NCBI GenBank assembly: GCA_017558115.1
Contig: JAFYWG010000009.1
Span: 1 to 50,584, forward strand
Reading direction: 5' to 3'
Length of the DNA stretch: 50,584 bases
Source: Alistipes sp.
Lineage (GTDB): Bacteria > Bacteroidota > Bacteroidia > Bacteroidales > Rikenellaceae
Shown in pieces: positions 1 to 50,584 of the stretch. The notes under the pieces are model-generated. The model saw only the letters and a list, made by a program, of their open reading frames with translations, made no database searches and was not told the DNA's origin. Each line of letters begins with the position of its first letter. Positions within the stretch are counted from its first letter, which is position 1. The translations under genes and the position numbers were made by a program.

Positions 1-549
1 CTCCGATAAGAGCTTGCATACGGCGGCCTTGGCACGTCGTATCTGGGTCTTAATGGAATATATGGGTCTGCCGAGTTTCTCTGCAATCTCCTCGAAGGAG
101 AACTCCTCCAAGAAGCGCATCTCTATAATCTTGCGGTACTCTTCCGATAGCTCCTCGATGGCGCTATAGAAGTGGTTGCGGCTCTGGTTCATGATGACCG
201 ACTCCTCGGGCGAAGGCGTTGTGGCCTGTGGCGCACGGAAGCGCTCATCTATCGAGAGGTCGTTCGTGCGACGTCGCAGGTGGTCCACAAGGGTGTTTCG
301 TGCAATGGTGTATATCCACTGTCCGAAGGTGTAGCTACGCGAGTAGTCATCCAAGTGGAGGTAGACCTTGATGAATGTCTCCTGCAGAAGGTCGGCCGCC
401 GAGTCCTTATCGCCGAGGCGCTGCTCAAAGAGGCGTGTTAGTGCCTCGCGGTAGCGCGTGAAGAGATACTCGAAGGCCTGCTGGTCACCACCCGATGCCA
501 ACTCCACCAATTCGGTGTCGGAGGCTACGATGTAGTCATCTATTTCCAT
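1..549 (-). CDS. ECF-type RNA polymerase sigma factor (C-terminal end outside window)
   Basis: Reading the minus strand from the ATG at 549 gives 183 uninterrupted codons to the window edge. Region 2 is recognisable (LLQETFIKVYLHL, then FGQWIYTIARNTLVDHLRRR), followed by a short linker and a region 4 helix-turn-helix (AIEELSEEYRKIIEMRF, FSFEEIAEKLG, SIKTQIRRAK). This is the standard two-domain ECF layout, which directs RNA polymerase to a specific set of promoters. The start is supported by the match to the family N-terminus and by the ATGGAAATAG overlap with the stop of the upstream glycosyltransferase gene, which suggests translational coupling. No anti-sigma gene is visible in the window. 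Only a few residues are likely missing at the C-terminus. The target regulon cannot be told from the sequence. Confidence 0.93.
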   Translation of the reverse strand, partial: MEIDDYIVASDTELVELASGGDQQAFEYLFTRYREALTRLFEQRLGDKDSAADLLQETFIKVYLHLDDYSRSYTFGQWIYTIARNTLVDHLRRRTNDLSIDERFRAPQATTPSPEESVIMNQSRNHFYSAIEELSEEYRKIIEMRFLEEFSFEEIAEKLGRPIYSIKTQIRRAKAAVCKLLSE

Positions 550-1709
550 ATGCGAGAGGTTGTTGGCTTGGTGTGACTCTTCTTGCTCCAAAGCATCCAC
601 TCTATCGCAGGGCCAAAGAGGTCGTATATCCAGTACTTAAGTGCAATATCTCTTTCGCCGAGTTTGTGTGCTACGCGTCGCGATGACCACACCACAACAG
701 CATAACGCAACAATAGCAAGCCTATAGCGCCGAGTTTAAGCTCGAGGGGTAGAATAGCGATGATGGCTATAGTGGCGATGAAGAATAGCGCACGGCTACC
801 CAATTCGCGTGTCGAGAATCGCTTGGCATAAGCGGGGTAGAAGCTGCGGGTGTTAGCGTAGTAGCGCATCTGCTCTCTCCACTCCGATGCCATGTCGATG
901 CGCTCCTCCGAGACTATAGAGTTGGGCGACATCACCACCGATGTGCGCTTCGCCGTGGCAATCTGCTGTATGAAGAGGTCGTTCTCGCCAATGTCGATGC
1001 CGAGATAGTTGTAGCCGCGCTTTGCATCGTAGAGCTTGCGGTCGAAGCCGTAGTTGCTGCGAGGTGCGTAGTAGGGCTTACCAACAACGGCGCATGCCAT
1101 GGCGTTACGCATAAGGTTAAACTCCACGAGGCGCATGATGTATGTCGAGAGGTTCTTGCTCTCGAACACAGGAACTGCGGGTGCTATTACCACCGAGCCA
1201 CGCTCGAAGCCCTTAGCCATGGTGGAGATCCAATCCTTGGTGAGTGGCGTGGCACCAGGGATGGTAAAAAGCAAGCACTCGTACTGTGCCGACTTGATAC
1301 CCACGTTGAGTGCCTGCTTGGTCGAGATGTAGAAGCGCTCGTTGCTACCTCCCATTCGTGTGAGACGCATGTAGGAGTAGTTGTCGCGTATGCGCTGCAA
1401 CTCGTCGTAGTAGTCGTTGTCGCTGCCGATATAGACCACTACAATCTCATAATGGGCGTACTCCTGGCATAGCAATGCGGGGAGTTCGTCAACCAAAAAA
1501 CGCTCACTCTCGCCACGCATCGGCACGATTACCGAGATGGGAGGGTTGTCGCGACGCTTCTCTCTTTCGCGCAAAAGGCGAAAACTCATGATGCGATTGT
1601 GGGCTATTGCGTAGTAGTAAACCTGGATTGCGAATAGTGTAACTGTCAGAAGCACAAGTGTTATGCCCTGCCAAGAGTAGTGTTGTAGTATGTCGTTAAA
1701 AAAGTGCAT
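540..1709 (-). CDS. membrane-bound family 2-type glycosyltransferase, possibly degenerate
   Basis: A 389-aa protein. It has an N-terminal membrane helix (about residues 10-32), a GT2-like domain opening with ISVIVPMRGESERF, and a hydrophobic C-terminal region with one or two helices, so it is probably anchored in the inner membrane with a cytosolic catalytic domain. The usual acidic motif after the second strand is weak: where GT2 enzymes have a DxD-type element this protein reads LLFTIPGATPLTKDW. Substrate is unknown. I chose the ATG at 1709, downstream of the -7 promoter element at 1734-1741; the longer frame would begin at a TTG upstream of that promoter's expected transcript. The stop overlaps the start of the sigma factor gene by 10 bases, so the two are probably one transcript. 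Confidence 0.8.
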   Translation of the reverse strand: MHFFNDILQHYSWQGITLVLLTVTLFAIQVYYYAIAHNRIMSFRLLREREKRRDNPPISVIVPMRGESERFLVDELPALLCQEYAHYEIVVVYIGSDNDYYDELQRIRDNYSYMRLTRMGGSNERFYISTKQALNVGIKSAQYECLLFTIPGATPLTKDWISTMAKGFERGSVVIAPAVPVFESKNLSTYIMRLVEFNLMRNAMACAVVGKPYYAPRSNYGFDRKLYDAKRGYNYLGIDIGENDLFIQQIATAKRTSVVMSPNSIVSEERIDMASEWREQMRYYANTRSFYPAYAKRFSTRELGSRALFFIATIAIIAILPLELKLGAIGLLLLRYAVVVWSSRRVAHKLGERDIALKYWIYDLFGPAIEWMLWSKKSHTKPTTSRIWK

Positions 1710-1733
1710 TTCCTCTAAATAATTATAAGCGTA

Positions 1734-1767
1734 CAAAGGTAATAAAAACAATTAACATCTGCAATTG
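1734..1767 (-). promoter_or_regulatory. Bacteroidota-type promoter for the glycosyltransferase-sigma factor operon
   Basis: On the minus strand, TTG (1764-1762), a 20-nt spacer, then TACCTTTG (1741-1734) matches the Bacteroidota -33/-7 consensus. Its -33 triplet lies in the palindrome CAATTG at 1762-1767, which also supplies the -33 of the divergent tgt promoter. Confidence 0.75.
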
Positions 1768-1795
1768 GTGATTAACAATTATTTTTGTATCTTTG
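1762..1795 (+). promoter_or_regulatory. Bacteroidota-type promoter for the tgt operon
   Basis: TTG at 1765-1767, a 20-nt spacer and TATCTTTG at 1788-1795 match the Bacteroidota consensus. Transcription should begin near 1801, leaving a leader of roughly a dozen bases before the tgt ATG at 1813. Confidence 0.78.
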
Positions 1796-1812
1796 CACGT
1801 TATATATACGTT

Positions 1813-2943
1813 ATGAAATTTACATTGCAACATACAGCGCCCGCATCGAAGGCGCGTGCCGGTCTTATCGAGACCGACCATGGTCCTATTGAGACCCCAA
1901 TTTTTATGCCCGTGGGCACAGCTGCCGCGATGAAGGGTATCTTCCACCGCGATATCGACAACGAGGCTAAGGCGCAGATTATCCTCGCCAACACCTATCA
2001 CCTCTATCTCCGCCCAGGTATGGAGGTCATCGAGCGTGCGGGAGGTGTGCACCAGTTCTCGACATGGCAGAAGCCCATGCTTACTGATAGTGGTGGTTTT
2101 CAGGTCTTTTCGTTGGCTGCATGCCGCAAACTTAAGGAGGATGGTTGCCATTTCCAGTCGCACATCGACGGCTCGCGCCATGTCTTTACGCCCGAGAGCG
2201 TTATCGACACAGAGCGTACCATAGGTGCCGACATCATGATGGCATTCGATGAGTGTCCTCCAGGCGATGCACCCTACGACTATGCTAAGAAGTCGTTGGC
2301 ACTAACCGAGCGCTGGCTCGACCGCTGCTTCAATCGTTACCACCAGACGCAGCCCAAGTGGAGTCACTACCAGTCGTTGTTCCCCATCGTGCAGGGTGCT
2401 GGCTACCCCGACTTGCGTGAGCAGGCGGCGCGTAACGTATTGCAGTACAATGCCGACGGCTACGCTATTGGTGGCTTAGCTGTGGGTGAACCTACCGACG
2501 TAATGTACTCTATGATTGAGGTTTGTAATGCTGTGTTGCCGACGGATAAGCCGCGCTATTTGATGGGTGTAGGCACGCCTATCAACATTCTCGAGGCCAT
2601 AGACCGCGGTGTCGATATGTTCGACTGTGTGATGCCAACGCGCAATGGTAGAAATGGCCAGCTCTTCACCTCGGAGGGTGTTATCAACATCCGCAACAAG
2701 AAGTGGGAGATGGACTTCTCGCCCATCGACCCCAATGGCGTCACCTTCGTAGACCATCAGTACTCTAAGGCCTATCTCCACCACCTCGTGGTGTGCAAGG
2801 AGATGCTTGCAGCGCAGATAGCATCGCTCCACAACACGGCCTTCTACCTATGGCTTGTGGGCGAGGCGCGTAAGCACATCATCGCTGGCGACTTCAAACC
2901 ATGGAAGGAGATGATGGTAGAGAAGTTGGGTCGCCGACTCTAA
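1813..2943 (+). CDS. tgt: queuine tRNA-guanine transglycosylase, zinc cysteines missing
   Basis: A 376-aa TIM-barrel enzyme that exchanges guanine for preQ1 at the wobble position of tRNAs with GUN anticodons. Diagnostic motifs are DSGGFQVFSL, MAFDECPP, PIVQGAGYPDLR, YAIGGLAVGEP and FDCVMPTRNGRNGQ, covering the substrate-binding and nucleophilic aspartates. The ATG at 1813 matches the family N-terminus and follows the promoter; the longer frame would start before the -7 element. Oddly, the C-terminal zinc site is lost. Where family members have CxCxxC just before YSRAYLHHL, this protein has G, T and D at the three cysteine positions, while the histidine of the LHN segment is kept. First gene of a close-packed operon; the next gene starts 22 bases later. 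Confidence 0.97.
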   Translation: MKFTLQHTAPASKARAGLIETDHGPIETPIFMPVGTAAAMKGIFHRDIDNEAKAQIILANTYHLYLRPGMEVIERAGGVHQFSTWQKPMLTDSGGFQVFSLAACRKLKEDGCHFQSHIDGSRHVFTPESVIDTERTIGADIMMAFDECPPGDAPYDYAKKSLALTERWLDRCFNRYHQTQPKWSHYQSLFPIVQGAGYPDLREQAARNVLQYNADGYAIGGLAVGEPTDVMYSMIEVCNAVLPTDKPRYLMGVGTPINILEAIDRGVDMFDCVMPTRNGRNGQLFTSEGVINIRNKKWEMDFSPIDPNGVTFVDHQYSKAYLHHLVVCKEMLAAQIASLHNTAFYLWLVGEARKHIIAGDFKPWKEMMVEKLGRRL

Positions 2944-2965
2944 TAGTAACAATGCGTTAATAACG

Positions 2966-4081
2966 ATGAAAATAAGGATTTTGCCATCACTTCCAGGTCT
3001 GCGTACCCTCGATAAGTATATCTTGGGTAAGTTCTTGCGCACCTACATCTTTGGCATCTTGATGATGATCATCATCCTCGTGGTGTTCGACTATGTGGAG
3101 AAGGTCGATGACTTCACGGAGCTTAAGGCGCCTTGGAAGGCTATCATTTGGGACTACTACATGAACTTCATTCCGCTGTTCATCAGTCAGTTTAGTGCCC
3201 TTTTTACCTTTATCGCCGTTATCTTCTTCACCTCGAAGATGGCTATGCAAACCGAGATCGTAGCGATACTCTCGGGCGGTGTCAGCTTCCGCCGCTTCAT
3301 GTGGCCCTATGTAGTTGGTGCGACGCTCATCACGGCGATGAGCCTTGCACTTAGTCTCTGGATTATCCCCGAGGGACAGAAGACGAGTGTAGAGTTCGAG
3401 AGTAAGTACCTGCAGAGTCAGCAGTCGCTCGTCTACCCCGAGCATGTGTATCGTCAGATTGAGCCAAATACCTACGCCTATGTGCGTGGCTACTCGCCAG
3501 GCATAGAGCATGTTCCATTCTTCGCTATCGAGCGCTTTGATAGCACAGAGCTTGTCGAGACACTCGATGCGGCAAATGCCTCGTTCGATGTGGAGTCACG
3601 ACGCTGGACAGCACCCCGCTACATGATCTACTCGCGAGGTGAGGATGGTACGCTAAGTGGCAAGCAGTATCGCAATCTTGATACGCTCATCAACTTGGAT
3701 GTTAGAGAGTTGGGTGATATTTCGGGCGTGGTAAAGACTCTCACCTACGAAGAACTTAACGAATTTCTCGACCAGCAGCGTAGCAAGGGCTCGGATGAGG
3801 TGTTCCTCATCGAGGTAGAGCGCCACGCACGCTTCTCATACCCCATATCTACCTTTATTTTGACCATCATCGGCGTAGCACTCGCGTCGCGCAAGGTGCG
3901 TGGAGGTATGGGTATGCACATCGGTATCGGTATCGCCCTATGCTTCATCTACCTGATGGTGGGACGTGTATCGGAGCAGATTGCCATAAGTGGTTCTATC
4001 GAGCCATGGATTGGCGTGTGGCTGCCGAATATCATATTTGCAATAATTGCAATCATTGTTTACCGCAAAGCACCTAAATAG
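2966..4081 (+). CDS. LptF/LptG (YjgP/YjgQ) family LPS-transport permease
   Basis: A 371-aa inner-membrane protein with the LptF/LptG layout: three N-terminal helices (around residues 25-45, 65-90 and 105-130), a periplasmic beta-rich region of about 140 residues, and three C-terminal helices. In the Lpt machine such permeases pair with LptB ATPase and hand lipopolysaccharide to LptC and the periplasmic bridge. An LptC candidate lies at 13947-14951 in this window. The N-terminal LDKYILGKFLRTY matches the family opening. Whether this is the LptF or the LptG partner cannot be decided from the sequence. It sits between tgt and the mqnE fusion with gaps of 22 and 2 bases, so it is co-transcribed. 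Confidence 0.88.
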   Translation: MKIRILPSLPGLRTLDKYILGKFLRTYIFGILMMIIILVVFDYVEKVDDFTELKAPWKAIIWDYYMNFIPLFISQFSALFTFIAVIFFTSKMAMQTEIVAILSGGVSFRRFMWPYVVGATLITAMSLALSLWIIPEGQKTSVEFESKYLQSQQSLVYPEHVYRQIEPNTYAYVRGYSPGIEHVPFFAIERFDSTELVETLDAANASFDVESRRWTAPRYMIYSRGEDGTLSGKQYRNLDTLINLDVRELGDISGVVKTLTYEELNEFLDQQRSKGSDEVFLIEVERHARFSYPISTFILTIIGVALASRKVRGGMGMHIGIGIALCFIYLMVGRVSEQIAISGSIEPWIGVWLPNIIFAIIAIIVYRKAPK

Positions 4082-4083
4082 TC

Positions 4084-6420
4084 ATGCAGAAAGTTAATGA
4101 AATCGTCGCATCGCTACGTCGTGGTGAGCGACTTTCGGCAGAGGATGCCCTTGTGTTGTGGCGCGAGGCACCACTCTGGTTGCTCGGCGAGGTAGCCACG
4201 GAGCGCAAAGTGTTGAAGAGCGGTCGTAATGTCTTCTACAACCGCAACGTACACCTCGAGCCCTCGAATATCTGCCTCTTCAACTGTGAGTTCTGCTCGT
4301 TCCGTCGCAAGGAGGGAGACCCCGATGCGTGGGCTATGACCATAGATGAGGTCGAGGCACGCGCTAAGGAGTTGCGTGGCGCCGATATCACGGAGGTGCA
4401 TATCGTAGGTGGCGTACACCCAAGGCACGACCTTGCTACGTATGTGGAGATGGTGCGTAGGGTGAAGCAGCAGCTGCCTCATGTGGCGGTTAAGGCATAT
4501 ACCGCTGTTGAGATATTCTATATGATTAAGCGCGAGGGTGTCTCGATTGTTGAGGGCTTGCGTCGTCTTAGCGAAGCGGGCATGGAGTGCATCCCTGGTG
4601 GTGGCGCCGAAATCTTCGATGCCAAGCTCCGTGCGCAGATATGTCCCGATAAGTGTAGCGCGGCGGAGTGGCTTGCGGTGCACCGTGCTGCCCACAACAT
4701 GGGTATCTCGACAAACTGCACAATGCTCTATGGCCATATTGAGACCCTTGAGCAGCGCATAGACCACTTGGAGCGTCTGCGTAAGTTGCAGGATGAGGCG
4801 CCGGGCTTTGATGCCTTCATTCCACTGAAGTACCACAGCCGCAATAACCGCATGTCGGAGGCGGGCGAGTGCTCCGTGGAGGATGACTTGCGCACAATAG
4901 CTATCAGCCGCTTGTTCTTGGATAACATACCTCACATTAAGGCATACTGGGTGTCGTATGGTAGGGCAACCACCGAGATGGCGTTGGCCTTTGGTGCTGA
5001 CGACATCGATGGTACGATTGGTGACACAACAAAGATATACTCCATGGCGGGTGGTACGGACCGCCCCTCGATGAGTGTTGAGGAACTTGAGTATATGGTG
5101 CGTGCCGCGGGTATGGAGCCCGTAGAGCGCGATTCACACTACAACGTAGTCAAACGCTCAAATAGTAAGCCAAAGATGGTGCAACAGCCAAAGCCTGAGT
5201 CAGTTGTGGTGGAAAAACCTGTGGTAAAGGAGGCGAAGGCCGAGGTGCCTAAACCTGTTGAAGAGCCAGTTGAGAAGCCTAAGCCCGTTGAGGCGGCAAA
5301 CGAGCGCAAGGTGGAGGCGGCACACGCGGTTGAGCCCAAGAGAAGTGTAAAGGAGGAAAAAGTTGAGAAAAAGAGTATGACAGAGCATAAGATTGAGCCA
5401 AGCAAGGAGAGCGTAGCTAAGCAGGCGAAGCCTAAGCATGAGGAGCGTAGCAAGGATAAGGATAATAAGGGTGGCTTCATGTCGAAGTTGTGGGGCTTCT
5501 GCAAGTTCTTCTATAGCCACTTCAAGATTACGTCGCACCTCATCTTTATCGCCATCTTCCTGCTCCTTCTTGTGGTTCTGCTACACTTTGGTTTGAAGTG
5601 GGGTACACGCCACAATGAGACCATCGTAGTGCCCAACTTCGTAGGTCAGACCATAGATGAGGCGCGTGGTGTAGCCTCGGCAAAGGATCTAAAGATCGTT
5701 GTGCGCGACTCAATCTTCGATGTAGACCTTCCTGGTGGTATGATCGTGGATCAGCTACCTGGCACGTCGGATGTGCGCGATGTTACGGTGAAGCCTGGTC
5801 GCAAGATATATGTTACAATCAACGCCTACACGCGCCGTCAGGTAGATGTGCCATATGTGGCAAAGCAGACATTACGCCAGGCGCTCAACCAGCTCGAGCG
5901 CTCGGGACTTACCATAGATAAGCTTGTATACGAGGCAGATATGACATCTACCGACTATGTGGAGAAGCAGGTGGTAAATGGCAAGGAGGTGAAACCATCA
6001 TCGAAGCGCACCGTGTCCGTGGGTACTGGTGTAACACTCCATGTGACCTACCATCGCGATGACCAGTACACTGTTGCACCTCGCATCGTAGGCCTCTCGT
6101 TGGCTAAGGCGAAGTCCACGCTTTGGGATAGTGGTCTTAACGTGGGCAAGGTCATCTACGATGAGAGCGTTGAGGATATCATCCAGCGCCGCACCGCGCG
6201 CGTATATATGCAGTCGTCGGCTATTGGCTCGTCACAGCGTCGTGGTGCTAAGGTAGACATCTACCTCTCGGCGAATGATGCGCTGGTAGACTCATTGCGC
6301 CTATTGGCCGATAAGGATGCGCAGCGTGCTGATGCGCAGCGCCGCAAGGAACAGTTGGCAAAGCAGCGCGAGGCAGATAGCCTTGCCGCACTTGGTATAA
6401 CAAACTTAGAGGAGGAGTAA
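4084..6420 (+). CDS. mqnE: aminofutalosine synthase MqnE fused to a membrane-anchored PASTA protein
   Basis: A 778-aa single reading frame with two unrelated parts. Residues 1-358 are a complete radical SAM enzyme of the MqnE type: LEPSNICLFNCEFCSFRR carries the CX3CX2C cluster motif at C64, C68 and C71, and PGGGAEIF, ICPDKCSAAEWL and MLYGHIET follow. MqnE makes 6-amino-6-deoxyfutalosine for menaquinone synthesis in the cytosol. Residues 360-465 form a Lys/Pro/Glu/Val-rich linker. A membrane helix lies at about 486-506, followed by three PASTA repeats (about 514-578, 587-657 and 663-731) and a charged tail, presumably periplasmic. PASTA proteins followed by an RluD-type gene are a usual Bacteroidota arrangement as separate genes; here the PASTA gene has no stop or gap separating it from mqnE. 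An internal ATG at 5479 could still give the PASTA part alone. Confidence 0.9.
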   Translation: MQKVNEIVASLRRGERLSAEDALVLWREAPLWLLGEVATERKVLKSGRNVFYNRNVHLEPSNICLFNCEFCSFRRKEGDPDAWAMTIDEVEARAKELRGADITEVHIVGGVHPRHDLATYVEMVRRVKQQLPHVAVKAYTAVEIFYMIKREGVSIVEGLRRLSEAGMECIPGGGAEIFDAKLRAQICPDKCSAAEWLAVHRAAHNMGISTNCTMLYGHIETLEQRIDHLERLRKLQDEAPGFDAFIPLKYHSRNNRMSEAGECSVEDDLRTIAISRLFLDNIPHIKAYWVSYGRATTEMALAFGADDIDGTIGDTTKIYSMAGGTDRPSMSVEELEYMVRAAGMEPVERDSHYNVVKRSNSKPKMVQQPKPESVVVEKPVVKEAKAEVPKPVEEPVEKPKPVEAANERKVEAAHAVEPKRSVKEEKVEKKSMTEHKIEPSKESVAKQAKPKHEERSKDKDNKGGFMSKLWGFCKFFYSHFKITSHLIFIAIFLLLLVVLLHFGLKWGTRHNETIVVPNFVGQTIDEARGVASAKDLKIVVRDSIFDVDLPGGMIVDQLPGTSDVRDVTVKPGRKIYVTINAYTRRQVDVPYVAKQTLRQALNQLERSGLTIDKLVYEADMTSTDYVEKQVVNGKEVKPSSKRTVSVGTGVTLHVTYHRDDQYTVAPRIVGLSLAKAKSTLWDSGLNVGKVIYDESVEDIIQRRTARVYMQSSAIGSSQRRGAKVDIYLSANDALVDSLRLLADKDAQRADAQRRKEQLAKQREADSLAALGITNLEEE

Positions 6421-6423
6421 ACC

Positions 6424-7515
6424 GTGGTAAACGAAGAACTATATAATAAGGAGGAGTTGGAGCTCCTTGATGGCGTCGCTGATGGCGCGGACGAGGGTGA
6501 TGAGATGTATGAGCACTTCTCGGTGGTAGTGGATAAGGGTCAGTCGCAGATGCGTCTCGACAAGTACCTCACCATACGCCTCGAGCACACCTCGCGCAAC
6601 CGCATACAGACTGCAGCCGATGGCAAGAATATCCTTGTCAATGGCAAGCCCCAGAAGTCGAGCTACAAGGTAAAGCCCCTCGACCATATCTCTATCGTGA
6701 TGCCCTATCCCCGCCATAAGGAGGAGATTGTGCCAGAGAATATACCCCTCGACATTGTATTTGAGGATGGTGACGTTATAGTGGTAAATAAGCCTGCGGG
6801 CATGGTTGTGCACCCCGGTGTTGGCAACCATAGCGGCACGTTGGTGCACGCCTTGTCGTACCACTTGAGCGAGCTTGAGATGTTCTCGGAGGGCAATGCC
6901 CGAGCGGGCCTTGTTCACCGTATCGATAAGGACACTTCGGGATTGTTGGTCGTAGCGAAGAATGAGCGTGCTCATGCAGCGCTTGCTAAGCAGTTCTTCG
7001 ACCACACCATCTACCGCCGCTACGTAGCCCTCGTGTGGGGTAATATTGCTGAGGATGAGGGTACTATCATCGGAAATATTGGCCGTAGCCCCAAGGATCG
7101 CCTACAGATGTACGTATTCGAGGATGGCTCAGATGGTAAGCATGCTGTTACGCACTTCAAGGTGTTGCGCCGCTATGGCTATGTGACGCTTGTGGAGTGC
7201 CGCTTGGAGACTGGACGCACGCATCAGATTCGTGTGCACATGTCATGGCAGGGTCATCCCTTGTTCAACGACGAGCGCTATGGTGGTAATCGCATCCTCA
7301 AGGGTACAACATTTATGAAGTATAAGCAGTTTATCGAGAACTGTTTTAAACTTATTCCACGTCAGTCGCTCCACGCCCGCGCATTGGGATTTGAGCACCC
7401 CACAACGGGTAAGTATGTGCAGTTTGAGTCGGAGCTCCCCGAAGACTTCAAGGCCGTATTGCAGAAGTGGGATACCTACACCGATGCTGTGGGCCTCGAC
7501 ATGGATGAGATTTAA
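6424..7515 (+). CDS. rluD: RluA/RluD-family 23S rRNA pseudouridine synthase
   Basis: A 363-aa protein that isomerises uridines in rRNA to pseudouridine. It has an acidic N-terminal extension, an S4 RNA-binding domain (around 37-95) and a catalytic domain with GLVHRIDKDTSGLLVVAK, which includes the catalytic aspartate, then ETGRTHQIRVHM. The start is GTG at 6424, eight bases after an AGGAG stretch and three bases after the preceding stop; an ATG 27 codons further in is an alternative. The gene follows the PASTA-encoding gene, as in many Bacteroidota. The RluD assignment over RluA/RluC is likely from the length and S4 domain, but the modified positions are not proven. Confidence 0.93.
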   Translation: MVNEELYNKEELELLDGVADGADEGDEMYEHFSVVVDKGQSQMRLDKYLTIRLEHTSRNRIQTAADGKNILVNGKPQKSSYKVKPLDHISIVMPYPRHKEEIVPENIPLDIVFEDGDVIVVNKPAGMVVHPGVGNHSGTLVHALSYHLSELEMFSEGNARAGLVHRIDKDTSGLLVVAKNERAHAALAKQFFDHTIYRRYVALVWGNIAEDEGTIIGNIGRSPKDRLQMYVFEDGSDGKHAVTHFKVLRRYGYVTLVECRLETGRTHQIRVHMSWQGHPLFNDERYGGNRILKGTTFMKYKQFIENCFKLIPRQSLHARALGFEHPTTGKYVQFESELPEDFKAVLQKWDTYTDAVGLDMDEI

Positions 7516-7544
7516 CGAGTTAGCACACTAAAACAGAGACGTTT

Positions 7545-9329
7545 ATGTTTCTACCAACAACAATAAAGGAGGTTGAGGCACGCGGATGGTACGAGTTGGA
7601 TGTCATCATCTTCTCGGGCGATGCCTACATCGACCACCCAGCCTTTGGCCCCGCGGTCATTGGCCGCATCCTCGAGGCTGAGGGCTACAAAGTGGCTATT
7701 GTGCCACAGCCCAACTGGAGGGATGACCTTCGCGACTTTAAGAAACTCGGCAAGCCACGCCTCTTCTTCGCCGTTACGGCAGGTGCGATGGACTCTATGG
7801 TCAACCACTACACCGCCAACCTTCGTCTGCGCTCCAACGACGCCTATACACCGGGTGGTAAGGCGGGGTTCCGTCCCGACCGCACTGTCGACACATATAC
7901 CAAGATTCTTAAGGAGTTGTACCCCCACACACCCGTTGTTGTGGGAGGTATCGAGGCCTCGTTGCGCCGTCTTACGCACTACGACTACTGGAGCGATAAG
8001 CTGCAGCGCTCGATACTCGCTACGTCGGGTGCCGACTTGTTGATATACGGCATGGGCGATAAGGTCATTCGCGATGTGGCTAAGGCTATGCGCAATGGCT
8101 TTAATATGAAGTTGTTGCGTGGTCTGCGCCAGGTGGGATTTATGGCCGATAAGGAGTATGTAGAGCGCCTATATAATGGTAAAACCATTGTGCTTAACTC
8201 TTTCGAGCAGTGTGTTACAGACAAGAAGAAGTATGGCAAGAACTTCTGCGAGATAGAGGTGTTGAGCAACATGATGAAGTGTGAGACAACGCTTGTGGAG
8301 CAGGTAGAGGATAGGTATGTCGTTATCAACCCTCCATACGAGCGCCTTACTACCGAGGAACTCGACCACTCGTTCGACCTACCATATGAGCGTGCACCAC
8401 ACCCACGATATAAGGGCAAGGGTGACATCCCCGCATGGGAGATGATTAAGCACTCGGTGAATATCCACCGCGGCTGCTTCGGTGGTTGCTCCTTCTGCAC
8501 AATCTCGGCGCATCAGGGTAAGTTTATCAGCTCACGTTCGGAGCGTTCTATCCTCAAGGAGGTGGAGCGCATCACGCAGATGGAGGACTTCAAGGGTTAC
8601 CTCTCGGATATTGGCGCACCATCAGCAAATATGTACCGCATGTCGGGCCGCAATGAGGAGCTGTGTCAGAAGTGTAAGCGCCCCTCGTGTCTACATCCGA
8701 AGCTCTGTCCCAATATGAACAACGACCACGCCCCATTGTTGGAGCTATACCGCCGTGTGCGCGAGACTAAGGGCGTGAAGCGCGCATTTATCGGTAGTGG
8801 CATACGTTATGACCTCTTTGATGAGTCGGAGTACTTCGAGACTGTGGTTAAGCACCACACCTCGGGTCGCTTAAAGGTGGCACCCGAGCACACTGAGGAC
8901 CATGTGTTAAACCTCATGCGTAAGCCCTCGTTTGCGCTGTTCGAGCGTCTTAACTCACGCTTCCACCAGATATGTCGTCGCAATGAGCTTAAGTATCAAC
9001 TTATCCCATACTTTATCTCGTCGCACCCTGGTTGTGGTGAACGCGATATGCAGGCGTTAGCATCGAAGGTGTTGGGCAAGCTAAATTTCAACCTCGAGCA
9101 GGTGCAGGATCTTACACCTACGCCCATGACGCTCTCATCGGTGATGTTCTACATGGGCGAGAACCCATATACGGGCGAGAAGGTATATGTTGCACGCTCG
9201 CAGGATGATAAGCGCAAGCAGAAGAGCTACTTCTTCGGAGGTAAGCTACCCGAGGCTCAGCCCAAGGGTAGAGGCGAGGCGCACAAGCCTCACCGAAAGG
9301 GTGGCTATCGCCCTGCCAAGAGACGATAA
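7545..9329 (+). CDS. YgiQ-family radical SAM protein
   Basis: A 594-aa protein of the YgiQ/UPF0313 family, whose reaction is not well established. The N-terminal domain (about 1-290) resembles the family's B12-binding-like fold and includes GGIEASLRRLTHYDYW. The radical SAM core follows with HRGCFGGCSFCTIS, giving cluster cysteines C311, C315 and C318. A second cysteine set follows (LCQKCKRPSCLHPKLCPNM), a family trait. The C-terminus is basic and low in complexity, as in other members. It is the last gene of the tgt operon, 29 bases after the pseudouridine synthase gene, and ends just before a strong bidirectional terminator. Confidence 0.92.
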   Translation: MFLPTTIKEVEARGWYELDVIIFSGDAYIDHPAFGPAVIGRILEAEGYKVAIVPQPNWRDDLRDFKKLGKPRLFFAVTAGAMDSMVNHYTANLRLRSNDAYTPGGKAGFRPDRTVDTYTKILKELYPHTPVVVGGIEASLRRLTHYDYWSDKLQRSILATSGADLLIYGMGDKVIRDVAKAMRNGFNMKLLRGLRQVGFMADKEYVERLYNGKTIVLNSFEQCVTDKKKYGKNFCEIEVLSNMMKCETTLVEQVEDRYVVINPPYERLTTEELDHSFDLPYERAPHPRYKGKGDIPAWEMIKHSVNIHRGCFGGCSFCTISAHQGKFISSRSERSILKEVERITQMEDFKGYLSDIGAPSANMYRMSGRNEELCQKCKRPSCLHPKLCPNMNNDHAPLLELYRRVRETKGVKRAFIGSGIRYDLFDESEYFETVVKHHTSGRLKVAPEHTEDHVLNLMRKPSFALFERLNSRFHQICRRNELKYQLIPYFISSHPGCGERDMQALASKVLGKLNFNLEQVQDLTPTPMTLSSVMFYMGENPYTGEKVYVARSQDDKRKQKSYFFGGKLPEAQPKGRGEAHKPHRKGGYRPAKRR

Positions 9330-9333
9330 TAGA

Positions 9334-9366
9334 AAAGGCTGTCACGCTTAGGAAGTGACAGCCTTT
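9334..9366. terminator. bidirectional hairpin terminator between ygiQ-like gene and kinase gene
   Basis: A 12-bp perfect stem, AAAGGCTGTCAC (9334-9345) with GTGACAGCCTTT (9355-9366), and a 9-nt loop. It carries A-rich and T-rich flanks, so it can end both convergent transcripts. Confidence 0.88.
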
Positions 9367-9384
9367 ATTGTATCTGCTACTATG

Positions 9385-10389
9385 TTAGAAGAGGTATTTG
9401 TCGGTGCGAACCTGCTCAACGAGTCTGCCTATCTCGTGCCATACCTCCTCGGCGAAGGTGGTACCCACAACCTCGATGACCTTGCCCGCGGCGATAGCAC
9501 CGATGGTGCCACATGCGCGGAGCGACAACCCCTGCGTTAGGCCATACATGAAGCCTGCGGCGTAGAAGTCGCCAGCACCCGTGGTGTCGACTCGCTTGGC
9601 GGCGGCCATAATACCCACATGAACAACCTCCTCGCCACGCTTGATAAGTGCACCTCGCATGCCAATCTTAACAACTGCCAACTCGCACATAGCACCGATG
9701 TGGTCGAGGGCCTGACGTGGGTCGCTCTCGCCAGTAAAGGCGCGCGCCTCATCCTCATTTGCAAAGAGTATATCTACGTGCTTAGCCACAATGTCACGTA
9801 GGAAGTCGCGGTTCTCCTCTACGACATTAAACGATGCCAAGTCGATAGCGACCTTGAGGCCGTGCTCCTTAGCCTGCTCGATAGTGCGGCGGATAAGGTC
9901 ATGGTCCTGAGCTAAGTAGCCCTCGATATAGAGGCAGTCGTAGCTATCGAAGATGGTGCCGTCAATATCTTCGGCCTGCAGGTCGGCAGCGGCTCCCAAG
10001 TGGGTGACAAAGGTGCGCTCGCCATCTTTCGATACCAGTGCCACGCACTTACCCGAGCGGTGCTCGGAGCGTAGCATAAAGGGCTCGATGCCGATGTTGC
10101 GTAGTGCCTGCTCGTAGAACTCACCCGTGGTATCCTGGCCAACCTTACCAATAAAGCCGACGTTGCAGCCGAGGCGTGCCATGGCGCGCACAGCATTTGC
10201 TGCAGAGCCTCCCAGCGAGAGTGAGTAGGGGCAGCCAGCAACGCTCTTCGAAATAGCGGTTTGCAGCTGGTTGTCCACAAGGCTCATAGAGCCCTTAGCG
10301 AGCTGGTACTCCTCCAATACGTTGTCGTTAGATAGGGTGACAAGCATGTCCGTGAGGGCGTTACCTATGCCAATAATATTACGTATCAT
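9385..10389 (-). CDS. PfkB-family sugar/nucleoside kinase, adenosine kinase-like
   Basis: A 334-aa ribokinase-fold kinase. It has the N-terminal GIGNALTDM strand, the di-glycine substrate motif (LSLGGSAANAVRAMARLG) and the C-terminal signature RVDTTGAGDFYAAGF with the catalytic aspartate and anion hole. Such enzymes phosphorylate a sugar or nucleoside hydroxyl with ATP. Sequences of this sort in Bacteroidota are usually annotated as adenosine kinase or a PfkB carbohydrate kinase; the actual substrate cannot be read from the sequence. It is a single gene with its own -7 element upstream and a shared terminator downstream. Confidence 0.9.
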   Translation of the reverse strand: MIRNIIGIGNALTDMLVTLSNDNVLEEYQLAKGSMSLVDNQLQTAISKSVAGCPYSLSLGGSAANAVRAMARLGCNVGFIGKVGQDTTGEFYEQALRNIGIEPFMLRSEHRSGKCVALVSKDGERTFVTHLGAAADLQAEDIDGTIFDSYDCLYIEGYLAQDHDLIRRTIEQAKEHGLKVAIDLASFNVVEENRDFLRDIVAKHVDILFANEDEARAFTGESDPRQALDHIGAMCELAVVKIGMRGALIKRGEEVVHVGIMAAAKRVDTTGAGDFYAAGFMYGLTQGLSLRACGTIGAIAAGKVIEVVGTTFAEEVWHEIGRLVEQVRTDKYLF

Positions 10390-10417
10390 GGGTTAATATA
10401 ATATTTTCGATTCACCA

Positions 10418-10425
10418 CAAAGGTA
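10418..10425 (-). promoter_or_regulatory. -7 promoter element for the PfkB-family kinase gene
   Basis: On the minus strand TACCTTTG lies about 29 bases before the kinase ATG, matching the Bacteroidota -7 consensus. No TTG is found at the normal -33 distance, so the call rests on the -7 element alone. Confidence 0.55.
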
Positions 10426-10460
10426 CTAATTTTTCGGGGATATGGTAGTGCCGTAGCCAC

Positions 10461-10495
10461 AAAAAAAAGTTGAGTCCACTTTTGCGGACTCAACT
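10461..10495 (-). terminator. intrinsic terminator of the PpiD-like gene
   Basis: A 10-bp stem, AGTTGAGTCC (10468-10477) with GGACTCAACT (10486-10495), and an 8-nt loop. On the minus strand it is followed by a run of eight T residues, 24 bases past the PpiD-like stop codon. Confidence 0.9.
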
Positions 10496-10518
10496 CTCTA
10501 TCTGGATGGTGTTGTAGA

Positions 10519-12498
10519 CTACAACTCGCCAGCGCCACGGTTGTCAATAACCTTTACGCACTCCATCATATAATCGTTGAAGTTGCGTGTTGTCTCAGCC
10601 TTAACAGCCTCGTTCATCATCTTGCGCTTAGCCTCAACATCAGCATTTACAACAGCGTCGTTGTTGTTGATCTTGTCAACTACGAAGAGGTAAACACCTG
10701 AGTTACCCTTAACAACTACGGGCTGGTTACCCTCAGTGTAGATGCGAGAGATAGCAGCTGCAACCGCGGGCTCGTATGTGCCATCAACAAACTCAGTGTT
10801 GAATGTCACGCCCTCGAACTTGCCGCTCTTAACCTTCTCATCTGTAGAGTTCATAGTGAGGGTCTCCTTAGCAGCCTTGAACTTCTTCTCGTTCTCAACA
10901 GAGCGCTTAATCATAGACTCGTTCTTAGCCATATACTGCTCGTTGTCGATCTTAGTGATCATAGCAACGTAAGCTACGTTCTTAGATGTCCAGCTCTTCT
11001 TCTCGCCAACCTCTGCATCGTATGCCCAAACAGCGATGTTGCGTGAATCCTCGATGCCAGTAACTGAAGGACGTGCCATGCCAGGATCTGCGCTACGTAC
11101 TACTGTTGTAGGCATAGCGAACATGCCGATCTCCTGAACTGCTGCAGTGAATGACTCGGGTGTGTTACCACACTCCTTCATGAGCTTGTCAGCCTTAGTT
11201 GTGATCTCAGTGTATGTCTCGGGGCTTGCAACAACTGCGTAGTTTACGTTTGCAGTGATTACGAAGTCAGCATTCTTGCCAAGCTCAGTAACAACAACAG
11301 CTGCGGGCTGGTTGTCGAATACGTATGTGAAGATGTCACCAACCTTAACGTTGAGGAGCTTCTCAGCACCACGCTCGTTGAGGTCTACCATATTTACGGT
11401 CTTCGTAGTAGCGTTTGCACCTGCCTCAAGCTCTGTAAGGTTACCATTTACAGCCTCGATGTCTGCAACAAGAGCCTCAGCCTCAGCGTTAGTCTCAGTT
11501 GTGATAACGTTGAATGTGTAGCTCTCAGGAGCGTTAACCTTAGCAACGAGGTACTTAGCAGTCCAAACATTGTTGTTGAGAATAGGACCATAGCTCTTCT
11601 CTGCGTTGAGGGCCTTGACCTCCTCCTCGCTCAATGAGCTCAATGCAACATAGTTCTCAATCTTGCCGTTTACGTTGCGAACAGCGTTCTTGATAGCCTT
11701 AGTGTCGTTAGCTGCTACAGCCTCCTTAGCCTTTAGGTCAGCATCCATAATTGCAGCCTCTGCATTTGCCTCGTCAGCAGCGCTGGGCTCGATGTTGAAG
11801 CGAACGTATGAGAGGGTGCGTGCGCCGTAGTTGTGGTTCTCTACGCGGTGAGCGTTGTAGTAAGCCTCGATCTCAGCCTCTGTAGCTGCTTCGCACTCGA
11901 TAGCGCTGAAGGGCAACATTACGTAGTGACCATCGAAAGAGAGGTTCTCGTTGCGAAGTGCCTCCTCTACCTCGAGCTTGTTGGTGTACTTACCTGCAGT
12001 GTATGCAGCAGCTGCCTTCTGTGTTGCAACCATAGGCGCGAAGTTGCCACTGTACATGCCATACTTCATGTAGTTCCAGTTAGCGTCGATCTCCTTCTTA
12101 AGATCTGCTGTAGACATAGCGCTTGCGCCAGGAGTTGTTGCGATGTAGTTCTCAGCATATGAGTGGAGAAGTGTCTCCTCGTCAGATGCTACGAAGCCCA
12201 TACCTGCAGCCTCGTATGCTGGGTTGAGGTACTCGTTGAACAAGATCTGCTGATAGATGTAAGCAGCGTTCTGGTCGGGAGCCATGCCCTCTACACCATA
12301 CTTCTGAGTGTAGGTGTAGTAATCCTGCTGGTCGATTGTCTTGTTGCCAATCTTAAGAACTGTCTCGTTCTTGTTTTCCTGGTTGTCGCTACCCATCTTA
12401 GGGAGTATGTCACCAAGAACAAATGCCAAAAGTACAACTGCAATACCCACTGAGAGTACAATGCCGTACTTGGTTCTTAATGTGTTTAGTGAAGCCAT
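10519..12498 (-). CDS. PpiD/SurA-like membrane-anchored periplasmic chaperone
   Basis: A 659-aa protein. A short cytosolic N-terminus (MASLNTLRTKYG) precedes a membrane helix (about residues 12-31) and a large periplasmic region that opens with a SurA N-terminal-like helical segment (KIGNKTIDQQDYYTYTQ). This is the PpiD architecture: an anchored foldase that assists outer-membrane protein folding. The region where a parvulin domain is expected (about 230-430) is Ala/Glu/Asn-rich and lacks recognisable parvulin motifs, so isomerase activity is doubtful. The gene follows a CorC-like gene, but an upstream TACCTTTG promoter and a dedicated terminator indicate separate transcription. Confidence 0.8.
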   Translation of the reverse strand: MASLNTLRTKYGIVLSVGIAVVLLAFVLGDILPKMGSDNQENKNETVLKIGNKTIDQQDYYTYTQKYGVEGMAPDQNAAYIYQQILFNEYLNPAYEAAGMGFVASDEETLLHSYAENYIATTPGASAMSTADLKKEIDANWNYMKYGMYSGNFAPMVATQKAAAAYTAGKYTNKLEVEEALRNENLSFDGHYVMLPFSAIECEAATEAEIEAYYNAHRVENHNYGARTLSYVRFNIEPSAADEANAEAAIMDADLKAKEAVAANDTKAIKNAVRNVNGKIENYVALSSLSEEEVKALNAEKSYGPILNNNVWTAKYLVAKVNAPESYTFNVITTETNAEAEALVADIEAVNGNLTELEAGANATTKTVNMVDLNERGAEKLLNVKVGDIFTYVFDNQPAAVVVTELGKNADFVITANVNYAVVASPETYTEITTKADKLMKECGNTPESFTAAVQEIGMFAMPTTVVRSADPGMARPSVTGIEDSRNIAVWAYDAEVGEKKSWTSKNVAYVAMITKIDNEQYMAKNESMIKRSVENEKKFKAAKETLTMNSTDEKVKSGKFEGVTFNTEFVDGTYEPAVAAAISRIYTEGNQPVVVKGNSGVYLFVVDKINNNDAVVNADVEAKRKMMNEAVKAETTRNFNDYMMECVKVIDNRGAGEL

Positions 12499-12537
12499 AA
12501 TTTTATGTTTTTATTGTTAATAATCCGTTTAAGCCTC

Positions 12538-12564
12538 CAAAGGTAGTAATTTTTTATTAAACAA
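12538..12564 (-). promoter_or_regulatory. promoter of the PpiD-like gene
   Basis: On the minus strand TTG (12564-12562), a 16-nt spacer and TACCTTTG (12545-12538) lie about 40 bases before the start codon. The spacer is slightly short for the Bacteroidota consensus. Confidence 0.6.
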
Positions 12565-12659
12565 CGATAAATATGAGCGAAAATTTACACTTGGCTCATA
12601 TTATATCTGTTAAGCTATCTGCTACCTAATTAGAGAAATAGCTAATAATAGTTTTATTG

Positions 12660-13898
12660 CTATTTGTTTATACGCACGCTCACAACATCCAATCGCGATT
12701 GTTTGCGGCTTACGATCTTGATGCAGAACTTTTCGTTGCACATCTGCTCACCCTCGAGCGGAATGCCTCCATGCTCAGCGATGATGTAGCCTGCCAAGGT
12801 GTCGTACTCGTCGCTCTCAGGGATGTCGAGGTTGTATGTCTCGTTGAGGTATTCCACCTCGTGACGCGCCGAGAATAGCCATTCATTATCAGCGAGTTGG
12901 CGCTCGATAAGCTCCTGGACATCGTGCTCATCCTCAATCTCACCGAAGATCTGCTCCAATACATCCTCCAACGATATGATACCCGCTGTGCCACCAAACT
13001 CGTCAATCACTACAGCGATGCTCGCACGACGCTTAGTGAAGGTCTCGAGCATGTCCTGTAGGGGCATGGTTTCGGCAACGTAGATGGTCTTGATGATGAT
13101 GTCTGATATGGCCTTTGGCTGCTCGAAGAGGCTCTTTGAGTTGACATAGCCGATGATGTTGTCGATGGTGTCGTGCCATACGAAGATGCGCGAGAACTTT
13201 GTCTCGACGAAGCGCGCCGTAAGCTCCTCGATGGTCGTAGACTCAAGGTCGACAGCCTCCACATCTACGCGCTGCACCATGCAGTCGCGGACACGTAGGT
13301 CGGCAAAGTCCAAGGCGTTCTGAAACAGACGTATATCCTCCTCCTCTTCGTCGTTTACCTCCACATTTTCATCCTCCACAAGCGACGCTAAGTCGTCGCG
13401 GTTAAACTCAGTGGGCTCCTCGCGCTGCTCGATGCGGCGGCCCGTAAGGCGAATCAAACCATGTGATATAAGCGTCGAGAATAGGGTGACGGGGTATAGT
13501 AGTATATAGAAGAGGTAGATGATGGGCGAGAGCACCGAGTAGTAGAAGTTGGGGTTGCGTCTAACTACCGACTTGGGGATATACTCGCCAATAAACAGAA
13601 TGATAATCGTAGATATAATAGTTTGAGAGAGAGGGTCCTCCAAGCCAAACCATGTCTCGATGAGCAGGGCCATCGACATAGAGTAGATGACAAGAGCTAT
13701 GTTGTTACCCACGAGTATGGTGGTGATATAGTTGCCCGATTTGCGGGCAAAAATATCGGCGATGTAGTTAAACATCGGGTTCTGCTTTCTATCTATCTCT
13801 TCGCGCAGACGATTACGCCCGAGGAAGGCGATCTCCATCCCCGAGAAGAATGCCGAGAGTAGTAACATCACGGCTATTATAATCACTGTGCTCCACAT
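12660..13898 (-). CDS. CNNM/CBS-domain CorC-HlyC family membrane protein
   Basis: A 412-aa protein with an N-terminal CNNM (DUF21) membrane domain of three to four helices (MWSTVIIIAVMLLLSAFFSG onward), a pair of CBS domains (about 205-325, with IAVVIDEFGGTAGIISLEDV) and a C-terminal CorC/HlyC-type domain. Proteins of this family are implicated in magnesium or cobalt efflux; 'hemolysin' in older annotations is historical. It lies downstream of lptC on the same strand with a 48-base gap, in an order (coaX, barrel, TPR, lptC, corC-like, ppiD-like) that I recognise from other Bacteroidota. A role in envelope biogenesis is inferred from position only. Confidence 0.9.
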   Translation of the reverse strand: MWSTVIIIAVMLLLSAFFSGMEIAFLGRNRLREEIDRKQNPMFNYIADIFARKSGNYITTILVGNNIALVIYSMSMALLIETWFGLEDPLSQTIISTIIILFIGEYIPKSVVRRNPNFYYSVLSPIIYLFYILLYPVTLFSTLISHGLIRLTGRRIEQREEPTEFNRDDLASLVEDENVEVNDEEEEDIRLFQNALDFADLRVRDCMVQRVDVEAVDLESTTIEELTARFVETKFSRIFVWHDTIDNIIGYVNSKSLFEQPKAISDIIIKTIYVAETMPLQDMLETFTKRRASIAVVIDEFGGTAGIISLEDVLEQIFGEIEDEHDVQELIERQLADNEWLFSARHEVEYLNETYNLDIPESDEYDTLAGYIIAEHGGIPLEGEQMCNEKFCIKIVSRKQSRLDVVSVRINK

Positions 13899-13946
13899 AG
13901 GTAGTGCCTCTATACTATTATTATATATTGCCCCGAGGGGGCTTTT

Positions 13947-14951
13947 TTACTCTCGCTTTGGTAGTTCCTTAGCTCCTTTGTTGAATCTCGACGCATCCAT
14001 AACACTGCCGTTCAGGTTTGCTGCATCATTGGCAGTGGATGATAGGTCGCTATTCTTCAACTGGCTGTTCTTATTCGTAGGCTTTGTGCCCAACTTGCCA
14101 TCGCCAGCCTGACCCTTGCCACCTGGAGGTGTCTGAGGGGGACGTGCGCCGTTGACTGTGGGTGGTGCGCCTATCGCTCGATTATCCTTAGTGGGGTCGA
14201 TACGCTTAATGTTTTCGCCTCCCACCGTATTTCTCTTTTTGTCGCCGTTGGGCTTGCTGCCGTTGGGCTTGTCTGCACCCTTCTTATCAGTGTTGCCACC
14301 CTTTTTATCCTCCGCCTCGTGCTTCTTATTCTCCTTCTCGAGCTCCTCCTCTGTAGGCTGACTCATGTCGAACTCCATCTCGGAGCTATACTTACGGAAG
14401 TGGATGTTTTTAAGGTCCTCATCGGCATCGAAGCCTACGCCGAAGTGCCAGCCGTCGGGCTGCAGAATCTTGGTGTCAACGTTTGAGTATATCTTCTTGG
14501 TTGTAGCGTTCCAAAAGAGCTGCTGCGTGTAGATCTCGGTGTGGCCCGTTACTGTCGTGTCGCCATCCTTGCGATTGTTCTTGATGATGGTGACGTTACC
14601 CTTGGCCTCCCACAGTCGCTGATTCTCGTAGTAGATAGCGTAGTTCGCTGTGATTGTGGCATCTACGAGGTTTGTGGAGTCCTGGGTGTAGGTTGTCATC
14701 TTAATGCCTCGGCGAAACTCCTGATAGGGGTTCGTGGCCATGCTGTATCCCTCCATGAGGGGTGTGACAAAGGTGTAGGAGCGTCTGCCGTTCTCCATCA
14801 TGGTGATGGTGCGGTTTTCGCTCGACTCTGTCATTAGCGTCTCATAGTCAAATTGTGTAGCCTCGGGCTTCTTGCTACATGAGAATAGCAATGTAGCACT
14901 CCCCAGCGCGGAGAGTGCTATCACTGCGTATCGTCTCAAAATATGGTGCAT
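13947..14951 (-). CDS. lptC: LptC-like lipoprotein with a long low-complexity C-terminal tail
   Basis: A 334-aa protein with a lipoprotein signal (LLFSC, cysteine at residue 25). An LptC/OstA-like beta domain (about 35-195) contains YEN, RLWEAKGNV and TEIYTQQLFW, typical of the LPS-bridge fold. LptC receives lipopolysaccharide from the LptFG permease and passes it to LptA. Bacteroidota LptC proteins usually end near residue 200. Here about 130 further residues, rich in Lys, Gly, Asn, Pro and Asp, follow with no recognisable domain. It lies between a TPR protein gene (22 bases upstream) and a CorC-like gene. The family call is firm; the tail's function is unknown. Confidence 0.85.
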   Translation of the reverse strand: MHHILRRYAVIALSALGSATLLFSCSKKPEATQFDYETLMTESSENRTITMMENGRRSYTFVTPLMEGYSMATNPYQEFRRGIKMTTYTQDSTNLVDATITANYAIYYENQRLWEAKGNVTIIKNNRKDGDTTVTGHTEIYTQQLFWNATTKKIYSNVDTKILQPDGWHFGVGFDADEDLKNIHFRKYSSEMEFDMSQPTEEELEKENKKHEAEDKKGGNTDKKGADKPNGSKPNGDKKRNTVGGENIKRIDPTKDNRAIGAPPTVNGARPPQTPPGGKGQAGDGKLGTKPTNKNSQLKNSDLSSTANDAANLNGSVMDASRFNKGAKELPKRE

Positions 14952-14973
14952 AAATCGCTTAGAGCACCAATTA

Positions 14974-16320
14974 TTAGCGGTAACGTACTGTTGTTACCTG
15001 ACCTGCTGCATAGCCGCAGAGGATAGTGTAGCGATCGCCAGCAGTAAGCTCAGCGAAGAAGCATGACTCCTGTACGGGGAATGCTGCGCGGTAGGCGTTC
15101 ATCATCTGCTGTGCAGCCTTCTGTACCTCGGGCTCGTCCTTGAGGAGGCTAACAGCCTGTGACATAGAATCGTATGCTGCCCAGTAAACAGTTGTGCCAC
15201 CAACCTTATCCTCAGGACATGTGCTTGCTGCGTAGCACTGACCAAGGATGAAGTAAGCATAACCATTCTCGGGGTTGATAGAGCGAAGCTCACGTGCTGC
15301 CTCAACAGCTGCAGAGTAGTTGTGCTTGCTGATCTCGATAAGAGCGATCTGAACGTAGAGAGGCTCCTTCTTTGCGGGATCTGCCTCTACTGCAAGTGCC
15401 TCGCGGAGATACTTCAACGCCTTGTCGTTCTCGCCACGATTCTTGAAGCCCTGAGCAAGGAACAACGCTGTCTCTGACGATGGCTTAATAGTGTAGTACT
15501 TCTCGGTGCTTGCGAAGAAGAAGTCGCTAGTACACTGTGCACGTGACATCAAAGCAACAGCCTGAGAGAGGAGTGCCTCGTTGTCGGGGTCGTTAGCGAG
15601 CTTCTGGCTGAACAATGCCTCAAGGTTCTCGCAGCTTGCAGCACCACTGGTACCGAAGCTTGTCTCGAACATATCGCGATACTGCTCATCCTCTGCTGAA
15701 ACCTCTGCGAAGAGGGGTGAGAGACGCTCGTACTCAGTCAAGATCATATCGCTGGTTACGTTATCATCATACTCGTAGTCCTCACAGAGATACTTGAAGT
15801 AGCTTGCTGCGATGTCGAGGTGAACCTTGCCGCTCTCGATACCTGCGTCAACTGCATCCTTCAAACCTGAACGCAACAAGGGACGGTCAGTAGTGCAATA
15901 GCGGAGCATATCACGTGCCTTCATATCGAGGATATAGTCCTTACCATTCTTTGAGTGGTCACCGAAGTAGATGACACGCTGGTCGTAGATGTACAAGATA
16001 GAGTCGATATAAACCTTACGCTCCTCAACGCTGCGTGCGCGCTGAACCTTATTCTTGTAGATGGTCACACCACGTGCAAATGTCTGCTGTGATGCTGCGG
16101 GGCAGTTGTTCAAAAGCTGCTGGAAGTACTCTGTAGCGAGCTTGAAATCCTTAGCGTCAATAGCCTCCTTGAGGTAGTTACTTGCGCTAACGTTCTCCTT
16201 GCGCTCTTCAACTGTCTCGCCCCACTTACCGAAGGCCTTGTCGTCGCTGAAATCCTGTGCTGAAGCCGAGAAACCCATAAAGAGCGCCGCTGCAGCCAAA
16301 ATAACTTTTACACTTTTCAT
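14974..16320 (-). CDS. periplasmic tetratricopeptide-repeat protein
   Basis: A 448-aa protein with a Sec signal peptide (MKSVKVILAAAALFMGFSAS, cleavage probably after SAQ). Helical repeats become clear in the C-terminal half, for example GFKNRGENDKALKYLREAL and AYFILGQCYAAS. TPR arrays bind protein partners, so a scaffold in the periplasm is plausible, but no specific function can be assigned. Its codon choice and lack of a nearby TAnnTTTG element suggest a well-expressed gene transcribed with the outer-membrane barrel gene upstream (65-base gap) and lptC downstream. Confidence 0.82.
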   Translation of the reverse strand: MKSVKVILAAAALFMGFSASAQDFSDDKAFGKWGETVEERKENVSASNYLKEAIDAKDFKLATEYFQQLLNNCPAASQQTFARGVTIYKNKVQRARSVEERKVYIDSILYIYDQRVIYFGDHSKNGKDYILDMKARDMLRYCTTDRPLLRSGLKDAVDAGIESGKVHLDIAASYFKYLCEDYEYDDNVTSDMILTEYERLSPLFAEVSAEDEQYRDMFETSFGTSGAASCENLEALFSQKLANDPDNEALLSQAVALMSRAQCTSDFFFASTEKYYTIKPSSETALFLAQGFKNRGENDKALKYLREALAVEADPAKKEPLYVQIALIEISKHNYSAAVEAARELRSINPENGYAYFILGQCYAASTCPEDKVGGTTVYWAAYDSMSQAVSLLKDEPEVQKAAQQMMNAYRAAFPVQESCFFAELTAGDRYTILCGYAAGQVTTVRYR

Positions 16321-16385
16321 AAATTTGGTTTTTTATTGTATTTGTTTCTGTATTTTATTCTAAGTCAGTGTTGTAGCTCCGTCTG

Positions 16386-17789
16386 TTAGTCGAACTTCTG
16401 GCGTACGAACCAGTAGTCTGCAGTGTCGTGCGAGAAGAGCGTGAAGCCCAACGATAGCTTGTAGTAGTTTTGTGTCACGAGGCCCACCTTCATGCCCTTG
16501 AGCTGTGTGGCTGCATGGCTTGACATGCGACCATACTCAAAGCCGAGGTTGATGGATGAGGCACCCCAGAGCTTTACGGGAAAGCCGATACCTGCGGTCA
16601 CGGCCATCTGGTTGATTCTCTCGCCCGCAAACGTCTGGTAGTAGTTGCCCAGGCGAGCACCCACGCGGTAGGTCATGCGGTTGAGGTAGTTACGCACGTC
16701 GGTACGCTTTGGTGTGATCTCGAAGCCGGCCTTGATGGTATGGGTGTTGGTATATGCTACAGCCACATCCTTCGAGTTTGCATTCTCCACATAGCCGTTG
16801 TTGTTGCTTCCCCATGCCGAGTATTTGTAGTCTACGCCAAAGGCGAGCATACGATTTAGGTAGTAGACGCCGACGCCAAACTCATGTGGCACACGAAGCT
16901 CGAGTGTCGAGATATCGTTACGAACGGGTGTGCCCTGAATGCTATTTATCGTGTTGTCGGTGTAGACATAGTGCTGCACCTTGGGGTTTAGCTTGCCGCC
17001 CATGTCGTATGTAGCACCTAACGTAAGCATGCGCTTATCGTTAGCGATGATGTTCCACTGAAGACCCGCCTGAAGCTTGAAGTTGTTGATCAACGAGCGC
17101 TCTGTACCTTTTGTTGAAGCGAAGTTACCCTCGCCAGTTACAACGTTGGGGATTGAGGTGGTGTACGTGCGGTCGATATTGCCCCAAAAGTACTTCGCAG
17201 CGATACCAATCGAGAAGTTGCTGTGTATTGCCCAGCCCACGGCAACCTTCACCTCGGTGATGTCACCCTCGCCACTATATCCGTAGACCACGCGGCCGAT
17301 GTCTGCCCAGTTGTCGTTGTTCTGGTCGGTAATCTGCATCTTGTAGCCCACGCTGCTATAAGGTGCGACGCTCACTGTGGCGCCTAAGCCCTTTGCAAGG
17401 GGGAATGCCAATGAGATGTTGTGGATATTGGCGGTGTTGTATGCGGTCTTTGCCTTGTGGCTCTCTGCGCCCGAGGCGTCAAACTTCATCTGGTTGTTGC
17501 GGTAGTGTGTGCCATCGACGCTTACGTCGAACAAGAAGCTCTTGCGAGGCATGATGCTTGCCGCAGCGGGGTTCTGGGTGTTGATCTGGTTTGTAGCACG
17601 CAGACCGATACCCACGCCACCCATCGAGCGCATCTGCACATTGCCAGGTGTAAGCAGCTCGCCGGGGCCATACATCGAGTATGGTGAGTATGCGTTGATG
17701 CTACTTGTCTGTGCCTCCGCCTCGAGGGGCAAAAGCACCACAATTAGCGCCACGATTGAGCTAAGTATTATCTTAAATCCTCTCTGCAT
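16386..17789 (-). CDS. outer-membrane beta-barrel protein of unknown function
   Basis: A 467-aa protein with a signal peptide ending near AEAQ and alternating amphipathic strands to the end. The last strands are aromatic (YYKLSLGFTLFSHDTADYWF), as expected for a barrel inserted by the BAM machine. The N-terminal stretch (SPYSMYGPGELLTPG, GGVGIGLR, NPAAASIMP) resembles FadL/PorV-type barrels common in Bacteroidota. Transport of hydrophobic compounds is one possibility, but no substrate can be assigned. Its first codons overlap the end of coaX by 17 bases, indicating co-transcription and perhaps coupled translation. Confidence 0.85.
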   Translation of the reverse strand: MQRGFKIILSSIVALIVVLLPLEAEAQTSSINAYSPYSMYGPGELLTPGNVQMRSMGGVGIGLRATNQINTQNPAAASIMPRKSFLFDVSVDGTHYRNNQMKFDASGAESHKAKTAYNTANIHNISLAFPLAKGLGATVSVAPYSSVGYKMQITDQNNDNWADIGRVVYGYSGEGDITEVKVAVGWAIHSNFSIGIAAKYFWGNIDRTYTTSIPNVVTGEGNFASTKGTERSLINNFKLQAGLQWNIIANDKRMLTLGATYDMGGKLNPKVQHYVYTDNTINSIQGTPVRNDISTLELRVPHEFGVGVYYLNRMLAFGVDYKYSAWGSNNNGYVENANSKDVAVAYTNTHTIKAGFEITPKRTDVRNYLNRMTYRVGARLGNYYQTFAGERINQMAVTAGIGFPVKLWGASSINLGFEYGRMSSHAATQLKGMKVGLVTQNYYKLSLGFTLFSHDTADYWFVRQKFD

Positions 17790-18507
17790 TGTAGTTCAAA
17801 ATTCTATTGAGTCCGAAAATAACCGGCTCACAGTCTGCAAATATCGTATTTTTAATTCTCTTTACAAAATATTTTGCGTCACCTCCGGTGAAAATTACGC
17901 ATTTTTCGCCATTTTTTTGCATGAATGACTCTATGTAGCCCCTAATTTCCTGCTCAATGCCTCGCATAACTCCCTGCTCGATCGCCTCCTTAGTAGTACG
18001 ACCATAGTCTAAAACCTCCTCCGTTGCATAGCAACGAGGCAGGCATGCGGTGTAGTCCGCCAGAGCGCGAAAGCGTGTGGTAACACCAGGTGAAATATTG
18101 CCACCCTTGAAGGCGCCACCCTCCACAAAGTCGATGGTTATGGCTGTGCCGAAGTCAACAATCATGATGTCGGCGTTGGGGTGTAGAGCCTGTGCGCCAA
18201 TGGCTGCGGCGAGGCGGTCAGCACCCAAAGTCTCGGGGGTGTAGTAGTGGTTTTCGAGGGGTATAGGCGTAGTGGCGGGCTTGAAAATTACGACTCTGCT
18301 TAGTCGTGTCTCGGCCACCTCTTTTGCCGAAAGTTCGTCGCCACGTGTCGAGGCTATTATGGCGCGCTCGATAGTGGGGTAGGCCTCCATTATCTCCGCG
18401 AAGAGTGAAGCATTAAATGCCTCGGCGACGTACTCTTTAACAAGTGCGTCGCCATCCATTACAACCGCCTTTGCGCGGCTGTTGCCTATGTCGATTATTA
18501 GGTTCAT
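17773..18507 (-). CDS. coaX: type III pantothenate kinase
   Basis: A 244-aa ASKHA-fold kinase that phosphorylates pantothenate, the first step of coenzyme A synthesis. Motifs seen are MNLIIDIGNSRAKAVVM (phosphate-1 loop), GADRLAAAIGA, MIVDFGTAITIDFVEGGAFKGGNISPG and VIFTGGDAKYF. Length and motifs fit the family. It starts 11 bases after the mfd stop and overlaps the next gene by 17 bases, so it is part of a longer transcript. Confidence 0.95.
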   Translation of the reverse strand: MNLIIDIGNSRAKAVVMDGDALVKEYVAEAFNASLFAEIMEAYPTIERAIIASTRGDELSAKEVAETRLSRVVIFKPATTPIPLENHYYTPETLGADRLAAAIGAQALHPNADIMIVDFGTAITIDFVEGGAFKGGNISPGVTTRFRALADYTACLPRCYATEEVLDYGRTTKEAIEQGVMRGIEQEIRGYIESFMQKNGEKCVIFTGGDAKYFVKRIKNTIFADCEPVIFGLNRILNYNAERI

Positions 18508-18518
18508 CCCGTTATGTA

Positions 18519-21500
18519 TTAACTATTTGGCGTTGCAGCCTCAGCCAAGTGGCGAAGCATGGCTACCGCCTCGGCTATCGAGTATATCTTTCTAACGGTC
18601 ATCGATAGGCGGTTATTGTACTGCTTGACCACAAATCTGTCGGGCTCGGCAACAACCCTGCGCAGCATATTGAGGAATGTCTCGGTCTTGAAGAAGGGGG
18701 AGTTGTTGTCGCCCACAAAGCGCACGATAAGCAGACCATTCTTCACCTTGACATGCTCCATACCGAGGTTGATAGCCTCGCGGCGTAGCTTAACCACATC
18801 GATAAGCTCGCGCACGGACTGCGGAATAGCGCCAAAGCGGTCGAGTAGGCGCGAGGCAAAGGCCTCGAATTGCTCGTCGGTGCGCATGGCGTCTATCTCG
18901 CGGTAGAGGCGCAGCTTCTCGCTCTGTGAACGTACGTAACTATCAGGAATTGAGGCATCCACATCGATGTCGATAGTAGCATCGTCCACAAACGATATAT
19001 CCTTCATAGCATCGTTTTCGGCCTCACTCAAGCCCGAAGTGTCGAGGCCCTCGGCGCGCAACTCCGAGATTGCCTGCTGCAAAATCTTCTGGTATGTCTC
19101 AATGCCCACGTCGGCAATGAAGCCACTCTGCTCTGCACCCAATAGGTTACCCGCGCCGCGGATGTCGAGGTCTTGCATAGCGATGTTGAAGCCCGAACCG
19201 AGGTCCGAGAACTCCTCGATGGCGCGCAGACGGCGGCGTGCATCTCCTCCAATAAGCTCGTCGGGGGGCGAGAGTAAGTAGCAGAAGCCCTTGCGGTCGC
19301 TACGTCCCACGCGGCCACGCAACTGGTGGAGGTCGCTTAGACCAAAATGGTGTGCATCGTTGATAATGATGGTGTTAGCATTACCAATATCGATGCCATT
19401 TTCTATGATTGTCGTTGCCACAAGTACGTCGAACTCGCCGTAGATGAAGTTCATGATGAGCTTCTCCAACTCCTCGGCCTTCATGCGGCCATGACCAATG
19501 CCCACGCGTGCCTTGGGGCAGAGGCGTGTGATGAGGCCGGCGATGGTCTGCAGGTCATCAACCTTGTTGTGTACAAAGTAAACCTGGCCGCCACGTGCCA
19601 ACTCCTCCTCTATGGCGTCCTGTATCACCTCCTCGCTAAAGACATGCGACTCGGTGACAATAGGTTGGCGGTTGGGTGGTGGGGTAGAGATAACAGAGAG
19701 GTCGCGAGAGCCCATAAGCGAGAATTGGAGTGTTCGCGGGATGGGTGTCGCGGTGAGCGTAAGGGTGTCGACAGCGACTGAGAGCTGCGTAAGCTTCTCC
19801 TTTGCTGCCACGCCAAACTTCTGCTCCTCGTCGATGACCAAGAGACCCAAGTCGTGGAACTCTATCTGCTTCGAGAGCATCTTATGTGTGCCAATAAGGA
19901 TATCTATCTTACCCGCCTTAAGCTCCTCGGCAATGCGGTTTGCCTCCTTCGTCGACTTTGTACGATTGATATACTCCACCGTCACGGGCAGGTCGCGCAG
20001 ACGCTCCGAGAAGGAGCGGTAGTGCTGCAAAGCTAAGATTGTAGTAGGCACAAGGACTGCCGTCTGCTTGCCGTCGCATGCCGCCTTGAAGGCTGCACGT
20101 ATCGCCACCTCGGTCTTGCCGAAGCCCACGTCGCCACAGACCAATCTATCCATAGGCTGGTCCGACTCCATGTCGCGCTTGACGGCAGCGATGGCTGTCT
20201 GCTGGTCGGGCGTATCCTCCCACTTGAACGATGCCTCGAGCTCCTGCTGTAGGTAGCCATCCTCCGAAAAGGCGAAACCCTTCGATGCCTTACGCTGGGC
20301 ATAGAGGGCGATAAGCTCGCGCGAAATATCCTTTACGGCCTTCTTTGTCGTTGCCTTAAGCTTCTGCCATGCACCATTTCCGAGTTTATAAATCTTTGGA
20401 GGCTCGCCCTCGCCACTCTTGTAGCGCGAGATGCGGTGCAAGGCGTGGACGTTGACAAAGAGAATGTCGTTATCCTTGTATATCAGTTTGATGGCCTCCT
20501 TAGTGTGGCCATTCTCGTTGAGCTTAACAAGGCCTCCGAAGCGACCCACGCCATGGTCGATATGCACGACGTAGTCGCCCACCTTCAGGGCGTTAAGCTC
20601 CGCTACGGTCATCTGCTCGTCGCGCTTAATCTCGTCACGCAGGCGGTATCGCTGGTAGCGGTCGAATATGTTGTGGTCCGTATAGACACAGACCTTTAGG
20701 TCATTGTCAACAAAACCCTCGTGCAACACAACATCCTCGGCGCGGAACGACACTTCGTGGCGACCAATCTGGTGGAAGATGTTATTGAGGCGCTCCATCT
20801 GCGCCTTGTTGTGCGAGAGGATTGATGTGGTATAGCCACGCTCCGCATTCCAGCGTATGTCGTCGGCCAACATCTCGAAGTTGCGGTTGAAGGCGGGCTG
20901 TGGCGCGGTGTTGAAGGTGATGGCGTGCGTAGCACGGCGCTCGCGGATGTTATCTCTCCACACCACGAGGCTCGACTCCTCCCAATCCTTCAAAAGTACC
21001 TGGCGCGAGGTTACGCGGCTTGCCAACGAGCGTGCCTCATCCTCACTCTCGGCCTGCTCCAAGACCTTCTTGCGCACCTCTGCAACCTTGCGTAGAGCGA
21101 AGTCACCATCCGAAATCCACCATGTAGCACCCGTGGCAAAGCGGGCCAGCGAGACGCGGTTTGCGCCCTCGCCGTCACGCATGGTGTTGGCGACAACCTC
21201 CACGCTCTCGGGTCTCTCGTGCGAGAGCTGACTCGAGATGTCGAAGCGGCGCAATGAGTCAATCTCGTCTCCAAAGAAGTCGACACGATAGGGCTTAGAC
21301 TCCACGTAGGAGAATATGTCGACGATACCTCCTCGCACAGAATACTGACCTGGCTCGTAGACAAAGTCTACGCGCTCGAAGCCATGCTCCATAAGCCAAT
21401 TCACAAGGGTGTTTTGCTCGAGCTTCTGCCCAACCTTTAGGTGTAGTGACAATTCGGCAAGCTCCACACGCTCGGCTACGCTCTCGGCCAAGGCCTCGGG

Positions 21501-21869
21501 GTAGGTGCACACGGCAAGGAAGCCCTTCTTGAAGTTGGTGATGGCGTTGAGTGCCGAGGTGCGGCGTACCACGCCTTGCGGATCCTCGCTACCATAGGCT
21601 GCAGAGCGCTTATAGCCCGATGAGAAGAACTCAACGCGCTCTTCGCCAAGCAGTTCGTAGAGGTCGTTGACTAAGTATGCTGCGCTATCGCGGTCGTCGG
21701 CTAGGAAGATATGTATGCCTCCCATTCGCTCGACAGTAGCCGCAGCATAAAGCGAATAGGCTCCGCCGACCATCTGCTCGAGATGGACGGTAGAGCCTAA
21801 TATACCCAAACATTTTTGTAACTCCTTCGCCTGTTTGGAGGTGCGAACGAGACTTTTTAAATAATCCAC
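18519..21869 (-). CDS. mfd: transcription-repair coupling factor Mfd
   Basis: A 1116-aa protein, close to the usual family length. It has an N-terminal UvrB-like region, an RNA polymerase interaction domain (VGDYVVHIDHGVGRFGGLVK) and an SF2 motor with Walker A DVGFGKTEVAIRAAF, LVIDEEQKFG and LTLTATPIPRTL. QLRGRVGRSDRKGFCYLL and the C-terminal regulatory domain follow. Mfd removes RNA polymerase stalled at lesions and recruits UvrA. No promoter consensus was seen at the start; coaX follows 11 bases downstream. Confidence 0.98.
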   Translation of the reverse strand: MDYLKSLVRTSKQAKELQKCLGILGSTVHLEQMVGGAYSLYAAATVERMGGIHIFLADDRDSAAYLVNDLYELLGEERVEFFSSGYKRSAAYGSEDPQGVVRRTSALNAITNFKKGFLAVCTYPEALAESVAERVELAELSLHLKVGQKLEQNTLVNWLMEHGFERVDFVYEPGQYSVRGGIVDIFSYVESKPYRVDFFGDEIDSLRRFDISSQLSHERPESVEVVANTMRDGEGANRVSLARFATGATWWISDGDFALRKVAEVRKKVLEQAESEDEARSLASRVTSRQVLLKDWEESSLVVWRDNIRERRATHAITFNTAPQPAFNRNFEMLADDIRWNAERGYTTSILSHNKAQMERLNNIFHQIGRHEVSFRAEDVVLHEGFVDNDLKVCVYTDHNIFDRYQRYRLRDEIKRDEQMTVAELNALKVGDYVVHIDHGVGRFGGLVKLNENGHTKEAIKLIYKDNDILFVNVHALHRISRYKSGEGEPPKIYKLGNGAWQKLKATTKKAVKDISRELIALYAQRKASKGFAFSEDGYLQQELEASFKWEDTPDQQTAIAAVKRDMESDQPMDRLVCGDVGFGKTEVAIRAAFKAACDGKQTAVLVPTTILALQHYRSFSERLRDLPVTVEYINRTKSTKEANRIAEELKAGKIDILIGTHKMLSKQIEFHDLGLLVIDEEQKFGVAAKEKLTQLSVAVDTLTLTATPIPRTLQFSLMGSRDLSVISTPPPNRQPIVTESHVFSEEVIQDAIEEELARGGQVYFVHNKVDDLQTIAGLITRLCPKARVGIGHGRMKAEELEKLIMNFIYGEFDVLVATTIIENGIDIGNANTIIINDAHHFGLSDLHQLRGRVGRSDRKGFCYLLSPPDELIGGDARRRLRAIEEFSDLGSGFNIAMQDLDIRGAGNLLGAEQSGFIADVGIETYQKILQQAISELRAEGLDTSGLSEAENDAMKDISFVDDATIDIDVDASIPDSYVRSQSEKLRLYREIDAMRTDEQFEAFASRLLDRFGAIPQSVRELIDVVKLRREAINLGMEHVKVKNGLLIVRFVGDNNSPFFKTETFLNMLRRVVAEPDRFVVKQYNNRLSMTVRKIYSIAEAVAMLRHLAEAATPNS

Positions 21870-21894
21870 GCTTCCTATATCACAAATTCGTTAG

Positions 21895-23439
21895 CTACAT
21901 TAGAAGCGATTTACCCTCTTTGTCAAGGTATGCCACATCGATCATGCCGACACTCTGTTCGGTGGTGATCTTGATGCGCATCTTGTACTTTAACATCCAA
22001 CGCATGCGGAGCGAAAATATTCCTTTGCGCAGATACGATTCAACATAGGGACTTACCTTAAGGTTTACAAAGCGACAACCCTTCTCGCCAAGGAGCTGAA
22101 TCTGCTCCTCGATACTCTTCTCGAGGTGCATGGTAGGACCAACCTTACCTGTGCCATGACATGTGGGACATACATCGGATGTCTCCTCCATGGCGATGGG
22201 GCGCACACGCTGACGTGTAATCTGCATAAGACCAAACTTGGTCAATGGCAAGATGGTGTGCTTTGCCTTGTCTGTTGCCATGAGCTTCTGCATCTCCTCG
22301 TAGAGAGTCTGACGACTTGGCGCCTTGCGCAAGTCGATGAAGTCGATAATGACAATACCGCCCATATCTCGTAGGCGGAGCTGGCGTGCAATCTCCTTTG
22401 CTGCCGCGAGGTTCACCTCCAAGGCAGTCTGCTCCTGGTCGTCCTCGGCCTTTGTGCGGTTGCCGGAATTCACGTCGATGACGTGCATAGCCTCCGTGTG
22501 CTCGACGATGAGGTATGCTCCGCGACGGAGCGATACATACTTTGCAAATAACGACTTAATCTGTTTCGCGACGTCGAAGTTGTCGAAGATAGGCACCTTG
22601 CCTGTGTAGAGCTTCACCTTGTGCTCCATGTCGGGCTTGATGGCGTGAACGTAGCTCTTGATCTCGTTGTACATCGTCTCGTCGTCGACCGTAATCTGTG
22701 AGAACGTGTCGTTGAGCGAGTCGCGAATAATAGTATTTACACGGCTCATTTCGCTCATCAGGCGAGCGGGAGCCTCGCTCTTGCGCATAGTGGCAAGAGT
22801 CTTGTTCCATCTCTCAACAAGAGAGAGTATGTCTTGCATAATGTCGATGTCCTCGGCATCGGCAGCTGCCGTGCGGATGATGACACCGAAGTTCTGTGGA
22901 AGCACCTCCTGTGCAACCTTACGAAGTCGTTTCTTTGCAGCGTTCGAGCGTATCTTGTTCGATACAAACACCTTATTCGAGAATGGTACCAATACCACAT
23001 TGCGTCCGGCAAGCGATATATCTGCCGTGAGACGTGGACCCTTTGTTGAGATTGCCTCCTTGGCAATCTGCACCATAACCAAGTCGCCAGGCTTGAGGTG
23101 GTCTCCAATGCGACCCTCCTTCTCAAGCACGGGCTCAATCTTCATGCTCTCTACGCGCTGCTGGCGGCGGCCATTCTGGCTGCTGTAGACGATGCGCTCC
23201 AACGAGCGATAGTTGGCGCCCAAGTCGAGGTAGTGGATGAAGGCATCCTTCTCGTGACCTATGTTTACGAATGCTGCGTTCAGGCCGGGCATAATCTTAC
23301 GTACGCGACCGAGGTAGATGTCGCCTACAGAGAATCCCGTCCGACACTGCTCTTTGTTAAGCTCGACGAGCACCTTGTATTCACATAGTGCTATCGAGAC
23401 TTCGGTTGGAGTTACATTGATGATTAGTTCTCTGTTCAT
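21895..23439 (-). CDS. rng: ribonuclease E/G family endoribonuclease
   Basis: A 514-aa protein of RNase G-like length: an N-terminal S1 domain (KVLVELNKEQCRTGFSVGDIYLGRV), a 5' sensor/RNase H-like region, the catalytic DNase I-like domain (HVIDVNSGNR, MGGIVIIDFIDLRK) and the zinc-link CPTCHGTG. These enzymes process rRNA and initiate mRNA decay. No long disordered RNase E scaffold follows, which favours RNase G. I chose the ATG at 23439 (MNRELIINVTPTE), which is the conserved family start; the longer frame runs back into the upstream terminator. It follows the HU gene group on the same strand. Confidence 0.94.
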   Translation of the reverse strand: MNRELIINVTPTEVSIALCEYKVLVELNKEQCRTGFSVGDIYLGRVRKIMPGLNAAFVNIGHEKDAFIHYLDLGANYRSLERIVYSSQNGRRQQRVESMKIEPVLEKEGRIGDHLKPGDLVMVQIAKEAISTKGPRLTADISLAGRNVVLVPFSNKVFVSNKIRSNAAKKRLRKVAQEVLPQNFGVIIRTAAADAEDIDIMQDILSLVERWNKTLATMRKSEAPARLMSEMSRVNTIIRDSLNDTFSQITVDDETMYNEIKSYVHAIKPDMEHKVKLYTGKVPIFDNFDVAKQIKSLFAKYVSLRRGAYLIVEHTEAMHVIDVNSGNRTKAEDDQEQTALEVNLAAAKEIARQLRLRDMGGIVIIDFIDLRKAPSRQTLYEEMQKLMATDKAKHTILPLTKFGLMQITRQRVRPIAMEETSDVCPTCHGTGKVGPTMHLEKSIEEQIQLLGEKGCRFVNLKVSPYVESYLRKGIFSLRMRWMLKYKMRIKITTEQSVGMIDVAYLDKEGKSLLM

Positions 23440-23478
23440 AATGATGCAATGTAATCCGTTGAAAATTTTTACAGAAAA

Positions 23479-23508
23479 GGGTTGTCCGAGTAACTCGCTG
23501 GACAACCC
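23479..23508 (-). terminator. hairpin terminator after the 29-aa basic protein gene
   Basis: A 9-bp stem, GGGTTGTCC (23479-23487) with GGACAACCC (23500-23508), and an inner GAG/CTC pairing in the loop. On the minus strand it is followed by TTTTCTG and an A/T-rich tract, 28 bases past the small gene's stop. Confidence 0.72.
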
Positions 23509-23535
23509 CCTTCATTAATGTCCTATAAGAGAAGA

Positions 23536-23625
23536 CTACTTCTTCTTATGACGATTCTTGCGAAGACGCTTCTTACGCTTGTGCGTAGCCATCTTATGAC
23601 GCTTGTGCTTCTTTCCGTTTGGCAT
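23536..23625 (-). CDS. 29-residue, extremely basic small protein
   Basis: The minus strand encodes ATG to TAG with 29 codons. The protein starts MPNGKKHKRHKM and ends LRKNRHKKK; over half of its residues are Lys, Arg or His. I recognise near-identical small ORFs between HU and RNase E/G genes in many Bacteroidota genomes, usually annotated as hypothetical, so conservation rather than length supports the call. The composition suggests binding to rRNA or DNA; a ribosome-associated role is plausible but unproven here. It lies 30 bases downstream of the HU gene and is followed by a terminator, so the two are probably co-transcribed and highly expressed. Confidence 0.85.
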   Translation of the reverse strand: MPNGKKHKRHKMATHKRKKRLRKNRHKKK

Positions 23626-23655
23626 AATCTTATAATATTAAATGGTTTGTAAAAA

Positions 23656-23928
23656 CTACTTAACCTCACCTGCGAAGCTCTTAGCGGGCTTGAATGCAGG
23701 AATATTGTGCTCGGGGATAGTAATAGTTGTGTTCTTAGAGATGTTACGAGCAACCTTAGTAGCGCGCTTCTTGATGATGAAGCTACCAAAACCGCGAAGA
23801 TATACGTTCTCGCCCTTGATCATTGCACCCTTAACGCTCTCCATGAATGCCTCTACGATAGCCTGAACCTGGATCTTCTCAACACCAGTAGACTTTGCAA
23901 TCTCGTTTACGATATCGGCCTTAGTCAT
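23656..23928 (-). CDS. HU-family DNA-binding protein
   Basis: A 90-aa protein with the complete HU/IHF fold: N-terminal helices (MTKADIVNEIAKSTG), LRGFGSFIIKKR at the start of the DNA-binding arms, and the C-terminal helix (PAFKPAKSFAGEVK). The arm segment reads RNISKNTTITIPEHNIPAFKP, where HU normally has RNPxTG; the changed tip suggests altered intercalation. It bends and packages DNA in the nucleoid. A strong promoter lies about 90 bases upstream, and the 29-aa basic protein gene follows. Confidence 0.96.
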   Translation of the reverse strand: MTKADIVNEIAKSTGVEKIQVQAIVEAFMESVKGAMIKGENVYLRGFGSFIIKKRATKVARNISKNTTITIPEHNIPAFKPAKSFAGEVK

Positions 23929-24016
23929 AATTGTAAGTTGTTTATTTTAGTTTATTTATAACAATATATATCTATCTTTTGCCCTAACCATGGGGGACTT
24001 TAGCAAAAAATGTCTG

Positions 24017-24047
24017 CAAATATAAGGTAACTTCGCTGAATTTGCAA
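24017..24047 (-). promoter_or_regulatory. strong promoter for the HU gene and the small basic protein gene
   Basis: On the minus strand TTG (24047-24045), exactly 20 nt and TATATTTG (24024-24017) fit the Bacteroidota consensus. The predicted transcript carries a leader of about 80 bases, AT-rich near the start codon, as is usual for well-translated Bacteroidota mRNAs. Confidence 0.78.
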
Positions 24048-24112
24048 ACAAAACAACACTTTTTTATCTGCGCAACGTGTTATTTTGCAAATAATAGGGA
24101 GATTTTAAGGCC

Positions 24113-24523
24113 CTATTTGAACTGGTTAAGTGATGCTGCAAGCTGTGTAACGGCGTCGTCGATGCTCTTCTGGATTTTGCCACCAATCATCATCTTCATC
24201 ACCATGTTGAGGTCGGCGTGCAACACCATTCTCACGCGTGTATCGTTGGGTGCTACCTCCTTGAGCTGAATCCAGAATGCGAAGTCGATGGGTATGCCGC
24301 CCTCGTCACCAACAATCTTAACGTGCTTGTTCTCAACGCGTTCCTCTATGCGCATGCAGATCTTCATGCCCTTAGCCTTGAACGAGCAACGGTCGGGGGT
24401 TGCCTCCCACTCCTCTACCTGCTGCTGGATAGCGGGGCTGAACATGTCCATTCGCGAGATAAGCGGATAGACAAGTGCCGCGGGGTGGTTAATCTGTTGC
24501 TGTATTGACTCGTATTTCTCCAT
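24113..24523 (-). CDS. START-like/SRPBCC-domain protein
   Basis: A 136-aa protein with the helix-grip pattern of START-like (SRPBCC, AHSA1-type) proteins: an N-terminal strand and helix (YESIQQQINHPAALVYPLIS), a run of beta strands, and a long C-terminal helix (GGKIQKSIDDAVTQLAASLN). Such folds bind lipids or other hydrophobic ligands, but no ligand is known for this Bacteroidota type. I chose the ATG at 24523, about 14 bases after the expected transcription start; the longer frame begins upstream of the promoter. It lies next to tsaE and a porX-like gene. Confidence 0.8.
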   Translation of the reverse strand: MEKYESIQQQINHPAALVYPLISRMDMFSPAIQQQVEEWEATPDRCSFKAKGMKICMRIEERVENKHVKIVGDEGGIPIDFAFWIQLKEVAPNDTRVRMVLHADLNMVMKMMIGGKIQKSIDDAVTQLAASLNQFK

Positions 24524-24542
24524 GATATCTAAATTTTGGCCA

Positions 24543-24571
24543 CAAAGGTAGTCAAATTTATTGAATTTCAA
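24543..24571 (-). promoter_or_regulatory. promoter of the START-like gene, inside the end of tsaE
   Basis: On the minus strand TTG (24571-24569), an 18-nt spacer and TACCTTTG (24550-24543) match the consensus. The -33 end overlaps the last codons of tsaE, so the START-like gene can be transcribed on its own. Confidence 0.65.
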
Positions 24572-24974
24572 AACGTCGCGCTGTATCGGACAATATCTCA
24601 ATCCTTACGACCATGGTGTCGTCAGGGAGCAGTGGCTCAATCTTTTCGGGCCACTCCACAAGGCACAAATCTCCCGACGAGAGGTACTCCTCCGAGCCGA
24701 AGTCAAGAGCCTCCTCTACGCGCTCGATGCGATACATGTCGAAGTGGTAGATGGTGTGCTTGGTACCCTCATACTGGTTGACGATGGCAAACGTGGGGCT
24801 TGTCACCGAGTCTTCGGCGCCAAGGAGTGCTGCGATGCGACTAATAAGCGTGGTCTTACCTGCACCCATGGGGGCGTCGAAGGCTACCACGGTGCGGCCA
24901 TCGAGGGCGTTGATGACGGCCTCGGCAACGGTGTCGAGCTCGTCAAGCGAATTGATCTCTATTATCTTACTCAT
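24558..24974 (-). CDS. tsaE: tRNA threonylcarbamoyladenosine biosynthesis ATPase TsaE
   Basis: A 138-aa P-loop ATPase. Walker A is APMGAGKTTLISRIA, followed by VTSPTFAIVNQYEG and HFDMYRIERVEEALDFG, the family signatures, and by LCLVEWPEKI. It works with TsaB and TsaD to make t6A37 on ANN-decoding tRNAs. It starts only 6 bases after the stop of the PorX-like gene, so it is likely translated from the same mRNA. Confidence 0.95.
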   Translation of the reverse strand: MSKIIEINSLDELDTVAEAVINALDGRTVVAFDAPMGAGKTTLISRIAALLGAEDSVTSPTFAIVNQYEGTKHTIYHFDMYRIERVEEALDFGSEEYLSSGDLCLVEWPEKIEPLLPDDTMVVRIEILSDTARRFEIQ

Positions 24975-24980
24975 ACTCTT

Positions 24981-26540
24981 TTATTTATTCTTGGGCTTAA
25001 GCACAGCATAGGGTACTATCATCTCCTCCATCGAGATGCCGCCATGCTGGAATGTGTTTTTGTAGTAGCGTATATATCTGTTAGCGTCGTTGTTGTAGAC
25101 CAAAAAGTCGCGGTTGTAGGCGAAGATGTAGCTCGACGTGAGGCGTCCCGATGGTAGCTGCACATCCTCGGGGCGTGTTACCTCATATACTTCGCGTGCG
25201 TTATACGCGAGGTTGCGACCCGTCTTGTAGCGTAGGTTGGGCGATGTCTCCTTGTCGCCAGTCACGCGCACGGGGTTATCCACGCGGATTGTGCCGTGGT
25301 CCGAGGTTATGATGACCTTGTGGCCGCGCTCCGAGAGTAGCTTTAGGAGCGTGTATAGCTCCGAGTGCTCGAACCATGAGCGGGTAAGGGAGCGGAATGC
25401 AGCCTCGTCGTCCGTGAGGTCGCGGATGATGTCGGTCTCGGTGCGGGCATGCGAGAGGATGTCGAGGAAGTTGTAGATGATGACCGAGAAGTCAGCATCG
25501 TAGATGTGCTGCATATTGTCCAGTAGCTTACGTCCTGCCTCGGGGCGTACGAGCTTGTCGAACGACAATTTATACCTCTTGCCAGCCTGCGTGATGAGTC
25601 TGCGTAGGAACTCCTCCTCGTACATGTTTTTGCCACCATCCTCATTGTCGTTGAGCCACTTATCGGGCATGAGCTTGTCGATTGCAAGGGGCATCAGACC
25701 GGCAAAGAGGGCATTACGCGCATACTGCGTAGCGGTGGGTAGGATGGCGCAGTAGAAGTCGTCGGTCTCCACGTCGAAGAGGCCTCGAAGCATCGGTGCA
25801 ATGGTGCGCCACTGGTCGTAGCGCATATTGTCAATAAGCAAGAGTGTGGTATGCTGGGCGCTATCAACCTCGGGGAAGATGCGGTGGCGCATCAGTGTGT
25901 GCGACATAGTCGGTATCTCATCGTCGGCGATGCGGCGATTTATCCAGTCGTAGTAGTTGCGGCGCACGAACTTCGAGAAGGCCTGATTTGCCTCATCCTT
26001 CTGGTAGGCGAGTACCTCGCGGATACTCTTGTCGGAAGAGGTGGCGAGCTCTATCTCCCAGCCCACAACCTTGCGGTAGAGCTGACCCCACTCGGTGAAT
26101 GTTGAGGCAGACTGCTGCTGTGCTGCAATGCGTCCAAACTCGGAGCGGTAGTCGGCGGTAGTCTGCTCTGTAACAAGCTGTTGCGAGTGCAGGTTCTTCT
26201 TTATAGAAAGGAGCACCTGGTTGGGGTTTACGGGCTTGATGATGTAGTCGGCAATCTTCGAGCCTATGGCCTTATCCATGATGTTCTCCTCCTCGCTCTT
26301 AGTAACCATGATTACGGGCAACGAGGGTCGCGCCTCCTTGATTAGGGGTAGCGTCTCGAGGCCCGTCATGCCTGGCATCATCTCGTCGAGGATGACTAAG
26401 TCGTAGGGCGTAGCACCCACCATCTCAACGGCATCGTAGCCGTTGTTGCAGGTGTCGACCTCATAGCCCTTGGCCGTGAGGAACATTACGTGTGGTTTTA
26501 GAAGGTCGATCTCATCATCAACCCAAAGTATCTTATTCAT
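24981..26540 (-). CDS. porX: PorX-like response regulator with PglZ-type phosphatase domain
   Basis: A 519-aa protein. Residues 1-120 are a receiver domain with acidic pair D8-D9, phosphoacceptor D52 (LVILDEMMPGMTG) and conserved lysine (DYIIKPVNPNQ). A helical linker is followed by an alkaline phosphatase-like PglZ domain (LLIDNMRYDQW, then VIITSDHGTIRVDNP). PorX is the response regulator of the PorX-PorY pair that controls the type IX secretion system in Porphyromonas and Flavobacterium, and its PglZ domain hydrolyses cyclic or linear oligonucleotides. No type IX secretion genes or C-terminal sorting domains occur in this window. It overlaps the NUDIX gene by 8 bases. Confidence 0.93.
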   Translation of the reverse strand: MNKILWVDDEIDLLKPHVMFLTAKGYEVDTCNNGYDAVEMVGATPYDLVILDEMMPGMTGLETLPLIKEARPSLPVIMVTKSEEENIMDKAIGSKIADYIIKPVNPNQVLLSIKKNLHSQQLVTEQTTADYRSEFGRIAAQQQSASTFTEWGQLYRKVVGWEIELATSSDKSIREVLAYQKDEANQAFSKFVRRNYYDWINRRIADDEIPTMSHTLMRHRIFPEVDSAQHTTLLLIDNMRYDQWRTIAPMLRGLFDVETDDFYCAILPTATQYARNALFAGLMPLAIDKLMPDKWLNDNEDGGKNMYEEEFLRRLITQAGKRYKLSFDKLVRPEAGRKLLDNMQHIYDADFSVIIYNFLDILSHARTETDIIRDLTDDEAAFRSLTRSWFEHSELYTLLKLLSERGHKVIITSDHGTIRVDNPVRVTGDKETSPNLRYKTGRNLAYNAREVYEVTRPEDVQLPSGRLTSSYIFAYNRDFLVYNNDANRYIRYYKNTFQHGGISMEEMIVPYAVLKPKNK

Positions 26541-27168
26541 AGCCGTTGTCGTTTTTTGTTTCTAACGCACGCACCACCTCTTTAATTGTCTCGTAGGTGT
26601 TGTTTAGCGCCTCGGTGCGTGCCTCAGAGTCCATCCATCGCACCTCGGTTATACCCTCCTCGCACTGGGGTGTTGGGGTGACGTCGGAGGTTGTGCGCAT
26701 CCTCCACCAATCAGTAGATTTTAGCTCCCACGGACCATATATGTTGTAGGCGTGCCATGTGGTTGCAAGGGGCTTTGTTCCAACGACTTCTGCTTCGATG
26801 CCTGTCTCCTCTATAGCCTCGCGCAGGGCCGCGCTATCGCTGCTCTCACCCGCCTCGATATGCCCCTTTGGAAGGTCCCAGCGGTTGCGTAGGTTGATCA
26901 TGAGAAGCTCTCCTTTGTTGTTTGTTACTACACCTCCAGCTGCGCGCACAACCTTAAACTCCTCGCAAAGCGCCTCGAACGTAGCCTCGGGGTCGTCCGT
27001 AACCAGAGTCGCTGATTTGCAAGATTCAACTTTTTTTATTATTTTCGCACGCAGATTTTTTTCTTTCGCAGGCGCACGCATAATGCACGCGTCATTGCAC
27101 TCGGCTTTCGAGCTGATATGCAGCGCGGAAGCGCCGAAAAAGATGGTATATGTTGCGCTCTGTTTCAT
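26533..27168 (-). CDS. NUDIX hydrolase
   Basis: A 211-aa protein with a divergent N-terminal domain (about 1-75) and a NUDIX fold. The NUDIX box GHIEAGESSDSAALREAIEE begins near residue 106 and has all metal-binding glutamates. Substrates are usually nucleoside diphosphates linked to another moiety; none can be assigned. The start at 27168 gives an N-terminus (SATYTIFFGASALHIS) that resembles the opening strand of related Bacteroidota proteins. The -7 element at 27186-27179 leaves only about five leader bases. The end overlaps the PorX-like gene by 8 bases, so the hydrolase leads an operon with porX and tsaE. Confidence 0.9.
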   Translation of the reverse strand: MKQSATYTIFFGASALHISSKAECNDACIMRAPAKEKNLRAKIIKKVESCKSATLVTDDPEATFEALCEEFKVVRAAGGVVTNNKGELLMINLRNRWDLPKGHIEAGESSDSAALREAIEETGIEAEVVGTKPLATTWHAYNIYGPWELKSTDWWRMRTTSDVTPTPQCEEGITEVRWMDSEARTEALNNTYETIKEVVRALETKNDNGYE

Positions 27169-27178
27169 AGTTTTCGTG

Positions 27179-27206
27179 CAAAGATACTAAAAAGCGGAGA
27201 CAACAA
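27179..27206 (-). promoter_or_regulatory. promoter of the NUDIX-porX-tsaE operon
   Basis: On the minus strand TTG (27206-27204), a 17-nt spacer and TATCTTTG (27186-27179) match the Bacteroidota consensus. The expected start site lies within about 10 bases of the NUDIX ATG. Confidence 0.66.
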
Positions 27207-27250
27207 AGCGTATGGAGTTGGAAATTTATTAAAACTATAACCAAAATATT

Positions 27251-29386
27251 ATGAAAAAATTTTTCTGTCTTATGACTTTTGCATCGTTACTCGCCGCTGG
27301 CGGTTGTGGCGAGAGTGAGGCGCCCGAGGCTACAAATGCTCCCGAGCCTCTTGTGATCAACAACGCCTTGACCGAGGCCGAGAAGGAGGCTGGTATCCTC
27401 ACCCCTGAGGTAATGTGGAAGATGGCGCGCATCGGCTCCGAGACACTCTCTCCCGATGGCTCAAAGCTCCTCTACACACTCACTGAGTACAATATGGCTG
27501 AGAACCGTGGCATCACATCTTTGCGTCTCCGCGATATGGAGAGTGGCGAGGAGGTGCGCCTCACAGATAACAACTCGTCTAACTCTGCTCCTCAGTGGCT
27601 CGACAACGAGACTATCGCCTTTATGTCTAACCGCACTGGCGAGATGCAGGTGTGGGCTATGGACTGCAATGGTGATAAGCTCCAGCAGGTAACAGATATC
27701 GCTGGTGGCATCGAGGGCTTCGGCATCGCTGGTGACCACGCATTCTACACAAAGCGCGTTGAGGTAGCAAAGCTCAAGGGCTCGAATAAGTACGACGATA
27801 TGGATAAGTCGAAGGTGCGTATCTATGACGACCTTATGGTGCGCCACTGGGACTACTGGGATGATGGCTCATACCTCCACGTGTTTGCTGCAGACTACAA
27901 AGATGGCAAGATCGTAAACGGTAAGGATGTTATCGGTGCTGATGCAGCATACGACTCACCCCTCGCTCCCTACTTCGATACAGCAGAAATCACACTCTCG
28001 CCCGATGGTAGCCTACTTGCCTATACTTGTAAGCCTTTGACAGGCGTTGAGTATGCACTCTCAACAGATTCGGACATCTTCCTCTACAACTTTGCAACAG
28101 CGGATACACGCAACCTTACTAAGGAGGCTGCTCAGACTACAGACGATAAATTTGTAGGTTACGACAAGTATCCCGTGTTCTCGCCTGACGGCACTAAGAT
28201 TGCCTTCCGCTCGCAGCGTCGCCCCGGCAACGAGGCTGACCAGCAGCGTCTCTGGGTATTCGACCTTAATACCAACGAGTGCACATACATCACACGCGGT
28301 CAGGACTACTGCGTGACTGAGGTTGTGTGGGATGGCAACGACGCTATGTACTTCGTGCTCCCATGGCGCGGTACTCACCAGGTTGCTCGTATCGACCTCA
28401 ATGGTAACATGAAGCAGATTACATCTGGTAACCACGATATTAACAACTTCACATTTGCTGCTGGTAAGATGGTGGCAAACATGAACACTATCTCTAAGGC
28501 TGTTGAGCTCTACGACGTAAATCTCGAGAGCGGCGAGTTGACACAGCTCACTGACGCAAACCCCGAGATCTATGAGCATATCAAGATGGGTGAGGTGCAG
28601 GAGCGTTGGATTACTACTACTGACGGCAAGAAGATGCTTACATGGGTGATTCTTCCTCCCAACTTCGATGCCACAAAGAAGTATCCTACACTTCTCTACT
28701 GCCAGGGTGGTCCTCAGAGCACAGTATCGCAGTTCTGGAGCTATCGTTGGAACTTCCAGCTTATGGCAGCTCAGGGCTACGTTGTTGTAGCGCCTAACCG
28801 CCGTGGTTGCCCCTCATTCGGTCAGGAGTGGACAGACCAGATCTCTGGCGACTACTCAGGTCAGAACATCAAGGACTACCTCGCAGCAATCGACGAGGTG
28901 TCGAAGGAGCCATGGGTGGATGTTGACCACCGTGGTTGCGTGGGTGCATCGTATGGTGGCTACTCTACATACTACCTCGCAGGCGTACATGAGGGTCGCT
29001 TCAAGGCATTTATCGCACACTGCGGTATCTTCAACTTCGAGTCTATGTATGGCCACACCGAGGAGCTCTTCTTCGTGACTAACGACTACGGTGGCGCATA
29101 CTGGGAGACAGACAACGCTACTGCAATGCGCTCATATGCTAACTCACCCCACAAGAAGGTGGCAAACTGGGATAGCCCCATTATGATCATCACCGGCGAG
29201 AAGGACTACCGTATTCCTTATAGCCAGTCGCTCGAGGCATTCACCGCAGCACGCGTTCAGGGTCTCGATGCTCGCTTGGTATCGTTCGAGAATGAGGCGC
29301 ACCAGGTATTCCAGCCCCAGAACAGCGTAGTTTGGAACCGCGAGTTCTTCAGCTGGTTGGATAAGTACCTCAAGGTCGAGGAGTAG
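27251..29386 (+). CDS. S9-family serine peptidase, predicted lipoprotein
   Basis: A 711-aa prolyl oligopeptidase-type enzyme. It has a lipoprotein signal (LLAAGGC), a beta-propeller with repeated SPDG strands (about 55-440) and an alpha/beta hydrolase domain. The catalytic triad is visible: S567 in GASYGGYS, D652 in GEKDYRIP and H684 in NEAHQVF. Such enzymes cleave short peptides, often after proline or as acyl-aminoacyl or dipeptidyl peptidases. A periplasmic or surface location follows from the signal. It is the first gene of a plus-strand set with four BACON lipoproteins (37-base gap), suggesting shared use of peptide or glycoprotein substrates. No TAnnTTTG element was found upstream. Confidence 0.92.
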   Translation: MKKFFCLMTFASLLAAGGCGESEAPEATNAPEPLVINNALTEAEKEAGILTPEVMWKMARIGSETLSPDGSKLLYTLTEYNMAENRGITSLRLRDMESGEEVRLTDNNSSNSAPQWLDNETIAFMSNRTGEMQVWAMDCNGDKLQQVTDIAGGIEGFGIAGDHAFYTKRVEVAKLKGSNKYDDMDKSKVRIYDDLMVRHWDYWDDGSYLHVFAADYKDGKIVNGKDVIGADAAYDSPLAPYFDTAEITLSPDGSLLAYTCKPLTGVEYALSTDSDIFLYNFATADTRNLTKEAAQTTDDKFVGYDKYPVFSPDGTKIAFRSQRRPGNEADQQRLWVFDLNTNECTYITRGQDYCVTEVVWDGNDAMYFVLPWRGTHQVARIDLNGNMKQITSGNHDINNFTFAAGKMVANMNTISKAVELYDVNLESGELTQLTDANPEIYEHIKMGEVQERWITTTDGKKMLTWVILPPNFDATKKYPTLLYCQGGPQSTVSQFWSYRWNFQLMAAQGYVVVAPNRRGCPSFGQEWTDQISGDYSGQNIKDYLAAIDEVSKEPWVDVDHRGCVGASYGGYSTYYLAGVHEGRFKAFIAHCGIFNFESMYGHTEELFFVTNDYGGAYWETDNATAMRSYANSPHKKVANWDSPIMIITGEKDYRIPYSQSLEAFTAARVQGLDARLVSFENEAHQVFQPQNSVVWNREFFSWLDKYLKVEE

Positions 29387-29423
29387 ACTGTGAAAATGTT
29401 AAATCTTAATACACAATTACACA

Positions 29424-30932
29424 ATGAAAAAACTTTTTTATTCACTTTTGGCTCTTCCCGTGCTCATGGTAGCATGTGGCGAGAAGAGCGAGGTCCCCGT
29501 GGAGCAGCCTAAGGGTGCAACTCTTGAGCTTACATCAGCTGAGACTATGGAGTTTGACGCCGAGGGTGGCGAGGGTACTATTACCTTCGACTACGATGGT
29601 AACAAGCTCAATACTAATGGTAACTCACAGACCACAACAGGCAAGACTATCGCAGTAGAGTGCGAGGCTGAGTGGATTACGGTAGATGCTGAGGTTGACG
29701 TACTCGCTTCAGCTATCAACTTCACTGTCGCAGCAAACGAGGTTGAGGAGGCACGCGAGGCTACGATCAAGGCTTCAATTAGCGATCTTTGGTTCGAGGT
29801 TACTGTTAAGCAGGCAGCTAAGCAGCAGGGTGGCAACGATGACCCTATCGATGACCCAAATGATGATTCCAAGGAGGATGTTGTCGAGGGTTGGGCTATC
29901 AATGGCACAATGAACAACTGGGCAAAGGCTGAGGCTATAGCTATGACTGAGGAGGATGGCTTCTTCGTAGTTAAGGGCTTTGAGCTGGCTAAGGAGGATA
30001 ACTTCAACTTCATCCTCAATGGTGGCGAGAAGAGCTATGGCGGTAACGGTGTGCCAGCTACTCCTAACTACGTTTACGATGCTAAGTCATGGGGTAGCAA
30101 CATCAGTGTAGCAGAGGCTGGTACTTACGATATCTACCTCTCTACGGACCTCAAGAACTACTACATCATGTCTGAGGATGTTAGCCCCTCAGAGGCAGAG
30201 GTGCCTCTCAAACCAGGTGAGAAGCGTTGGTCAATCAAGGGTAACATCATGGGCTATGATGATGTAGAGATTTCACTTGCGAAGGATAGTAAGTACTTCA
30301 CTAAGAAGAATGTTCAGTTCGTAGACGATGTAGCAGAGTTCGCAATCTACTGCAACTCTGAGGCTGTGTACGGTGTCGCTGCAGGTTCTGAGTACGCTGT
30401 CGAGGAGGCTGTGACCATCGTTGAAGGTGGCGAGTCTATCAAGGTGGCAACTGAAGAGGGCAAGAAGTACGACCTCTACTATTTGTATAAGGAGAATGGC
30501 GCATCACAGCTTTGGGTTATGCCTGCAAGCCAGTACCCCGTAGTTTGGGAGCTTGTATCGGGTGGCTACATGCCTTACGGTAACTTCCTTTGCTACTTCG
30601 TTTCGGAGGATGTTGAGCTCACACTCGACTTTACTGCAGGTGTTCCTGTCGTGAACTATGTGATGCCCGAGGGCGTATACTACGTTCAGGACACTGAGGA
30701 GACTGGCTTCTGCTTCGATTTGCAGTACTGCCAGGCTAAGGTGCGTGGTTTCAAGACTATGCTTATGGATGGTACTATGACCGTTAAGCATGAGAATGGC
30801 TTGTATGACATCTTTATCGATATGCGTACTCCTCAGCTCGACATCATCAAGATGCACTGGGTGGGTGAGTTCGCTTTCGACTCATACTTCCAGATGATGG
30901 GTGGTTTGTCTATCAACAACCCTGAGAAGTAG
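29424..30932 (+). CDS. lipoprotein with BACON domain and SusE/F-like carbohydrate-binding modules
   Basis: A 502-aa protein with a lipoprotein signal (VLMVAC). A BACON domain lies at about 34-134 (EWITVDAEVDVLASAINFTV, ending WFEVTVKQAA). After an Asp/Asn-rich linker come two modules that begin alike (WAINGTMNNWAKAEAIAM and WSIKGNIMGYDDVEISLA); they resemble the starch-binding-type domains of SusE/SusF. The C-terminal 130 residues are unassigned. BACON domains are surface spacers or glycan- or mucin-binding modules in Bacteroidota. No SusC/SusD pair is nearby, so this is not a standard polysaccharide utilisation locus. The ligand is unknown. Confidence 0.83.
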   Translation: MKKLFYSLLALPVLMVACGEKSEVPVEQPKGATLELTSAETMEFDAEGGEGTITFDYDGNKLNTNGNSQTTTGKTIAVECEAEWITVDAEVDVLASAINFTVAANEVEEAREATIKASISDLWFEVTVKQAAKQQGGNDDPIDDPNDDSKEDVVEGWAINGTMNNWAKAEAIAMTEEDGFFVVKGFELAKEDNFNFILNGGEKSYGGNGVPATPNYVYDAKSWGSNISVAEAGTYDIYLSTDLKNYYIMSEDVSPSEAEVPLKPGEKRWSIKGNIMGYDDVEISLAKDSKYFTKKNVQFVDDVAEFAIYCNSEAVYGVAAGSEYAVEEAVTIVEGGESIKVATEEGKKYDLYYLYKENGASQLWVMPASQYPVVWELVSGGYMPYGNFLCYFVSEDVELTLDFTAGVPVVNYVMPEGVYYVQDTEETGFCFDLQYCQAKVRGFKTMLMDGTMTVKHENGLYDIFIDMRTPQLDIIKMHWVGEFAFDSYFQMMGGLSINNPEK

Positions 30933-30955
30933 TATCACAACGAATTGTTAGGATA

Positions 30956-32638
30956 ATGAAAAGGTTATACACTATTTTGACCCTTGCAACAATGCTCTTC
31001 GCCGCGTGCGGAGAGCTTGTTGAGGTCAATAACCCCGGTCCAAGTGAGGAGGTCCAGCACCTATCAGTAGGTGTTGAGGGCATCATCACTATGGAGGCTA
31101 AGGGTGGCGAGGTCTCTATTCCCTACACCATCACTGAGTCTGTTGAGGGCCTCGCGCTTGAGGCTACAACAGCACAGGACTGGATTGGCGATATCACTAT
31201 TGGCCAGGAGGCCGTTACACTCTTTGTCGATGTAAACAACTCTACCGAGCAGCGCGTAGGCATGGTGACACTTGCATATGGCAAGGAGAACGTAACGATT
31301 GCTATACAGCAGGCTGGTGCAGAGGTGAGCGAGGATGTAAGTTTTATCATCACCTCGGAGCGTAAGATGCCCTTCACAGCTAAGGGTGGTGCAGGTACTA
31401 TCACCTACACTATTGAGGATGAGCAGGCCAATGCACAGCCCACAGCAAATGTAGATGCCGACTGGGTGCGCATCGATGAGATTACTGCCGAGGCGGTAAA
31501 CTTCACTGTGGGTCGCAACACCGAGACAACGAAGCGTAGCACAAAGATTACGCTTAGCTACAAGGGTGTCGAGTTCACCGTATTCGTAGACCAGGAGGCG
31601 GCGAGCAACGAGGTGACTCTTAAGGCTGACAAGAGCGTAGTTAAGAGTGGCGAGCAGGTTACCTTCACCGTAATCTATGAGGGTGAGGATGTAACATCTT
31701 CGTCAACTATCCACGCTAACTATACCAATGAGGAGGTCTCTAACCCCTACACTACAACAGAGAGTGGCGACTTGTCGTTCTATGCAAAGTATAACGGCAT
31801 CAAGTCGAAGCTCTGCAGTGTGACTGTAACACCAGCATACGCTCCCGAGTTCCCCGCAGATAGCAACCCTGAGAGCTACGCCTTTAACCAGCGCGTGCTC
31901 CTTGTTGACCACACAGGTCTTGGTTGTGGCTACTGCCCCTATATGAAGGAGGCGATTAAGACGGCCCAGGAGAATGCAAACTACAAAGATAAGTTCAATG
32001 TAGTATACTCATACTCTTACTCTTCGAGCGAGGTGTGCTACACTTCGACATCGAAGACGCTCTTTAGCTACTATCAGAATATCTGCTCTTCAAGTACGAT
32101 AGGTATGTACCTCACAGGCTACCCCAGCACAACATTCAACTACAACCACAACACTGCGGGTAACTACAACATGGTGCAGAGCCAGATTAACGAGGTGTGG
32201 GATGAGAATCCTACAGCATCTATCGCCCTTGCTGCGAAGATTGAGGGCGACAAAATCGTCGTTAGCGCATCTGTTAAGTCGTCAAAGACGCAGAACGTGA
32301 AACTTTCGCTATGGGTTTTGGAGGATGACATCTACGCTACGCAGTCGAATGCTACAGCATCGTGGATGCACACACACCACAACGTGTTGCGTGATGCCCC
32401 CACAAAGGTTTCAGCAACCGACATCTCGGGTGTTGACTTCGGCTATGTTGAGGCAAACACTACCATGAGCCGCGTTATGGAGTTCGACCTCTTTGCTGCA
32501 AGCTCATGGAATAAGGAGAACTTCAAGGTCATCGCCATCATCTCTGCGCCAAGCGAGAAGTACGACAACAAGTATGAGGTTGTAAATACCGCTATCTGCG
32601 AGATGGGCTCATCAATCGGCTTCGACTACAAGAAATAA
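30956..32638 (+). CDS. lipoprotein with two BACON domains and an Omp28/thioredoxin-like domain
   Basis: A 560-aa protein with a lipoprotein signal (MLFAAC). It has two tandem BACON domains (about 36-118 and 125-215), an Ig-like segment (about 218-290) and a C-terminal Omp28-type thioredoxin-like domain. The last contains LLVDHTGLGCGYCPYMKEAI, with a CGYC pair at C324 and C327. Omp28-type proteins are outer-membrane lipoproteins. The CxxC pair could be redox-active, but this is not shown for the family. Starts 23 bases after the preceding gene, in the same operon. Confidence 0.85.
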   Translation: MKRLYTILTLATMLFAACGELVEVNNPGPSEEVQHLSVGVEGIITMEAKGGEVSIPYTITESVEGLALEATTAQDWIGDITIGQEAVTLFVDVNNSTEQRVGMVTLAYGKENVTIAIQQAGAEVSEDVSFIITSERKMPFTAKGGAGTITYTIEDEQANAQPTANVDADWVRIDEITAEAVNFTVGRNTETTKRSTKITLSYKGVEFTVFVDQEAASNEVTLKADKSVVKSGEQVTFTVIYEGEDVTSSSTIHANYTNEEVSNPYTTTESGDLSFYAKYNGIKSKLCSVTVTPAYAPEFPADSNPESYAFNQRVLLVDHTGLGCGYCPYMKEAIKTAQENANYKDKFNVVYSYSYSSSEVCYTSTSKTLFSYYQNICSSSTIGMYLTGYPSTTFNYNHNTAGNYNMVQSQINEVWDENPTASIALAAKIEGDKIVVSASVKSSKTQNVKLSLWVLEDDIYATQSNATASWMHTHHNVLRDAPTKVSATDISGVDFGYVEANTTMSRVMEFDLFAASSWNKENFKVIAIISAPSEKYDNKYEVVNTAICEMGSSIGFDYKK

Positions 32639-32671
32639 GACGTATAACCTAATAAAACTTCAAACACTAAA

Positions 32672-34000
32672 ATGAAAAAATTATTCTCTTTGATTGCACT
32701 TGTTGCAGTCGCGCTCACAGCATGTGAGACACAGAAGAGTGAGACTAACACTCCGGGCGAGGTAGACTCAAACCTCAAGATTAAGCTTACTTCGCAGTCT
32801 GTAATGAACTTCGAGGCTGTTGGTGGCGAGGGCGTCATCACATACGAGTTCGAGAAGGAGGAGGCTACACGCGCAAACGTTGCAGAGGCTGCAACTGCTG
32901 TAGCATGGATCGAGAACCTTACAAGCACTGAGGAGGGTAAGGTGACCTTCACCGTGGCTCAGAATGAGGATAAGGAGGAGCGTTCAGCAACAATCAAGGT
33001 TAGCTACGGTCAGCATAGCTTCATGGTGATGGTTAAGCAGGCAGGCTCACAGGAGGCAGATGTAAACTTCACAGCTACACACCTTGCAGGTACTTACTGG
33101 GGTAAGTTCCCTACTACTAAGGGCTTTAACTACTTGGTAATCCTCGGTGACCAGCGCGCAGTACACTATCTCACAAAGGCAGCAGGTGCTACAGAGTACC
33201 GTTTCAACATCTACTCTAACGTATCTTCAGCCTTCAATACAACACACCGTGTGCCCGTAGGTACTTATAAGATGGATCACCAGAGCACAGGTAACCCTGG
33301 CACTATCGATGGTCACAAGGATCAGAGCTACCTCCTTTCAGCAAACGACACAGATACTCCTTACGCAGACGCTACAATGGTTGTTACCGAGGATAGCATC
33401 ATCGTTGACGTAACTTTCTTCAGTGGCGAGACTCACCACGTAGAGTACCACGGTTCAACAACTTATGAGCCATACACTGAGGGCACATTTGCTGATGTTT
33501 ACCCCGTAAGCCAGTACACAAGCGATATCACCTTCGACGTTACAGGTGGTCGTATCAACCTCTACTACCGTGGTGACCACTACGGCACTGGTTGCGACGT
33601 ATGGATGATTGAGTTGATTCAGCAGGTCAACCCATACAGCGGCGTGTATATGATTTTTGATCTTCTCATCCCTAAGGGCTTGGGTGGCACCGACAACTTC
33701 GACTCTATCGTTGGCGACTACAAGTTCCATGACGCTAACACTACCTCTTACGAGTATACTATCCCTGTAGGTCGTCTTCGTGATGACTGCCTCCAGATGC
33801 ACGCTTGGTACTTGTGGTGCGTACAGAGCCAGGTAGATATGTCTCAGGCTGCTCCTATGACATCAGGTACTGTTAAGGTGTCACAGAACGGTATTCAGGA
33901 CTACACATTCGTTATCGACAGCACTGATGACAATGGTAACCGCATCATCGGTACATTCCAGGGTACTATTTTGAACGCTTACGATCAGAAGTGCGAGTAA
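32672..34000 (+). CDS. BACON-domain lipoprotein, paralogue of the next gene
   Basis: A 442-aa protein with a lipoprotein signal (VALTAC), a BACON domain at about 35-125 (VAWIENLTSTEEGKVTFTVA, ending FMVMVKQAGS) and a C-terminal region I do not recognise. That region has repeated aromatic strands (GTYWGKFPTTKGFNYLVILG, YRFNIYS, THHVEYHGST) and ends with DSTDDNGNRIIGTFQGT, suggesting a beta-sandwich or small barrel. The same pattern recurs in the next gene, so the two arose by duplication. A surface-binding role is inferred from the lipid anchor and neighbours only. Confidence 0.82.
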   Translation: MKKLFSLIALVAVALTACETQKSETNTPGEVDSNLKIKLTSQSVMNFEAVGGEGVITYEFEKEEATRANVAEAATAVAWIENLTSTEEGKVTFTVAQNEDKEERSATIKVSYGQHSFMVMVKQAGSQEADVNFTATHLAGTYWGKFPTTKGFNYLVILGDQRAVHYLTKAAGATEYRFNIYSNVSSAFNTTHRVPVGTYKMDHQSTGNPGTIDGHKDQSYLLSANDTDTPYADATMVVTEDSIIVDVTFFSGETHHVEYHGSTTYEPYTEGTFADVYPVSQYTSDITFDVTGGRINLYYRGDHYGTGCDVWMIELIQQVNPYSGVYMIFDLLIPKGLGGTDNFDSIVGDYKFHDANTTSYEYTIPVGRLRDDCLQMHAWYLWCVQSQVDMSQAAPMTSGTVKVSQNGIQDYTFVIDSTDDNGNRIIGTFQGTILNAYDQKCE

Positions 34001-34030
34001 CGACACATTAACTAAAATTCATATTAAATC

Positions 34031-35317
34031 ATGAAAAAACTATTTCTTATTTTGACCGCAGGTCTCTTCGCGCTTGCAGCTTGTGAGCCTACACCAACTC
34101 CCGAGGGTCCCCAGGGTGGCAACGAGGAGAAGAAGGGTACTCTCACAGTTGTTGAGAAGAGCGTAGAGATCGCTTTCTACGGTGGTAACGGCACAATCAA
34201 CTACACACTCACCGACGGTGAGGAGGGTGCTAAGCCCACAGTAGTGGCAAACCAGGAGTGGGTTAGCAACATCGCAGTTGCTGAGACTATCACCTTCGAT
34301 GTTGTGATGAACGACACAACAGAGCAGCGTGCTGCTATCATCACTGTAAGCTATGGCGAGCAGTCACACCAGGTATTGGTTAATCAGGAGGCTGGCTACG
34401 AGATCGACGTAGAGTTTACTGCTACAGCTATCAACGGTGAGTACTATGGCACAAAGTACTCTGCTGACCCTAACTACTTCGTTATCCTCTCGAAGAACGG
34501 TACTACGGGTTGGAGTGACCTATATCTCGATAGCTACTACCGTTTCGACATCTACTCTAAGACTCCTTCTGGTGATGTTGTTGCCTTGCCCGAGGGTATC
34601 TACACATTCGACTACCTTGATCAGGGCTATGGCGACACCTTTGGTAACTACTATAGCGTACTCATCCAGACATCCGAGGATGGTAACTTAATAGAGACAA
34701 AGGTCGATGATGGTGTAGTTATCGTTACCGAGAATAAGGTTGAGGCATTCATCACGTTTGTAACAGGTGCTACACACCACGTGGTGTATGAGGGCTCTTT
34801 GGAGCTCGGCTATATTGAGTTCCCCGAGCCTGAGTACTTCTCAACACTCACCGAGGACTACTCATTCGCTCATAACAATGGCGTTATCCGCTTCTTCCAC
34901 TATGGCGACTACTACAATATTGGCGCATCAAACTGGACTGTAGTCGTTATGCTCTCTGGCGATCCTCTCAATGGCGACTATATCATGGTTGACCTTAACG
35001 CAGATAAGATAAGCGATAACCCCGATGACGTTGTTGGCACTTATACATGTGTAACTACAGAGGCTGATATTGCTCACAACACCTTCACAGCAGGTGGCAT
35101 GGATGGCAACAACTACACCTTCTCATGGCTCCAGTTCGTCGTTGACAACTATATTGACCATAGCCGTCGTGCTCCTATTGCAGATGGTACTGTAACCGTT
35201 GCTAAAGAGGGTACAGGTTACCTCGTAACCTTCGACTGTATGGATGACAACGGCCATAAGATTACTGGTACGTTCAACTGTCCTACCGTGGAGTTCTACG
35301 ACAGACAAGAGGAGTAA
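34031..35317 (+). CDS. BACON-domain lipoprotein, paralogue of the preceding gene
   Basis: A 428-aa protein with a lipoprotein signal (LFALAAC), a BACON domain at about 35-125 (NQEWVSNIAVAETITFDVVM, ending HQVLVNQEAG) and an unrecognised C-terminal region. The latter shares landmarks with the preceding gene: GEYYGTKYSADPNYFVIL, YRFDIYS, THHVVYEGS and DCMDDNGHKITGTFNC. It is the last gene of the operon, 43 bases before a GC-rich terminator. The ligand is unknown. Confidence 0.82.
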   Translation: MKKLFLILTAGLFALAACEPTPTPEGPQGGNEEKKGTLTVVEKSVEIAFYGGNGTINYTLTDGEEGAKPTVVANQEWVSNIAVAETITFDVVMNDTTEQRAAIITVSYGEQSHQVLVNQEAGYEIDVEFTATAINGEYYGTKYSADPNYFVILSKNGTTGWSDLYLDSYYRFDIYSKTPSGDVVALPEGIYTFDYLDQGYGDTFGNYYSVLIQTSEDGNLIETKVDDGVVIVTENKVEAFITFVTGATHHVVYEGSLELGYIEFPEPEYFSTLTEDYSFAHNNGVIRFFHYGDYYNIGASNWTVVVMLSGDPLNGDYIMVDLNADKISDNPDDVVGTYTCVTTEADIAHNTFTAGGMDGNNYTFSWLQFVVDNYIDHSRRAPIADGTVTVAKEGTGYLVTFDCMDDNGHKITGTFNCPTVEFYDRQEE

Positions 35318-35359
35318 TTTTGCGTGATAAGCCGCATATTGCGGCATATCCCCAATCAT

Positions 35360-35393
35360 ATCTCCCGAGGTTGTACTATCCTCGGGAGATTTT
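35360..35393 (+). terminator. terminator of the S9 peptidase-BACON operon
   Basis: An 11-bp perfect stem, ATCTCCCGAGG (35360-35370) with CCTCGGGAGAT (35380-35390), a 9-nt loop and TTTTG after it. Confidence 0.86.
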
Positions 35394-35526
35394 GTTTACG
35401 ATGCCCCACATCTCATGGCTTCTGTCGAAAAGTTCGGTTGTGGGGTTTGGGTGTGATTTTTTTAGGGATTTTAAGGAGTGGTTGCCCTACACTTCTTCTT
35501 CTGCCTAATACTCTTTCTGCGACAAC

Positions 35527-35558
35527 AAAAAAAAGACACCCAGCGGTGTCTTTTTTTT
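35527..35558. terminator. bidirectional terminator upstream of the pth stop
   Basis: A 14-bp perfect stem of eight A residues plus GACACC (35527-35540) with GGTGTC plus eight T residues (35545-35558), and a CAGC loop. It ends rplY-pth transcripts and can also catch read-through from the plus strand. The 130 bases between this and the previous terminator contain only a CCCCACA/TGTGGGG pair and no gene. Confidence 0.92.
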
Positions 35559-35575
35559 ATACCTAATTGCAAGCC

Positions 35576-36139
35576 TTACTTGCCGTTGTATGTGTTCATC
35601 GTGCGGTCAGCGCCTACGCTTACGAACGACAAAATAGCGTCGCCAAAGAGTTTCAAACGCTCGGGCATAAGCTTGTTCTCCTCGTCCGAGAAGTCACCAA
35701 GGACATAGTCCACTTGATGGCCGCGTGGAAAGTCGCCACCAACGCCAAAGCGCAAGCGTGCATACTGGTTGTCGCCCAACAACTCGGTGATGTTACGTAG
35801 ACCGTTGTGACCACCCTCCGAGCCATTCTTACGCATGCGGAAGGTGCCGAAGGGGAGCGCTATATCGTCCGACACCACGAGCAAGTTCTCGCGGGGGATG
35901 CGCTCCTGATCCATCCAGTAGCGGACAGCCTTACCCGACAGGTTCATATATGTCGAGGGCTTGAGCAAGAAGATGGTACGGCCGCGGTGCTTGAGGGTCG
36001 CCATAGCGCCATAACGCACCGTCGTAAAAGAGATATTGGATGCCTCGGCTAAGGCATCCAACACTCTGAAACCTATGTTGTGGCGGGTTGCGGCGTACTC
36101 CATTCCGATGTTGCCTAACCCGACAACAAGATACTTCAT
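35576..36139 (-). CDS. pth: peptidyl-tRNA hydrolase
   Basis: A 187-aa enzyme that frees tRNA from prematurely released peptidyl-tRNA. YLVVGLGNIGMEYAATRHNIGF contains the catalytic histidine; LLKPSTYMNLSGKAV, VVSDDIALPFGTFRMRKNGS and GGHNGLRNI are family signatures. Length is normal. It follows the ribosomal protein L25 gene by 27 bases, a common pairing, and ends before a strong terminator. Confidence 0.97.
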   Translation of the reverse strand: MKYLVVGLGNIGMEYAATRHNIGFRVLDALAEASNISFTTVRYGAMATLKHRGRTIFLLKPSTYMNLSGKAVRYWMDQERIPRENLLVVSDDIALPFGTFRMRKNGSEGGHNGLRNITELLGDNQYARLRFGVGGDFPRGHQVDYVLGDFSDEENKLMPERLKLFGDAILSFVSVGADRTMNTYNGK

Positions 36140-36166
36140 AACGTAAAGTTATTAATCTCGTTACGA

Positions 36167-36727
36167 TTACTGTGCAGCGCGTGAAGCACGTGTTACGCGA
36201 ACGGCGCAAACAGCAGTAGTAGCAGGAGTTACGAATGTGAGGTTCTCCTCCTTAAGATCGCCAACGAAGATAGTCTGACCAACCTTCAAAGGTGTTACGT
36301 CAACAACGATCTCATCGGGAATGTACTCAACGAGAGCCTTAACTGTGAGCTTACGAGCAGAAAGAGCGAGCTTACCACCGATCTTAACACCCTCAGCGTT
36401 ACCTGTGAGGCGTACGGGAACGTTAACTGCAACGGGCTTACCCTCCTGAACACGGTAGAAATCTACGTGGAGAACCTGCTCACGAACAGGGTGATACTGA
36501 ACCTCGCGCATAACTGCCTTCTCTACAACGCCGTCGATGTTGAGCTCAACGATGTAAGAGTTAGGAGTGTAGATGAGCTGGTTGAGCTCCTTTGCGTCGA
36601 TAGTGAATGCCTTCTCCTGGCCACCACCGTAGATGATGCAAGGTACCTGACCCTCGCGACGAGCTGCCTTAGCGAACTTCTTACCGAACTCCGCACGTGC
36701 AGTACCGTTAATCTGAATTGACTTCAT
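36167..36727 (-). CDS. rplY: 50S ribosomal protein L25 (CTC-type)
   Basis: A 186-aa L25 of the long CTC form. It has the 5S rRNA-binding N-terminal domain (GTARAEFGKKFAKAARREGQ, IYGGGQEKAFTI, VQYHPVREQVLHVDFY read as EVQYHPVREQ) and a C-terminal TL5-like beta domain (PVRLTGNAEGVKIGGKLAL). It binds 5S rRNA in the large subunit. It has its own promoter and a leader of about 80 bases with a clear hairpin; pth follows in the same transcript. Confidence 0.96.
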   Translation of the reverse strand: MKSIQINGTARAEFGKKFAKAARREGQVPCIIYGGGQEKAFTIDAKELNQLIYTPNSYIVELNIDGVVEKAVMREVQYHPVREQVLHVDFYRVQEGKPVAVNVPVRLTGNAEGVKIGGKLALSARKLTVKALVEYIPDEIVVDVTPLKVGQTIFVGDLKEENLTFVTPATTAVCAVRVTRASRAAQ

Positions 36728-36756
36728 AATTGTTTGATAATTAATTGTTTAACTTC

Positions 36757-36800
36757 GATATCACTCAGTTGCGATAGTCATTCGCAACCCCATAGATATC
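36757..36800 (-). promoter_or_regulatory. hairpin in the rplY mRNA leader
   Basis: A 7-bp stem, GTTGCGA (36768-36774) with TCGCAAC (36782-36788), has a 7-nt loop. It is flanked by two GATATC hexamers (36757-36762 and 36795-36800) that can pair to extend the structure across an internal bulge. It sits in the predicted 5' leader, 30-70 bases before the start. A role in autoregulation by L25 is inference. Confidence 0.45.
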
Positions 36801-36813
36801 TGCTTTGGGACTG

Positions 36814-36843
36814 CAAAGGTAGTAAAAATTCTCTAAATCACAA
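36814..36843 (-). promoter_or_regulatory. promoter of rplY-pth
   Basis: On the minus strand TTG (36843-36841), a 19-nt spacer and TACCTTTG (36821-36814) match the Bacteroidota consensus. Confidence 0.74.
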
Positions 36844-36883
36844 TTTTTCAGCACTTTTTGTCCGATATATTTACATAAAAATG

Positions 36884-36910
36884 TCATTCTGAGTAGTGCG
36901 CTCAGAATGA
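36884..36910 (-). terminator. terminator of the glutamine synthetase gene
   Basis: A 10-bp perfect stem, TCATTCTGAG (36884-36893) with CTCAGAATGA (36901-36910), and a 7-nt loop. On the minus strand it is followed by CATTTTTATG, 24 bases past the glutamine synthetase stop. Confidence 0.8.
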
Positions 36911-36933
36911 ACATCGTTAGATTTGCTTTCCAA

Positions 36934-38436
36934 TTATCCGCAGTGGAAGTAGCGGTGAACAAGCGCAAGCATCTGCTCGCGGTCGTTACCTATATCCTCA
37001 CGTAGGGTGCGGTCGTCGAACGAGCGCAATGCCTTCAGGATGCCGTCAATCATCGCGGGACTAAATACGCCGCGCGACTCGAAGATATCACGCTGGCGCT
37101 CCAAACAGTCTGCCGAAGCGGCGCAGCTATCGGGCAACTGAGCAAGGTCATTCAATTTTGCCGCATTCTCCTTTTTGTGGATATTTACGTTAACGTATGT
37201 CTTCTCGGCAATCTCGAGGGCATTCTCCAACTCGAAGCCATGGCGGCATGCTACGACGAGGCCTGCGATAAGTTCGTAGACATCTGCCGAGCCATCGGGA
37301 GAGCGCATCTCCACGGTCTGCTTCTGCGATGTGTCGTAGTCGTGTGGCTTCTCCAATGGGTTGGCAATCTGACACATATCACTCTTTGCTGTCCAGCCGA
37401 GTGGTACACGCACCAATACCGAGCGGTTGCGGTCGCCCCAACAGATGTTCGTAGGCGCCTCCTGGTGTGGCACAAGGCGGAAGTATGAGGTTGGGTTGGT
37501 GTTGCCAAATGCTGTGATTGAGGGCGCAAGCTCCATCATGCCGGCGATAGCCTTGCGTGCTGTTGCCGAAAGCACACCACCGTCGAGCATCATGTTTTTG
37601 CCCTCCTTCATTATGCGCATATGGATGTGGAGGCCAGAGCCCGCCTTACCCGCAGTAATCTTAGGCGCAAAGGTTATGTCGAAGCCGTAGCGGTAGGCGA
37701 GATTGCGGATAATCCACTTCGCGATGACAAGCTGGTCGGCAGCATCGGCTGCAGCCACGGGCAAGAACTCAATCTCGTTCTGCTCGTATATCATGCCGTC
37801 GATGGTGAAGTTACCCACCTCCGAGTGGCCATACTTAATCTGACCACCCGCCTGTGCAATATATGCCATGCATTCGGTGCGGAACTCGTTGAACTTAGCA
37901 TATGGCGCCGACTCGTGGTATCCCTTCTGGTCGGTAGCGGGGAAGAGACCCTCGTCGGGAGCAATAACGTAGTACTCCAACTCGCCCATAGCCTCAAAAT
38001 CCATGCCTGTCACCTCGTTGAAGGCGCGCAATGCCTTAAGTAGCGTGTAGCGGGGTGCTGAAGCGAGGGGCTCACCATCCTTGTTGAAGAATGAGCAGAG
38101 CATAGTTAGCGTAGGAATCTCGGCAAAGGGGTCGTGGAAGGCTGTTGCGAAGCGTGGCACGACGTAGAGGTCGCTGCTGCCAGCCTCAATAAATGGGAAG
38201 AGGCTCGAGCCGTCGACGCGCTCGCCACAGGTGAGTATAGTGTCGAGATATGCCGCATTGTTAATGACAAAGTTGAGGGTCTTGAGGCGACCATCACCTG
38301 CGGGATACATGAAGTTGACCATGCGAATCTGGTTCTCGGTGATGTAGCTGATGATGTCGGCCTTTGTGAACTCTCTTGCGGGCTTACCCAAGAAGGCAAC
38401 TACCTTGTTGGGGTTAAGTGCTAACTCCCTATTCAT
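36934..38436 (-). CDS. glnA: glutamine synthetase (type I-like)
   Basis: A 500-aa enzyme that joins ammonia to glutamate with ATP. Motifs are VDGSSLFPFIEAGSSDLYV (beta-grasp), EYYVIAP, EQNEIEFLPVAAADAADQL and KAGSGLHIHMRI (catalytic core), and NPTSYFRLVPHQEAPTNICW. The sequence is divergent from the classic 470-aa GlnA; the adenylylated-tyrosine loop is not obvious. It is transcribed alone: a promoter that overlaps the neighbouring terminator lies upstream, and a hairpin terminator follows. Confidence 0.92.
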   Translation of the reverse strand: MNRELALNPNKVVAFLGKPAREFTKADIISYITENQIRMVNFMYPAGDGRLKTLNFVINNAAYLDTILTCGERVDGSSLFPFIEAGSSDLYVVPRFATAFHDPFAEIPTLTMLCSFFNKDGEPLASAPRYTLLKALRAFNEVTGMDFEAMGELEYYVIAPDEGLFPATDQKGYHESAPYAKFNEFRTECMAYIAQAGGQIKYGHSEVGNFTIDGMIYEQNEIEFLPVAAADAADQLVIAKWIIRNLAYRYGFDITFAPKITAGKAGSGLHIHMRIMKEGKNMMLDGGVLSATARKAIAGMMELAPSITAFGNTNPTSYFRLVPHQEAPTNICWGDRNRSVLVRVPLGWTAKSDMCQIANPLEKPHDYDTSQKQTVEMRSPDGSADVYELIAGLVVACRHGFELENALEIAEKTYVNVNIHKKENAAKLNDLAQLPDSCAASADCLERQRDIFESRGVFSPAMIDGILKALRSFDDRTLREDIGNDREQMLALVHRYFHCG

Positions 38437-38468
38437 ATGTTTTGAGTTTTAAGGATTTGTTATAATCA

Positions 38469-38499
38469 CAAAATTAAGAAAAAAAATAAAAATCGGCAA
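38469..38499 (-). promoter_or_regulatory. promoter of glnA, overlapping a terminator
   Basis: On the minus strand TTG (38499-38497), exactly 20 nt and TAATTTTG (38476-38469) match the consensus. The -33 triplet lies in the stem-loop of the terminator that ends the upstream same-strand gene. Confidence 0.68.
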
Positions 38500-38516
38500 T
38501 AGACATGCCGATTTTT
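38488..38516 (-). terminator. terminator of the CDP-glycerol transferase-like gene
   Basis: An 11-bp stem, AAAAATCGGCA (38488-38498) with TGCCGATTTTT (38506-38516), and a 7-nt loop. T-rich tracts follow on both strands; it lies 20 bases past the gene's stop. Confidence 0.88.
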
Positions 38517-38535
38517 TTTGTGACTAAGTGAGAGT

Positions 38536-39729
38536 TTACATGCGGTGTGCCACCATCCATGCGGCGAGAGCCTCGGCGGCGTGACCATCCTCCTTGATGC
38601 CGAGGCAGTCGTTGTAGAAGGTGTCAAGCTTGCGTGTGTATGCCTCGTTGTCGAAGTTTTCTATTGTGGCTAATAGCTGCTCCTGATTTTCCGCAAGAGG
38701 GAAGGGTAACTCCCTGAGGTTGAAGTAGAAGCCGCGGTCGTAGGCTTCGGCATCTGTAGCATAGAGGATGCAGGGGCGGCGCTGCATCGCGAAGTCGAAC
38801 ATAGAACTCGAGTAGTCCGTGATAAGCACATCGGCAACCGATAGCAACTCCTGCATATCGTGGTAGCGTGTAGCGTCGTGCACACCCTCGAAGGCTATGA
38901 GGTGCGAGGTGTCGACCTTGCCAATTAGGTTGGGGTGCATGCGTACCAGCACTTCGACCCTCTCGCCACCAAACATGCGGCTCATGGTTGGAATCACCTT
39001 AGCCCAGTCGATGGCATATGGCTCGGTAGAGTGGTCCACACGGAAGGTGGGGGCGTAGAGCACGATGCGCGATGTGGTGTCTATGCCGTAGTGGTTAGCC
39101 ACATATTGGCGTAGGTCGCTGCGGCGTGCTGTGTCGAAGAAGATGTCGTTGCGGGGTATGCCTCGCTCCAAAATCTCGCCATCGTACCAGAAGCTCCTTT
39201 TTATAAGCTCGGTATTCATGCGGCAACCCGAGATCATGAGGTCGCAGATCTTTGAGTCGGACTTTGAGCGGTGTACGTAGCTGGGGCTTAGGCGCTCCTC
39301 CACATCCGCTTCGATGCGCTTGAGGGCTACGCCGCCATGCCACACCATCGAGTACTTCTGTCCGGGGCGCTTATGCCAGTAGACACGCCATGGGTCGGTG
39401 CGCACGTTCGAGAATACAAACTCGGCAGATGCCATGAGCTTCAAATACTCCCATGTGCGGAAGCGTACAGCCTTGACGCCCTCTGGTAGCTCCGATGTGT
39501 CTACACCCTTGCGGAACACCCAGCATATCTCAAATTCGGGGTTGTGCTTAAGCAGATACTCCGTGAGATAGCGGGGGTTGCAACTATACTGCTGGAAGCT
39601 ATATGCCCAGCATACTACGCGACCTGGCTTGATGGGTGTGACGAGGTTGGCGATGTATGCCGCGATATTTAGTGGGGTCTTCACGACACGGTTGAGTGCC
39701 CAGCCAAAGACCTTAAATAGACGTTTCAT
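38536..39729 (-). CDS. CDP-glycerol glycerophosphotransferase-family protein (TagB/TagF-like)
   Basis: A 397-aa protein with the Glyphos_transf signatures YSMVWHGGVALKRIE (catalytic histidine in WHG), IVLYAPTFR, EVLVRMHPNL and DVLITDYSSSMFDFAMQRRP. In Gram-positive bacteria these enzymes move glycerol phosphate or ribitol phosphate from a CDP donor onto a carrier; Gram-negative members are thought to modify capsule or O-antigen. It is divergent from licD and a cytidylyltransferase fusion gene that could make the CDP donor. A -7 element (TATCTTTG, minus strand 39764-39757) lies upstream and a terminator downstream. Confidence 0.88.
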   Translation of the reverse strand: MKRLFKVFGWALNRVVKTPLNIAAYIANLVTPIKPGRVVCWAYSFQQYSCNPRYLTEYLLKHNPEFEICWVFRKGVDTSELPEGVKAVRFRTWEYLKLMASAEFVFSNVRTDPWRVYWHKRPGQKYSMVWHGGVALKRIEADVEERLSPSYVHRSKSDSKICDLMISGCRMNTELIKRSFWYDGEILERGIPRNDIFFDTARRSDLRQYVANHYGIDTTSRIVLYAPTFRVDHSTEPYAIDWAKVIPTMSRMFGGERVEVLVRMHPNLIGKVDTSHLIAFEGVHDATRYHDMQELLSVADVLITDYSSSMFDFAMQRRPCILYATDAEAYDRGFYFNLRELPFPLAENQEQLLATIENFDNEAYTRKLDTFYNDCLGIKEDGHAAEALAAWMVAHRM

Positions 39730-39756
39730 TCACTCAAATGTTTTGTTTTGTTATCA

Positions 39757-39764
39757 CAAAGATA
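39757..39764 (-). promoter_or_regulatory. -7 element for the CDP-glycerol transferase-like gene
   Basis: TATCTTTG on the minus strand, 27 bases before the ATG. No TTG occurs at -33 distance, so confidence is moderate. Confidence 0.5.
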
Positions 39765-39796
39765 GACATTATTCCTATTATTTGGAAAAAAAAGTG

Positions 39797-39804
39797 TAAA
39801 TTTG
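39797..39804 (+). promoter_or_regulatory. -7 element for the licD operon
   Basis: TAAATTTG, 21 bases before the licD ATG at 39826. No good TTG at -33 distance. Its position decides the licD start. Confidence 0.52.
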
Positions 39805-39825
39805 CCTGATGATAGATATTCAACT

Positions 39826-40662
39826 ATGACCGCAAACTTCGATAAAGAGGCTCTACGAGCAAAATATAACCCTGAGGGCTCGCTGCTTAGGCGCGACCAG
39901 ATGGAACTGCTTAAGATGCTCCGCGTGGTGGCCGATATATGCGATGCCAATGGCATACAGTGGTGGCTGAGTTCGGGCACCCTGCTCGGTGCGGCTCGAC
40001 ATGAGGGGTTTATTCCATGGGATGATGACCTCGATATCGTACTCCTAAGAAAGGATTGCAAGCGCCTGGAGCGCATCCTCGAGAGGCTTGATCATAAGGA
40101 GTATGTCTACCACTCTATGCGTACGGATGTTGACTATGTAAACACCTTCGGCAAGTTTCGTAAGCGCGAAGGACGCATCACGGCCTACAATCGTCGCTAT
40201 GACTACTACAAGTGGGCAGGCATAGGCTTCGACATCTTCTCCATCGAGAAGACTAACTACTTCTCGGCGCGTGCTGCCTCGGTCATATACAACAACTTAC
40301 GCAACGTCACGACCCATATCCGTTGGGGCTGGGTGCGTAAGCCGCTGATACGCATCATCGAGGGCTTGTGCTTCGGTATCATCAACCCCATACTTCGCCT
40401 CATAGGACTCATCAACCCCCGCAACGAGTACCACTATACGTTGGCTACAGGTTGGCCTCGACATACTTTCTTTATAAAGGATACGTTACCTCTTACAAAG
40501 GCACGCTTCGAGGGTGAGGAGTTTCCCGTGCCCAAGGATATGGATGCCTACCTTACGAATGTGTATGGCGACTGGCGTAAGCTACCCAGTGAGGAGCAGA
40601 TACGCAAGTGTATACACTGTAAGGAGTATATAAAGGAGATTTACGGAAAGGAGGACAAATAA
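39826..40662 (+). CDS. LicD-family phosphotransferase
   Basis: A 278-aa protein. The LicD core motif WWLSSGTLLGAARHEGFIPW is followed by DDDLDIVLLRKD, whose aspartates bind metal and phosphate. LicD proteins transfer a phospho-alcohol (phosphocholine, glycerol phosphate or similar) from a CDP donor to a surface glycan. I chose the ATG at 39826 because the longer frame begins with a TTG inside the -7 promoter element. The stop overlaps the next ATG as TAATG, so this gene and the cytidylyltransferase fusion are translated together; their products plausibly act in sequence. Confidence 0.92.
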   Translation: MTANFDKEALRAKYNPEGSLLRRDQMELLKMLRVVADICDANGIQWWLSSGTLLGAARHEGFIPWDDDLDIVLLRKDCKRLERILERLDHKEYVYHSMRTDVDYVNTFGKFRKREGRITAYNRRYDYYKWAGIGFDIFSIEKTNYFSARAASVIYNNLRNVTTHIRWGWVRKPLIRIIEGLCFGIINPILRLIGLINPRNEYHYTLATGWPRHTFFIKDTLPLTKARFEGEEFPVPKDMDAYLTNVYGDWRKLPSEEQIRKCIHCKEYIKEIYGKEDK

Positions 40663-42002
40663 TGAAGAAGGTTATTACATATGGCACCTACGACCTCTTG
40701 CACGAGGGTCACTTAAACCTCTTGCGCCGCGCTAAGGCGTTGGGTGACTACCTCATTGTGGGTGTTACGAACGATAGTTTCGATCGTGAGCGCGGTAAGC
40801 TCAATGTGCGCAACAATGTCTTGGAACGCGTTGAGGCAGTTAAGGCTACGGGCATCGTCGACCAGGTTATCATAGAGGACTACATGGGTCAAAAAATCGA
40901 TGACATCCTCAAATACGATGTCGACATCTTCGCTATTGGCTCGGACTGGGAGGGTAAGTTCGACTACCTCTCGGAGTTCTGTAAGGTGGTCTACCTGCCT
41001 CGCACTGAGGGTGTATCCTCAACTATGCTGCGCGCAGAGAGCGAGGTGGTGATAAACATTGCTGTTGTGGGTTGTGGTCGCATCGCTCAGCGCTTCTACT
41101 CCGAAGTGGGCAAGGTAGATGCTGCAATAGTATCGGCATTGTATGATATTAACCCCGAGGCGGCAAGGGCTCTCAACGAAGAGCTTGTTGTAAGTAGCTT
41201 CGAGGAGGCTGTTGATAGGGCCGATGCGGTATATATTGCTACGCCACACAATCTACACTACCAGCAGGCAAAGTATGCCCTGGAGCATGGCCGCCATGTT
41301 CTGTGTGAGACACCTATGGTGTTGCGCGAGGCCGAGGCCGAGGAGCTCTTTGAGTTGGCTAAGGAGCGTGGCTTGATGCTTATGGAGGCAAATAAAACGG
41401 CATACTCTCCCGCCTTCAACCACCTTATCACGCTGGTTAAGAGTGGCCTTATCGGTGATGTTGTGGGTATAGATGCTTCGGAGTCGAAGCTGTGGGGCGA
41501 GGCTAAGCTTAAGCGCGAGCTCGACCCTGCAATGTCGGGAGGTTCGCTCTACGAGATGGGTTCCTATCCGCTTCTACCTATCGTGAAGTTGCTCGGCACG
41601 GAGTATAAGGGTATAAATATCTATAGCCGCTTGAATGAGAATGGTGTCGACGTCTACACACGAGGTATCATGCGCTATGAGGGTGCTGTGGCATCGTTCC
41701 AGTTGGGCTTGGGTGTAAAGACTGAGGGCAACCTCGTAATCTCGGGCACGCAGGGCTATGTATATGTCCCCTCGCCATGGTGGAAGACCGACTACTTCGA
41801 GCTGCGCTACGAGGATCAGAATCGCAATAAGAAGTACTTCTATAAGTGGGATGAGCCGGGCCTACGCTACGAGATTCAGGAGTTTGTGTCGTGCATAGTG
41901 AATGGCCGCGGTGCATCTGCGCGCCTCACGCCGCGCCAGAGCATCGCCATGGCGCGCGTCATGGAGCAGTTTGCCAACCGCGAGAACTTCTTTGAGATAT
42001 AG
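40662..42002 (+). CDS. TagD-like cytidylyltransferase fused to a Gfo/Idh/MocA oxidoreductase
   Basis: A 446-aa bifunctional protein. Residues 1-130 are a glycerol-3-phosphate cytidylyltransferase-type domain: GTYDLLHEGHLNLLRRA (HxGH), IGSDWEGKF and YLPRTEGVSSTMLR. Residues 133-446 are a Gfo/Idh/MocA dehydrogenase with Rossmann motif AVVGCGRIAQRF, then CETPMVLREAEAEEL and GGSLYEMGSYPLLPI. The first half should activate a phospho-alcohol as its CDP derivative; the second half may reduce or oxidise a sugar or ketone precursor. Their fusion suggests both act on one pathway that supplies the LicD and TagB/F-like transferases next door. The exact alcohol (glycerol, or something less common) is unknown. 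Confidence 0.9.
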   Translation: MKKVITYGTYDLLHEGHLNLLRRAKALGDYLIVGVTNDSFDRERGKLNVRNNVLERVEAVKATGIVDQVIIEDYMGQKIDDILKYDVDIFAIGSDWEGKFDYLSEFCKVVYLPRTEGVSSTMLRAESEVVINIAVVGCGRIAQRFYSEVGKVDAAIVSALYDINPEAARALNEELVVSSFEEAVDRADAVYIATPHNLHYQQAKYALEHGRHVLCETPMVLREAEAEELFELAKERGLMLMEANKTAYSPAFNHLITLVKSGLIGDVVGIDASESKLWGEAKLKRELDPAMSGGSLYEMGSYPLLPIVKLLGTEYKGINIYSRLNENGVDVYTRGIMRYEGAVASFQLGLGVKTEGNLVISGTQGYVYVPSPWWKTDYFELRYEDQNRNKKYFYKWDEPGLRYEIQEFVSCIVNGRGASARLTPRQSIAMARVMEQFANRENFFEI

Positions 42003-42020
42003 CGGTTTAGCCTAAAACAT

Positions 42021-42049
42021 AAGGGCAGTCCACGTAGGACTGCCCTTTC
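42021..42049. terminator. bidirectional terminator between the cytidylyltransferase fusion and lpxL-like genes
   Basis: An 11-bp perfect stem, AAGGGCAGTCC (42021-42031) with GGACTGCCCTT (42037-42047), and a 5-nt loop between convergent genes. T-rich after it on the plus strand. Confidence 0.87.
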
Positions 42050-42050
42050 T

Positions 42051-43016
42051 CTATTTTGTGGTTGCGCCGCTGGCTGTCATCTTGCCGAAGCGTCGCACCT
42101 GCGACTCTGGGTCATGCTTCCAGCGCTTGTGTGACCATAGCCACAACTCGGGGCGCTCCTTGATCATGCTCTCCAAGGCTGCGGCGTAGCGGCGTGTAAT
42201 CTCTGTTGGCTCAACCTCCTCGGTGCCGTCGTAGAGAGGATCGAAACGCAATCTGTACTGGCCGGCCTTTACGCGCTCGATATGTAGGAAGTAGACGGGG
42301 AGCTTGAAGCGCATGGCTATTCTCTCGCTACCCTCGATAAAGGTGCTCTTACGATTTAGAAAGTCGAACCACTCGGTGTCGGCACGTAGTGGGGGTGCCT
42401 GGTCCGAGATGAGTCCAAGCACGGTGCTATACTGGTCGCTACGATTCTTAATATAGTGGCGTATGGTATCTTGCATCGTCACCTGGTGGTAGTTGCGGGC
42501 ATAGTTGCGCACACGGCGGTAGAAGTGCTCGAAGACGATACTCCTAAGAGGGTGGTATACGCCCATAAAGTGGCACGTGGGGTCTGTGATGGTCCACAAG
42601 GGGAAGTACTCCCAGCAGCCGTAGTGCGAGGCCATGACTATCCAGTCGCGACCCGCGGTGCGTGCCAAGTGCTCATCGCGGTTTACCCACTCCACATGGT
42701 CGAGGTCGCCACGGCGCTCGGCACCAGCCAAGCATATCGTGTCCACCATGACCTCAGCAAGGGTAGAGTAGGAACCCTTGACGATGCGCTTAATCTCCTG
42801 CTCGCTCTTCTCGGGAAAGGAGTAGCGAATATTGTAGTAAACCACTTTGTAGCGGTAGCGCAGTGTGCGTAGCACGACATATATAAAGGGCTTAAGAACG
42901 CCGTAGCGGTACCAGCGGGGCATATATCCGAGGATATAGCAATTCACCCAAAGTAACTCGAGTGCAAGGCGCTGATGCCAACGTAGTTTATCGCTATTTT
43001 GAGGATTTGTGCTCAT
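42051..43016 (-). CDS. LpxL/HtrB-type lipid A acyltransferase
   Basis: A 321-aa lysophospholipid acyltransferase-superfamily protein. The catalytic motif HYGCWE (H-x4-E) lies in DWIVMASHYGCWEYFPLW, and later come GLISDQAPPL and YFLHIERVKAGQYRLRF. It should add a secondary acyl chain to lipid A precursors at the inner membrane; an N-terminal hydrophobic segment is present. The ATG at 43016 follows a consensus promoter located in the end of the upstream patatin gene. Bacteroidota often have underacylated lipid A, so the acyl chain added cannot be told. Confidence 0.9.
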   Translation of the reverse strand: MSTNPQNSDKLRWHQRLALELLWVNCYILGYMPRWYRYGVLKPFIYVVLRTLRYRYKVVYYNIRYSFPEKSEQEIKRIVKGSYSTLAEVMVDTICLAGAERRGDLDHVEWVNRDEHLARTAGRDWIVMASHYGCWEYFPLWTITDPTCHFMGVYHPLRSIVFEHFYRRVRNYARNYHQVTMQDTIRHYIKNRSDQYSTVLGLISDQAPPLRADTEWFDFLNRKSTFIEGSERIAMRFKLPVYFLHIERVKAGQYRLRFDPLYDGTEEVEPTEITRRYAAALESMIKERPELWLWSHKRWKHDPESQVRRFGKMTASGATTK

Positions 43017-43051
43017 CGCTATATCACTTTTTAGGCTTCAGATTAGTTCTA

Positions 43052-43082
43052 CAAATGTAACATAAAAATGTTATTTCGCCAA
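43052..43082 (-). promoter_or_regulatory. promoter of the lpxL-like gene
   Basis: On the minus strand TTG (43082-43080), exactly 20 nt and TACATTTG (43059-43052) match the consensus. The -33 triplet is within the last codons of the patatin gene. Confidence 0.74.
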
Positions 43083-43943
43083 ATTTTCCTCTGGTAAAAC
43101 AAACTCAACAGCCGCGGCACAAGCGTATCCCTCCTCATATAGGGCGAGAAGCTTGCGTGTGTCGCGCTCCATGCGTGCCACCTCTATGGGGCGCTCGGGG
43201 CGTATTACAACAATCTCGCCACGCTCCTCACGTGCCTCGACATCCTCAATCTGACGGTTGTATATGCCGTTGCGTAGTGCAAGGGCTCGGCGAAGCTCGG
43301 GGTAGTGGCGATAGAAGAGCGGTGGGACAAATGATTTCGGCTCTTTGCGATAACCTCTATTGCGCGTTAGCACCACGACGCTATTGGGAAAACCCTGAGC
43401 GGTGGCACGTGCCGTGGGTATGGAGTCGCCGATGCCGCCATCGAGCATCTTGAACCCATCAACCTCGGCGATGGGACAGACATAGGGTAGTGAGCTTGAG
43501 GCCTTTACGATGTCGATAATGCGCTCGGGGCTATGGTACTCCTCGAAGTACTCGGCCTTGCCCGTAACGACATTTGTTGCCACCATCTCGAAGCGCTCCT
43601 TGGAGGCTGCAAAGGTGGCGTAGTCGTAGGGTACGATGCGATTGGGAAACTCATCGAACAGCAGGTCGAAGTCCATGATGTTGCGCTTTAGGAGCAGATG
43701 CTTGAACCCTATGTAGTGGTACTTCTCGAGCATGTCGATATTGCTGAATTTGCCCCTGCCGCGCTGGTGCGACATGTACGACAGGCCATTGCATGCACCT
43801 GCACTCACACCAATGGTGTAGGGAAAGCGTATGCCGCGGTCCATGAAGTTGTCGAGCACGCCACAGGTGAAGACACCGCGCATGCCGCCGCCCTCGAGCA
43901 CGAGGCTCGACTCTCGATTTAGAATGTGTTGTTTATGGCTCAT
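43071..43943 (-). CDS. patatin-like phospholipase
   Basis: A 290-aa serine hydrolase with the patatin signatures: oxyanion motif LEGGGMRGVFTCGVLDNF, nucleophile elbow GVSAGACNG (GxSxG) and catalytic aspartate in MLDGGIGDSIP. It hydrolyses acyl esters of lipids; bacterial members act in membrane turnover or as toxins. No secretion signal is visible, so a cytosolic or membrane-peripheral role is likely. I chose the ATG at 43943 because the -7 element lies at 43967-43960, downstream of the longer frame's start. The neighbours are an LpxL-type gene and lnt, so a lipid-remodelling role fits. Confidence 0.92.
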   Translation of the reverse strand: MSHKQHILNRESSLVLEGGGMRGVFTCGVLDNFMDRGIRFPYTIGVSAGACNGLSYMSHQRGRGKFSNIDMLEKYHYIGFKHLLLKRNIMDFDLLFDEFPNRIVPYDYATFAASKERFEMVATNVVTGKAEYFEEYHSPERIIDIVKASSSLPYVCPIAEVDGFKMLDGGIGDSIPTARATAQGFPNSVVVLTRNRGYRKEPKSFVPPLFYRHYPELRRALALRNGIYNRQIEDVEAREERGEIVVIRPERPIEVARMERDTRKLLALYEEGYACAAAVEFVLPEENLAK

Positions 43944-43959
43944 AGCGAATAATATCGTG

Positions 43960-43987
43960 CAAATATACCATTTTTCTTTTTTTTCAA
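43960..43987 (-). promoter_or_regulatory. promoter of the patatin gene
   Basis: On the minus strand TTG (43987-43985), a 17-nt spacer and TATATTTG (43967-43960) match the consensus. It is back to back with the lnt promoter. Confidence 0.7.
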
Positions 43988-44008
43988 AAGAAACTCCCAT
44001 CGCGGAGA

Positions 44009-44038
44009 TTGCTATTTAGCGAATGTTTACTACTTTTG
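44009..44038 (+). promoter_or_regulatory. promoter of lnt-folC
   Basis: TTG at 44009-44011, a 19-nt spacer and TACTTTTG at 44031-44038 match the consensus. The leader is about 42 bases. Confidence 0.7.
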
Positions 44039-44085
44039 TAGGGTGTATGGTGGCCAAAAGCGCGCCACAATGATAAACTTTTAGC

Positions 44086-45675
44086 ATGATGAAGTGTACA
44101 AAGAGATGGCAGCGTCTCGTTGCCGTAATCATATCTGTGATATTGCTGAGCCTCGGATGGTTGGGGCTCAGCGGATTGAGCCTCCTTGTGGCTCTTATCC
44201 CTCTGCTTGTCATTAGCGAGGGCTACAGCGACTCGCGCCGCGACTGGTGGCGTATGTGTGGCTGGGCGTCGCTCACGTTCCTTGCATGGAGCTTCGCTAC
44301 GATATGGTGGGTGTGGATAGCAGCGCCCATAGGTGTGGCTGTGGCAAGCATCGTGGGCTCGTTCTACAACCTCTGTGGTGTGATGGTCTACCACTACACC
44401 TCGAAGCGTGCTAAGCGTGCCTTGGCATATACGCTCCTTGTAACTGTGTGGTTGGCAACGGAGTGGGCATACAACTCTGCCGAGGTGATGACCTTCCCAT
44501 GGTTGCTCTTAGGACACGGCTTCTCGACAGACTTCTGGGCTGTGCAGTGGTATGAGTACACTGGTATCTTTGGCGGTACGCTATGGGCGTTATGCTCAAA
44601 TATAGCGATTTTTGAGGCTCTGCGTACACGAAAGCGAAAGCGCATTGCATGGGCGGCGGCCATTGTGCTTGTGCCTATAATCCTTTCGTTATCACTCTAT
44701 TGGAGCTGTAATGAGTCTTCGCGAAGTGTAAAAATGTCGGTTGTGCAGCCAAATGTCCCCTGCTATGAGGATGAGCGCATGGCGGCAAATATGGAGGACC
44801 CCACAGCGACAATTATCGAGTTGATGGGTGAGGTGCCCGCCGATGCGAAGTTTGTGCTACTACCCGAGTCATCACTCGCCTATATCCCGATGGTGGGTAC
44901 GGTGGATGAGGCTAAGACGGAGTACTACGCCCCACTTTTCGGGCAGTTGCATGGCACAAAGAGCGCCGATATGAAGCTTATCGCTGGCGCATCTACCGTG
45001 CGCTACTATGGCGACGTGGCGGCGACAGATACGGCCCGTGAGAGTGACCGCGGATATTACGACCTATACAACTCGGCACTGCTTATCGATGCAGAGGGCA
45101 GTGTAGAGCAGATATACCATAAGCAGAAACTCGTAATCGGTGTTGAGGCCATCCCCTTCCGCTCAATATTGAAGAACTACAATGTAGACCTCGGCGGCGT
45201 GTCGGGGCAGCTGGGTTGGGGTGATAAGCACCTCGTGTTTGAGAATGGCGAGGCTAAGGTAGGACCTGCGATATGCTACGAGGGTCTATATGGTAACCAT
45301 TTTGCAGGCTTTGCGCGTGAGGGAGCCCAGGCTATGGCTCTCATCTCGAATGATGGCTGGTGGGGCGACACCCCTGGTCATAGACGTCTCTTTGACTACT
45401 GCCGCCTACGTGCCATAGAGACACGTCGCGGCATTGCACGCAGTGCCAATACGGGTATTTCGGGCTTTATCTCTCCGCGTGGCGAGGTTATTGGCGAGCG
45501 CTTGGAGTGGGATGAGCGTGGTGTGCTCACGGCAGATGTGGAGCTGCGCTCAGACGTCACATTCTATATGATGTATGGAGACTGGGTGGCACGCATAGCG
45601 ACCTATATTGCCGTTATGGCACTCCTATACTATGTCGCATATCGCGCTAAGCGCCGTAATAAACTTGTTGATTAA
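44086..45675 (+). CDS. lnt: apolipoprotein N-acyltransferase
   Basis: A 529-aa inner-membrane enzyme that adds the third acyl chain to the N-terminal cysteine of lipoproteins. Several N-terminal helices (about 10-200) precede a nitrilase-like periplasmic domain. The catalytic triad is visible: glutamate in FVLLPESSLAY, lysine in IYHKQKLVIGV and cysteine in GPAICYEGLYG. A last membrane helix is at about 495-515. It serves the many lipoproteins encoded in this window. FolC is encoded 19 bases downstream. The double ATG at the start leaves one-codon uncertainty. Confidence 0.95.
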   Translation: MMKCTKRWQRLVAVIISVILLSLGWLGLSGLSLLVALIPLLVISEGYSDSRRDWWRMCGWASLTFLAWSFATIWWVWIAAPIGVAVASIVGSFYNLCGVMVYHYTSKRAKRALAYTLLVTVWLATEWAYNSAEVMTFPWLLLGHGFSTDFWAVQWYEYTGIFGGTLWALCSNIAIFEALRTRKRKRIAWAAAIVLVPIILSLSLYWSCNESSRSVKMSVVQPNVPCYEDERMAANMEDPTATIIELMGEVPADAKFVLLPESSLAYIPMVGTVDEAKTEYYAPLFGQLHGTKSADMKLIAGASTVRYYGDVAATDTARESDRGYYDLYNSALLIDAEGSVEQIYHKQKLVIGVEAIPFRSILKNYNVDLGGVSGQLGWGDKHLVFENGEAKVGPAICYEGLYGNHFAGFAREGAQAMALISNDGWWGDTPGHRRLFDYCRLRAIETRRGIARSANTGISGFISPRGEVIGERLEWDERGVLTADVELRSDVTFYMMYGDWVARIATYIAVMALLYYVAYRAKRRNKLVD

Positions 45676-45694
45676 CCCCTAATTATATATTAGT

Positions 45695-46984
45695 ATGAAC
45701 TACACACAGACACTCGAATTTCTATTCACTTCTATGCCGTCGTTCCAGCGTGTTGGAGGCGACGCTTACAAGCCAGGATTGGAGCGTATTGCCTCATTCT
45801 GCCAGCATATAGGCAACCCACAGCGCAACTACTACACTATCCACGTTGCGGGAACTAATGGCAAGGGCTCGGTGTCACATATGCTTGCCTCAATCCTCCG
45901 CGAGGCGGGATACCGCACAGGTCTCTTCACCTCGCCACACCTCACCGACTTTCGTGAGCGCATCCGCGTAGATGGCGAGATGATACCCAAACAGAAGGTT
46001 GTAAACTTCGTAGATAAGCACCAGGATAAGATGAAGGAGCTCGACCTCTCGTTCTTCGAGATGACCGCAGCTATGGCCTTCGACTACTTCGACCAGAGTG
46101 ACGTGGAGGTAGCAGTTATAGAGACAGGCCTCGGTGGCCGCCTCGATGCTACAAACCTTATCACGCCTATGCTCAGCATCGTCACCAACGTGAGCTTCGA
46201 CCACACGGAGTTCCTCGGCGAGACTATAGAGAAGATTGCGGCTGAGAAGGCGGGCATCATCAAGAAGAGTGTACCCATCATCCTCGGTCAGCACTCTGAG
46301 GCCTACGATAAGGTGTTTGTGGAGCGCGCCCAGGAGCTTAACTCACCTATGATATTTGCTGAGGATGAGTGGTTGCTTAATGGCGTTGAGCACTTCGACA
46401 ACGAGAACCAGCACTTCAGCCTCACACGCGTGCGTGATGGTCGTGGCTATGAGCTCGACATCGATCTGCTTGGCGACTACCAGCGCCACAATATCGTCAC
46501 AGCATGCGCTGCTGCCGACTACCTCGCTGAGCATACGCCTCTCACAATCTCGCGCCGTGCCTTCCGCGAGGGCCTTCAGGTTGCCGCTGCCTCTACAGGC
46601 CTCGCAGGCCGCTGGCAGGTGCTCTCACGCGAGCCATATACCGTGTGCGATACGGGTCACAACGAGGATGGCATCCGCTATGTAGCCGAGCAGCTTGCAA
46701 ATCTTGAGTGCGACCGCCTATTCGCTGTTATGGGCTTTGCTCGCGAGAAGGAGCTTGCCAAAATTTTGGCATTGCTGCCCACTAAGGCTCACTATATCTT
46801 CACTCGCGCAAATATAGAGCGTGCCCGTGCCATTGAGGATATCGCTACTGAGGCAACAAAGTTGGGTCTCGACTTCGAGACAGTGCCATCGGTAAAGGAG
46901 GCTGTGGAGCGTGCCCGCTGCTTGGCTCAGCCCAACGATGCTATTTTCATCGGTGGTAGCAACTATGTGATTGCAGAGATATAA
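45695..46984 (+). CDS. folC: bifunctional folylpolyglutamate/dihydrofolate synthase
   Basis: A 429-aa Mur ligase-like enzyme that attaches glutamate to dihydropteroate and folates. Motifs are YTIHVAGTNGKGSVSHMLAS (P-loop), GLFTSPHLTDFRERIRVDG, VAVIETGLGGRLDATNLI and the C-terminal DTGHNEDGIRYV. Length fits. It is co-transcribed with lnt and ends before an exceptionally long terminator hairpin. Confidence 0.95.
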   Translation: MNYTQTLEFLFTSMPSFQRVGGDAYKPGLERIASFCQHIGNPQRNYYTIHVAGTNGKGSVSHMLASILREAGYRTGLFTSPHLTDFRERIRVDGEMIPKQKVVNFVDKHQDKMKELDLSFFEMTAAMAFDYFDQSDVEVAVIETGLGGRLDATNLITPMLSIVTNVSFDHTEFLGETIEKIAAEKAGIIKKSVPIILGQHSEAYDKVFVERAQELNSPMIFAEDEWLLNGVEHFDNENQHFSLTRVRDGRGYELDIDLLGDYQRHNIVTACAAADYLAEHTPLTISRRAFREGLQVAAASTGLAGRWQVLSREPYTVCDTGHNEDGIRYVAEQLANLECDRLFAVMGFAREKELAKILALLPTKAHYIFTRANIERARAIEDIATEATKLGLDFETVPSVKEAVERARCLAQPNDAIFIGGSNYVIAEI

Positions 46985-47000
46985 TCTTTGGTTACGGATA

Positions 47001-47055
47001 ACACCCAACAAGAAAAAGGCAGCATTCAAAATGCTGCCTTTTTCTTGTTGGGTGT
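47001..47055. terminator. 26-bp perfect hairpin terminator between folC and prs
   Basis: Bases 47001-47026 pair perfectly with 47030-47055, leaving a 3-nt loop. The stem holds an AAAAAGGC/GCCTTTTT core, so shorter forms within the stem act as terminators for both convergent genes; prs ends 8 bases beyond. Confidence 0.92.
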
Positions 47056-47062
47056 ACGCTGA

Positions 47063-48004
47063 TTAGCGGTAGAAGATAGACGAAATTGATTTGTAGTTAT
47101 GAACTCGCTCGATAACATCTGCGAAGATGGGAGCTACGCTCAATACTGTAAACTTCGACAAATCCTCACCCTCCTTCAAAGGAATAGTATCTGTTGTGAT
47201 AACCTCCTCGATTGCGCTCTCGTTGATACGCTCGTAGGCCTTACCTGAAAGCACAGGGTGTGTAACAGCTGCGCGAACGCTCTTAGCACCACGATCCATA
47301 AGCATGTTTGCTGCCATACAGATGGTACCTGCTGTGTCGATCATATCGTCCACGATGATGACGTTGCGACCCTCAACCTCGCCGATAGCGGTCATCGAGC
47401 CAACGACGTTAGCCTTAGCGCGCTCCTTGTGCGAGATGATGATAGGTGCGTTGAAGTGCTTAGCGTAAGATGAAGCACGCTTTGCACCACCCATATCAGG
47501 TGAAGCGATAGACAAATCGGGGATGTTCAACTTCTGGATGTAGGGCACGAAGATACCCGATGCGTAGAGTGCATCCATGGGGAGATCGAAGAAGCCCTGA
47601 ATCTGGTCTGCGTGGAGGTCCATAGTCATCACGCGCTGTACGCCTGCTGCGATGAGCATGTTTGCTACGAGGCGTGCGGTAATAGGTACGCGTGGACGGT
47701 CCTTGCGGTCCTGACGTGCCCAGCCGAAGTAGGGGATAACGGCGATAACCTGGTGAGCAGATGCGCGGCGTGCAGCGTCAGCCATCATAAGGAGCTCCAT
47801 GAGGTTGTCTGAAGGTGGGAACGTAGACTGGATGATAAATACGGTACAACCACGGATAGACTCGTGGAAGCATGGCTGGAACTCGCCGTCGCTAAACTGC
47901 AGAACGTCAGAGTCTCCGAGCTTAATGCCATACTCGGCAGCGATCTTCTCTGCGAGGTAGCGTGAGCCACGGCCAGCAAAGAATTTGATTTTATGGATTG
48001 CCAT
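47063..48004 (-). CDS. prs: ribose-phosphate pyrophosphokinase (PRPP synthase)
   Basis: A 313-aa enzyme that makes PRPP from ribose 5-phosphate and ATP for nucleotide, histidine and tryptophan synthesis. Motifs are KIKFFAGRGSRYLAEKIA, FIIQSTFPPSDNLMELL, PYFGWARQDRKDRPR (flexible loop), VMTMDLHADQIQGFF and the PRPP loop NVIIVDDMIDTAGTI. Full length. Has its own consensus promoter. Confidence 0.97.
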   Translation of the reverse strand: MAIHKIKFFAGRGSRYLAEKIAAEYGIKLGDSDVLQFSDGEFQPCFHESIRGCTVFIIQSTFPPSDNLMELLMMADAARRASAHQVIAVIPYFGWARQDRKDRPRVPITARLVANMLIAAGVQRVMTMDLHADQIQGFFDLPMDALYASGIFVPYIQKLNIPDLSIASPDMGGAKRASSYAKHFNAPIIISHKERAKANVVGSMTAIGEVEGRNVIIVDDMIDTAGTICMAANMLMDRGAKSVRAAVTHPVLSGKAYERINESAIEEVITTDTIPLKEGEDLSKFTVLSVAPIFADVIERVHNYKSISSIFYR

Positions 48005-48033
48005 AATTTAAAATTAGGTTAGGTTAACTAATA

Positions 48034-48064
48034 CAAAAGTAGCGCAAATAAGCCAATAAAGCAA
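48034..48064 (-). promoter_or_regulatory. promoter of prs
   Basis: On the minus strand TTG (48064-48062), exactly 20 nt and TACTTTTG (48041-48034) match the consensus. Confidence 0.74.
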
Positions 48065-48083
48065 CTTTTTCGCTGAGTATTTT

Positions 48084-48683
48084 CTAATAATTTGCCAAGC
48101 ACTCCTCGATGAAGCAGAGTATCTCCTCTCTTCCTTGGCCCTTTTCGCTCGACGAGGTGAGCATTGGGGGTAGCTCCTCCCACATCTCCGAGAGGGTCTT
48201 CTTGTATGTGGCGATGCTGCGATTTAGCTGTGCCTGAGATAGTTTGTCAGTCTTGGTGAAGATGATGCCAAAGGGTATGCCATTCTCGCCAAGCAGCTCT
48301 ATGAAGCTCAAGTCTATCTTCTGTGGCTCGAGGCGCGAGTCGACAAGCACGAAGAGGAAGTGCATCTTCTCGCACTTTAGGACGTAGTCGGTAATGATCT
48401 TCGAGAACTCGCCACGCGCAGTTTTCGACACCTTGGCATAGCCGTAGCCGGGGAGGTCTACGAGGTACCAGCTATCGTTTATTAGGAAGTGGTTTATAAG
48501 CTTTGTCTTGCCGGGTGTGCCCGATACTTTTGCAAGGTTTTTCACGCCCGTGAGCATGTTTACGAGCGATGACTTACCCACGTTGCTTCGGCCGATAAAG
48601 GCTATATCCTTAAGGTCGTCCTTAGGTACTTGCGAAATCTTTTCGGAGCTACACTTGAATTTAGCTTTTATGGTAATTGCCAT
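48084..48683 (-). CDS. engB: ribosome biogenesis GTPase EngB/YsxC
   Basis: A 199-aa TRAFAC GTPase needed for large-subunit assembly. G1 is AFIGRSNVGKSSLVNML, G2 GTPGKTKLI, G3 DLPGYGYAKV and G4 FTKTDKLSQAQ. Length is typical. It starts close to a -7 element (TAACTTTG, minus strand 48712-48705) with a leader of about 16 bases, and is divergent from the MazG-like gene. Confidence 0.96.
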   Translation of the reverse strand: MAITIKAKFKCSSEKISQVPKDDLKDIAFIGRSNVGKSSLVNMLTGVKNLAKVSGTPGKTKLINHFLINDSWYLVDLPGYGYAKVSKTARGEFSKIITDYVLKCEKMHFLFVLVDSRLEPQKIDLSFIELLGENGIPFGIIFTKTDKLSQAQLNRSIATYKKTLSEMWEELPPMLTSSSEKGQGREEILCFIEECLANY

Positions 48684-48704
48684 AATTTGTAGTGTTTAAT
48701 TTCG

Positions 48705-48742
48705 GCAAAGTTACGAAAAAAACCGAAAAATGCCTATATTTG
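48705..48742. promoter_or_regulatory. overlapping divergent -7 elements for engB and the MazG-like gene
   Basis: TAACTTTG on the minus strand (48712-48705) and TATATTTG on the plus strand (48735-48742) are 22 bp apart. Neither has a TTG at -33 distance, where each would overlap the other's -7 box. Confidence 0.6.
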
Positions 48743-48774
48743 TAGCAGTGAATAACATAAAACAAGAGATAAAT

Positions 48775-49173
48775 ATGAAGAAAGAGTGGAATGATGTTCG
48801 TGAATTTCACGAGAAGTTTGGTCACCCCGTGGCTGCGGAGCCAAAGAAGATTGATAAGAAGCGTGCCTTGTCGCGTGCCAAGTGGATGCAGGAGGAGGTT
48901 GCAGAGTTTCTTATTGCGGACGACATCTATGAGCAGGCAGATGCTATGATTGACCTTATGTACTTCGCCCTCGGCACCATGGTCGAGATGGGCTTGGAGG
49001 CCGACGAGCTCTTCTCAATCGTGCAGCAGGCCAACATGGCGAAGCTGTGGCCCGATGGCAAGCCTCACTACAACCCTAAGGATGGTAAGGTCATCAAACC
49101 CGAGGGTTGGGAGGATCCCGCACCTAAGATTAAGGCATATATCGACGCGGTGATAGCGGCCAAGAGAGGGTAA
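48775..49173 (+). CDS. MazG-like/PRA-PH-type nucleotide pyrophosphohydrolase
   Basis: A 132-aa all-alpha protein. The helix pair WMQEEVAEFLIADDIYEQAD and AMIDLMYFALGTMVEMGLEA carries the EExxE...ExxD metal-binding pattern of the MazG/PRA-PH superfamily, which cleaves nucleoside triphosphates to monophosphates. The C-terminus (KLWPDGKPHYNPKDGKVIKP) is a conserved tail of a subfamily of unknown substrate. I chose the ATG at 48775 because the -7 element lies at 48735-48742, inside the longer frame. The repeat region begins just after its stop. Confidence 0.85.
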   Translation: MKKEWNDVREFHEKFGHPVAAEPKKIDKKRALSRAKWMQEEVAEFLIADDIYEQADAMIDLMYFALGTMVEMGLEADELFSIVQQANMAKLWPDGKPHYNPKDGKVIKPEGWEDPAPKIKAYIDAVIAAKRG

Positions 49174-49255
49174 CGAGATTGCCACAAAAGGGACGATAGG
49201 GACGATAGGGACCAAAGGGACCTTCTTGCGCAAGCAGACAAGCAGACAAGCAGAC

Positions 49256-49405
49256 AAGTAGACGAGGGAGCGAATTGCATTTGGGAAGCGTGTTCGTATT
49301 TGTCGTTTTGTCCGCTCGTCGTAGTTTTCTCGTCCCTATCGTCCCTTACGTCCTTATCACACTTATCACGCGTTATCACACTACCCCCACCCCCGGTGAT
49401 TTTGT
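49256..49405. repeat. inverted repeat, left arm
   Basis: Bases 49256-49320 match the reverse complement of 50448-50512 at 62 of 65 positions by eye. After a short unequal spacer, 49353-49405 match the reverse complement of 50369-50421 at 49 of 53 positions. The arms enclose the truncated repA-like gene. Confidence 0.88.
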
Positions 49406-49450
49406 GATTTTGTGATTTTGTGATAAGCAAGAGCGCGTAATGGGGAAGGT

Positions 49451-49501
49451 TAGGGAATTTAGGGAATTTAGGGAATTTAGGGAATTTAGGGAATTTAGGG
49501 A
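49451..49501 (+). repeat. 9-bp tandem repeat (TAGGGAATT)
   Basis: Five full copies plus six bases of TAGGGAATT, directly abutting the truncated 3' end of the repA-like gene on its downstream side. Confidence 0.95.
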
Positions 49502-49510
49502 GAGTCGTCC

Positions 49511-50191
49511 TTAAGCCCTAAACAATACACATAAAATATGTGTCTGTGCTATGGTGCTAAGTGTCATAAGCTCAGTTACTAAGGCATCGCTCTCCTCGAG
49601 GTCGTTGGTATTGCGCTGTAGGTCGGCGATGCCATCTATTACTACGAGGTCGTAGTGCATGAGCATCATGGCATCGTACATGCGCTGCTTACGCTCGAGA
49701 GGTGCTAACTCTCTAAGCGCTAAGGTTGTTAGGCGGGGCTCGGAGAGTAGTCCTCCCATCTTCGCTCCCGTCATCGTGCTTATGCGCTCCACAACCTTGC
49801 GCACGTGCATCTCGCCCTGCTCGGTATCTACCCACAATACATCTAAATTGTGGTTCTTGTCTACGATACCGAAGTTGTTGAGCTTGCCGTAGGGTAGTGC
49901 CATGGCCGAGGCTACAAGTCCCGACGTTAGAAATGTCTTACGCGACTTAGCTTCGCCACATACGGCAGATATGTTACCTACGGAGCAGAGACAACTACCA
50001 TTAATACTTACTAATGGTAATACCTCTGGTAGTTGCTTCGACATGTCGACGATGTAGGGCTCTACGCGCTCCTTCGCCATGTCGTACTCCATAGCCTTTA
50101 TCGACTTTGCTATGGCATCAGTAGTTAAAGGGTTAAACTTGTGTGCTGAGGGCATAGCTCCGCCCTCCAATGCTGTTGATTGGTTGTTCAT
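49511..50191 (-). pseudogene. RepA-type AAA/RecA-fold ATPase gene, 3' truncated
   Basis: A 226-aa open frame from the ATG at 50191. It resembles RepA-like hexameric helicase ATPases carried by plasmids and integrative elements. Walker A is CGEAKSRKTFLTSGLVASAM (a variant with two lysines before the threonine), then VLWVDTEQGEMHVRKVV, and Walker B is DLVVIDGIADLQRN. The frame stops just after the next core strand (AQTHILCVL), with FRA encoded partly by repeat-like TTTAGGG sequence. Complete relatives continue for roughly 100 residues with the arginine-finger region, so this copy is very probably non-functional. No relaxase, integrase or partner genes are in the window. It looks like a remnant of a mobile element. 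Confidence 0.72.
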
Positions 50192-50278
50192 AGTAGTAGG
50201 GTTTTATATGGTTTATTACTGTGTGTATTAGGGAATTTAGTGAGTTTAAGGAGTTTAGGGATTAGTGAGATTAGTGAG

Positions 50279-50318
50279 TTTAGGGAATTTAGGGAGGGTT
50301 GTCCCTAAATTCCCTAAA
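50279..50318. repeat. 17-bp perfect hairpin upstream of the repA-like gene
   Basis: TTTAGGGAATTTAGGGA (50279-50295) pairs perfectly with TCCCTAAATTCCCTAAA (50302-50318), with a GGGTTG loop. It lacks a T-run typical of a terminator and is built from the same 9-bp unit as the left region. Confidence 0.85.
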
Positions 50319-50336
50319 TTCTCTAATTGAAGTGGC

Positions 50337-50380
50337 CACAAAATCACAAAATCACAAAATCACAAAATCACAAAATCACA
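50337..50380 (+). repeat. 8-bp tandem repeat (CACAAAAT)
   Basis: Five full copies (50337-50376) plus CACA. The left arm carries three and a half copies of the reverse-complement unit at 49396-49424, so copy number differs between arms. Confidence 0.95.
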
Positions 50381-50512
50381 GGGGGTGGGGGTAGTGTGAT
50401 AAAGTGTGACAAGTGTGATAAATGCGACGAGAAAACTACGACAAACGGACGAGCGGACGAAACGACAAATTCGAACACGCTTCCCAAATGCAGTTCGCTC
50501 CCTCGTCTACTT
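50369..50512. repeat. inverted repeat, right arm
   Basis: The reverse complement matches 49256-49405. This arm has an extra 8-base CGTTTGTC (minus strand, 50447-50440) in the middle and lacks the left arm's 49335-49352 insert, which contains the CCCTATCGTCCC foldback. Confidence 0.88.
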
Positions 50513-50584
50513 GTCCGCTTGTCTGTTTGTCTGTTTGTCCCTTCTGTCTCTTAGGTCCCTAATCTCCCTAATCTCCCTAATCTC

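Follow-up and report, generated by a model that had tools for sequence, protein, structure and literature searches.

Several described bacterial systems share features with the gene presented here. MqnE is the aminofutalosine synthase of the futalosine menaquinone pathway (PDB 6xi9 and 6xig). Membrane-anchored PASTA proteins are encoded by stand-alone genes next to an RluD-type gene in the same genus and family. In the PASTA Ser/Thr kinases (PknB, PrkC/Stk1), a cytosolic enzyme is followed by a linker, one membrane helix and PASTA repeats on the outside. Finally, infB, cheA and clpB are bacterial genes in which an internal in-frame start gives rise to two products.

The locus described below, from an Alistipes genome, can be compared with each of these. 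With known MqnE it shares the whole enzyme part, the cluster cysteines and the pathway partners, but the match ends at residue 361, after which the protein continues for >400 residues with a membrane helix and PASTA repeats. The helix, the repeats and the place before rluD are those of the stand-alone PASTA protein, here joined to MqnE. The domain layout is like that of the PASTA kinases, except that the enzyme is a radical SAM protein of a quinone pathway; a domain search finds no kinase domain in the fused protein, which scores 72.3 bits on a kinase model with a cut-off of 450. As in infB, cheA and clpB, we propose that a downstream start in the same frame yields an N-terminally shorter product; unlike in those genes, the inner start would once have been that of a separate gene, and the longer product would be a cross-pathway fusion. 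From sequence comparison, we consider it likely that this is a nested two-product gene, giving both a membrane-tethered MqnE fusion and a separate PASTA protein from the inner start. What appears to be new is the Met (ATG 5377-5379) that the linker keeps at the putative former PASTA start.

In the open-licence literature, ‘aminofutalosine synthase’ and ‘PASTA domain’ never occur in one paper, and papers retrieved for radical SAM, PASTA domain and fusion protein together are unrelated, judging by title and the beginning of the abstract. Likewise, nothing on this fusion came up among the open-licence papers listed for PASTA in Bacteroidetes or Bacteroides, RluD, fusions with an internal start, internal initiation, futalosine in Alistipes and MqnE at the membrane. 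A term search of PMC4746308 returned neither Alistipes nor PASTA. The available portion of PMC9306216 places Alistipes among the vitamin-gene genera of the ruminant gut and makes no mention of mqnE.

Organization of the locus

The window is the whole stretch of DNA that was analyzed, 50,584 nt of Alistipes sp. contig JAFYWG010000009.1. Translation of the window shows that the frame at 4084-6420 on the + strand is open throughout, with 778 codons plus a stop, and that MqnE (residues 1-354) is followed in it by a disordered linker, a single membrane helix and three PASTA repeats. A sequence-only reading had described it as a fusion in a single frame; this description stands, with no stop codon in the 5160-5480 region where the parts are joined. 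In source records the fused protein is annotated as ‘CofH family radical SAM protein’. The features are as follows:

2966-4081, + strand: upstream neighbour of the LptF/LptG family, whose stop is 2 nt ahead of the mqnE start
4084-6420, + strand: fused mqnE-PASTA ORF, 778 aa plus stop; from the open frame and relatives
4084-5145, + strand: MqnE (aminofutalosine synthase) part, residues 1-354, with C64, C68 and C71
5146-5376, + strand: linker before the Met (residues 355-431), disordered for the most part; corresponds, in lengthened and open form, to the short gap between mqnE and PASTA in split relatives
5357-5376, + strand: A-rich leader (12 of 20 nt are A) ahead of the internal ATG, weakly folded
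5377-5379, + strand: internal ATG (Met432), probable retained PASTA start codon
5377-6420, + strand: nested ORF for a short PASTA protein, 347 aa; predicted second product
5539-5604, + strand: membrane helix, about residues 486-507; from hydropathy and structure model
5626-5823, + strand: PASTA repeat 1, domain match
5842-6015, + strand: PASTA repeat 2, weak match (21.6 bits)
6076-6270, + strand: PASTA repeat 3, domain match
6424-7515, + strand: downstream neighbour, RluD-type pseudouridine synthase (PseudoU_synth_2 and S4)

The 2-nt spacing between the lptF/G stop (gene at 2966-4081) and the mqnE start at 4084 suggests translational coupling of an LPS-export permease gene with the fused gene.

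MqnE part and menaquinone pathway

By sequence, residues 1-354 are MqnE, with a predicted enzyme activity to match. The best NCBIfam model is TIGR03700 (MqnE), which matches residues 9-356 with 430.8 bits, 3.75 short of its cut-off of 434.55; competing models score 336.8 bits (MqnC) and 298.3-309.2 bits (CofH) on the same part. All seven relatives scored (five fused and two split, one of the latter a piece without its first residues) also lie just below the TIGR03700 cut-off, at 425.7-434.2 bits. The near miss is thus a family trait, and decay of MqnE as a reading of the low score was rejected. MqnE from Pedobacter heparinus (6xi9/6xig) can be aligned over residues 7-361 with 355 bits, and the same two entries are the top fold matches of the AlphaFold model, with TM-scores of 0.81-0.83 by target length and 41-42% identity. 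The mean pLDDT of this model is 66, and several stretches within the MqnE part are low too, so it is used here for layout only. The cluster cysteines C64, C68 and C71 singled out in the sequence-only reading do form a CxxxCxxC motif, and they are invariant across 42 aligned fused proteins.

The pathway context named in that reading was also found. The genome of the window, which is 85% complete, contains two MqnA/MqnD-type matches (PF02621), one of which has a TAG inside it or at its edge, and MqnC at 432 bits; menD has no match in it. The strong CofH-type matches in the fused genomes examined are in 11 of 11 cases two only, MqnC and the fusion, and a second MqnE was found in none of the 11.

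Matches resembling menD occur in 72 of 150 genomes of the family, all below the cut-off, and were not taken as MenD. Two of them, G091:C16:31243-32460 (178 bits) and G067:C13:172837-174051 (165 bits), lie above the rest and come from genomes that also have MqnE; these genomes may have two routes to menaquinone, or MenD-like enzymes that serve a different purpose. A different pattern is seen in 64 of the 180 genomes of the genus, whose sole match, at about 1e-53 to 1e-63, is of the strength given by PASTA alone; the 11 that were read keep PASTA between lptF/G and rluD. A strong MqnC match is absent in six of those 64 examined (G097, G101, G022, G066, G072 and G093). From these PASTA-only matches and the six genomes without a strong MqnC match, the futalosine pathway seems to have been lost in much of the genus.

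PASTA part and predicted membrane topology

The PASTA model PF03793 matches three stretches behind the membrane helix with 62.4 bits, compared with a cut-off of 23.2; the middle stretch, at 21.6 bits, is below the cut-off on its own. The helix covers residues 481-507 in the structure model and begins at residue 486 by hydropathy. One helix and three repeats had been noted from the letters of the sequence and are borne out here, with the middle repeat the weakest. The layout of the model predicts, as had also been proposed, a cytosolic MqnE, a single membrane helix and PASTA repeats outside. In 10 of 10 fused genomes examined, PASTA matches outside the fused gene are confined to one frame of 734-804 residues, which leaves the fused gene as the sole source of the triple PASTA protein there. 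A PASTA gene ahead of an RluD-type gene, expected for these bacteria, is present in most of the relatives read.

Distribution of the fusion

The sample comprised 150 genomes of the family and 180 of the genus. Among the latter, 105 were read at the locus, a non-random choice in which fused-looking loci were taken first. The fusion is intact in 37 of these, 36 from one clade and one apart, while 54 have mqnE and PASTA as separate neighbours; the clade-by-clade count that the sequence-only reading had called for therefore gives relatives of both kinds, and the two parts are not always separate genes. The 54 consist of 51 loci plus G246, G259 and G260, which were rejected as a class of their own because they are split neighbours of the usual kind, preceded by a long open frame. 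Twelve genomes have PASTA but no full mqnE: 11 with PASTA alone between lptF/G and rluD, and G206, where the fusion is cut by contig ends and is excluded from the fused count. In the other two, mqnE has no PASTA nearby, and one of these loci is close to a contig end. At L094 (G126), mqnE lies behind lptF/G with neither PASTA nor rluD in the 6.7 kb read, and there is a PASTA match on another contig.

Outside the genus, 63 loci were read, and there is no fusion among them. In a protein search, radical SAM, CofH_C and PASTA domains are found together in the best 120 of 1022 matches, and the closest named records are Alistipes sp. metagenome-assembled genomes from deer, buffalo, yak and sheep hindgut.

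Origin and loss of the fusion

Most other relatives have the gene row lptF/G-mqnE-PASTA-rluD, which points to loss of the mqnE stop as the origin of the fusion. In split relatives (27 loci), the MqnE stop is only a few codons past the last conserved motif. Across 51 genus loci, the distance from the mqnE stop to the first PASTA ATG has a median of 12 nt (range -26 to 129), and the two genes are often in frame. With a gap this short, and often the same frame, loss of one stop suffices for fusion. The excess of in-frame neighbours (30 of 51) was not used, as some loci were picked for a reported long frame.

In a tree of MqnE, 39 fused rows (36 genomes) form one clade with three split genomes, G167, G212 and G229, with a support of 100. 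The rows include L138-L140, exact matches of G187, G204 and G233 that were dropped from the 37; L137, L141, L142, L143 and L144 were omitted from the tree as duplicate genomes or cut loci. One further fused genome, G241, is placed elsewhere on a long branch. A tree of four concatenated proteins from 53 genomes recovers the same clade (36 fused and three split, support 100) and nests G167, G212 and G229 within it beside G166, G211 and G219, again at 100. A topology that keeps the fused genomes together without the split three is rejected (p-AU 1.7e-21). Taken together, the nesting and the AU test indicate that the fusion arose once in the clade and was split again once, and that a further fusion took place in the single genome G241; several separate fusions within the clade were rejected in favor of one gain and one loss. 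By these trees, the fusion is undone once within the clade. In the re-split trio the MqnE stop is 7-18 residues past ERDTHY; what remains up to the PASTA ATG is a short stretch that has further stops in all three.

We propose the following history. In the ancestor of one Alistipes clade, the mqnE stop in the row lptF/G-mqnE-PASTA-rluD would have been lost, and the short intergenic gap would have grown into a disordered linker within the reading frame. Initiation at 4084 would yield MqnE joined to the membrane-anchored PASTA protein, and ribosomes starting at the old PASTA start, ATG 5377, would make the 347-aa PASTA protein alone, as in the relatives. The stages can be seen side by side in related lineages: neighbours one stop apart, fused, linker expanded, re-split and inner start kept. 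This suggests a route by which bacteria may fuse genes of unrelated function with neither product lost, and annotation as one long protein can conceal a second product.

Linker and predicted tether

The linker expected from the sequence-only reading is present, but at about 130 residues (355-485) it is longer than the 100 or so given there. Residues 360-464 are disordered in the AlphaFold model (pLDDT <50), and the alignment of 42 fused proteins has no invariant column between residues 354 and 489. The part before the Met is hypervariable, with 7-149 codons across the fused genomes. It contains no in-frame stop in 2146 codons (37 genomes), compared with 279 stops over the two other frames; since loci were classed as fused for being open, this count carries weight only together with the tree. 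For six close pairs, dN/dS in this part is 0.97, 0.15, 0.25, 0.09, 0.52 and 0.40, with some synonymous values near saturation. The values are low in the closest trio (0.09-0.25), and the constraint is uneven overall. With no in-frame stop and a low dN/dS in the closest trio, the full-length fusion is probably translated too. The open, partly constrained linker, together with the stops in the corresponding stretch of the re-split trio, favors read-through of the linker in fused genomes.

Two fused frames have particular ends or linkers. The frame at L133 (G095) has 843 residues with an acidic, Asp/Glu/Tyr-rich tail at its end, and that at L168 (G177) has 895 residues with a linker of 194 residues.

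As no second mqnE was found in the 11 fused genomes examined, MqnE would stay at the inner membrane barring cleavage of the linker. Whether this matters to the cell is a separate question from the number of products. The chance that the tether is functionally neutral, with the linker cut or the anchoring idle and both MqnE and PASTA acting as in split relatives, is in our estimate a little below even; this figure concerns the effect of the tether and overlaps with the two-product reading, so the two are not exclusive. The substrates and products of MqnE are soluble, which leaves no obvious use for a tether; moreover, the fusion was lost once with both parts kept, and the linker evolves fast. 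Set against this, the frame is open in 36 genomes of one clade with a single loss event, dN/dS is low in the closest trio, and the stretch before PASTA in the re-split genomes is short and interrupted by stops, as if it had been kept only as a tether. A tether that is tolerated or mildly useful would fit these observations, and we consider a neutral or mildly useful tether far more probable than a role in sensing. If all MqnE is located at the membrane in these bacteria, they offer a natural test of whether tethering benefits an early quinone enzyme.

Probable internal start in the linker

All 37 fused genomes and all 121 fused proteins have a Met in the linker. Under a strict placement rule, by which the Met must lie 20-82 residues ahead of the helix and 8 or more beyond MqnE, 36 of the 37 genomes have one. 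In a MAFFT alignment, 34 of 42 proteins have a Met in the same column as the window, and the other eight have one elsewhere in the linker.

The context of this Met was compared with that of other codons in the 21 genomes with a single unambiguous Met. The fraction of A in the 20 nt upstream is 0.486, compared with 0.304 at other linker codons, and the 42 nt around the Met fold at -1.57 kcal/mol compared with -7.40. None of 500 synonymous shuffles reaches 0.486 (mean 0.424, sd 1.0%); as the shuffled codons come from the entire ORF, some of the A excess may be a property of the linker in general. Similar values are obtained at the mqnE starts of fused genomes (0.469 and -2.11 kcal/mol, n=37), at split PASTA starts (0.496 and -1.53, n=48) and at lptF/G starts (0.403 and -2.53, n=47), as opposed to 0.237 and -9.06 kcal/mol at 634 other Met codons. 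In sequence context, then, the linker Met is a match for mqnE and split PASTA starts and unlike other Met codons. The rluD starts are low (0.300 and -3.98 kcal/mol, n=6), so the signature is not universal. The available part of PMC6847099 reports that Bacteroidota start sites favor A and weak structure, and that initiation in Flavobacterium johnsoniae is favored by A at -3, -6, -12 and -13 and by weak structure. At the 21 sites, position -3 is A in 10 and G in 11, so the strongest published signal is present only in part.

Blind scoring of all internal ATGs gave a best candidate in the linker in 35 of 37 genomes (the exceptions are G204 and G220), although just 79 of the 763 internal ATGs lie there; the corresponding binomial P (2e-32), like the other start-context statistics, takes genomes as independent and ignores their relatedness. 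Of the 18 internal ATGs of the fused frame in the window, ATG 5377 scores best. The Met at 5479 (MSKLWGF, near the helix) was rejected as an internal start, with an A fraction of 0.30 and -7.8 kcal/mol, ATG 5377 being better. Net charge per residue is higher after than before the Met picked by this score in 37 of 37 genomes (means +0.185 and -0.088), and the contrast in the window is slight (0.093 after, 0.065 before). A start-like ATG is also kept in G241 and in the re-split trio, where it is the head of the separate PASTA gene. ATG 5377 is thus probably the retained start codon of the former PASTA gene, and with such a site in the linker, PASTA can probably still be made alone.

Alternatively, only the full-length fusion might be made, the linker ATG being an intergenic relic or arising simply because the linker is A-rich and unstructured. 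The unusual composition of the linker, with an A excess downstream of the Met too, would fit, as would a full frame that is open and partly constrained. We nevertheless consider this alternative unlikely: a relic should erode, yet the Met is kept in 37 of 37 genomes in a linker hypervariable in sequence and length; the signal peaks near the Met and resembles true starts; and the re-split trio has such an ATG heading a separate PASTA gene. In the two-product reading, both starts would be used in the cell.

Regulation and other explanations

The receptor-kinase-like layout produced by the stop loss invites ideas about regulation. The ratio of free PASTA protein to tethered form might set the position or activity of MqnE at the envelope, a speculative extension of the two-product reading that we think improbable. 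A second idea is that the tethered MqnE is controlled by PASTA repeats that detect wall fragments, so that quinone supply is coupled to the envelope, in the manner of the PASTA Ser/Thr kinases. The shared layout (cytosolic enzyme, juxtamembrane stretch, one helix and PASTA repeats) is in keeping with this, as are the match of residues 414-729 to the PknB_PASTA_kin model, at the score given above, and the presence of Staphylococcus aureus PrkC PASTA structures among the fold matches. However, a long, disordered and unconserved linker is a poor signal path, and PASTA occurs without MqnE in the same place at the 11 such genus loci read. A sensing role is accordingly very improbable in our view, and the link between respiration and envelope status raised in the sequence-only reading finds support in no result. 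An assembly or sequencing artefact has a negligible chance: although the eight named loci are all from metagenome-assembled genomes and G241 rests on one assembly, comparison refutes an artefact for the clade, with the same fusion, joined by differing linkers, in 37 genomes and in the best 120 of 1022 protein matches.
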